From positions 1 through 35,059 of IMG/VR virus record IMGVR_UViG_3300009068_000012: 35,059 nucleotides of DNA; one strand, written 5' to 3'. The position numbers were made by a program, and so were the translations under genes. The first letter of the stretch is position 1; each line of letters begins with the position of its first letter. The notes under the pieces are model-generated. The model saw nothing but the letters and a program-made list of their open reading frames with translations, was not told the origin of the DNA and ran no database searches. This DNA is from a virus. Shown piece after piece: positions 1 to 35,059 of the stretch.

Positions 1-123
1 ATCTGATCTGCAAAATTATTAATTATTCCAATTGCATCCTTCATTAATACCTCATCATTTGGTACCGGTATAACTTCCTCTGCTGGCTTGGCATTTGTAA
101 CCTTCCGCATCACATCGTTTTTC
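1..123. repeat. Terminal direct repeat, copy 1 (circle closure)
   Basis: These 123 bases are identical to 34937-35059, by direct comparison of the two ends. Joining the ends gives a 34,936-bp circle and restores one continuous 260-codon gene across the junction. The simplest reading is an assembler overlap on a circular or circularly permuted genome. A true short terminal repeat is possible but cannot be told apart here. Confidence 0.95.
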
Positions 124-524
124 TCAAGCAAATACCGCTTAATCCAAAGAACAAAATTTGACGGATTCCAAAAAACATTCGATTCGTGTTCTTTAAGATA
201 GTTACCATCAAGTCCATTTTCAAGGGCCAATAATACTTCGGCTTCCGTTAAATAATCAAACTTGTTTAGATCGCTGAAAATCATTTGGCTTTCTACTGCA
301 TCTTCGTGCTTGGCTCTATCCTTTAGGCTTAACCGAACTTTAGCCATCGAAATGATTGTATTGGCTATCCGTGCTTTTTCTGCCTCAGACAAATACATTA
401 TTTTTTGTTTTAGCGAAGCATCGTAAATAATGATTTCGCTTTTAGTTAATTTACTATCGGCTAAAATTGGTTGTGAGTATTTATCAATACTATTTCCGGA
501 TGAAAGGATTGTGATAAGTTCCAT
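1..524 (-). CDS. Unknown early protein following the replication initiator, N-terminal part (gene crosses the window ends)
   Basis: I do not recognise this protein. Translation starts at the ATG at 522-524 (MELITILSSGNSIDKYSQ) and stays open to base 1. On the circle it continues into 34678-34936, giving 260 aa in all. The start overlaps the 3' end of the initiator gene by 35 bp. It is mostly helical and charged, with Trp-rich patches near residues 118-130, and I see no Walker motif or zinc-binding cluster. A protein of this size directly after a winged-helix initiator sits where lambda P, a helicase loader, follows O. A loader role is therefore a positional guess only. The same gene is listed again at 34678-35059. 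Confidence 0.75.
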   Translation of the reverse strand, partial: MELITILSSGNSIDKYSQPILADSKLTKSEIIIYDASLKQKIMYLSEAEKARIANTIISMAKVRLSLKDRAKHEDAVESQMIFSDLNKFDYLTEAEVLLALENGLDGNYLKEHESNVFWNPSNFVLWIKRYLLEKNDVMRKVTNAKPAEEVIPVPNDEVLMKDAIGIINNFADQ

Positions 525-1224
525 TTGCTATTTGTTCTAAAGTTTCTTCGTAAATTTCTTGCATCTGATTAAGATTCTTAGTCATCTTACCAGGTGGCGG
601 TTCTGAATTGGTTGAAGGTTTTTTAAATTTATTTGAACGTTCCATCCAAGTTTTAACTCGTCTGCTAATTTCGAAAAACTTTTGTGATTCCCATCTTGGT
701 TTTCCTTTTTTATCAGATTCCATCCAATAAGAATAAAAATTATCAAACTCGTTACCTAATTCAGATTTAAAAAGTTGAATACGTTCTAAAAAAGATTGAG
801 TAGGTTCCTTTACTACTCTTTCTTTATTATCAGTATAGTTATTATTATCTTTTTTACTGAAATCTTGGTTACTATAGTTTGATGGTTTTCCTATAGTAGG
901 ATTTTCCTTTATAGGATTTCCTATAGTTAGGTTTTCCTCTTTAGGAATTTCGTATAGTAGGTAATCAACTACCCAAAATCCTTTATTATTTTGGTACCTC
1001 TGGCGGATTAAATAGCCATATGTTTCAAGTTCCTTTAATGCGGAAACCACACTTGGCAATCCTTCCTTTACTTGCTTTGATATTCGTTCCGCAGAAAACT
1101 CCCAGTTCTCGGGCTTTGATTGAATAAATGCATACAATCCTTTTGCCTTAAATGAAATTTTGCAACTATTTAATAGATCATTTGGAATGGTTCCATACCT
1201 ATTTTTAATAATTAGTTTGCCCAT
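490..1224 (-). CDS. Winged-helix replication initiator-like protein
   Basis: 244 aa. Residues about 20-80 form a winged-helix region (FKAKGLYAFIQSKPENW, then SVVSALKELETYGYLIRQR) of the type found in phage replication and DnaD-like proteins. A low-complexity linker at about 86-145 is encoded by an iteron-like repeat cluster. The C-terminal part (FYSYWMESDKKGKPRWESQ, then a basic helix and RRVKTWMERSNKF) resembles the C-terminal segment of replisome organiser proteins. The likely role is binding the phage origin and recruiting host helicase. The next gene overlaps by 35 bp, and the HNH endonuclease gene ends inside its first codons. The general class is fairly secure; the exact mechanism is inferred from the lambda O layout. 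Confidence 0.7.
   Translation of the reverse strand: MGKLIIKNRYGTIPNDLLNSCKISFKAKGLYAFIQSKPENWEFSAERISKQVKEGLPSVVSALKELETYGYLIRQRYQNNKGFWVVDYLLYEIPKEENLTIGNPIKENPTIGKPSNYSNQDFSKKDNNNYTDNKERVVKEPTQSFLERIQLFKSELGNEFDNFYSYWMESDKKGKPRWESQKFFEISRRVKTWMERSNKFKKPSTNSEPPPGKMTKNLNQMQEIYEETLEQIANGTYHNPFIRK
871..966. repeat. Iteron-like repeats within the initiator gene; candidate replication origin
   Basis: On the + strand a unit close to CTATAGTWRGRTTTTCC recurs: full-length forms begin at about 872, 891, 921 and 952, and shorter TTTATAGGATTTC-type forms sit between them at 908 and 938. The repeats encode the repetitive linker (NLTIGNPIKENPTIGKPSNY) of the initiator. Very AT-rich DNA lies beside them at about 820-860. 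Repeats inside the gene for their presumed binding protein are the arrangement of the lambda origin in gene O. The repeats are seen directly; the origin function is inferred. Confidence 0.5.
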
Positions 1225-1744
1225 TTTTTAAATTTTTTAAAGCATTTTGATATGCTTGTGATGCTAATTCAGCATTGTTATAACATCCTAAATAAATAGA
1301 TTTACCTTTAATGTTTATTTGACTTTTAAAACGATTTGTTTTTTTTACAAAATGTACTCCAGTAAATGATCCAGATTTAATTAACCTTTCTTTTGAAACA
1401 TTTTCCCTATTAGTAACAATTCTTAAATTTTCCAGCCTGTTATCAGTTTTAATAGAATTTATATGATCAATGACAAAAGTATTTCCATTAATTCGATGAT
1501 TTAAAAATATGACCGCAATTATTTGATGTACTAGTAAAGTTTTAGATCCAATTTCAGTTTGAATTGTAATTTTTTTATAACCATCAATATTTAATTTGAT
1601 TTTTGAAAAATCTAATTCTGATAAATATTTTCTTTTGCGTTTCATCCAATCAGATTGGATTCTTCTAATTTTACCACATTTAGTGGCTTCAATGTTTGTT
1701 GCTAATCCATTATAATAAAACGGATGCCATTCTAAATTCTCCAT
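1205..1744 (-). CDS. HNH endonuclease with C-terminal AP2 DNA-binding domain
   Basis: 179 aa from the first ATG at 1742-1744; the longer reading frame would need a TTG start. The order is an N-terminal segment ending near CGKIRRI, an HNH_3 core (VIDHINSIKTDNRLENLRIV), and an AP2-like domain (FTGVHFVKKTNRFKSQI, then GKSIYLGCYNNAELASQAY). This is the usual make-up of phage-borne homing endonucleases. It is free-standing and sits between the early operon and the initiator, whose 5' end it overlaps by 20 bp. It is likely selfish and may not be needed by the phage. Family assignment is strong; the target site is unknown. Confidence 0.88.
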   Translation of the reverse strand: MENLEWHPFYYNGLATNIEATKCGKIRRIQSDWMKRKRKYLSELDFSKIKLNIDGYKKITIQTEIGSKTLLVHQIIAVIFLNHRINGNTFVIDHINSIKTDNRLENLRIVTNRENVSKERLIKSGSFTGVHFVKKTNRFKSQINIKGKSIYLGCYNNAELASQAYQNALKNLKNGQTNY

Positions 1745-1822
1745 AATTAAAAAAGCCCCCAAATAACTCCCCAGCTTCTCACTTCCGGTTTGTTAGATGA
1801 AGGCATTTTATGTCCTTTTATC

Positions 1823-1860
1823 GCTATAATGTGAGAAGGCGATTACATTCACAATATAGC
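1823..1860. repeat. 12-bp inverted repeat upstream of the HNH gene
   Basis: The arms GCTATAATGTGA (1823-1834) and TCACAATATAGC (1849-1860) are inverted copies matching at 11 of 12 positions, with 14 bases between them. No T-tract follows, so this is not an ordinary terminator. It lies in the gap between the 1864-2139 gene and the HNH gene. On the minus strand a TTTG sits 19 bases before TATATTG, a weak resemblance to Bacteroidota -33/-7 promoters, and the -7-like part falls in one arm. An operator, a protein-binding site or an endonuclease target would all fit. Confidence 0.5.
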
Positions 1861-1863
1861 AAA

Positions 1864-2139
1864 TTAATCGTCCAATTCAAAATTCACAAGTCTTTTTGTA
1901 AAGATTCCAACGTGTTGCGGGAAATCATTTTCAAATTTCTTTGCATAATCTTGGGCGAAAAACTTGATGAACTTATGCCCATCGTTAAACTCCTTCATCA
2001 ATTGAAATCGAATGATCTCGCAGATAGTTTCGGCTTTGATTCGCCTTTCGCCTTTGCTAATATAAAGGTTGGCGATTTCCTTGAACTGATCGTATATTTT
2101 CGGATTTGATTCGTGATAACTTTTGAATGACTTTTGCAT
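1864..2139 (-). CDS. Conserved-type small phage protein, unknown function
   Basis: 91 aa, mostly helical and basic in its first half. The pattern (YHESNPKIYDQF, then ISKGERRIKAETICEIIRF, then YAKKFENDFPQHVGIFTKR) is like a small protein common in phage recombination and replication regions, for which I know no function. It ends in an acidic FELDD. It follows the lipoprotein and the 59-aa gene in the early chain, and is the last gene before the 1763-1863 gap with the inverted repeat. Confidence 0.65.
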   Translation of the reverse strand: MQKSFKSYHESNPKIYDQFKEIANLYISKGERRIKAETICEIIRFQLMKEFNDGHKFIKFFAQDYAKKFENDFPQHVGIFTKRLVNFELDD

Positions 2140-2236
2140 TTAGTTGTAATTTAGGTTCGTTATTAATTTTATTTTGATCGGCTTCCAGTTGCCGTGCAAT
2201 ATGGTCTTGCCACTCGTTAAAGGTTAGTTCTTTCAT
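2057..2236 (-). CDS. Small ORF coupled to the lipoprotein gene (59 aa), unknown
   Basis: It starts MKELTFNEWQDHIARQLEAD and ends GNRQPLY, with a hydrophilic, probably helical sequence. Its ATG (2234-2236) overlaps the stop of the lipoprotein gene as ATGA, the junction used repeatedly in this operon. Its last 83 bp overlap the 1864-2139 gene in another frame, which lowers confidence. Without it there would be a 93-bp gap in an otherwise gapless operon. No function can be assigned. Confidence 0.45.
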   Translation of the reverse strand: MKELTFNEWQDHIARQLEADQNKINNEPKLQLNAKVIQKLSRIKSENIRSVQGNRQPLY

Positions 2237-2418
2237 ACCTCAAAATTAAAAAATTTACCAAGTTTGGTTTGATGGTAATGGTAATTCAATCGAAGGTTTC
2301 GCCTGGTTTCTCGCAAACTTTTAGTATGCTTTACTCGGCCCTTAATTTTATTTATACCATTAGGAAACCGAACGCAAGATGATAATAGTATCATCATTAA
2401 GATTATTATTTTTTTCAT
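2233..2418 (-). CDS. Small early lipoprotein
   Basis: 61 aa from the ATG at 2416-2418. The first residues MKKIIILMMILLSSC form a classic lipoprotein signal: two Lys, a hydrophobic core, and an LSSC lipobox with Cys15. The mature part is short and very basic (KIKGRVKHTKSLRETRRN). The upstream longer frame would spoil this signal, so I chose this start. The ATG overlaps the stop of a 35-aa membrane gene. It lies far from the lysis genes, so an outer spanin role is less natural than a cell-surface role such as superinfection exclusion. That role is inference from location and lipidation only. Confidence 0.65.
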   Translation of the reverse strand: MKKIIILMMILLSSCVRFPNGINKIKGRVKHTKSLRETRRNLRLNYHYHQTKLGKFFNFEV

Positions 2419-2522
2419 ATTAATCTGATTAAGAAAAACACCCAGCAAGTAATTAATCCAATTAGGCCTACCATTGTAAGAAATTCGGCTTTTTCAATTG
2501 AGGACTTCTTTTTCCCTTGCAT
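2415..2522 (-). CDS. Single-pass membrane peptide (35 aa)
   Basis: The product has a basic start (MQGKKKSSIEKAEF) followed by one hydrophobic segment of about 17 residues (MVGLIGLITCWVFFLI). The stop overlaps the lipoprotein ATG as ATGA, and the start lies 29 bp inside the preceding 77-aa gene. It fills what would otherwise be a gap. The basic N-terminus predicts an N-in, C-out orientation. No function is known to me. Confidence 0.5.
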   Translation of the reverse strand: MQGKKKSSIEKAEFLTMVGLIGLITCWVFFLIRLI

Positions 2523-2727
2523 CTTCGAGCATTTTTATGGTTACTTCTCTAATTACTTCCATTACATCGGGCCTCTTTAAAAACCCTGCTTTTGCGTTTT
2601 TTCTATTATAATACGCAATTGAACGTACATTCTCCCAATACCAGGTGCGGGCCGAGAAGGGTTTAATACCCCTCTCGTTTAATATGTCCGCAGTCATTTG
2701 ATATTTGTCTATCTCCTTAATTATCAT
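2494..2727 (-). CDS. Small unknown protein with possible DNA-binding helices
   Basis: 77 aa. The middle (DILNERGIKPFSARTWYW followed by ENVRSIAYYNRK) recalls the short helical segment in recombinase-like proteins in which a NERG turn precedes a DNA-reading helix. The resemblance is loose and not enough to name a domain. The C-terminus is charged and helical. It overlaps the preceding gene by 11 bp and belongs to the early operon downstream of the annealing proteins. Confidence 0.6.
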   Translation of the reverse strand: MIIKEIDKYQMTADILNERGIKPFSARTWYWENVRSIAYYNRKNAKAGFLKRPDVMEVIREVTIKMLEDAREKEVLN

Positions 2728-2932
2728 CGTTCGGAAATAAAGAGTTAAAAAATTCTTCCGACATCTTGCCTTTGATCACTTCGGTCGCAGCCATATCCAT
2801 TATGATCCGCCGTGTGTCAAGATTCAAAGCCATATTGGACTTCATAATGTGCTGGAAGCAACTGAATGCAAAACATTCTTCGTTCTGCTTTTGGGTTAAA
2901 ACTACTTTAGAAGGGGAGGTCATCGCTTGCAT
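2717..2932 (-). CDS. Unknown small early protein
   Basis: 71 aa from ATG 2930-2932, or 68 aa from the ATG at 2921-2923. Its start overlaps the SSB-tail protein gene by 26 or 17 bp. It contains two Cys (ECFAFSCF) and ends in a helical acidic tail (MSEEFFNSLFPNDDN). I recognise no domain. Its place just after ERF and the SSB-like gene suggests a role in DNA metabolism, but nothing in the sequence shows it. Confidence 0.6.
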   Translation of the reverse strand: MQAMTSPSKVVLTQKQNEECFAFSCFQHIMKSNMALNLDTRRIIMDMAATEVIKGKMSEEFFNSLFPNDDN

Positions 2933-3200
2933 TTGGTTGAGGTTTAAATTGTGGAATATTACTGGACTGATTAGAACTTGGATTTGATTGATTGGTAGGC
3001 TTCCAGGTATCTAACTCAACGTAGAAATTACCTTGTTGGCCCCTAGCAATGTTTAGGTTTATCCATTCATTGCCTTGACTTTGGATGAAGGCAATCGCCT
3101 CATCTTTCTTTAGGGATAGCCGACCGACTACCCATTCCGGTGCATTCTCATTTTTCTTGAAAATGAAACCCTTTGCAAATACTTTTTCTGGTTTGCTCAT
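2907..3200 (-). CDS. SSB-like small protein with acidic SSB-type C-terminal tip
   Basis: 97 aa. Residues 1-68 look like a compact beta-rich unit (VFAKGFIFKKNENAPEWVV, then GNEWINLNIARGQQGNFYVE). A Pro/Asn/Gln/Ser-rich linker of about 25 residues follows, and the protein ends DDLPF. Bacterial SSB proteins share this layout: a folded domain, a disordered linker and an acidic tip ending in Pro-Phe that recruits partner proteins. At under 70 residues the folded part is shorter than a full OB fold. It lies 2 bp after the ERF gene, matching the frequent pairing of phage SSBs with annealing proteins. The tail is seen directly; the ssDNA-binding role is inferred. Confidence 0.65.
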   Translation of the reverse strand: MSKPEKVFAKGFIFKKNENAPEWVVGRLSLKKDEAIAFIQSQGNEWINLNIARGQQGNFYVELDTWKPTNQSNPSSNQSSNIPQFKPQPNASDDLPF

Positions 3201-3202
3201 AA

Positions 3203-3751
3203 TTATTTATTTAATTGATTTTTACGATCCGTAACTAATTTTATTACTCTTTTGTCAGTTTTGAAAATATCTTCGATAGTATCCCAAATCTCTTTTACTG
3301 CTTCCACCGATTGACAATCATTTAAAACTGATTCCAATTCTTTCAAGTCTTTTGTTGTTAGACTTGAATTATTCGGGCTTGCCACCTGGGTGCCTGCTGC
3401 ATCCGTATCTTTATCGGTCACTAACCCCAAAATCGAACTAATGCAGTATCTCCGAAAATAAGAAACACCCGAACCATAAGCCTGGTAATCATTCATAGAA
3501 CCAAGTTTTACTTTAGGAATTTGAGTAAACGTTTCTAATGATTCGCCACTTTCAACGTGAAAAAGAATTGTTCTAATTCCATCGTTCTCCAGCAATTGAC
3601 TGAAACATAATCCGTGCTTTTTCATTAACGGATTAATCGTATTAAAAATCTGCGGAAGGTCGGCATAAGTATAATTATGGCCTTTCGTGTCTTTGTGAAT
3701 TATCGGGCATTCGTTCTGAAATGCGGATAAACTTTTAATTAGGTTTTTCAT
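3203..3751 (-). CDS. erf: ERF-family single-strand annealing protein
   Basis: 182 aa. The N-terminal ERF core carries the family features in order: YTYADLPQIFNTINPLMKKH, a beta segment with HVESGE, then QAYGSGVSYFRRYCISSILG followed by DKDTDA. ERF proteins anneal complementary single strands during phage recombination and genome circularisation. The C-terminal third (about 125-182) is a charged helical extension. It is followed after 2 bp by a protein with an SSB-type tail, which supports a recombination module. No exonuclease partner is adjacent; the VRR-NUC protein at 32668 is the nearest candidate. Confidence 0.88.
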   Translation of the reverse strand: MKNLIKSLSAFQNECPIIHKDTKGHNYTYADLPQIFNTINPLMKKHGLCFSQLLENDGIRTILFHVESGESLETFTQIPKVKLGSMNDYQAYGSGVSYFRRYCISSILGLVTDKDTDAAGTQVASPNNSSLTTKDLKELESVLNDCQSVEAVKEIWDTIEDIFKTDKRVIKLVTDRKNQLNK

Positions 3752-3757
3752 TTTTAT

Positions 3758-4015
3758 TTAATTTAAAATGATTTCAAATTTTTCATTTTCAAACTGAAAA
3801 TTGATAACAATATATCCGGATTCATTTATTAATAAATCTGATGTGGTAAAATTTTGCTTAATTGCAGAACCAATAGAACTAGAATGATGACCCTGAATGA
3901 CAATACAATCTTCGTACATCGTAATGCCATAAACTCGATGATAATTCAAATTTTGAATTTCTAATTTTGAGCAAACTAATTTTAACGCATTTAATCGTTT
4001 TTCTAACTTTTCCAT
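3758..4015 (-). CDS. Unknown small protein
   Basis: 85 aa. It starts with a charged helix (MEKLEKRLNALKLVCSKLE) and continues as a beta-rich stretch (ITMYEDCIVIQGHHSSS, then SGYIVINFQFENEKFEIIL). I recognise no family. It lies 2 bp after the 162-aa gene and 6 bp before ERF, so it is certainly in the same transcript. The tight spacing and uninterrupted frame are the reasons to call it a gene. Confidence 0.6.
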   Translation of the reverse strand: MEKLEKRLNALKLVCSKLEIQNLNYHRVYGITMYEDCIVIQGHHSSSIGSAIKQNFTTSDLLINESGYIVINFQFENEKFEIILN

Positions 4016-4017
4016 AA

Positions 4018-4506
4018 TTATTTGATTGTTTTTCTAATAGATGTTGTACTTGATTTAGCTGGAGGAAAAAATTCAAATGATTCTCCGGTTTCCTCATCAA
4101 CCGTGATTGTCTTAGATTTAAGGGCCTTGCAAAATGCCTCCACTTCCTTCTGCTTTTCTTTCAAAGCATTGATCTGCTCATTAAGATCATTCCATTTCTG
4201 ATTCGCAGTAAAGTCATATCGAGTGCCAACTTCGGCAACTTGCAACTCCACCCGAAAAGCATTGGTCTTGGATCCATCGTACTTCAATAATTCATCCACT
4301 CCATTCTTGGAAAGATTTTTTTCAATCTCTGAAAATAAAAGCTGGTACTTAGTTGCGATCGCTAAGGTCTTTACAATCTCTCCACCATTTTCGGTAATAA
4401 GATCACCGATTGAATGAGCCAAAGTAGTGATTTCTAGCTTGCCCATTTCTTGAATCGACTGGTTGTCGAATAATGCTAATGCATTGTTACTATTAATTAA
4501 TTCCAT
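4018..4506 (-). CDS. Coiled-coil phage protein preceding ERF
   Basis: 162 aa. A helical N-terminal half is followed by a conserved-looking block (VGTRYDFTANQKWNDLNEQI), a coiled coil (NALKEKQKEVEAFCKALKSK), then a short beta hairpin with DEETGE and a Pro-containing basic tail (FFPPAKSSTTSIRKTIK). Proteins of this type are found upstream of ERF or other annealing proteins in Bacteroidota phages. They recall, without clear homology, Gp157-like proteins. The ATG overlaps the end of the 54-aa gene upstream. Function is unknown; a recombination accessory role is inferred from its neighbours. Confidence 0.65.
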   Translation of the reverse strand: MELINSNNALALFDNQSIQEMGKLEITTLAHSIGDLITENGGEIVKTLAIATKYQLLFSEIEKNLSKNGVDELLKYDGSKTNAFRVELQVAEVGTRYDFTANQKWNDLNEQINALKEKQKEVEAFCKALKSKTITVDEETGESFEFFPPAKSSTTSIRKTIK

Positions 4507-4657
4507 AATGATTTAAAAGTTTAAAATTTAAAAATTGAGAATTTTCTTTAGCCTCCTCCTTTGCAATGTATTTATTTGCTTGAATAAGGTCTTCAAATTT
4601 CATTGTAATGAAATAAGTACCGGTACCGTGATACCGGAATGCCATCCGCCAAATCAT
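4493..4657 (-). CDS. Small early protein coupled to the membrane peptide (54 aa)
   Basis: It begins MIWRMAFRYHGTGTYFITMK and ends LLNHYGIN. Its ATG (4655-4657) overlaps the stop of the 44-aa gene as ATGA, and its stop overlaps the next ATG. A longer version of the frame would need a GTG start and run antiparallel to the membrane peptide's reading, so I prefer this start. It has a short central amphipathic helix (FEDLIQANKYIAKEEAKE). Unknown function. Confidence 0.5.
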   Translation of the reverse strand: MIWRMAFRYHGTGTYFITMKFEDLIQANKYIAKEEAKENSQFLNFKLLNHYGIN

Positions 4658-4788
4658 AATAAATAAACGATAAAATAAGGTAATAGGAAAAAGGCCACAG
4701 TGCAAAAAATAATAAAGCCAAGGGCCATAAATAAGCACTCAGGATCTTCCTTGTGCCGTTCGATGATGTACTGAATTGTTTTTTTCAT
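4654..4788 (-). CDS. Small membrane peptide, first gene of the early operon (44 aa)
   Basis: It starts MKKTIQYIIERHKEDPE and then has one strongly hydrophobic segment of about 24 residues ending VYLL. This predicts a single membrane helix with a basic cytoplasmic N-terminus. It is the first ATG after the 4789-4892 leader and is joined to the next gene by ATGA. Membrane peptides in a first-expressed position often interfere with host functions, but nothing here shows a target. Confidence 0.55.
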   Translation of the reverse strand: MKKTIQYIIERHKEDPECLFMALGFIIFCTVAFFLLPYFIVYLL

Positions 4789-4892
4789 TTTTTGATAAGG
4801 TTTATAATAGCTTCGTTGCTATCGTGATGTAAAATTAGAAAAACTTTTCGAATAAAAAAACTTTTCTATCTTTTTTTTTCAATCAAAACAAA
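4789..4892 (-). promoter_or_regulatory. Early-operon leader with direct repeats and a small hairpin
   Basis: This gap between the late terminator and the first early gene holds a perfect 11-bp direct repeat (AAAAACTTTTC on the + strand) at 4839-4849 and 4856-4866. It also holds a small inverted repeat, ATAGC-N6-GCTAT, at 4807-4822. On the minus strand TAATTTTA (about 4829-4836) is near the Bacteroidota -7 consensus TAnnTTTG, though no good -33 element is seen. An early promoter with operator-like repeats is the likely content. Confidence 0.4.
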
Positions 4893-4921
4893 AATCCCCA
4901 CCGATATTATCAGCAGGGATT
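4893..4921 (-). terminator. Rho-independent terminator closing the late operon
   Basis: On the minus strand AATCCC (4921-4916) pairs with GGGATT (4898-4893), with an inner GATA/TATC pairing in the loop. The T-rich tract TTTTTGTTTTG follows at once. It lies 60 bp downstream of the metallophosphoesterase stop and just before the early leader, so it separates late from early transcription. Confidence 0.7.
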
Positions 4922-4980
4922 CAAATTAATTCACTTTAAACCTATCTAAACAAACTATGAAAAACAACTTATGAACAAAT

Positions 4981-5976
4981 CTAATAAATTTTTCCGTCTT
5001 TTATCTGCAAATTAAAAACTATTGATTTTCCCTCGGTAATTTCTACGATGGCAAAACCATTGTTGTGCTGCGAGAATGGCATATACTTTGGAGATAATAC
5101 GGTAAGGCATCCAGTAGTGTAAGTATTTATAAACTCTTTAAATGCCGTTTTCTTTTGCGTTGTTGATGTTCTATGAACGTGGCCCATCAATGTATTGCAT
5201 AAGGTCTTATTCATTAGATTCTGCGAAGGATTAATTCCCCCGGCACCATAAAGCTCGTGTCCGTGAACTACCAATAAATCCCCCATTTCCATTCCTTGCC
5301 AATCTTCAACCACATTGAACTGCAATTTATCAAGGTTAAAGAAGATGTTAAATTGTAATTCGTGCAATTGTGCAAACTCATCTGCTTGCACTTGTAAAGA
5401 CCTGGCCCAACGTTGCTCGTGATTTCCTAACTTATAATAAATCGGAATCGTTGGAAATAGATCACGCAATTTTTTAAGAAAATCCCTGGACATATCAACC
5501 TCACGTTTAAAGTCACGAAGATCTTTATCTTTTTCGTGCCTTGAAATTGAATAGAAATCCATAATGTCGCCATTCAGATACAAACAATCAATTTGTGAAT
5601 TTTTTAAATGTCGTATAGCAATGGTCAAAGCCTCTAAGGAATGGTATGGAAAATGAATATCTGATAAGATTCCAATTTTTTTTAAATGACCTGGTAACTT
5701 TGCTGATTCATATTCCTTTGATAAGGATTCTGCTATTCCAAAATTGTCGATTAAATCAAGGTCGTAATTAATGGCATCTTGTATTTTTACTGATCCTTCT
5801 AAATATTCTTGTGATCGTTCACTTTGTAAAATATGATTAACGTTCATAAATTTTTTCAATTGCTCCCAATTAGCATACCCATACTGATTATGGAACTTCT
5901 CACAAAATTCTTTCTTACCTAATTTGGAAGCATAGAAATGGTTTTTAACCACTTCAATTTTATGCAGTTGATTCAT
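4981..5976 (-). CDS. Calcineurin-like metallophosphoesterase with N-terminal extension
   Basis: 331 aa. All the metal-binding motifs are present: SDIHFPYH (D106, H108), NGD (D137), GNHE (184-187), HGHE (238-241) and GHVH (265-268). The two-metal phosphoesterase core spans about 99-315. It is preceded by about 95 residues that include a segment like a DNA-binding or nuclease-associated region (YANWEQLKKFM). Related phage enzymes act on nucleic-acid ends, cyclic nucleotides or proteins, and the substrate cannot be told here. Its ATG overlaps the preceding stop as TAATG. It is the last gene before the late terminator. Confidence 0.85.
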   Translation of the reverse strand: MNQLHKIEVVKNHFYASKLGKKEFCEKFHNQYGYANWEQLKKFMNVNHILQSERSQEYLEGSVKIQDAINYDLDLIDNFGIAESLSKEYESAKLPGHLKKIGILSDIHFPYHSLEALTIAIRHLKNSQIDCLYLNGDIMDFYSISRHEKDKDLRDFKREVDMSRDFLKKLRDLFPTIPIYYKLGNHEQRWARSLQVQADEFAQLHELQFNIFFNLDKLQFNVVEDWQGMEMGDLLVVHGHELYGAGGINPSQNLMNKTLCNTLMGHVHRTSTTQKKTAFKEFINTYTTGCLTVLSPKYMPFSQHNNGFAIVEITEGKSIVFNLQIKDGKIY

Positions 5977-6176
5977 TATCGTGTCATTTGGTAATCTTCC
6001 ATTAATTCATCCACTAAAAATTCGATGTTATTCATAACTTTCATACGAAGAACAAAGCCAGCATCATCCACATATTCAATATTTGTCATTACATCCATCA
6101 TTGTATTAAGCAATTCGGTTGTTTTTTCGGATTTACTCATTGGTTTTTCCACAGTTTCAACTTTTATTTCGTACAT
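5976..6176 (-). CDS. Unknown small acidic protein
   Basis: 66 aa from ATG 6176, with a possible internal start (MSKSEKTTELL) at 6140. It is helical and Met-rich (LLNTMMDVMTNIEYV, then MNNIEFLVDELMEDY). It lies between the lysis genes and the metallophosphoesterase, overlapping the former by 13 bp and the latter by 1 base. No domain is recognised. Confidence 0.55.
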   Translation of the reverse strand: MYEIKVETVEKPMSKSEKTTELLNTMMDVMTNIEYVDDAGFVLRMKVMNNIEFLVDELMEDYQMTR

Positions 6177-6526
6177 AATGCTCCAAAGATCAAAATCATA
6201 AATAATAAACTATTGCGTTGCCAACCATTACGCTTCCTTTTTTCTTCGCTTGTAAGCAATGATTTTTGAACCTTTAAGGTATTGTTATTACTTATATATA
6301 AAGAATCCTTTAGAATCGATATTTGACCCCTATAAATTGAATCTTTGGCGATTAATAATTTACGTTCTTTAAGATCGTGAATAATTACATCGACTAAATC
6401 AGAAGATAAACAAATTTGTTTACCGGAATTTGGAATAGTTTTTAAGAAATTCTGACCTTGTACTATCATCGTAGGAATAAGGAATACGATTAATAGCAGA
6501 ATCGATTTGTAGTATTTTGCGATCAT
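6164..6526 (-). CDS. Spanin-like protein with signal peptide, coiled coil and C-terminal membrane helix
   Basis: 120 aa. The order is a signal peptide or membrane anchor (about 1-24, YYKSILLLIVFLIPTMIV), a region with ICLSSDLVDVIIHDLKERK, and a coiled coil with repeated KDS turns (IAKDSIYRGQISILKDSLY). A C-terminal hydrophobic segment follows (NSLLFMILIFGALC). There is no lipobox, so it is not a standard Rz1. Two membrane segments around a periplasmic coiled coil could link the membranes, as spanins do. The first 107 bp overlap the preceding small membrane gene out of frame, the kind of nesting known for Rz/Rz1. The spanin role is inferred. Confidence 0.55.
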   Translation of the reverse strand: MIAKYYKSILLLIVFLIPTMIVQGQNFLKTIPNSGKQICLSSDLVDVIIHDLKERKLLIAKDSIYRGQISILKDSLYISNNNTLKVQKSLLTSEEKRKRNGWQRNSLLFMILIFGALCTK

Positions 6527-6614
6527 TGTTTTCGATTAAAAATGAATGTTTAACCTGGTCTTTTTTTACCCAATTTTTATAAAACCAAGCCGAAAAAAAT
6601 AAAAGCAGTAACAT
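6420..6614 (-). CDS. Small single-pass membrane protein, possible inner spanin
   Basis: 64 aa from the ATG at 6612-6614; the longer frame needs TTG. A membrane helix sits at the very N-terminus (MLLLLFFSAWFY), followed by KNWVKKDQVKHS and a hydrophilic tail. Its 3' half overlaps the next gene by 107 bp in another frame. It starts 20 bp after the lysozyme stop. Its position and N-terminal anchor fit a reduced Rz-like protein, but the tail is short for a spanin. Confidence 0.5.
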   Translation of the reverse strand: MLLLLFFSAWFYKNWVKKDQVKHSFLIENNDRKILQIDSAINRIPYSYDDSTRSEFLKNYSKFR

Positions 6615-6633
6615 CGTTACCGCCTTTAAAAAA

Positions 6634-7098
6634 TTAAGATACTCTTCCAAAATAATAATCAGCTTCCGTCTTTCTTCTTTCAGTTAATCCTTTTAATACT
6701 TTGCCTCCGCATTTATTCCATTTAACAAATTCATCTTTAATCAATGGATCATTTGGATCTGCATTTACTTTTTTGAGCAATGTGCTTGACTTTAAAGACC
6801 CAGCACCCAAGTTGTAACAAAACGAAACCAAGGCATCAAATTGATTTTGATTGATGTCATCACGACAAAACGAATCCACACTATGCTCATAATGTTTAAT
6901 TATATTTAAAAATATTTCAGTTGCCCTGGCTTCACTAATTGGCGGATCAGTCATTTTAACCTTTGTGCCATCCGGATAATAAGTACATCCGATTGATATT
7001 GTCGGAATGCCAGCCGGGCATAGATATGGTTTTAATGTGATGCCTTCAAATAGTTTTATCAATCTTAGACCTCCTGGACTTATTTGGTTGATTTTCAT
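6634..7098 (-). CDS. Endolysin, GH24 T4-type lysozyme
   Basis: 154 aa. The catalytic pattern E-x8-(D/C)-x5-T is present as E18 (IKLFEG), C27 and T33 in LKPYLCPAGIPTISIG; Cys in place of Asp is common in this family. Other family marks are NQNQFDALVSFCYNLGAG and LKGLTERRKTEADYY near the C-terminus. It cleaves the glycosidic bond between MurNAc and GlcNAc in peptidoglycan. There is no signal peptide, so release needs a holin. Its ATG lies 53 bp inside the preceding membrane protein gene. Confidence 0.93.
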   Translation of the reverse strand: MKINQISPGGLRLIKLFEGITLKPYLCPAGIPTISIGCTYYPDGTKVKMTDPPISEARATEIFLNIIKHYEHSVDSFCRDDINQNQFDALVSFCYNLGAGSLKSSTLLKKVNADPNDPLIKDEFVKWNKCGGKVLKGLTERRKTEADYYFGRVS

Positions 7099-7363
7099 CT
7101 AATCCTAATTTCAGTTTTAATTCTGCGTTCTCTCCTCTCAAATTTTGCACCTCTGTTGTTAGTGCATCCACCTTATCACTTAACTCTTTGACCTTTGCCG
7201 ACATATCTTCGGCCGTCACTTTCCACATTGCAATGATTTCTTTTGTATTGGCGATTTCAGATGCATTAACATCTAAATTCTCTTTTCTTTTCCCAACTAT
7301 CCAACCTAAAAAAGCAGTTATTGCACCAGTAATTGACGGCACGAAAATATCATCGTAAATCAT
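7046..7363 (-). CDS. Membrane-anchored coiled-coil protein beside the lysozyme, holin candidate
   Basis: 105 aa. One hydrophobic helix at about 6-25 (VPSITGAITAFLGWIVG) is followed by KRK, then a long heptad-rich coiled coil at about 38-92 (VKELSDKVDALTTEVQNL) and a basic end. It ends inside the lysozyme gene and starts by TAATG overlap with the preceding gene. Its place fits a lysis accessory: holin, inner spanin or tail-fibre-linked membrane protein. A holin with one helix and a long coiled coil would be unusual, so this is only a candidate. Confidence 0.6.
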   Translation of the reverse strand: MIYDDIFVPSITGAITAFLGWIVGKRKENLDVNASEIANTKEIIAMWKVTAEDMSAKVKELSDKVDALTTEVQNLRGENAELKLKLGLDENQPNKSRRSKIDKTI

Positions 7364-7632
7364 TAATCCTTTTTTAACACGTTTAATAATTGAGCCTTTG
7401 CAAGAATGGTAAATGATTCGGATTCCTCAACGAAACTTTTTAAAGTTCCTTGATCAACTGAATCCAAGTCAATGATCTCGCCTTTATTTAATGCTAAGGC
7501 CCATTCCCACATTTTTAATGCGTTTCCTTTATTGGCCCCGACTAATGAAGTGGCTAATAATTTACCAGCATTTGCACCCTCGATTGGTTCACTATCCAAT
7601 CCTAACAAGTCGAAATTGAAATCTAATTTCAT
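7363..7632 (-). CDS. Small late protein, unknown function
   Basis: 89 aa, helical, with a distinctive pattern (NAGKLLATSLVGANKGNALK, then WALALNKGEIIDLDSVDQ, then FTILAKAQLLNVLKK). I associate it with small proteins encoded between tail and lysis genes in Bacteroidota phages. Nothing shows an activity. A virion assembly or chaperone role is only suggested by its place 54 bp after the 98-aa gene. Confidence 0.65.
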   Translation of the reverse strand: MKLDFNFDLLGLDSEPIEGANAGKLLATSLVGANKGNALKMWEWALALNKGEIIDLDSVDQGTLKSFVEESESFTILAKAQLLNVLKKD

Positions 7633-7686
7633 TGGTTGATTTTTAAAATGTTAAACAATATTCATAAATAGCAAAAACAAAAATAT

Positions 7687-7983
7687 TTACAACCAAGGTA
7701 ATGGCTTGCTCACAATTACATCCATTTTATAGGCAATCTCACAATCCAAAGCAAATTCAATTTCCTCTAAATTTAACGATGATTCTAACCATCCAATCAC
7801 AAGTTCCTCCGTAATTTCTTCAAATGGTTTAAATGCCGATTCATTTGGCGATGTCAAACCTAAACTACCAGGAATCGAAACCCCATCTTTTACTGCATTA
7901 TAGTTTACCGTTACAATGATGTTTTCAAATCCATCAATTGATTCTGAGCAAACCAATTCTTTAATCTCAAATTCAAAAGCCAT
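7687..7983 (-). CDS. Small virion-associated-type protein
   Basis: 98 aa, beta-rich and acidic (MAFEFEIKELVCSESIDGFE, then IIVTVNYNAVKDGVSIPGSL, ending KPLPWL). It resembles small proteins encoded next to phage tail-fibre genes, in which a beta domain with a VNY core is followed by a helix with EELVIGWLESSL. Their function is not known to me. It lies 10 bp downstream of the 814-aa virion gene, in the same transcript. Confidence 0.6.
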   Translation of the reverse strand: MAFEFEIKELVCSESIDGFENIIVTVNYNAVKDGVSIPGSLGLTSPNESAFKPFEEITEELVIGWLESSLNLEEIEFALDCEIAYKMDVIVSKPLPWL

Positions 7984-7993
7984 AATAATTAAT

Positions 7994-10438
7994 TTATAAG
8001 TTTTTTAATCGTATAACACTTGTATAATTTCCCCAAGTTTTAACCGTAAATTCTTGATTTCCTTTTGTTGGCAATCTTACCGTATGCGTTGACATCGTGT
8101 ATCCATTATTAAAAGGATTTGTGATAATCAAAAGTGCCTCCGTTCCATCAACTGATAATTTATAAGCTGAAATAGGTAACTGGGCATTGTATAACATAAC
8201 CGGAAAGTTAGTCGTATTAGCATCCGTGTTTGATGTCCAAACTGCTCCATTTTTATATTCCGGTTTTACCCATTCAGTATTTGCCCCAACGATGTCACGA
8301 TTTTGTAAAACTTGCCAGTAGCCAATATGAAACCAATCATATGCACCATTGTCAATCTCATAAATATCGCCGTATGCTTGCCATTCAAGTGTAAATTCTT
8401 CCCTCCATTTATTATATTCGCCACCTATCACATTATCATCCCATAGGTACAAACCATCTAAATAAGCAAAAGACCAAACAGCCAAAGATTGATTATGACT
8501 TGGCGGATTATTGGGCCGATAATTCTTAAATCCTACTCCGGATAAATAACCTTTACGTTCAAAACCAAAATCAGAAATATCAATTGGCTCCATATATCGC
8601 CAAGAATAGCCACATACTTTTTTTGTTTTACCTTGCTCTACTCCTAAAATTTCATTTATTAATTTACGACTAATATCTCCCGAATGTACTAAATTATACA
8701 AATACCATTTTTCGCAAATATTGTGCATATAAGCCGTTACAAAGAAATGTGAATAGCAATCAATGGCACCTAAATAAAATTTATGCCAATAAAAATCTGA
8801 TGCGTTTTTATTTTTTGATCCATCAAAATAATATTCCTTATAATCTTTGTATAAATCAGTAGTCTTTGCAGTTGCTACCGAAACACCTGGCGAAACATAT
8901 CTCCAACCACCGGTACCTGATCCTTCGTAAGTTCTCGTATAAATTCCACCTTCGTAATTACTAAAATTAGGAATTACTCCACCACTTGAGGCCCAAGAAT
9001 TTGAGATAGAATAAGTTTTACAACTATTCCATAAATCAGTAAATGATTGGCCGAATAATTGTCGATCACGTCCATAACTTCCGGTTATTTCAAAATCGAA
9101 TTGAATATGTTTACCGTGATTGCTATTTTGCGGAGTTGTTGAATCTCCAAATGGACTAAAAAAACCAAGCAAATTATTTGCTGGCGATACATCATAATTA
9201 CCAGTTCCCGAATTTAAACCAGTTTCCCAAGATCTTGGATTTAATTCTAAATAAGTTTTATTTATTACTCCATTGTTAAAAGTCCACGATAATCGTTCCG
9301 TAGGATTTGTGATTAATAAAGATTCGAATAATCCGACTACCCAGCTTTGTTGTTGAGAAGTTGGCGGATTGCTAAAATTACTTCCGGTATGTAAATTATA
9401 GGTATATTCTGCTGGTGTCTTTAACCAAGTGTCATAATTGATTAAATGGTTAGTCGCATAGGTTTGGTATTCAAAAATAGATTGAGAGGCCCCACCACCT
9501 GACTCTCGTTTCATATAATAATTTGCATTTGGAGGATCGCCATACAAAGTATCTGCGAATCTTCCTTGTCTTTTGTAGGTATAGCCTTTGGTATTTCGTG
9601 TAGAATTACGATAAGTTCTTTTGCTTGTGTTCCAAACTCCGCTTCCTTTTTCAATCATATCAAATAATGGAGTAGCCAAAGACATCCAATCCTTTTGATT
9701 TCCATTTTTATCATTGATTGGTAAAACGTTTGGAAATCTCTTAAAAAACGATGGATATTCTCCCGAATATAAGGGGATGAAATAATCGGGCCTAAAATAA
9801 TAATTTACCCGGCCTTCAACGGTTGTCCGTGCTAAATCTTCCGCAACGTGAATAATAGCAGAAATAAAATTACCACCAGTAAATCCTGCAGTTGTTGTAC
9901 CTCCTTTAGTATTTTGGTACCATTCTCCAGTCATTAAACGAAGATCATAACCTTTCATTGCCGATACATCAATGTTAGTCAATGCCGTTGAAACTAAATC
10001 GCCTTGATCAATTACCCATTTTTTAGAATGTGCATATGATCTTGATGACCAATAAGCATCCGTGACTAATAAACTACCATTGATTGATAAATTTGTACCA
10101 ACATTACCGGAATCAAAATTATCATTTGGAATGAAGGAACCGGTACTATAATCAGCAATGTAATCATCTACCCAACTTGTATCCACACCGGATAAAATCA
10201 ATTCAGTTTTTGATCCACTAATTTTGCCATCATTTCCAAGTGTTACATAATAAGATCTAAATTGAGGCGAAGGAATTACATAATTTCCGGAAGGTGCTAA
10301 AGTTGTTAATCCAGGATTAGTGTAAAAAATTGTTGTGTTATCAAGCAAATTATTGTTTGCATATAAAATCGCCGAATCTTGTTGAGTTTCAGGATTTATT
10401 AATTTTGTCCTCGCATCACTTATGCTTGAATATGCCAT
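7994..10438 (-). CDS. Large virion-associated protein of unknown fold, possible surface-polysaccharide enzyme
   Basis: 814 aa, rich in Trp, Tyr, Asn and Gly, with no coiled coil. A long central region (about 150-720) has many aromatic and acidic positions, such as YFRPDYFIPLYSGEYPSFFK and WRYMEPIDISDFGFERKGYL, giving the look of an alpha-helical carbohydrate-active domain. The C-terminus (about 745-814, LSVDGTEALLIITNPFNN) looks like a small beta-sandwich. It lies between fibre genes and lysis genes and starts by TAATG overlap with a 62-aa gene. I recognise no named family. Receptor binding or capsule depolymerisation is a context-based guess. Confidence 0.65.
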   Translation of the reverse strand: MAYSSISDARTKLINPETQQDSAILYANNNLLDNTTIFYTNPGLTTLAPSGNYVIPSPQFRSYYVTLGNDGKISGSKTELILSGVDTSWVDDYIADYSTGSFIPNDNFDSGNVGTNLSINGSLLVTDAYWSSRSYAHSKKWVIDQGDLVSTALTNIDVSAMKGYDLRLMTGEWYQNTKGGTTTAGFTGGNFISAIIHVAEDLARTTVEGRVNYYFRPDYFIPLYSGEYPSFFKRFPNVLPINDKNGNQKDWMSLATPLFDMIEKGSGVWNTSKRTYRNSTRNTKGYTYKRQGRFADTLYGDPPNANYYMKRESGGGASQSIFEYQTYATNHLINYDTWLKTPAEYTYNLHTGSNFSNPPTSQQQSWVVGLFESLLITNPTERLSWTFNNGVINKTYLELNPRSWETGLNSGTGNYDVSPANNLLGFFSPFGDSTTPQNSNHGKHIQFDFEITGSYGRDRQLFGQSFTDLWNSCKTYSISNSWASSGGVIPNFSNYEGGIYTRTYEGSGTGGWRYVSPGVSVATAKTTDLYKDYKEYYFDGSKNKNASDFYWHKFYLGAIDCYSHFFVTAYMHNICEKWYLYNLVHSGDISRKLINEILGVEQGKTKKVCGYSWRYMEPIDISDFGFERKGYLSGVGFKNYRPNNPPSHNQSLAVWSFAYLDGLYLWDDNVIGGEYNKWREEFTLEWQAYGDIYEIDNGAYDWFHIGYWQVLQNRDIVGANTEWVKPEYKNGAVWTSNTDANTTNFPVMLYNAQLPISAYKLSVDGTEALLIITNPFNNGYTMSTHTVRLPTKGNQEFTVKTWGNYTSVIRLKNL

Positions 10439-10626
10439 TATTTTAGAACGTAGTATGTTTGTGGATATGATACGACTGGGCCTCCGCTATATCCATAGAA
10501 TTGAGACATATTAAACGTAGTTGTAAATCCGGCATCTATTGACAATTGTTTTAAGGAATTGGATGATGAAGGAATCGCTGCCTTTATATCAGTTAATGAA
10601 ATTGTACCCGATGATGGTAATGCCAT
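10438..10626 (-). CDS. Small structural-type protein (62 aa)
   Basis: It begins MALPSSGTISLTDIKAAIP and contains MSQFYGYSGG. The LPSSGTISLTDI start and the S-x-FYG motif recur in short domains of phage tail and fibre proteins, sometimes alone as here. It overlaps its neighbours on both sides by one base (TAATG), between the S74 fibre and the 814-aa protein. A virion role is likely from motif and context. Confidence 0.7.
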   Translation of the reverse strand: MALPSSGTISLTDIKAAIPSSSNSLKQLSIDAGFTTTFNMSQFYGYSGGPVVSYPQTYYVLK

Positions 10627-11435
10627 TATTTAGCCTTTAAAATTTCAATTTCTTCCTTTAATTCTTTGATTGCCTCCACAAGTAAAGCCGTGGCAATGCT
10701 ATAATTTACTCCATAGGTTCCCTTAAAGTCTAATGTTGCTAACTCAGGCACCGCCTTTGCTACATCTTGAGCAATAAATCCAATTTTTCGTGAACCGTCT
10801 TTAATATCAATACGATTGTAATAAACCCCATTTAAAGCACATACCTTATCAAGTGCGTTATCAATGATAACAATGTTTTCTTTTAGTCTTTTATCGGAAG
10901 TTATTACAATATCCACCGTGGCACGAATGGTTCCAGCAACATCTAAAGCATAAGCATCATCAGTAGTTTGACCTACTAATAAATGGCCCGAATTTTGAAT
11001 TGAAACCTTTTCAGTTGCTCCGTTAAAGAAACCAATTTTAGATCCGTTAAAAATAATTGGAGTTACTGCGTTGTTTGCATCGTTAATCGATTTAAACATA
11101 ATTGAATCACCAGTAGTCACCCAATCGCCATAGCCAATCGCAAAGTTTAAATTTGAATATGGCCTTACTTGAAGAATATAATTTGGTGTGGTTGTTCCAA
11201 TTCCTATGCGTGAAGAACTTTCGTACATTACCGAATTACCAATGGCAGTAGATCCAGTAAATTTGGTAATATAACCACCCGAACCACTTCCCGAAATCGA
11301 ACCGGTTATTGTGGCTTGTAGATCAGCAATGGTTTTCTTGTATAACTGCCCCGTTGAGGCATCCCCGATCATAAATAAATCGGAAGTACCAATGGCTGAT
11401 TTTGTAAATAATTGATTAATCTTTTTATTTGCCAT
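10626..11435 (-). CDS. Tail fibre with C-terminal S74 intramolecular chaperone
   Basis: 269 aa from the ATG at 11433-11435; the longer frame begins with TTG inside the upstream gene. The N-terminal part (MANKKINQLFTKSAIGTSDL) recalls fibre attachment segments. A Gly/Ser-rich shaft and beta repeats (IGIGTTTPNYILQV) follow. The last 90 residues are the S74 domain: TSDKRLKENI with the cleavage Ser, FIAQDVAKAVPEL, then the helix LLVEAIKELKEEIEIL. S74 domains trimerise the fibre and cut themselves off. The gene starts two bases after the large fibre stop. Confidence 0.88.
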   Translation of the reverse strand: MANKKINQLFTKSAIGTSDLFMIGDASTGQLYKKTIADLQATITGSISGSGSGGYITKFTGSTAIGNSVMYESSSRIGIGTTTPNYILQVRPYSNLNFAIGYGDWVTTGDSIMFKSINDANNAVTPIIFNGSKIGFFNGATEKVSIQNSGHLLVGQTTDDAYALDVAGTIRATVDIVITSDKRLKENIVIIDNALDKVCALNGVYYNRIDIKDGSRKIGFIAQDVAKAVPELATLDFKGTYGVNYSIATALLVEAIKELKEEIEILKAK

Positions 11436-11436
11436 A

Positions 11437-14007
11437 TTAAACTGATGTAATTGTCTGCCAAGTTGTAGAATATACGCATAATTTTCCAAGTGTTGTATCA
11501 AAGACAACTAATCCCGTTGCCGGGGAAGAAATTGCATTCTTTTGTGTAGTTGTCATTCTTGAGAATAAAACTCCTTGTGTTGTTGAATCTACTTGAAGCA
11601 ATGCGGAGGCGTTTGGCGTATTAGTTCCTATAGATAATACACCAGCTAAATAGTTTTTAGCAGTTCCATTCATATAAATATTCCAACGGTTTGAACCTGA
11701 AGAAATATTTCCGTAGAATCCAAAGTTATTAGTAGCTCCAGTCATCGAAGAATCGGCAAAGTACCCATACTGATTAGTCACTGCACTTCCCGAACCTATT
11801 GTACCTTGCATTGAACGATGATGAACAAAATCAGTCAAGGTAAATGAAGCAGCAGCCGTGTTCATTAATGAACCGTAATTACTAACCAATGTTGTTACAT
11901 CACTTTGAACCGTTCCTTGACTTCTTACTCCGTATGATGTTGTTGCACCCGTAATGTTTTTAGCAATGTTTACAACGTAACCAGTTAATGTAGTTGTTCC
12001 AATACCTAATGAGCCAGCAATATAATTATCGGCAGTACCATCCATAAATAAATTATACCTACTTCCGCCACTATTAATCATTCCCCTAAATCCATAGTTA
12101 AATGTTCCGCCAGTTAGAGTACTTGAAACATAAAATCCATTTTGTTCTGTAATTACTGAACCTGCACCTATTGTTCCTTGCGTAGCAAGATAATGGTTAT
12201 ATCCACCAAGGGTAAATGATGTTGCTTGAGTGTTTAATTGGTTTAAATTACCAGAAACCGAACTTGTTACATCTGATTGAACTGTTCCAGTTTGTACAAT
12301 TCCGTAAGAAGTTGTTGCACCTGTTATTGATTTAGAAACAATTAAAGAATAGCCCGTTAAACCCGTACTACCTATTCCCAAAGAACCAGCCATATAGTTA
12401 TTAGCCGTTCCATTCATATAGATATTCCAACGGTTTGAACCGCTTGGAATATTTCCGTAGAATCCATAATTATTAGTAGCTCCAGTCAAACTTGCCCCGA
12501 CTTGAAATCCATATTGAGTAGTAATTGAAGAACCGCTTCCTAAAGCATTTTGTTGAGCAAAATAATGTCTATATTCAGATAAAGTAAATGTAGTTGCTTG
12601 AGTTAGTAATGTATTATTATAACCCATTGCAATAGAGGTAACATCACTTTGAACAGTACCAGCTTGATATATTCCATATGCTGTAGTTGACCCGGTAATA
12701 TTTTTACCTAAGAATAAACTTACACCAGTTAAACTTGCAGAACCAATACCTAAACCACCAGAAGAAATAAACGTGTTAGAACCTAATGTAATAAGTGAAC
12801 CCGAATCTTGAATGTTACTATTAGTAATCGCAGCCGTTCCCGAAAATTTAGGAATATATCCAATTGTTCCACTACCTCCAATTGATCCCGAAGCCGTACC
12901 GGTTGCCGTTAATGTTCCCGATGCTAAAGATAAACCACTTCCAATAATTGCTGGAGTTAATGTTCCGTTTGAACTTACATAAACCAAACGATCTCCAGTA
13001 CCGGCAAGGTTTCGGTAAATAGAAACTCCTTCAACGTTTAAAGTACCATTGACATCTAATGTATAAAATGGATTTGTTCGATTAATTCCAACATACACTC
13101 CATTGTCATAAATTAAACCTGGAGTTAATGAAGTTGTTCCCGAATACCTTGGCACATAGAATGAAGCACCGGCACCAACTAATGGATTAACAAGTAAATC
13201 TTGATATTGAGGAATGTTTAATTGGCCAGTAGTCGAATTGTATGTGGCTAATCCACTTGTTCCAACCGTGAGCAAAGTCAACGCATTTCGTGATCGTGAT
13301 GGTGTCCAAAATAAATTTGTACTTCCTTCGGGCAAATTATCGGTATTCTTATTATTAAAATCCGCATTAAATCTCGAAGATGAATAATACAATTTTGTAC
13401 TTCCTTCCGTTAAATTATCGGTTGTTTTTGTGCCAAATCTTGTGTCAAAACGTGCATCCGTGTAGTATAAATTCGAACCTTCCGATAAATCAGATGTAGT
13501 TTTTAATCCTAAACGTGTGTCAAATCTTGCATTTGTCCAGTATAAATTGCTTCCTTCCGTTAAATTACTCGTTGATTTTGTGGCTAAACGAGAATCAAAA
13601 CGTGCATCCGTATAATAAAGGTTCGATCCTTCAGTTAAATTGGTCGTACTTTTACCACTAAACCCAGTATTAAACCGTGCATCCGTCCAATATAGGTTTG
13701 TTCCTTCCGGAACTGCCGTAGTATTTAAAGTTTGAAAAGTCTTATCTCCTCTATAATATTGGGCCGAAGTTCCAGCAGTAATTAATGGTTGCTTTCCGTT
13801 TAAAACTGCCATCAAATCCGTTTGATTTGTTAGCACTCCATCGATATTACCCCAAGGCACCGAAGTAGTCGTAAAGAAATGATATGCCCCATCTACCCAA
13901 CGATATAAAGTATTCGTATCGTTAGTAATATAAAGCCGACTAACATCGCCCACCGCTGGCAATGAAGCATAATTAGGATAGTCGTATAAGACTTTGTAAG
14001 AACCCAT
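11437..14007 (-). CDS. Long repeat-rich tail fibre
   Basis: 856 aa. Residues about 1-90 include a WVDGAYHFF motif and GTSAQYYRGDKTF, typical of fibre N-terminal parts. Residues 96-243 hold six repeats of about 24 residues built on LTEGSNLYYTDARFD. Residues 418-788 hold three repeats of about 123 residues with TVQSDVT and NRWNIYMNGTANNYMAGS. The end (VLFSRMTTTQKNAISSPATG, then LVVFDTT) is a fibre-tip motif I know from Bacteroidota phage proteins. It has no S74 domain of its own; the next gene does. Likely receptor-binding or whisker-like fibre. Confidence 0.82.
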   Translation of the reverse strand: MGSYKVLYDYPNYASLPAVGDVSRLYITNDTNTLYRWVDGAYHFFTTTSVPWGNIDGVLTNQTDLMAVLNGKQPLITAGTSAQYYRGDKTFQTLNTTAVPEGTNLYWTDARFNTGFSGKSTTNLTEGSNLYYTDARFDSRLATKSTSNLTEGSNLYWTNARFDTRLGLKTTSDLSEGSNLYYTDARFDTRFGTKTTDNLTEGSTKLYYSSSRFNADFNNKNTDNLPEGSTNLFWTPSRSRNALTLLTVGTSGLATYNSTTGQLNIPQYQDLLVNPLVGAGASFYVPRYSGTTSLTPGLIYDNGVYVGINRTNPFYTLDVNGTLNVEGVSIYRNLAGTGDRLVYVSSNGTLTPAIIGSGLSLASGTLTATGTASGSIGGSGTIGYIPKFSGTAAITNSNIQDSGSLITLGSNTFISSGGLGIGSASLTGVSLFLGKNITGSTTAYGIYQAGTVQSDVTSIAMGYNNTLLTQATTFTLSEYRHYFAQQNALGSGSSITTQYGFQVGASLTGATNNYGFYGNIPSGSNRWNIYMNGTANNYMAGSLGIGSTGLTGYSLIVSKSITGATTSYGIVQTGTVQSDVTSSVSGNLNQLNTQATSFTLGGYNHYLATQGTIGAGSVITEQNGFYVSSTLTGGTFNYGFRGMINSGGSRYNLFMDGTADNYIAGSLGIGTTTLTGYVVNIAKNITGATTSYGVRSQGTVQSDVTTLVSNYGSLMNTAAASFTLTDFVHHRSMQGTIGSGSAVTNQYGYFADSSMTGATNNFGFYGNISSGSNRWNIYMNGTAKNYLAGVLSIGTNTPNASALLQVDSTTQGVLFSRMTTTQKNAISSPATGLVVFDTTLGKLCVYSTTWQTITSV
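11644..12756 (-). repeat. Three tandem protein-coding repeats of about 123 residues in the fibre gene
   Basis: Residues about 418-540, 542-665 and 667-788 of the fibre align with one another. Each begins LGIGS or LGIGT, then has KNITG or KSITG, TVQSDVT, an LGSGS-like turn, NYGF and a closing NGTA-NY-AG. The copies differ at many positions, so this is an old internal duplication under divergence, not a recent one. Confidence 0.75.
13279..13722 (-). repeat. Six short repeats of about 24 residues in the fibre shaft
   Basis: Residues about 96-243 contain six units based on T-x-NLTEGSNLYYTDARFD, with the EG, LY and RF positions kept throughout. The last two units are degenerate (LYYSSSRFN, LFWTPSRSR). 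Such units form repeated shaft segments in trimeric fibres and can change copy number by slippage. Confidence 0.75.
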
Positions 14008-14020
14008 ATTTGTTATTTTT

Positions 14021-14485
14021 TTATTCTGCTAACCACTCTAAATAATTGAAATCTTCCGGTAACGTACACCTATCTGATAAATAAGGAAATGATATACTTA
14101 CATCCATTTTAACACCACTTAAAAAATCAACTTCGGTTTCCGTATAATATTCAATGCTTACATTATCCTCAATCTCCCAATCAAAAGTTGGATTTTTCAT
14201 CATTGACAAAATATCCTGGGCCACTATTAATCGATCCGACAAGACATCCGTTTCGTTTTTTTCATCTTGAATTTCTCGATCAAAAAAGAACAGAGAAAAT
14301 GAATGCGTTAAAATCTTGCCTTGTATTTGCGTTCCGGTTAATGAATAAAATAAAGCCGGATAAATATTATCAGTATTTAAAAATTCCCATAGATCTCCAA
14401 AGTAAACCGAATCAATTTGCTCGTGGCTTTGGCCCAGTTCCTTGATTAGTTGTACCGTTTGATTCAATGTTAGTTGTCGTACCAT
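14021..14485 (-). CDS. Probable head-tail joining or tail-terminator protein
   Basis: 154 aa. A helical N-terminus (LTLNQTVQLIKELGQSHEQI) is followed by an alternating strand and helix pattern (YPALFYSLTGTQI, FSLFFFDREIQD, SDRLIVAQDILSMM). This resembles the small proteins that close the tail or join it to the head in siphoviruses. Its place immediately after the DUF6712-type connector and portal supports this. No residue is diagnostic, so the exact role is uncertain. Confidence 0.6.
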   Translation of the reverse strand: MVRQLTLNQTVQLIKELGQSHEQIDSVYFGDLWEFLNTDNIYPALFYSLTGTQIQGKILTHSFSLFFFDREIQDEKNETDVLSDRLIVAQDILSMMKNPTFDWEIEDNVSIEYYTETEVDFLSGVKMDVSISFPYLSDRCTLPEDFNYLEWLAE

Positions 14486-14546
14486 TCGTTGATTCTAAAT
14501 AAACTTTGAGTTTATTAATGTTTTTGGTTGAAAATGCTTTTGGCAT
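14412..14546 (-). CDS. Possible small basic ORF (44 aa)
   Basis: It starts MPKAFSTKNINKLKVYLEST and ends GPKPRAN. It fills the 68-bp gap between two connector genes and overlaps the next gene by 74 bp in another frame. The sequence is basic and Asn/Thr-rich. The overlap and lack of a known family make it doubtful, but the gap would otherwise be one of the longest in the late operon. Confidence 0.25.
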   Translation of the reverse strand: MPKAFSTKNINKLKVYLESTNGTTTNIESNGTTNQGTGPKPRAN

Positions 14547-14553
14547 AATTTAT

Positions 14554-15126
14554 TTAACATATTCCGTGATCTCCTTGGTGTCTTTCTTCAAAACTTAAAT
14601 TCCGATTGTCATAATCATCGCCCAAAAATATCGAAGTTTTATAACCATCGTGATCTGGATGCATTACATCTACACCAATACCCGGATTCAAATACAATGG
14701 ATAAGAATTGTAATTTTGCTTTAAATACTTGATCATTCGTTCAGTATAAAATTCAGCCGTGGCCCTATACCTACTTGATATATCTATCAAATCTTGCATT
14801 GATGGAGTATCCGTATTTTCTGAACTTTTCCGAACTAAACCTTTGTTGTAAAACTGATAAGACAATTCAAAAGGCAATTCAGAGAGGACAAAATATGTCA
14901 AACAATCCGTAATAAAATCGTTCAGTAAAGTCAATTCTAAAGCTGATAAGTCATTGTTAGTGATACCGGTTTGCAAACGTTCATATAAACCGGTTCCCAA
15001 TGCTGGCAGTATCATCATATCTTGCGTAGTCTTGATAATAGACAAGATATTTTTATCATCGACATTCGAATGAACCGTGGTTCTTTCCTTGATTGTATTG
15101 GCCCCTATAAATAATACGTTCCTCAT
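14554..15126 (-). CDS. Head-tail connector, DUF6712-like
   Basis: 190 aa. The N-terminal pattern (VLFIGANTIKERTTVHSNVD, then MMILPALGTGLYERLQTG) matches the helical connector family found next to portal and capsid genes in Bacteroidota phages. A helical bundle continues to about residue 140, and the last 50 residues are disordered and His/Asp-rich (FEERHQGDHGIC). These adaptors bind the portal and start the neck. It begins 2 bp after the portal stop. Confidence 0.75.
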   Translation of the reverse strand: MRNVLFIGANTIKERTTVHSNVDDKNILSIIKTTQDMMILPALGTGLYERLQTGITNNDLSALELTLLNDFITDCLTYFVLSELPFELSYQFYNKGLVRKSSENTDTPSMQDLIDISSRYRATAEFYTERMIKYLKQNYNSYPLYLNPGIGVDVMHPDHDGYKTSIFLGDDYDNRNLSFEERHQGDHGIC

Positions 15127-15128
15127 TT

Positions 15129-16949
15129 TTAATCTCTTTTAATTACGGTTTGTGCATACCATATATGTCGACAACTTGGCGAATGCTCTCCATCCGGCAT
15201 TGTCCACCATCCACCTCGCCGATCAAATACTGAATAACCTAATCTTGCCGAAATCGTTTGAATTTCTGATCTTGAATATAGCCTATTCAACTGCATTAAT
15301 CTTGCACAGAACGGTCTTGATGGATGTGCCAATGTATTCCTTTCACTTACCGGTACATCTTGCCTCCACTCATAGGAATAACGTACCTGGAAAGTTGTTG
15401 TCGTTGGCTTTGGTGCATTTAATTTGCTTAAAGGTTTTACCAATGTTCTCTCGATTGTACCTTTAACTTCCTTTGATGTTAAAATCCCCCTTTTTTCTAA
15501 GTTTTTAACCACTATTTCAATCATTGTCGGATCAACTTTCAAAGTCGATGCAATAACCTCAATTGATATTTGCTTTTGCTTTTGAATTTGATCTAAAACA
15601 TTAGCCTCTAATTGGTTTATATCATTTACCGCAAACTCAATATTTGCCGATTCTTCAAATACATTTCTTGTCTTATAGATTGAATAACTTTCTTTATCCT
15701 CTCCAAATTCAGAGAATATTTTAATTACTTCATCTTCTGAAAATTTGCTTTTCATTTGTGCCGTAGGTTGTGGTGTTTCTGCAACCGTTTGCGGTTGATA
15801 TTTACTCATATCGATTCCCAATTTTTCCAAAATCCATTCTTTAGGTGCAACGGCTAATATTGCTTGCTCACTAAACTCAAATCCGATTGGTTCGACTGGG
15901 ATTATTTCAAGAGACTCAGATGCACCGTGTAATTTGGCAAGTTCAGAGAATATTTGTTCAATAAATATTTGCTTATCGTTGACATATGTATTTTTAAAAA
16001 TTTCATAACTATCTCGCATTTGTTGGCGACTTCCCAACTGCCCAGGTGTCGAAATACCAAATAAATCAGGAGAAGTAATTTGATGACCAGCATAAATATT
16101 TTGCTGAATCATTTTATCCACATTTCCAAAATCCTCTTTTGTTATATCACTTGCACCTAAATCATCAATAATCGGCTTTCTGCTTGGATCAGTAGTAAAT
16201 GATAGAATAAATTTCTTTCCATCTGCACCCGAAAAACGATTTGTAAACTTGCGTTCAATTACTCTTTTCTCATCATCCGATGGATCGCCATTTGGTAAGG
16301 TAATTAATTTGGATGCACTAAATCCGGTTTGTGCATTACCTAAAACGTGCTTCGAAATTTCAATATCGGATTCAATATAATTTAAGGCCCCATAATAACC
16401 TGGCAACGCATACGCATTTAGATTTGGCCGATATTCCTTTAAATATAAAATTTGACTTCCTTGTCTTAATTGAGTATTAAAAGCATTATAAACCTCTTTT
16501 TTGTATTTACGATCATTCCAATCCTCGCAATACCAAAACTGCGTATTATCTGCATTTGTACGAACCTTTGTATAATCTAAATGGTATATACTTGAAACAA
16601 TTTCGCCACCTTCTGACCAAATAATATTTAAATAAGCACCTCCAAAAGTCTCGATGTCAATAGAAACCTTTCTTGAAATCTCATTTAATGATTCGTATGG
16701 ATTGGCTTGCTCGATGAATTGCTCGCCTACCGGATCAGGGCCTTTAGTCTTGAATCCATTACCAGTAATATAGTTTACTTTGCTTTTGATAATAGAATTA
16801 TGCTTGGCAGATTTGTTTAATAACTCTACCAAATAATTCGGATAATCGTTTTTAGCACCGAACTCAATGTATCCACCGCCTTCGCCTTTCTTCTCTCTAT
16901 ATTCGGGTTGTCTTGCCTCCGCAAAGGAAAGAAAAAATAAATCATTCAT
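15129..16949 (-). CDS. Portal protein fused to a winged helix and a minor-head (MuF-like) C-terminal domain
   Basis: 606 aa. Residues about 25-390 are a portal (IEFGAKNDYPNYLVELLNKS, VNYITGNGF, the stem region near DITKEDFGNVDKMIQQNIYA, and SPDLFGISTPGQLGSRQQM). Residues about 446-500 look like a winged helix (VLDQIQKQKQISIEVIASTL). Residues about 520-606 carry conserved HPSRPFCARLMQLNRLYSR, GYSVFDRRGGWW and SPSCRHIW, with Cys548, Cys593 and His595. This resembles the C-terminal part of phage minor head proteins and may bind zinc. Portals of 400-500 aa are usual, so the extension is real extra sequence. The portal is the dodecameric DNA gate of the head. Confidence 0.88.
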   Translation of the reverse strand: MNDLFFLSFAEARQPEYREKKGEGGGYIEFGAKNDYPNYLVELLNKSAKHNSIIKSKVNYITGNGFKTKGPDPVGEQFIEQANPYESLNEISRKVSIDIETFGGAYLNIIWSEGGEIVSSIYHLDYTKVRTNADNTQFWYCEDWNDRKYKKEVYNAFNTQLRQGSQILYLKEYRPNLNAYALPGYYGALNYIESDIEISKHVLGNAQTGFSASKLITLPNGDPSDDEKRVIERKFTNRFSGADGKKFILSFTTDPSRKPIIDDLGASDITKEDFGNVDKMIQQNIYAGHQITSPDLFGISTPGQLGSRQQMRDSYEIFKNTYVNDKQIFIEQIFSELAKLHGASESLEIIPVEPIGFEFSEQAILAVAPKEWILEKLGIDMSKYQPQTVAETPQPTAQMKSKFSEDEVIKIFSEFGEDKESYSIYKTRNVFEESANIEFAVNDINQLEANVLDQIQKQKQISIEVIASTLKVDPTMIEIVVKNLEKRGILTSKEVKGTIERTLVKPLSKLNAPKPTTTTFQVRYSYEWRQDVPVSERNTLAHPSRPFCARLMQLNRLYSRSEIQTISARLGYSVFDRRGGWWTMPDGEHSPSCRHIWYAQTVIKRD

Positions 16950-17332
16950 ATATTTCGTACAATAAATGTATTTGCTTGACTATTATAAGATGAAAAATTA
17001 AATACGTTCCCATCCGATAAAATCATTTGACCTTCTTCGATTAAACTTGTCGTTTTACTTGTATCTAAATTAGATGTGCTGGCTTGCTCATAAACTGAAT
17101 AAGACCACTCGCCTTTTAATGAATTAGCAAAATAGGTATTTGTTGCAATTGTAAACGTATTAAATCTATCCTCATTTGGACTTTCATCACTTCCAACTAA
17201 TTTGATAAATTTTATGACCTCATTTGTGCTTCTTGATTTAAACACGAATAAGTAATTTGGCGAATACAATTGAGCCTTTTCGCTTAATGTTAATATAATC
17301 GTACTTGATTTCCCTTTTTCTAAATAAATCAT
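16946..17332 (-). CDS. Small beta-rich virion-associated protein
   Basis: 128 aa from the ATG at 17330-17332; the longer frame would start with TTG. It begins MIYLEKGKSSTIILTLSEKA and is beta-rich with a Ser/Thr/Asn-rich end. Similar small proteins are encoded among Bacteroidota phage head or fibre genes, often just before or after capsid genes. Its stop overlaps the portal ATG as ATGA. A head decoration or connector role is possible. Confidence 0.65.
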   Translation of the reverse strand: MIYLEKGKSSTIILTLSEKAQLYSPNYLFVFKSRSTNEVIKFIKLVGSDESPNEDRFNTFTIATNTYFANSLKGEWSYSVYEQASTSNLDTSKTTSLIEEGQMILSDGNVFNFSSYNSQANTFIVRNI

Positions 17333-17376
17333 CTTACAACTAAATAGCAAAATGAAAATTATTTATAAATAAAGAA

Positions 17377-17396
17377 GGGGAGACCAATGCCTCCCC
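17377..17396 (-). terminator. Hairpin terminator after the tail-tube-like gene
   Basis: On the minus strand GGGGAG (17396-17391) pairs with CTCCCC (17382-17377) around an 8-base loop, followed by TTCTTTATTT. It lies 30 bp after the stop of the 175-aa gene. It has the same GGGGAG/CTCCCC arms as the hairpin behind the capsid gene. Confidence 0.65.
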
Positions 17397-17425
17397 CAAG
17401 TAATCAACCAAACTACTTTTCTTTA

Positions 17426-17953
17426 TTACGTTGTTAATCCTGAAATAACTGAACTTTGAACCTCCGGTGCCATTTGCTTTTCTGCACCTGAGAAAGTCAA
17501 TGTATAACCACTACGATCTCCCTGAGCCGTACCGGTTGCACCGTTACCACCTGAGACCATAATTGAATTAACACGACCTAAATACCAGTACTTTCCATTT
17601 GCATCGCCAACAACTGCTTTAAGGTTGTTTTGTGCTAACAAAAGGATTTCATTCCGTGTATTTGCTTGTAACTTATTTAAAATGATTGATAATTCTTGTG
17701 CGTAGAATACCGTTCCATTCTGCTGATTTGCGTTGATTGTTTCAGTCAAAGAAGAAGTGCCAGGCACTAATTCGTATTTTCTAAAAACCTTCGATGCTGC
17801 TTTTGTAATCGCAGTTAATGTACCTCCACCGGAAGCCTCCGTAACACTTGTCACGTTTTGGGCCTCAATGAAATATACTTCGGTAACTCCACCCAAGCTA
17901 TCACGACAATCCAACGCATATGATTGGGTTAATGCACACGATGCTAAGGCCAT
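17426..17953 (-). CDS. Probable major tail (tube) protein
   Basis: 175 aa. It begins MALASCALTQSYALDCRDSL and continues with a beta-rich body (VYFIEAQNV, VFRKYELVPGT) and FYAQELSIILNKLQANTRNE, a pattern I associate with a major structural protein of Bacteroidota phages. The second half (KYWYLGRVNSIMVSGGNG, then GYTLTFSGAEKQMAPE) fits a tail-tube fold, where a beta-barrel ends in a long loop and strand. A head decoration protein is the alternative. It stands as its own unit between two GC-rich hairpins, right after the capsid gene. Confidence 0.65.
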   Translation of the reverse strand: MALASCALTQSYALDCRDSLGGVTEVYFIEAQNVTSVTEASGGGTLTAITKAASKVFRKYELVPGTSSLTETINANQQNGTVFYAQELSIILNKLQANTRNEILLLAQNNLKAVVGDANGKYWYLGRVNSIMVSGGNGATGTAQGDRSGYTLTFSGAEKQMAPEVQSSVISGLTT

Positions 17954-17980
17954 AATTTTATTATTTAAATGTTAAAATAA

Positions 17981-18007
17981 GGGGAGTCCAATCCAATGAA
18001 TCTCCCC
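17981..18007 (-). terminator. Hairpin terminator after the major capsid gene
   Basis: On the minus strand GGGGAG (18007-18002) pairs with CTCCCC (17986-17981) with a 15-base loop, followed by TTATTTTAAC. It lies 13 bp beyond the capsid stop. Together with the similar hairpin at 17377-17396 it isolates the tail-tube-like gene. Confidence 0.65.
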
Positions 18008-18019
18008 GAATTAGGATAA

Positions 18020-18982
18020 TTAAGCTAAGATAAAGTCAACGATTTCCGCAGGAAAAGCAAAGTTCACACCGAACTTAAACTCGGAAACAAAACGCACTTG
18101 ATCAGCTTCTTTTGCGTAGAACAATTCAAATTTTTCTTCTTCATTCAAAAGGTCAACACCTAAGAACAAGTTAGAAATGCGAGCAGAATATAATTTGTTA
18201 GTTCCGTTCAAACCTTGCAAAGCAATAACTTTGATGGTTGTACCTGGAAGAATAAATTCAGCATCTGCCTTAGTATCGATATTGTAAGCAAACAAGTTGG
18301 CGTTCTTTAATGCGATAGTGTAAAGACGGAAAATGTCCATTCCAACAAAGATAGCCGTATCATCTTTTGCAACTACCTCAGCTGGAATAGCACGATAGAT
18401 TGAATCGATTACCGCAATTACGTTTGATGTAGTGATACCAGCAGAAGCAGCCAACGGAGTTCCGTAAAATCCTGATGCGTTTGCGTGAATTACTGATGCA
18501 GAAGCCGCAGCAATTAACTTAATGAAACCATCAAACTTGTTCAAGTTCGCAGTACCGGATCCGGTATCTCCTTGCCAAGTTGCAACCTCTAAAGCTGAAG
18601 CAATTTTGTCCGCTTTGCGTTGTGCAAATTCAGCAGCAAAGATAGTTGAATCATAACGTGATCCAGCTGGCAATGCTTGTTGCAAATACTTTGCTTGCAA
18701 ATCTTTAGGACATAAAGCCTCGTTAACCTTAATTTTACCAACTGTAATCGTACGTTGTGTGAACGTTGTAGTACCTGATGCAGTAAAACCACAAGAAGCA
18801 CCGTCCTGGAATACTGAATCAGTATCCATAATGTTGATTGTTTCAGCAGATTTAACACCTACCATCACATTACCTTGGGCCTTAATCAAGGTTGCAGTCT
18901 TGGAACCCAAAACTGAGGAAACCACCAATTCTTGTGCGTTCTGAATGGTGTAATCCGATAATGAACTTACTACGAATGACAT
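18020..18982 (-). CDS. Major capsid protein
   Basis: 320 aa, a normal length for a HK97-fold capsid subunit. The composition (rich in Ala, Ser and Gly) and segments such as LSDYTIQNAQELVVSSVLGS, VLPGT-like turns near 245 and the C-terminal FKFGVNFAFPAEIVDFIL fit the fold. It directly follows scaffold-like and prohead protease genes, the usual head maturation trio. It ends with a GC-rich hairpin terminator, as expected for a strongly expressed gene. Confidence 0.85.
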   Translation of the reverse strand: MSFVVSSLSDYTIQNAQELVVSSVLGSKTATLIKAQGNVMVGVKSAETINIMDTDSVFQDGASCGFTASGTTTFTQRTITVGKIKVNEALCPKDLQAKYLQQALPAGSRYDSTIFAAEFAQRKADKIASALEVATWQGDTGSGTANLNKFDGFIKLIAAASASVIHANASGFYGTPLAASAGITTSNVIAVIDSIYRAIPAEVVAKDDTAIFVGMDIFRLYTIALKNANLFAYNIDTKADAEFILPGTTIKVIALQGLNGTNKLYSARISNLFLGVDLLNEEEKFELFYAKEADQVRFVSEFKFGVNFAFPAEIVDFILA

Positions 18983-18997
18983 ATTATTTTCTTTTTA

Positions 18998-19585
18998 TTA
19001 GTTTAAACTTTTTACTCTTTCTAAAAATCTTGCGATCTTATCTTCCTTCTTTTCTACCAAAGCAAATTTGTTCTTTGGTGCTTGAATTGGATCGCTTGAT
19101 GGCATCTTTGAAATTGATTCAAGTGCTACAATCACATCTGAAAAACCTTGTGAAAATTTAGTATTCATTGCTTCCAATTGGGCTTTCAACTCTTGATTCT
19201 CAGTTTTCAAATAATCGATTTCTGCTTGAACTGATTCAAATTTATCTGATTCCATTCCGCCCGGCATTGGGGCTTCTTCTGCCGTAGGTGCTTCGGCTTG
19301 CGGAGTTTCAATTCCATCAACCTTACCACTTACAACCGTGATCATAGTTCCATCGGCTAATTCATACTCTCCATCCGGAGCCATTGCCGTGTTACCACTT
19401 TCATCCATTAGCATAGCATCTGCACCAATTACTAAACTTGATAATTCGATTTTAGTACCATCTTTTAAATCGTACGTTTCAAACTTTAATTCGGTAACTG
19501 CTTCAGGTGCATTTTCTTGGTCAACTGCTGGGGATTCCTCCGCCAACATTACCTTAATCTTTTCAATTGCTTCTGAAAAATTCAT
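18998..19585 (-). CDS. Scaffold-like capsid assembly protein
   Basis: 195 aa, acidic. A small beta domain (LKFETYDLKDGTKIELSSLV, then EYELADGTMITVVSG) is followed by a Pro/Glu/Ala-rich linker (ETPQAEAPTAEEAPMPG) and a coiled coil (VQAEIDYLKTENQELKAQLE). A basic C-terminal end (KKEDKIARFLERVKSLN) follows. Scaffolds of this kind have a coiled coil and a basic capsid-binding end. It lies between protease and capsid, where scaffolds are encoded. Confidence 0.75.
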   Translation of the reverse strand: MNFSEAIEKIKVMLAEESPAVDQENAPEAVTELKFETYDLKDGTKIELSSLVIGADAMLMDESGNTAMAPDGEYELADGTMITVVSGKVDGIETPQAEAPTAEEAPMPGGMESDKFESVQAEIDYLKTENQELKAQLEAMNTKFSQGFSDVIVALESISKMPSSDPIQAPKNKFALVEKKEDKIARFLERVKSLN

Positions 19586-19636
19586 AAAATAATTTATTGT
19601 TTGTCTTTAAATAATTTTTAGCCTAAACTTTATCGT

Positions 19637-20233
19637 TTAAATTTCTATTCCGTTCAATACCTCTACGATTCTATTCCAAATTTCTTCATCCTTTGACATC
19701 TTAGCCTTTTCTTTTTTATAGTTGAATAATCCTTCCACCGAGAATCCTTTAAAGTCTCCTGATTTAATTCTTGACCATACTGAATCGTTTTCTACTAAGA
19801 ATGAACCAAGCCAAGAGCCATCTGGTGCATCCTCAAAACCTTTCATCGATGCAATGCCTCTACTTTGGTCAACTATCCAACTTTCAAACATAGTTACCCC
19901 ATCGACTGCCTGATTGTTGTCGTGCATCAAGTTTACATTTGATTGATATCCTTTCTTAAAAAACTTTTGTGCAATCTTCTCAATTGTTGGCTTTGTAAAC
20001 ATTACATAATACTCGCCATTCTCATCATTCCGGTAGATGGGTGTATCGGCTAACATCAATGGCCCCGAAACTATTCGCCTTTCTTCTGATTGAATCACAA
20101 AATTTGCACGGCTTTCCTTAAATCTTAAAAAATTGCGTTCAATTGCTGGCTTGTCAACCAATGCCACAAAGTCAACCTCACTTAAATCATTGACATCATC
20201 GCTGATTTCTAATTGATAAATCGGTAAATTCAT
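19637..20233 (-). CDS. Prohead protease, XkdF-like
   Basis: 198 aa. The order is a beta segment (VSGPLMLADTPIYRNDENGE), NLMHD with the likely catalytic His, a strand ending in WIVDQSRG, then SGDFKGFSVEGLF with the catalytic Ser. This is the herpesvirus-type serine protease fold used in head maturation, in the version named after XkdF of PBSX. It would cut the scaffold and perhaps the capsid N-terminus. It is followed by scaffold and capsid genes. Confidence 0.85.
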   Translation of the reverse strand: MNLPIYQLEISDDVNDLSEVDFVALVDKPAIERNFLRFKESRANFVIQSEERRIVSGPLMLADTPIYRNDENGEYYVMFTKPTIEKIAQKFFKKGYQSNVNLMHDNNQAVDGVTMFESWIVDQSRGIASMKGFEDAPDGSWLGSFLVENDSVWSRIKSGDFKGFSVEGLFNYKKEKAKMSKDEEIWNRIVEVLNGIEI

Positions 20234-20243
20234 ATTTATTTCT

Positions 20244-22010
20244 TTAAATTCTTGCTGCGTTTTCTATTCTTGAAACTCGTTTTGTAACTCCACTAATATC
20301 TGATTCAACTACATAGGCCCTGGCAACTACGTTTGAAATTGTATTTAAAGATTGTTGATCTAATCTTGTAGCTTGTGGTGCCGTATAAGTAGGCATAATT
20401 GGTGCGGATGTATTTACTGAAGGTGCAGAACCCGAACTACTTCCAGGAATATTTGTACTATTAATTGTATCAATTCCATTTTTTGCGGCAATAACTGCAC
20501 TTGCAACACCTAAAGCACCAGCGGCTAATTCTGCAATTCCTTTTGGAGTTAGGAAACCGGCTGCACTTGCATTTGCAAGACTGCTCATTGTAATTTTAGC
20601 AATCGCACCAGCTTGCTCAACAATAATTCCAGCAATGGCTAAATCTTTATTTTGACCGGCTGCTTGTTGTAAAACTTGTCCTAATTGAATTGCTAAATCT
20701 GCATATTTTAATTTTAAATTGTATTTTGATATTTCACTCGCTTTTGTATTTGCCTCCTCTTGTTTATCGATATTAAATATTAAGTCAGCATATTTCTTTT
20801 TAATTTGCAGTTTTTTAATTTCTGCATCTTCGGTATTTTCTACTGCATTTAATTCTAAATCTCTTTGCTCTAAATATCTTTCCTTTGTTAATTGTAAGCG
20901 AATATTATCTTGTTCAAAATCGTTTTCTTTTATTAAATTAGATCTATCTAATGTATCTATTTCAGTTTGTAATTGATCAAATCTTAACTGATTAATTTGA
21001 TCTATTATTTTTTTATTATTTGCAAATTGAGTTTCTCCTTCTTTTTGCAAATTATCATTGAATTTATTATCTGCATCCTCTTGCTCTTTTCTTCGTTTTT
21101 CATTTGCTTGCTTTTGTTGATCTAATTGGTATTTTTTAAAGCCAGCATCTAAAACCAATAATTCATTTTGCTTCTTTATTAATTCAGTCTTTTCATCCTT
21201 ATTTAATCCAGCAACTGTTTTGCTTTTATTTTCTAAATTGGCAATTTCTTGATTTACTAAATCCTTTTTTAAATTATAAATTTCTTTCTCTTTATTACCT
21301 TGTGCAGATAATAATTCGATTTGACCTTCAATAATGGTCTTTCTTTTAAGAAATATTTCATTTGCCTTCTCATAATCGCGATCTGCTTGTGAGGTAATGC
21401 CTATAAAATCAGTTAATTTATCGGTTATTGCCCCAATTGTTTCGCCTATTTTAACTAAAATTGGATATGCAGTAGTTAATTTAGCCGTTAATGTTGACCA
21501 ATTTCCTATTAAATACCCTAAAGCAATAGTCAAAGCACCTATTCCAGTTGCAGTAATTGCTCCTTTAAGCGTTGTAAATGATGTTACAACAGTATCACGA
21601 ATTACTCTACCTAAGTTTTTAAAACCTTCGACTGATTCTAAAACCGTGTTTAAACCTTGTGATAATGCTAAAGCACCTTGAACTTTTAATAATTGCTTTT
21701 GTACGTTCTCTGATTCAATTCCGAATAAAGCAAATGCACCCTGGGCCGCAGCAAAAGCACCAGCAACTCCCGAAATAGCCTGACCAAATGATTTAAATTT
21801 AGCATCCGGATTAAATGCGTCAATTGTTCCTTTTGCATCTGCAATCCTATCCTTTATCTCTGCCGCTTTCTTGGCCGCATTTGCTATTTCCTTACTTGTT
21901 GACCCTGCTTGATTCTGCAATTTTGCAAGTTCAGCCATCGCCTCCTTAAACTGCGATCTTAGACTTCGGGTGTCCGTTTCTAATTTTATACCGACTATTT
22001 CCTGGGCCAT
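20244..22010 (-). CDS. Tape measure protein
   Basis: 588 aa. The N-terminus is helical (IVGIKLETDTRSLRSQFKEA). Hydrophobic Ala/Gly-rich parts (AISGVAGAFAAAQGAFALFG, ATGIGALTIALGYLIGNW) flank a long charged coiled coil (about 200-430), and another Ala-rich stretch (GIAELAAGALGVASAVIAAK) lies near the end. At the usual 1.5 angstrom per residue this predicts a tail of roughly 90 nm, short for a siphovirus. It lies between tail tip genes and the prohead protease, not in the usual place after the tail chaperone. Confidence 0.87.
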   Translation of the reverse strand: MAQEIVGIKLETDTRSLRSQFKEAMAELAKLQNQAGSTSKEIANAAKKAAEIKDRIADAKGTIDAFNPDAKFKSFGQAISGVAGAFAAAQGAFALFGIESENVQKQLLKVQGALALSQGLNTVLESVEGFKNLGRVIRDTVVTSFTTLKGAITATGIGALTIALGYLIGNWSTLTAKLTTAYPILVKIGETIGAITDKLTDFIGITSQADRDYEKANEIFLKRKTIIEGQIELLSAQGNKEKEIYNLKKDLVNQEIANLENKSKTVAGLNKDEKTELIKKQNELLVLDAGFKKYQLDQQKQANEKRRKEQEDADNKFNDNLQKEGETQFANNKKIIDQINQLRFDQLQTEIDTLDRSNLIKENDFEQDNIRLQLTKERYLEQRDLELNAVENTEDAEIKKLQIKKKYADLIFNIDKQEEANTKASEISKYNLKLKYADLAIQLGQVLQQAAGQNKDLAIAGIIVEQAGAIAKITMSSLANASAAGFLTPKGIAELAAGALGVASAVIAAKNGIDTINSTNIPGSSSGSAPSVNTSAPIMPTYTAPQATRLDQQSLNTISNVVARAYVVESDISGVTKRVSRIENAARI

Positions 22011-22011
22011 C

Positions 22012-24174
22012 TTATGAGTATGTTAATTCAATTACCTTTAATAATTCGCACTTAGTCGTTTGGTTGATTGACGGATTGAAATCGATTACTTTATTTAATC
22101 GCCAAAGGCATCCTTCAAGATAAATCAGTTTAGAAAAATCAAGTGAATTGATGTCCTGGGCCGTTAGATATAAATAGCAACTCAATAATTTACTATCCTT
22201 GCTTGTGATCTCTGCCAAATATGATCCCCAGTAAGCCGTGTACAAATTAGCACTTGGATAAGGAACAGTTAATGTAAATAGAATTTCATTAGGCACTCCA
22301 AAATTTATATCACTTGTTGGATTTGTAGGATCATCAAAATGTCCAGCATATCCGTAAGATGTGATTCCGGTTTGTTTATTTCCATTACCTTCCGCCGATG
22401 GTTCCTTTAAATTCCAAGATTGACTTACCGTTTTCTTTTTGAATTGTAAAATCCTAATGTTAGAATCCTTTCTTTCCTGAACTGCATCATTTAATTTAAA
22501 AATACCAACTGCTAATTTTTCATCACCGGTATGGGCAGTCAATACCGAAGAAGAAAAAATCAAATCAATGGCTTGATGATCCGAAGTAAATCCAAAATTT
22601 ACATCCTCAATTCGATCGCCATAGGATTGATTATATTTTGTATGATAAGCATCGTTTAAATAGTCATCATCCTCTTTATATTTAAAATCATAGTACCTGG
22701 CATTCAATTCAGACATTGGCTTGATTGAAATTTCTTTCGAATAATCAAGTTTTAAAGTCCAATCTAAAGGATCCGCAATATCAGTATTAGAAATAGAAAT
22801 CAAACCGGTGCTATCTCCAGCTTCTCCGTGCAAAAGTAAATCAGTCGTATCATCAATGCTCACAAATCCACCAACTGCGTAAAAATTAACGTATGGTTCA
22901 ATTAATAAATGATTGTATTGATTAGACGATTCATAAACGTATAAATTGAACATTCGGCAAATACTCGCCAAAATATCCTTTTGATAAATTCCTTTAGGAA
23001 ATAAATTGGACATAATTAAAGTGGCCCCATACGTTGCAGTCAATACCTGGGGATTTGTCGAATTAAAATCTAAAGTAATATTGTCAATTGTAAATCTAAA
23101 TGATCCATTACTTACCGAACTCGATGAAATGTCCATCGAGAAGTAATCGCCATTTGTCAAAGTTTGACTTATTGTCGAATTTATTGTAAAAACTGATTCG
23201 TTATTGTTGTTATCAGCAAGCAAAAAGGTCTGAATCGCTGCACCATTCTTGTATAAAGTAATGGTCGCATTCTGATTTGTACGAATTAATCCACTTCCGT
23301 TAATCGTAAAGTTTCCAACCGTTCCAGTCGTTCCGGTAAACGTAAAGGTAATACCTCCCGAATTTGTAAATAAGTATTGGTTAATGCTTCCAAATACAAA
23401 GGCATAATCCGTAGCCATATTAATTATATTAAATATTTGAGCATTTAAGAGATTGGCCCTTACTTGTTCCATCTCCGAAGTATTGTTCGGAATGATTAAG
23501 TTTTTAAAGAATGGCGAATCCATAAAAGCCGAATCGTATGTATACCCGGCATTCTTAATTATCTTATCTAAAATTTCGTGTACAAAAAATGCTGGCCTAA
23601 ACGCATCCATATGAATATCGTGCGTTCCGTTCCGAATATTTCCGTAATCAATAAAAGGAAAAACAACTCCGGTACCTCCACTTGCATTCCAAGAATTAAT
23701 TATATTCCCTTCAGTCCAGGCAACATTGTAAGTATTAAATGAGTTTGCAAATTCTGAATCCTCTAAAGTTTTATTCCCGATTGCATTTGCTAATCCTCCC
23801 AACTCGCCAAAGACCGCACATTCATAATCAATAGCCCCATTGTTTATTTTGATTTCAAGAAGCCGAATAACTCCTTTAAATACTTGAATCTTGTTGACAA
23901 ATATTTTTGCACTTGCTTGCTTTGATGGATCAAAATTAAAACCAACATTTGGAAGCAAAGGATTTGAAATGAAATAATTATTAGCACTCCCAAGATTGTA
24001 TATATGGCCAAAAACTTTGTTATTGTTCGCATTGCCTGGGATTGTTATCGTTTTAGAATAGTTTGTATTTCGGCTCGAAAAATCCTTTATGTCATCGATA
24101 TTAAAATTCAACTCAGCACCGATATCCTGATACAAATCCAACCGTACATTCTCAATAAATATTTCAGTTATCAT
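22012..24174 (-). CDS. Tail tip or baseplate protein
   Basis: 720 aa. The N-terminal block (DLYQDIGAELNFNIDDIKDF, then SSRNTNYSKTITIPG) is a pattern I know from tail proteins of Bacteroidota phages. A beta-rich body follows, with a segment that looks like a carbohydrate-binding jelly roll at about 270-390 (GGITFTFTGTTGTVGNFTIN). The C-terminus ends in a strand (TTKCELLKVIELTYS). It starts by ATGA overlap with the preceding tail gene and lies 1 bp before the tape measure gene. The exact role (hub or distal tail) is not clear. Confidence 0.75.
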   Translation of the reverse strand: MITEIFIENVRLDLYQDIGAELNFNIDDIKDFSSRNTNYSKTITIPGNANNNKVFGHIYNLGSANNYFISNPLLPNVGFNFDPSKQASAKIFVNKIQVFKGVIRLLEIKINNGAIDYECAVFGELGGLANAIGNKTLEDSEFANSFNTYNVAWTEGNIINSWNASGGTGVVFPFIDYGNIRNGTHDIHMDAFRPAFFVHEILDKIIKNAGYTYDSAFMDSPFFKNLIIPNNTSEMEQVRANLLNAQIFNIINMATDYAFVFGSINQYLFTNSGGITFTFTGTTGTVGNFTINGSGLIRTNQNATITLYKNGAAIQTFLLADNNNNESVFTINSTISQTLTNGDYFSMDISSSSVSNGSFRFTIDNITLDFNSTNPQVLTATYGATLIMSNLFPKGIYQKDILASICRMFNLYVYESSNQYNHLLIEPYVNFYAVGGFVSIDDTTDLLLHGEAGDSTGLISISNTDIADPLDWTLKLDYSKEISIKPMSELNARYYDFKYKEDDDYLNDAYHTKYNQSYGDRIEDVNFGFTSDHQAIDLIFSSSVLTAHTGDEKLAVGIFKLNDAVQERKDSNIRILQFKKKTVSQSWNLKEPSAEGNGNKQTGITSYGYAGHFDDPTNPTSDINFGVPNEILFTLTVPYPSANLYTAYWGSYLAEITSKDSKLLSCYLYLTAQDINSLDFSKLIYLEGCLWRLNKVIDFNPSINQTTKCELLKVIELTYS

Positions 24175-25310
24175 CGGTATTGAATGGCTTGTTTAATAGA
24201 TAAATCAAAAGTCAATTCGTAATTAAAATTCTTATCACTTGTAAGATTCTTTTCTGCCCAATCAGTCGCACGCATTACAATCGGGTAATAAGAACCATTT
24301 AAATGCAAATAGGCTTCGGGAGAAGCAAGCAATTGGCTTCCTACATTGTAATCCTTTACATTTAAATAATCACTAACAACCAAATAGGAATAATCTACCA
24401 CCCCGGCAAATGATTGAACACCACCATAAAAGACATTGGCCCCACTTTTATTAATCAAATTGCCTCCGCTTCTTACAAACTCATTGACTTTGTAGGTGCT
24501 TCGGTTAAATTTCTTTTGTTGTCTCGATAATAAACGAAATCCGAATGTTTCGTATCCACCGTATTGATTCAGAAACGTAATCAATATAGGTGTCCATTTC
24601 GGTGCCACAACTTGGGTAATGGTTATCGTATCACTTCCAACCGTTACCTGGTAGCCGTATGTCGTTGATGTAATGAATGAACTACCTAAATAGGTATTGA
24701 TTGACGTAGGCGATAAATCTAAAAGTAATGTATTTGATGTGGATAAGGTTGCACCTACCGAAGCACTTCCATCATTGGTTCCATTGCTTGTAATCTTTTG
24801 AATCGAAGCCGTTACACCGGTGCCAGCCGTATTCATATAAGTCATAAATAGTTTCTCGCCACTTATTACCTCTAAAGTTGTTTTATCTCTACTTGTTACA
24901 AACTTATTTGCATAATCTCCCAAGGTATTCCCGAAAGGATCAGCCGAATAATTCCATCCGTAATAAGTCGATATGGTTGTAAGGTTTGGATATGTTACTC
25001 CTCCGTATTCTTCGCCATATGAAATCGTGTAGTTGCAGAATAAACCGGTGCTTGCATTTTGTAAAACCGTGCTTGTGTTTGGGTTAAATCCGCTATCAAA
25101 GTAGTTTCGGACAATGGGACTTGCATCGAATATCCCATAACCTCCGGAATCCGGAAAGGTTTTAATTGTGGCAACAAGGTTTCCACCAATAGATAAGTCA
25201 AATACATATTTAAAGTTTGAATTTGCGACATTGCTTGAAGTCACAACGTGATATAAAGCATCGTGAGCCGAACTGAAAGCCGTTGGACTACTTTGTATTG
25301 TTATTGCCAT
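24171..25310 (-). CDS. Distal-tail-like structural protein
   Basis: 379 aa. The N-terminal half holds beta domains (AITIQSSPTAFSSAHDALYH, then IFDASPIVRNYFDSGFNPNT). The C-terminal half (ITFLNQYGGYETFGFRLLSR, then FNYELTFDLSIKQAIQY) is a pattern I see in tail proteins encoded beside the previous one. The gene overlaps the gp10-like gene by 23 bp. Its place between chaperone and tape measure genes supports a tail or baseplate role. No residue is diagnostic. Confidence 0.7.
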   Translation of the reverse strand: MAITIQSSPTAFSSAHDALYHVVTSSNVANSNFKYVFDLSIGGNLVATIKTFPDSGGYGIFDASPIVRNYFDSGFNPNTSTVLQNASTGLFCNYTISYGEEYGGVTYPNLTTISTYYGWNYSADPFGNTLGDYANKFVTSRDKTTLEVISGEKLFMTYMNTAGTGVTASIQKITSNGTNDGSASVGATLSTSNTLLLDLSPTSINTYLGSSFITSTTYGYQVTVGSDTITITQVVAPKWTPILITFLNQYGGYETFGFRLLSRQQKKFNRSTYKVNEFVRSGGNLINKSGANVFYGGVQSFAGVVDYSYLVVSDYLNVKDYNVGSQLLASPEAYLHLNGSYYPIVMRATDWAEKNLTSDKNFNYELTFDLSIKQAIQYR

Positions 25311-25977
25311 TGAAATTTTGTCTAATGTTTATTATAATATCTTCGCCAATTGCTATGGCCATTTTTTGTCTCCAATCCTCATTGAATACTTTGTCTAAAT
25401 TATCATCAAAGAATCCAACCCGTGGCATACCTCTTTTTTTAATCTTTTTAGCCGTAGCCTCTGCAACCTTTCTTAAATTTTTAGATTGATTGGCAATGGC
25501 CCCAGCATTTAATGATTTCCTTTGATTGGCCGTTAAATTCTTTCTTTGATCCTCCGTTCTTATATAACTTTTATGTCTTAAATACCATTGCATTAATGCT
25601 TCTACCATATTTTTAGAAACACTTAAAGTCCGATATTTATAAATGCTATTTGGCTGATTTGACTTTATTCCTTTTACTCCTTTATTTTGGAAATCATAAT
25701 ATTTACTTGCTGGATTAGATTGGTCGTATCCAATGGTAATCGAATAGCTTCCGTATTTGGTTTCAGTTACCTGGCTAACTCTCATATCCGATAATTTACC
25801 GGTATCGACTTTACCCTTTCTTTCAATGGTTTTTTTAGCCATCATCATAAACCGATTAGCAGCTTCAAACATTACTGTCTCCACTTCGGTTAATTTCAGA
25901 TTCGAAATAGTTTTTTCGGCCCCTAAATTATTAAGGACATCCATATTGGATTTTTGCGATTGACTAATACTTGGCAT
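25288..25977 (-). CDS. HK97 gp10-like structural protein
   Basis: 229 aa, basic. The core (ANRFMMMAKKTIERKGKVDT, GKLSDMRVS, then YSITIGYDQSNPASKYYDFQ) has the features of the gp10-like connector family: helix, then strand, DTG turn, strand. The C-terminal 100 residues are helical with many Lys and Arg. The ATG overlaps the end of the chaperone frame B by 14 bp. A neck or tail-completion role is likely. Confidence 0.65.
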   Translation of the reverse strand: MPSISQSQKSNMDVLNNLGAEKTISNLKLTEVETVMFEAANRFMMMAKKTIERKGKVDTGKLSDMRVSQVTETKYGSYSITIGYDQSNPASKYYDFQNKGVKGIKSNQPNSIYKYRTLSVSKNMVEALMQWYLRHKSYIRTEDQRKNLTANQRKSLNAGAIANQSKNLRKVAEATAKKIKKRGMPRVGFFDDNLDKVFNEDWRQKMAIAIGEDIIINIRQNFNGNNNTK

Positions 25978-26245
25978 TTATTTTATTAATTTGGTCTTTA
26001 TCAAATGCGTTCTTTGCTTTTAAATAACTCAATGCGTTTAAACATTGAATTGTTGAAAGGCCATAGACTTCTTCAAGTTTAATTCGTTCGTGTTCTGCGA
26101 TGATGGTAGCTTGGTAAGTCCATCCAAAACGTTGCATAAAGCCGTTATCGTTTCCTCTGCCTCGTTCTTCGGTATCCCCTGACTTATCAATCTCTGCTTC
26201 AAATAATCCGCTAAATTGTTTATCGATTGAACGTATATTTGACAA
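25964..26245 (-). CDS. Tail assembly chaperone, frame B (product of a probable -1 frameshift)
   Basis: 93 codons from TTG at 26243-26245; there is no ATG until residue 37. The C-terminal half (FMQRFGWTYQATIIAEHERI, then LEEVYGLSTIQCLNALSYLK) has the pattern of the second chaperone frame in siphoviruses (gpT-like). It overlaps the preceding 0-frame by 208 bp in the -1 frame, starting exactly at a run of nine T. It ends 14 bp inside the next gene, while the 0-frame ends 60 bp earlier, so this frame is what connects to the downstream gene. It could be made as a fusion by -1 slippage, or from the TTG start. Confidence 0.65.
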   Translation of the reverse strand: MSNIRSIDKQFSGLFEAEIDKSGDTEERGRGNDNGFMQRFGWTYQATIIAEHERIKLEEVYGLSTIQCLNALSYLKAKNAFDKDQINKINAKY

Positions 26246-26733
26246 AAAAAAACAACTGATCCGTAAACTGATTCATAACTTGCCTCTAATAAATCATTGG
26301 CATATTCTTCGTGCTTGCTTGCATCGTACTGGTCAACTTTCCAACCAAACCAAGTCTTTTTCATTGGCATAACCATCGAGGCTCCAATCTTATGCAAGTT
26401 ATTCATCACATCATTTCCGAAAAACTTAGTTTCCATATACCTGGCATATGGCATATTTCGAATGTCATAAATGCACTTGTATTTCTTACCGTTTACTTTA
26501 ATGTAATCTTGTGGCTTGGGATTCGGTTGTGATTCGTTTAGGAATGCAATATCTTTGATCTGATGGCTTAACTCATCAAGACTTAACGAATCTATTTGGG
26601 CCTCAGTTCTATTTGTTAAAATAGCCAAAGTCTTGACTGCAATATCCAGACTTGTATCCCCTTCGTTTTTAGATAATAGGTTGGAGATTTGTTGCATCTG
26701 CCAAACCGAAACATTTGTCCAATTCATAAACAT
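26038..26733 (-). CDS. Tail assembly chaperone, frame A
   Basis: 231 aa from the ATG at 26731-26733 (MFMNWTNVSVWQMQQISN); the next ATG at 26727 is also possible. A longer frame needs TTG inside terminase. The body (IKVNGKKYKCIYDIRNMPYA, then NLHKIGASMVMPMKKTWFG, then YDASKHEEYANDLLEASYES) has a pattern I associate with siphovirus tail chaperones. At the run of nine T (minus strand, 26252-26244) the 0-frame continues for 68 more residues to its stop. If the ribosome slips by -1 the product would join frame B, giving about 256 aa. These chaperones bind the tape measure protein and help the tube assemble. Confidence 0.72.
   Translation of the reverse strand: MFMNWTNVSVWQMQQISNLLSKNEGDTSLDIAVKTLAILTNRTEAQIDSLSLDELSHQIKDIAFLNESQPNPKPQDYIKVNGKKYKCIYDIRNMPYARYMETKFFGNDVMNNLHKIGASMVMPMKKTWFGWKVDQYDASKHEEYANDLLEASYESVYGSVVFFCQIYVQSINNLADYLKQRLISQGIPKNEAEETITALCNVLDGLTKLPSSQNTNELNLKKSMAFQQFNV
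26244..26252 (-). promoter_or_regulatory. Slippery run of nine T, candidate -1 frameshift site
   Basis: On the minus strand the codons read GTT GTT TTT TTT TGT in frame A. A -1 slip on TTT TTT gives TTG TCA AAT, entering frame B at its first codon. Homopolymers of this kind are known slip sites in tail chaperone genes. I saw no clear stimulating hairpin downstream. Confidence 0.55.
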
Positions 26734-26743
26734 AAATAAGTAA

Positions 26744-27916
26744 TTATGCAAAACTATATCTACCGGTGCCTGATTTAAAATCAAACTTTCGCCAGGCAAG
26801 AGCCAAAGCCATCACGCAATCATCGTGAAATCCGGAAGGTGCAGAATATTTTACACCGTGTGAACTATATTGATATTCAAATATTTCGAGTTCCTCTTTA
26901 ATAATGCCTTCGGGATAATGAATCCGTTCTTGATGGATAGCTAATTGTAAACCTACCATTAATTCTTGCTTGCTTGTAGTGGAGAATTTAAATGCCTCCA
27001 CATTTAAACCATCTCGTTGTAACTGCTCGACTACCGGATCCCCTACTCCAGTGCTATCAATTAACATCGGAACCTTTGGTAAATTCCGTATTTTATTTTG
27101 CGTGGAGGCCCAATCATTTTGGAATCGTTCAAAATAAGCCACATTTCCACTATTATCTAATCCAATAATTACAGTCCAATCGGAATACTTTGCAAGATCT
27201 ATTCCGTAACATTTAACCGGATTGATTGACATTTCAGAAATGCACTTCCCAATCGCCTGGCTTCCAAACGGATTTGCGGAGTTTTCTGCCGGGTTCGCCA
27301 TATACTCTTGCTCAAATACAACCTCCGGCAAACTCATTCTTGCTGAATCAATTTCTTCTTTACGGATATATGGATTATCATAGGTCGAATATTTAAAGGA
27401 TTCCCATTCTGCATTCGGTTCTAAACCTTTAAGAAATAAAGAATAAAAATAATTCTTTCCTCGTGGAGTTGAAAGGAATATAGCACGGCCCTGGTAATCG
27501 GTTAATGTTGGCCTTATTGAATTATTCCATCCGCTTTCTAAATCAGTTATGAATGATGCTTCATCAATAATAACGTAATGGAATTTAAGGCCCCGAAGAT
27601 TATCGAGCCTTTCGCCAGTGAAGAATCTGATTGAACCGCCACTTGTTAATTTAAATGTTAGATCACTTCGGTTTGCCGTGGCAATGGTATCGGGAATTAA
27701 GATACAAAGTTCATCAAAGAAAACCTTTGCAAGTTGATAAGTAGGTGTAATGTATGCGACCTTTTTACCTTTGACCGCTTCTAAAAATGTGATTACTTGG
27801 CATATCAATGACTTGCCCCACCGTCTGCCCGACATTAGAACCTTGAATCTTGCTTTGGAGTTTAAAACCTTAGCTTGATTTTTATGCGGTTTCGGAAGGA
27901 CTATTTTCGTCTGCAA
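26744..27916 (-). CDS. terL: Terminase large subunit
   Basis: 390 aa. ATPase motifs: Walker A GRRWGKS at 30-36, Walker B VIIDEAS at 115-121, and coupling motif LSTPRG at 149-154. Nuclease motifs: GIDLAKYSDW (D240), LIDSTGVGD (D287) and FHDDCVMALALA (D365, D366). It packages DNA with the portal and cuts it. The start is TTG at 27914-27916: a stop lies two codons upstream, and the first ATG falls next to Walker A, after family-typical sequence (IVLPKPHKNQ). The first 35 bp overlap the small subunit gene. Confidence 0.93.
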   Translation of the reverse strand: MQTKIVLPKPHKNQAKVLNSKARFKVLMSGRRWGKSLICQVITFLEAVKGKKVAYITPTYQLAKVFFDELCILIPDTIATANRSDLTFKLTSGGSIRFFTGERLDNLRGLKFHYVIIDEASFITDLESGWNNSIRPTLTDYQGRAIFLSTPRGKNYFYSLFLKGLEPNAEWESFKYSTYDNPYIRKEEIDSARMSLPEVVFEQEYMANPAENSANPFGSQAIGKCISEMSINPVKCYGIDLAKYSDWTVIIGLDNSGNVAYFERFQNDWASTQNKIRNLPKVPMLIDSTGVGDPVVEQLQRDGLNVEAFKFSTTSKQELMVGLQLAIHQERIHYPEGIIKEELEIFEYQYSSHGVKYSAPSGFHDDCVMALALAWRKFDFKSGTGRYSFA

Positions 27917-28307
27917 AACTTATAATTATCTCTTGTTTTTCTTCGTTCTTCGCCTTGTCTGACCATCCTAAAAGATTCTTAGCATAGAATATACCTTTAC
28001 CTTCATTAGCCACTACATCGGCCGCCAATGATCTAAATATCTCATCAATCTGCTTTGTTGCATCGTGACAAGGATGATCAATATTAGACAAAACTTGGTA
28101 ATAAGTTGATCTATTATAAAATTCAAAGTTTTGCCGTGGCAACCATACCAATAGAAAAAAACTAATAGTGGGTAAATGCCTTTCACGTATTGTTTTTACT
28201 CCCGATGATGTGGCAATCTCTTTGGTAGATTCAAGACAATGGTCGATATATTTTTCCGCCCATTCCAAAAGTCTTTCGGTATCAATATTTTTATTTGGTC
28301 GTGCCAT
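27882..28307 (-). CDS. terS: Terminase small subunit
   Basis: 141 aa. The N-terminus (MARPNKNIDTERLLEWAEKY) and the end (GKGIFYAKNLLGWSDKAKNE) are patterns of small terminase or DNA-packaging proteins, where the last helix precedes GWSDK. It should bind the pac or cos region and load the large subunit. It is directly followed by the large subunit, with a 35-bp overlap, and its own start overlaps the methyltransferase by 17 bp. Confidence 0.78.
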   Translation of the reverse strand: MARPNKNIDTERLLEWAEKYIDHCLESTKEIATSSGVKTIRERHLPTISFFLLVWLPRQNFEFYNRSTYYQVLSNIDHPCHDATKQIDEIFRSLAADVVANEGKGIFYAKNLLGWSDKAKNEEKQEIIISFADENSPSETA

Positions 28308-28839
28308 CTTTCTTAAATAATAAACTCCAAGTTGTAGGTATGCTTAATTTTTCGTGAACCTTATATCCGTATTTTGCAAATAAGATTATCCATTCTTCTT
28401 CTGATTTCAAATTAATATGCCCCCACCATTTGTCAAATTCTTCCGTGGTTTTATGTGGTGTAGATGAAAATAGAAAATATGTTGATTGAATGCTTTTTAA
28501 ATACTCATCAATCTGATCATCCGTCAAATGCTCAAATACTTCAATACTTACAATCATTTCACACAATTTAGGATAATAATTTAGATCGTGTAATTCAATT
28601 CCTCTATCTAATGCAAAATCACGATGATACTTATTTGGTTCAATGCCAAAATAACTACAATCTTTTGAAATCAAACATTCTCCAAATGTTCCAAGTCCAG
28701 CACCGATTTCAATAATGTCGTTTGCATATTTCACAACGATGTCGGAAGTTGCCAACATTAAATTTAAATATTCGGGATTATGTGGAGTAATTCCGTTATT
28801 AATCTCGTGATCAAAAAACTCTTTATCCGTTGCTTGCAT
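28291..28839 (-). CDS. Class I SAM-dependent methyltransferase
   Basis: 182 aa. Motif I is IEIGAGLGTFGE (43-54), an acidic residue for SAM ribose lies at E67 in FGIEPN, and the post-I region (MIVSIEVFEHLTDDQI, 95-110) has the E-H-L pattern of type 11/12 small-molecule methyltransferases. The DNA-methylase motifs NPPY or DPPY are absent, so this is not a DNA modification enzyme. It lies between HAD and terminase genes, with a glycosyltransferase upstream; a shared sugar or surface modification role is inference. Confidence 0.82.
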   Translation of the reverse strand: MQATDKEFFDHEINNGITPHNPEYLNLMLATSDIVVKYANDIIEIGAGLGTFGECLISKDCSYFGIEPNKYHRDFALDRGIELHDLNYYPKLCEMIVSIEVFEHLTDDQIDEYLKSIQSTYFLFSSTPHKTTEEFDKWWGHINLKSEEEWIILFAKYGYKVHEKLSIPTTWSLLFKKDGTTK

Positions 28840-29575
28840 TGTCTATTTGATTTAATTTTCTACTCGCCCACTCTATTCCTTCCGTTCCGCCCCAGGCATC
28901 CCACATCAATCCTCCGCATCCTTCGCCATATGGAACATCTTTATTTTGTTGATGTCGTTTAAATGCTGACATCCTGGCGATCGTGTCTCTTGAAATACCT
29001 TCCCGGTTTGCTAATTGGTTTGCTCTGATCTTTCCTACTGGTGTGCCACAACTTCCCCATCCATTTTCCGCAACCCATTTTAAAACTCGTTTAGCATTGT
29101 TTACCGCTGCATCCGGATAATCATTATAGGTTTCCACAAACTGAAATTTAAAACCTTTTGTATCCGTATTCTCATTAATCAAATCAACCTCTCTTTGATT
29201 GTTATCATAATGCGTGCCAATTCCTAACCTCTTAACTTCTTCCCATTTCATCTTACCATTCGTAAAATGTACTCTTGAATGTGGGATTCCTATTTCATCC
29301 GCAATTTTATAAACTTCTGCGGAGGCCGATTGTTGTCTCCTGGTAATGATGTAAACTATTTTCCCTTCTTGAATTTTTCGTTTCGCCAAGTCCTGACCTC
29401 TTTGTGTCGATAACGTGTCATCAAAATCAAAAGAAACTTTATTACTATCTGCCCGGTATTCTCCACTTGCGAGGATTGCTTGCCAAACTTCAATGGCTTT
29501 CTTTTCCGTATCATAAATACAAGCACCAGAACCGATGCGATAATTTCCGTTGGATTCACATTTTATAACTGGCAT
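28823..29575 (-). CDS. HAD-domain fusion protein (HAD hydrolase with flanking phage-type domains)
   Basis: 250 aa from the ATG at 29573-29575, which follows a strong GGAGG with 8 bases between, rare here; a longer form would start 15 bp earlier. Residues 1-39 hold a small Cys-containing module (MPVIKCESNGNYRIGSGACI). Residues 46-145 are a HAD phosphatase (SFDFDDTLS with D50 and D52, IITRR, HYDNN). Residues 152-245 are a phage-associated module (VNNAKRVLKWVAENGWGSCG, RMSAFKRHQQN, GLMWDAWGGTEGIEWASRKL) often next to head genes. The HAD part may act on a phosphorylated metabolite or on DNA ends. The three-part fusion is unusual. Confidence 0.75.
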   Translation of the reverse strand: MPVIKCESNGNYRIGSGACIYDTEKKAIEVWQAILASGEYRADSNKVSFDFDDTLSTQRGQDLAKRKIQEGKIVYIITRRQQSASAEVYKIADEIGIPHSRVHFTNGKMKWEEVKRLGIGTHYDNNQREVDLINENTDTKGFKFQFVETYNDYPDAAVNNAKRVLKWVAENGWGSCGTPVGKIRANQLANREGISRDTIARMSAFKRHQQNKDVPYGEGCGGLMWDAWGGTEGIEWASRKLNQIDNASNG

Positions 29576-29576
29576 C

Positions 29577-30230
29577 TTATTCACCTCCATATTCCATTGA
29601 TAAAATCTGACCTACTAAATCAGATCGATGATTCTCTTTTAACTTAATCCATTTAATTCCTTCAATCTTCTTAGATAAATCAATAGCAAAACTTAAACCA
29701 TTGTATCCTTCTTTTATATCCTTCTGCTCATTGTCCCCATTCACAATGATCTTACCAGTTTTACCTAACCTTGTTAATATGGCTAACATTTCAGCCTTTG
29801 TTAAATTTTGGGCCTCCTCAACTACTAAAATATCATCAATCGTTTTACCTCTTATAAACTGCACCGGATAAGCAACAATCTTCTCATCCTTAACCATTGT
29901 CTGAATCTTTACCTTATCGGCACACTTAATTAGGTTTTCTTGGAATGCTTCTAAATAAGGATTGAATTTATCATCCAATGAACCTGGAAGGTATCCCAAA
30001 GAATTACCGACTTCAATAGTTGCCCTAGTAATGTAAATATGATTGCATTGTTTTTTGTTCAAAAAATCTAAGGCGGATAATGCACATACTAAACTTTTAC
30101 CCGATCCAGCCCTACCCGTTACTATTACTATTTGATTCTCTTTAATTAAATTCCTTGCTTCTTTTTGCTCCTCATTTAAAACAACACTATACTTAATCTC
30201 TTGCTTTCGTTCTCGATTCGGTTCTTTCAT
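29577..30230 (-). CDS. phoH: PhoH-like ATPase
   Basis: 217 aa. Walker A is GRAGSGKS (39-46), a middle motif is ITRATIEVGNSLGYLPGSLD, Walker B is ILVVEEAQNL (134-143) and sensor I is GKIIVNGDNEQKD (159-171). PhoH-like ATPases are widespread in phages and thought to act on RNA or as helicases. Its length is that of the catalytic core with no extra domain. It lies between the glycosyltransferase and the HAD fusion gene. Confidence 0.9.
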   Translation of the reverse strand: MKEPNRERKQEIKYSVVLNEEQKEARNLIKENQIVIVTGRAGSGKSLVCALSALDFLNKKQCNHIYITRATIEVGNSLGYLPGSLDDKFNPYLEAFQENLIKCADKVKIQTMVKDEKIVAYPVQFIRGKTIDDILVVEEAQNLTKAEMLAILTRLGKTGKIIVNGDNEQKDIKEGYNGLSFAIDLSKKIEGIKWIKLKENHRSDLVGQILSMEYGGE

Positions 30231-30237
30231 ATTACTA

Positions 30238-31257
30238 TTAACAATCGATCAGTTTAGTATAAATATCAAAACGCTTCTCATTTATTTTAAATAGGTCATA
30301 ATGCTCACGAACATACTCCGCATTGGCTTCCCCATAATCTTCTCGCATTTGCTTACTAAACACCATTCTTTTAATATCTTGTTCCCAATTATCGACCTTA
30401 AAGATTGTCGGAATATCTGCATACGGATCACGATCAAAAGTCAATATTGGAATCCTCTTGGCACCTGCTTCCAAGGCCTTAAGGTTTGATTTCATCCGAT
30501 TAAATTTATTATCAAGCAATGGCACCAACAACATATCAGCCTCGTTGTAAAAATTCATATAGAACGAAAAATGTGCCGACTCAATGATTTTGTAATTTAG
30601 CTTTTCATTGGCCGTATAAATATTACCAATTTGTGTCCAATGCCATTTATTATAATCATTCCATCCACAAAGAAGCATCCTGGTAGCATCGACAAATGAT
30701 TTTGACTTTGATAAGTTTAACAATGGGTTCTTTAATTGTTTAATATCCGGAAAATGAGTGATGGATCCGGTATGTGCAATATTTACTTTATCGTGTTCAG
30801 TCTTGAATGCCGTGAACTGATCCTTGTCAAAAGGTAATGCGTTTGGAATAATTTCGCATTTCTTATTATGCTGAATGATTTTAGAATATAGTCTATCATT
30901 CGTGCAAGTCACTAAATCAGCCATCCGAATATAATTCTGAATGATCGTTGGAATATTAAGTAACTGATAAGTTTTGTTTGATAAATGACTGCTAAATAAC
31001 TCCCAATAGTCATCAATGTCAACAATAATTTTAAAACCGTGCTTTCTTTTCCAATCAATCAAAACCGAAAATGGTATCTCCTCTAAGAATCGATTTAAAA
31101 CTAAGATATTAATTTCCTTTTCAATAATCATCTCCTCCGAAAGTGCATCGGTCAATAGACAATAATCCTTCTTCATCGTGGACAATGGTAATGCGATACG
31201 ATGATAGGTCACACCGGAAGTGCTATTCCCTACTCCTATTATTCTTAGTTTTGACAT
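30238..31257 (-). CDS. Glycosyltransferase, GT4-like
   Basis: 339 aa. The N-terminal Rossmann half starts RIIGVGNSTSGVTYHRI and has VDIDDYWELF (79-88). The C-terminal half has the family turn NRMKSNLKALEAGAKRIP and ends in REHYDLFKINEKRF. The enzyme would transfer a sugar to a protein, DNA or surface glycan. It overlaps the 87-aa gene by 35 bp. Phage-borne enzymes of this type may glycosylate virion proteins or host surface structures; the target is unknown. Confidence 0.85.
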   Translation of the reverse strand: MSKLRIIGVGNSTSGVTYHRIALPLSTMKKDYCLLTDALSEEMIIEKEINILVLNRFLEEIPFSVLIDWKRKHGFKIIVDIDDYWELFSSHLSNKTYQLLNIPTIIQNYIRMADLVTCTNDRLYSKIIQHNKKCEIIPNALPFDKDQFTAFKTEHDKVNIAHTGSITHFPDIKQLKNPLLNLSKSKSFVDATRMLLCGWNDYNKWHWTQIGNIYTANEKLNYKIIESAHFSFYMNFYNEADMLLVPLLDNKFNRMKSNLKALEAGAKRIPILTFDRDPYADIPTIFKVDNWEQDIKRMVFSKQMREDYGEANAEYVREHYDLFKINEKRFDIYTKLIDC

Positions 31258-31486
31258 TGATTTCGATTGGTTGATTATTGTCGTAATAGTTCTTAATCCT
31301 TTTTAGCATATCAAAGACACAATGCTTGCACCAGGCATTAAGAATAAAATTTTGATCAATGTAATTTCGGTAAATTAAAACGTATTGATCTATAACGTGA
31401 AAGTCTATATTTCGTGTGTACCCTAATTCTACGGCCACAAAATTAGCCTCGTGTTCTTTTAAGAAATTTAGTTCCCTTGGTGTCAT
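31223..31486 (-). CDS. Small Cys-containing protein, unknown
   Basis: 87 aa. It contains a WCKHC pair (CxxC) in a helix-rich context (NAWCKHCVFDMLKRIKNYYD). A single CxxC could bind a metal with another ligand or be redox-active. It starts MTPRELNFLKEHEANFV, overlaps the preceding membrane gene by ATGA, and precedes the glycosyltransferase. No family is recognised. Confidence 0.6.
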   Translation of the reverse strand: MTPRELNFLKEHEANFVAVELGYTRNIDFHVIDQYVLIYRNYIDQNFILNAWCKHCVFDMLKRIKNYYDNNQPIEINVKTKNNRSRE

Positions 31487-31710
31487 TTGTGAATAGTTCT
31501 ATAAATGTAAGGCCCAATTACTCCAGCAGTAAAAAATAAGGCAATAAGTTCTGTGATCTGAATTGGTAATAAATAAAATACAACCGCAGACCAAACGGAT
31601 AAACAAGGTGTGCAATTAAACGGTTTAAAATCTAATTTGAATGACTGGTGTAAATTAGTCATATTGAAATAGACTGAAAAAAATACGGATGCAATTAATG
31701 TGCTAATCAT
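31483..31710 (-). CDS. Small membrane protein with FNCTPC motif
   Basis: 75 aa with two membrane helices (ISTLIASVFFSVYF; AVVFYLLPIQITELIALFF) and between them FKPFNCTPCLSVW, a CxxC motif placed near the membrane surface. Small phage membrane proteins with this FxCxxCxxxW signature occur near glycosyltransferase genes; their role is unknown to me. It is coupled by ATGA overlap on both sides. Confidence 0.65.
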   Translation of the reverse strand: MISTLIASVFFSVYFNMTNLHQSFKLDFKPFNCTPCLSVWSAVVFYLLPIQITELIALFFTAGVIGPYIYRTIHK

Positions 31711-32225
31711 TCCTCTCGAAGTTTCTTTTTGATTATCATAATGGTTTTAATAACCGATTGATAAGGGATTTTAGTTTTACGACTTAATTCCTTTTGATTA
31801 AATCCTAAATCCATATAAGTTTCAAGCAATGTATTTTCGTACCAACTCAACTGCTTTCTGCCTTCCTCTATTTTAGAAAATAGCATTTCCTTCCTTTCTT
31901 GGATTTCTTCGTTTAAAGAATCGAAATTTACTACTTCGTGATTTACATTAAACTCCTCATTTTTTTGTCTGAAATGGCGAAAGAATGGAGTATTAAGGCC
32001 GGTTGAATAAATCATATTAAGCATCGTACGAACCAACCAAAACTTTAAACCTGGAATGCCATTGTTATTATAAATGCCCCAAAATTTCTCATCTGAAATA
32101 TTACATAGGGCCATAAACATTTCTTGTTTTAATTCTTCTCGGAGTGAAGCTGGTTGCATCTTTCGGAGTGCCTGGGCGATCTCCTTTGATTCGTATAGCG
32201 TTGAAATGATTTCATTCCTTGACAT
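31707..32225 (-). CDS. Sigma-factor-like DNA-binding protein
   Basis: 172 aa from ATG 32223-32225. The N-terminal half (LREELKQEMFMALCNISDEK, then FWLVRTMLNMIYSTGL) is a sigma-70 region 2-like helix set, and the C-terminal end (LSWYENTLLETYMDLGF, then NQKELSRKTKIPYQSVIK) is a region 4-like helix-turn-helix. Phages use such proteins to activate late transcription. The sequence is short for a full sigma factor. It precedes the sugar, packaging and virion genes, which fits a middle-to-late switch. Confidence 0.7.
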   Translation of the reverse strand: MSRNEIISTLYESKEIAQALRKMQPASLREELKQEMFMALCNISDEKFWGIYNNNGIPGLKFWLVRTMLNMIYSTGLNTPFFRHFRQKNEEFNVNHEVVNFDSLNEEIQERKEMLFSKIEEGRKQLSWYENTLLETYMDLGFNQKELSRKTKIPYQSVIKTIMIIKKKLREE

Positions 32226-32446
32226 CAACCTTTAAACTTATCAATTTCCCTTTTTAAATACCATTGGGCCTTCTCCAAATCTTGTTTCTTGTTACCCTTT
32301 TTGTCGGATCTCAAAATATACTTAATTACGTTCCCTAAATTAAAATTCAATTCAAAGGATTCAATAACCTCAATAGATTCAATACCGCCTTTGCTTTTAT
32401 AGTGCGGAGGCTGATTAACAAAATCAATTAATTCTTCTTTTAACAT
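32225..32446 (-). CDS. DUF3310 protein
   Basis: 73 aa. The family pattern is clear: VNQPPHYKSKGGIESIEVIE, then LGNVIKYILRSDKKGNKKQD, then LEKAQWYLKREI. DUF3310 proteins are common in phages and are called nucleotide kinase-like by annotation only; their activity is not established to my knowledge. It overlaps the sigma-like gene start by one base (TGATG). Confidence 0.85.
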   Translation of the reverse strand: MLKEELIDFVNQPPHYKSKGGIESIEVIESFELNFNLGNVIKYILRSDKKGNKKQDLEKAQWYLKREIDKFKG

Positions 32447-32465
32447 ATTAACAAAGTTTACATTT

Positions 32466-32678
32466 TTATTTTAACATTTCCAAAAAATCCTTTATTTTTT
32501 TAGTTCGCCCAAATGCTGAATAAGACAACTGCCCCGAATTTTCTAATATGTGTTTTCGATTTAAGGCTAAAGAATAATTCAGATCAAGAATAGTTTCGCA
32601 TCCAACTTTCATTTGTCTTGTCGGCTTAGTCAATTGCTGATCTATCCAGGCGATGGCATCAAGGTAATTAGATCTCAT
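32466..32678 (-). CDS. Small unknown protein
   Basis: 70 aa, helical and basic (YLDAIAWIDQQLTKPTRQMK; then LNRKHILENSG, SAFGRTKKIKDFLEMLK). It overlaps the VRR-NUC gene end by 11 bp and lies 19 bp before DUF3310. No domain is recognised. Confidence 0.6.
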   Translation of the reverse strand: MRSNYLDAIAWIDQQLTKPTRQMKVGCETILDLNYSLALNRKHILENSGQLSYSAFGRTKKIKDFLEMLK

Positions 32679-33015
32679 TTTTTTGGAACCGCTTAATTAA
32701 ATTAATACAATCATCAATACTTCTCACAACTGCGTAATAGTACCCGTATTTTATCGCTACGGCTTCAAAATCCTTTTGGCTTGGCGATTGCTTACCCTTC
32801 TCTATTTTAACCTCTACAAACAAACCTTTCCAATTTTCATTCGAGATCATCCAAAACATATCTGCAACTCCAGACTTTGCTCCTTCCCTTTTTAATTTGA
32901 TAGCAACTAATTTATGTCTTAGTCCGCCGTTCGGAATGGCAAAATATGGAAAGTCTTGGGTTAGATCTAACCATTTACAAATTGCCACCTGGAGAAGATG
33001 TTCATCTTGTATCAT
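32668..33015 (-). CDS. VRR-NUC endonuclease
   Basis: 115 aa from the ATG at 33013-33015, which overlaps the HExxH gene stop as ATGA. Features: MIQDEHLLQVAICKWLD, IPNGGLRHKLVAIKLKREG, AKSGVADMF (D is a metal ligand), then GLFVEVKIEKGKQSPSQKDF with E-x-K active site (EVK) and the SPSQ motif. This is a stand-alone VRR-NUC nuclease, as found in many phages, which cuts branched DNA. It may serve ERF recombination or packaging. Confidence 0.9.
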   Translation of the reverse strand: MIQDEHLLQVAICKWLDLTQDFPYFAIPNGGLRHKLVAIKLKREGAKSGVADMFWMISNENWKGLFVEVKIEKGKQSPSQKDFEAVAIKYGYYYAVVRSIDDCINLIKRFQKNEI

Positions 33016-33359
33016 AAATATTTTAAAAATGCCCAAAATTTTCTTGTCCATATATATTCCATATTGCCTTCATTCTCGTATGCTTCCCTCTCAAAACAAA
33101 TCTTTCGATAAGCTGCATCGGTATTTCCAATCAATAAAGTTCTAATGCAGAACTCTAAAAAATACCAAACATAAAAGAATACCACACCCATTTCCGCTTG
33201 TTGCTTTAGATGGATTGATTCGTGGTTTATTAAACTTTTACGATTCCAATCAGCCAAAGTATCGACATACGATTTTCGTAAGAAAATAAAAGGAAACAAA
33301 GTAATTCCGTTTGTTTCTTTTCCTAGAATCCAGTAATTACCTATTTTAATTTTTTCCAT
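33012..33359 (-). CDS. Phage HExxH zinc-metalloprotease-like protein
   Basis: 115 aa. HESIH (46-50) is a full HExxH zinc motif, and FEREAYENE (89-97) offers a third Glu ligand (E92) about 40 residues later. A hydrophobic segment (VVFFYVWYFLEFCIRTLLIG, 59-78) lies between, as in membrane-embedded proteases. I associate the NHESIHLKQQ pattern with small Bacteroidota proteins that have no assigned activity. The start overlaps the preceding membrane gene stop as TAATG. A minimal zincin is likely by motif; a substrate is not known. Confidence 0.65.
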   Translation of the reverse strand: MEKIKIGNYWILGKETNGITLFPFIFLRKSYVDTLADWNRKSLINHESIHLKQQAEMGVVFFYVWYFLEFCIRTLLIGNTDAAYRKICFEREAYENEGNMEYIWTRKFWAFLKYL

Positions 33360-33712
33360 TATTTTAATAAGTTTTTACGTTTATCCGTTTTAATTAGTTC
33401 CGAATAAAAAAAGATGGTAACCGGTATGATTAATGAAATTATATTCATCGCAACAAACTTCTGAGTCATTCCGATTTCTACCCAGTAATAAAGAATATTT
33501 ATTAGCCACGAAATAAGCCCAAAAAAGATAGCAGTATTTCGCTTTCCAAGCAAGGTAAAAATCAAGATGGATGATTCCAAAGAAAAGGCAAACACCCAAC
33601 TTATAAAATAGTCGAGTGTTGTCTGCCGAGAAATATTAAAGAAAACATCAGATGCGTGCGTGATCTGCGTAAGCAATGCAAAGCAAATCGTTATGATTAT
33701 GATTTTTTTCAT
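33359..33712 (-). CDS. Membrane protein with three or four helices
   Basis: 117 aa. It has a signal-like start (KKIIIITICFALLTQITHAS) and then three hydrophobic segments (ISWVFAFSLESSILIFTLLG; TAIFFGLISWLINILYYWV; FVAMNIISLIIPVTIFFYS), ending in a basic tail. It precedes the HExxH gene, with which it may form a membrane pair. No family is recognised. It overlaps the GIY-YIG gene as ATGA. Confidence 0.6.
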   Translation of the reverse strand: MKKIIIITICFALLTQITHASDVFFNISRQTTLDYFISWVFAFSLESSILIFTLLGKRNTAIFFGLISWLINILYYWVEIGMTQKFVAMNIISLIIPVTIFFYSELIKTDKRKNLLK

Positions 33713-34020
33713 TTTGATCTTACATTTAATTTGGGTTGAAAATATTTTATTAATTTAACTTCCCAAGAAAAAGCAGTTTTGCGTTTTTTATATTTCAGAA
33801 TCAATACTCTATCAAAATTTATATACATTTTATGTGTCAAAATTCTTGAAGCCACATTTGAACTTGAACCAATATAAACAATTTCATCTTTTTCAAATAA
33901 GAAATAATTATAATGTCCTTGAATAGTTCCCGAATCTTTATTTTTTAATTCTTTATGATTAAAATCTTCATAACTGATAATGCTTTTATTTTTTTCTGCA
34001 AAATGATATAATTCAAACAT
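33709..34020 (-). CDS. GIY-YIG nuclease domain protein
   Basis: 103 aa. The GIY part is YNYFLF (38-43), the YIG part VYIGSS (48-53), the catalytic Arg is R59 in NVASRILTH, and the metal-binding Glu is E87 in SWEVKLIKYFQPKLN. These are the hallmarks of the family. It is free-standing, with no DNA-binding domain after it. It may be a selfish endonuclease or a DNA-processing enzyme. Confidence 0.88.
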   Translation of the reverse strand: MFELYHFAEKNKSIISYEDFNHKELKNKDSGTIQGHYNYFLFEKDEIVYIGSSSNVASRILTHKMYINFDRVLILKYKKRKTAFSWEVKLIKYFQPKLNVRSK

Positions 34021-34041
34021 TTTATTTATGATTTTTTTTCA

Positions 34042-34425
34042 TTATCCAATTTTTTGACCAACAACTCCAGTTTGTAAACTTTCACTTAAATTTTCATTTT
34101 CCTTAATCATTAATGCTAAATCATAGGCTTCCTCATATGATCCACATTCAAATAAATGAAAGTGATTTATATCATCAAATTCACATAAGGTAAATAATTT
34201 ACAACGAAATAGATCAATTAAAATATAATATTCTTGTGTTACAAAAATTTCTGAACCATCAGTTAATAAAAATACTTTTTTAAATCCCTCAAAAGGTAAT
34301 CCAGATGATAAATTTTCAATTTCAAGATCATCGATAAAATCACAAATATCTGATATTTCATCAAATTCAATTACGGGAATGTCTCCAGTCGTATCAATTT
34401 TCGAGTAATGTAAATTAATTTTCAT
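34042..34425 (-). CDS. Small acidic protein, unknown
   Basis: 127 aa, strongly acidic: I count about 26 Asp or Glu against 8 Lys or Arg. Acidic runs (VIEFDEISDICDFIDDLEIE) dominate the first third, and there is a beta segment (GFKKVFLLTDGSEIFVTQEY). No family is recognised. Small acidic early phage proteins sometimes mimic DNA, but nothing specific shows it here. Confidence 0.55.
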   Translation of the reverse strand: MKINLHYSKIDTTGDIPVIEFDEISDICDFIDDLEIENLSSGLPFEGFKKVFLLTDGSEIFVTQEYYILIDLFRCKLFTLCEFDDINHFHLFECGSYEEAYDLALMIKENENLSESLQTGVVGQKIG

Positions 34426-34486
34426 TTTTTATTTTTTTTAAAATTTGAATAATTTTTTTAGTGTATGATAATTGTTGTCTTTAATC

Positions 34487-34678
34487 TTATAATTCTATAA
34501 GTTCTTTTTTTACTTTTTCCCAATATTCTTTAAAAACTTGATAGAATTTAATTGAATCATTATTTAACATCTCATTTACCACAATCAAAGCACAATCTTT
34601 AGCCTCCTCTAATTCGGTAATAGTTGTTTCAAAATAAAATTTATCCCTTAATTGTTGGGCTTTCTCTTTAGGTGTCAT
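34487..34678 (-). CDS. Small conserved-type phage protein
   Basis: 63 aa. The pattern MTPKEKAQQLRDKFYFET, then AKDCALIVVNEMLNN, then YWEKVKKELIEL is one I have seen repeatedly in small Bacteroidota phage proteins of unknown role. It overlaps the preceding gene by one base (TAATG). A long AT-rich gap of 61 bp follows. Confidence 0.7.
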   Translation of the reverse strand: MTPKEKAQQLRDKFYFETTITELEEAKDCALIVVNEMLNNDSIKFYQVFKEYWEKVKKELIEL

Positions 34679-35059
34679 TATGCTATGGGTTTAATTTTTC
34701 CTTGTTCATCTAATCTGCATCCAAAATCAACTAATTGATTCGTAAATAAAATGTATGCTTCCTTTCTGCACCAATTCCAACGTTCATCTTCATTCTCAAT
34801 ATTAGCCGACTTCTTCCAAATCTCGAGCATTTCTTCCTCAGAAATATTTTTGATTTTTAACTTGACTAAAACTTTATACAAACCACTTAAACCAGGAACC
34901 CAATTAAACTTTGTATTTTCTTCTCTTGATTTTTGTATCTGATCTGCAAAATTATTAATTATTCCAATTGCATCCTTCATTAATACCTCATCATTTGGTA
35001 CCGGTATAACTTCCTCTGCTGGCTTGGCATTTGTAACCTTCCGCATCACATCGTTTTTC
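34678..35059 (-). CDS. C-terminal part of the gene that crosses the window ends (260-aa unknown protein)
   Basis: The frame is open from 35059 down to the stop at 34678-34680. Its true start is the ATG at 522-524 on the other side of the junction, so the GTG or ATG at 35044-35049 are internal codons. This half (EVIPVPNDEVLMKDAIGIIN, then FNWVPGLSGLYKVLVKLKI, then WNWCRKEAYILFTNQLVDFG) is helical and Trp-rich, with no recognised motif. The helicase-loader idea given at its N-terminal entry rests on position only. Confidence 0.75.
   Translation of the reverse strand, partial: KNDVMRKVTNAKPAEEVIPVPNDEVLMKDAIGIINNFADQIQKSREENTKFNWVPGLSGLYKVLVKLKIKNISEEEMLEIWKKSANIENEDERWNWCRKEAYILFTNQLVDFGCRLDEQGKIKPIA
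34937..35059. repeat. Terminal direct repeat, copy 2 (circle closure)
   Basis: Identical to 1-123. It lies inside the 260-aa gene, so the match is not an inserted repeat: the reading frame runs straight through the junction when the ends are joined. Confidence 0.95.

Follow-up and report, generated by a model that had tools for sequence, protein, structure and literature searches.

The virus DNA analysed here carries a recoded chaperone-like gene pair whose overlap is unusually long and in which selection maintains both frames; the family of this pair has so far been unannotated. In our interpretation, a −1 frameshift at a run of nine T probably makes two products, the upstream frame alone (A) and its fusion to the second frame (A-B), which would form a tail assembly chaperone pair of the gpG/gpGT kind; the slippage, its ribosomal nature, its efficiency and the function of the products are what we infer. 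That recoding of some kind occurs at the A/B junction is almost certain.

The locus and its two frames

The window, meaning the whole stretch of 35,059 bases that was analysed (IMG/VR virus record IMGVR_UViG_3300009068_000012), has its structural genes on the minus strand (Table 1). Frame A starts with ATG at 26733 or 26727. On the coding strand the junction reads GTT GTT TTT TTT TGT CAA, with the heptamer in phase with frame A. The open stretch of frame B begins at about 26272; past the run the frame opens with TTG (26245..26243), and its earliest ATG is codon 37. The predicted A-B fusion has 256 aa when counted from ATG 26733 and 254 aa from ATG 26727. Frame B ends at 25964, 14 bp inside the downstream gene (ATG at 25977), and frame A stops earlier, at 26038. 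The preliminary description of this DNA had given the coordinates, the overlap of 208 bp, 68 open codons of frame A after the slip, a fusion of about 256 aa, the lack of an ATG in frame B for 36 codons and the overlap of its end with the next gene, and each of these figures checks out. On the coding strand of the window the T9 run is the only run of at least eight T, and 0.00 occurrences of the extended T-run motif were expected in shuffled sequences.

Table 1 Features of the A/B locus and its surroundings in the window
Feature	Position	Strand	Remarks
Frame A	26038..26733	-	0-frame product, 229-231 aa; candidate gpG-like chaperone
T9 run with slippery heptamer T TTT TTT	26244..26252	-	heptamer at 26251..26245
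Frame B	25964..26245	-	93 codons, reached by −1 shift, LSNIRSIDKQF...
A/B overlap, dual-coded	26038..26245	-	208 bp; A tail of 68 codons beyond the slip
Terminase large subunit, immediately upstream	26744..27916	-	Pfam Terminase_6N/6C, PHROG; syntenic in 121 family loci
HK97-gp10-like tail-completion protein, immediately downstream	25288..25977	-	PF04883, E 3.4e-4; syntenic in 124 family loci
379-aa protein, same operon	24171..25310	-	syntenic in 120 family loci
720-aa protein, same operon	22012..24174	-	distant relative of P12024S gp45
Probable tape measure protein, 588 aa	20244..22010	-	coiled-coil and hydrophobic segments; phrog_21917, E 1.1e-12

The gene order on the minus strand between 14021 and 28307 is unusual: TerS, TerL, A/B, the gp10-like gene, the 379-aa and 720-aa genes and the tape measure gene are followed by further genes, among them those for a capsid-like protein (related to P12024S gp02) and a large portal-like protein of 606 aa, so that tail genes lie between terminase and head genes. 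The terminase large subunit apparently starts with TTG (27916), and the next in-frame ATG falls within the Walker A region. Fourth after A/B comes the probable tape measure gene, with three genes (about 4 kb) between; phrog_21917 is a family of unknown function, and the tape measure identity is deduced from the sequence character of the protein.

Conservation of the slip site

Four scans of IMG/VR yielded 206 loci, which after removal of copies left 138 distinct relatives with a scorable junction. The two frames stood in −1 relation in 130 of these, were fused in frame in seven and were affected by a deletion in one (L046). Throughout the 130 −1 relatives the heptamer T TTT TTT was invariant and in phase. 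In L046 (L046:3609-4234) the slip region is deleted and frame A is still in frame with its own tail; this locus may be an assembly artefact.

For a stricter comparison we used a divergent set of 63 relatives, whose first 200 nt downstream differ pairwise by more than 7%. All nine T were invariant in 63/63, including three synonymous third positions (−7, −4 and −1). Elsewhere in frame A the corresponding T-ending codons are used at frequencies of 0.35 (GTT) and 0.67 (TTT), and third positions of frame A near the run vary freely, unlike those of the run itself. Because the run is invariant in the entire divergent set, synonymous positions included, its presence is more than chance. Among 131 members including the window, its length was nine T, or ten in one clade, and never less than nine. 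Three −1 forms were found: GTT TTT TTT TGT, in which frame B opens with TTG; GTT TTT TTT TAT, opening with TTA; and the T10 form (G/A)TT TTT TTT TTA, opening with TTT.

The −1 slip on TTT TTT, which had been proposed from the window's letters together with a comparison of slip sites in relatives, is well borne out by these data: the heptamer is kept in 130 of 138 relatives and also in the cultured phage P12024S, the nine T in the complete divergent set, and natural fusions at exactly the same junction occur in three independent lineages. The separate searches of A and B against phage proteins that had been suggested as well succeeded in part, as IMG/VR contained natural fusions at the junction and named phages gave no match (tblastn of A or B against 50,697 phage records). 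Likewise, no relatives were found in the bacterial genomes of GTDB 220, and the window's own A and B had no Pfam or PHROG match.

Selection on both frames in the overlap

When sequences are taken singly, the openness of frame A beyond the slip is not a strong criterion (simulation P 0 to 0.29, median 0.02), and substitution-based tests were relied upon. In 515 moderately divergent pairs, third positions differed at a rate of 0.52 in the A-only part and 0.51 in the B-only part, and at 0.335 for the frame B third positions of the overlap. Where the same amino acid was encoded, codons were identical in 0.74 of cases in the overlap vs 0.51 and 0.54 outside. The drop in third-position differences was also seen in 31 independent pairs, both for B thirds (29/31, Wilcoxon p 1e-6) and for A thirds (30/31, p 1e-9). 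Moreover, frame-A identity in the overlap amounted to 0.63 vs 0.41 expected under B-only constraint, an excess with a mean z of 4.15 that was positive in 31/31 independent pairs. The third reading frame of the overlap always meets a stop within 14 codons. Suppressed synonymous change and excess frame-A identity together show that both alternative C-termini are under purifying selection on one DNA stretch. The earlier claim that two long proteins share this DNA thus holds for selected proteins and not for open frames alone.

In the window the 0-frame stop lies 204 nt beyond the slip, and the range within the family is 132-255 nt (44-85 codons); for published chaperone sites of actinophages, the annotated SEA-PHAGES frameshifts, this distance averages 26 nt (PMC10885494). 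The AlphaFold model of the frame A tail has helices to about residue 205, followed by disorder.

Natural fusions of A and B

In the lineages represented by L100/L104 (GTA ATG AAT TGG ATT), L147/L148 and L154/L155 there is no T run and A reads straight into B; in these T-less fused lineages the alternative frame is full of stops. The remaining fusion, L007 (L007:4001-4762; same contig as L012 and L048), has T10 and encodes A-B as one ORF that is 98% identical to the fusion predicted for the window. This T10 could be a real one-base variant or a homopolymer error of sequencing or assembly. The AlphaFold model of the native L007 fusion (pLDDT 90.7, pTM 0.84) contains one continuous helix (151-171) across the junction.

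Well-supported branches of a maximum-likelihood tree force three changes for the fused state. The fused lineages are nested within frameshifting clades, L100/L104 and L147-L155 on long branches, and the fused state is therefore derived. Relatives that lack the run and have one continuous gene had been named in the preliminary description as a finding that would speak against the frameshift. Taken literally, a few lineages are of this kind; their derived position in the tree makes them support for the fusion product. As judged from sequence comparison, the natural fusions show that A-B is the functional chain, joined at exactly this junction, and it is also clear from the fused lineages that some relatives can do without a separate A product.

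The gene neighbourhood is altered in lineages that lost the frameshift (L147 and L154). In the L154 lineage, which is fused, TerL and A are about 1.6 kb apart (L154:1330-3000), and an extra 0.35-0.4 kb are present between B and the gp10-like gene in L147 and L154 (L147:3717-4073; L154:3708-4123).

A cultured relative, phage P12024S

The 720-aa operon gene of the window led to Nonlabens (Persicivirga) phage P12024S (NC_018271), a cultured flavobacterial siphophage whose gp45 is a distant relative. Within gp38 of this phage (gp38/gp39 at record positions 23136-23830) is the sequence ATA CTT TTT TTT TAT CAT. Starting at its T run, the −1 frame continues without a stop to the end of gp39. Comparison of the −1 gp38/gp39 fusion with the profile of the family gave an alignment that spans the junction (hhalign E 2.4e-6), and the predicted fold of gp38 (I6R9M9) matched the family model (Foldseek E 3.5e-9). 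P12024S thus resembles the window in the order TerL gp37, gp38, gp39, in the T9 run with its in-phase T TTT TTT and in the homologous −1 fusion. It differs in its very divergent sequence, in an A tail of just 25 codons and in its annotation as two unrelated hypothetical proteins, which PHROGs also keep as separate function-unknown families (phrog_32199 and phrog_38404).

Phage P12024L matched the P12024S gp38/gp39 fusion at 99%. Gene 3 of Elizabethkingia phage TCUEAP1, which occupies the same post-TerL position, had no detectable relation (hhalign probability 0.1), and no synteny with the query genes was found in Polaribacter phage P12002S and Flavobacterium phage 6H.

Ribosomal frameshifting or transcriptional slippage

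We consider it likely that the recoding is ribosomal. One gene would then give two products: most ribosomes would read A to its stop, yielding a chaperone of about 230 aa, while a minority would slip back one base with two Phe-tRNAs on U UUU UUU and continue in frame B, yielding A-B of about 254 aa. Tandem Phe-tRNA slippage of this kind is permitted by the phase of the heptamer, which has the X_XXY_YYZ pattern, and −1 frameshifting of more than 0.1% on U_UUU_UUU is known from E. coli where stimulators are lacking (PMC4066793). The family alignments revealed no conserved stimulatory hairpin or pseudoknot downstream and no compensatory pair. Folding of the first 50 nt downstream gave a mean z of −0.87 vs 0.15 in the control, with no covariation, and the consensus helix obtained, which takes in the T run, was weak, with energies of −1.2 to −3.2 kcal/mol. 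In this helix, located at 26168-26252 of the window and present in relatives too, the end of the T run pairs with GATA(A/G), a conserved motif some 16 nt downstream, again with no covariation.

The same proteins would result if RNA polymerase added one U on the T9 run and the minority of U10 mRNAs were translated to A-B, the outcome being equal and the molecular machine different. Such programmed transcriptional slippage would account for a run that was never shorter than nine in 131 members, though a ribosomal heptamer needs only seven, and for the invariance of the outermost T, the second base of a Val/Ile codon, despite the occurrence of Thr, Ser or Met at this position in fused lineages. 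T runs longer than eight are known sites of transcription slippage (PMC3711429; PMC5009743), L007 has T10 in its DNA and reads A-B directly, and the missing conserved ribosomal stimulator fits this explanation as well. On the other hand, hydrophobic codons (Val/Ile/Leu before, Leu/Phe after) can also account for the outer two T, no phase of the run occurs other than the one that allows tandem Phe-tRNA re-pairing, even in the distant P12024S, and in the phage gpG/gpGT systems known so far it is the ribosome that slips (PMC5009743). Shigella mxiE and Thermus dnaX, where slippage is transcriptional (PMC3711429, PMC5009743), likewise have a homopolymer of at least nine and two products per gene; unlike at those sites, the run of the window doubles as an in-phase ribosomal heptamer. 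On balance, programmed transcriptional slippage appears rather unlikely. Somewhat more doubtful still is the extended proposal that polymerase stuttering at an obligatory T9 would set the ratio of the two products, instead of or alongside the ribosome, with the unshifted tail as a selected domain of its own.

Predicted function of the pair

Phage_TAC_7 (PF10109; tail assembly chaperones E/41/14), which comprises chaperones of the P2 gpE / Mu gp41 type, was the sole Pfam family matched repeatedly. The weak matches came from 6/34 members, the window protein having none; all were below the cut-off (the best with 21.6 bits vs a cut-off of 25, E 2.3e-4) and always fell on the N-terminal part of frame A, at about residues 4-61. 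From these sub-threshold matches and from the recoding architecture we infer a tail-chaperone role. Sequence and fold searches of the PDB gave nothing useful: Foldseek with the fusion returned no significant match, and a second structure comparison gave only low Z values vs PDB for both models. The resemblance of frame B to gpT-like second chaperone frames, proposed in the preliminary description, stands with respect to architecture, B being a −1 extension of A, but frame B matches no known family.

By analogy, the pair most likely works like gpG/gpGT of phage lambda, whose roles are summarised in PMC5009743. The shared N-terminal part would coat the tape measure protein, as in lambda, and the rare frame-B extension would recruit the tail-tube protein at a fixed ratio. 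Both systems belong to tailed phages and consist of an upstream ORF with a −1 extension at a heptamer, so that the products have a common N-terminal domain; in both the fusion is expected as the minority product. They differ in the slippery site (G GGA AAG in lambda, T TTT TTT in the window) and in the unshifted product, which in lambda stops soon after the slip and in the window's family runs on for 44-85 codons with a selected tail. The lambda pair is located directly before the tape measure gene, a place that is typical of such pairs without strictly defining them, whereas the window pair follows the terminase gene, and the two pairs have no recognisable sequence similarity.

The frameshift might also be real and the pair something other than a tail chaperone, e.g. 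a head-tail or tail-completion factor. A/B does not adjoin the tape measure gene and lies between terminase and the HK97-gp10-like gene, in an order (TerL, A/B, gp10-like, 379 aa, 720 aa) that is conserved in the family, and neither a fold match nor an above-threshold family match was obtained for A/B. Such a role is nevertheless unlikely, given that Phage_TAC_7 was matched repeatedly, albeit below threshold, at the same residues, that a minority −1 fusion product is a hallmark of tail chaperones, and that no second frameshift pair was seen beside the tape measure gene, located immediately after the 720-aa gene.

Independent initiation of frame B and sequencing error

The preliminary description had regarded initiation at TTG as the main alternative to a frameshift. 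Frame B would then be a separate protein, initiated at TTG or at a later codon inside A, and no fusion would be made. TTG is a permitted start codon with which the terminase ORF apparently opens too, and gp39 of P12024S was annotated by its depositors from an internal ATG. In the family as a whole, however, frame B opens with TTG in 71, TTA in 49 and TTT in 11 of the 131 members including the window (32, 27 and 4 of the divergent 63), i.e. 31/63 divergent relatives have TTA or TTT in place of TTG. Even the best in-frame start column, alignment column 38, contains start codons in only 42/63. As neither TTA nor TTT is a start codon and a conserved start column is lacking, frame B is not self-initiated as a rule. 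Conservation of frame B residues starts right at the T run, under the start-site reading only the T run would be conserved, and natural A-B fusions exist. With TTA or TTT in about half of the family, TTG initiation is ruled out as the general mechanism, and that frame B is a separate protein is highly improbable.

A sequencing error or broken gene, where the loss of one T would have split a genuine A-B gene, could be read from the T10 and intact fusion of L007, but is ruled out for practical purposes, as a cultured phage and more than 60 divergent relatives, recovered from many metagenomes, share the identical T9 and frame break, and the frame A tail is conserved as protein beyond what frame B accounts for.

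Meaning for the virus family

With these results the users of gpG/gpGT-like recoded pairs gain a large family of viruses that are uncultured and have flavobacterial phages among their relatives; its A/B proteins had been filed as unknown until now. For the cultured relative P12024S it follows that gp38/gp39 should be re-annotated as one recoded gene. As an example of a frameshift gene whose two alternative C-termini are both selected on one piece of DNA, the locus is unusually clear, and to the question whether the unshifted tail is a mere leftover the substitution data say no. Lineages with fused frames are natural experiments on the need for the unfused product. With the unshifted tail as a selected domain of its own, one DNA stretch would encode two alternative functional chaperone tails, and the invariant T9 makes the question of ribosome versus RNA polymerase directly testable by a reporter.
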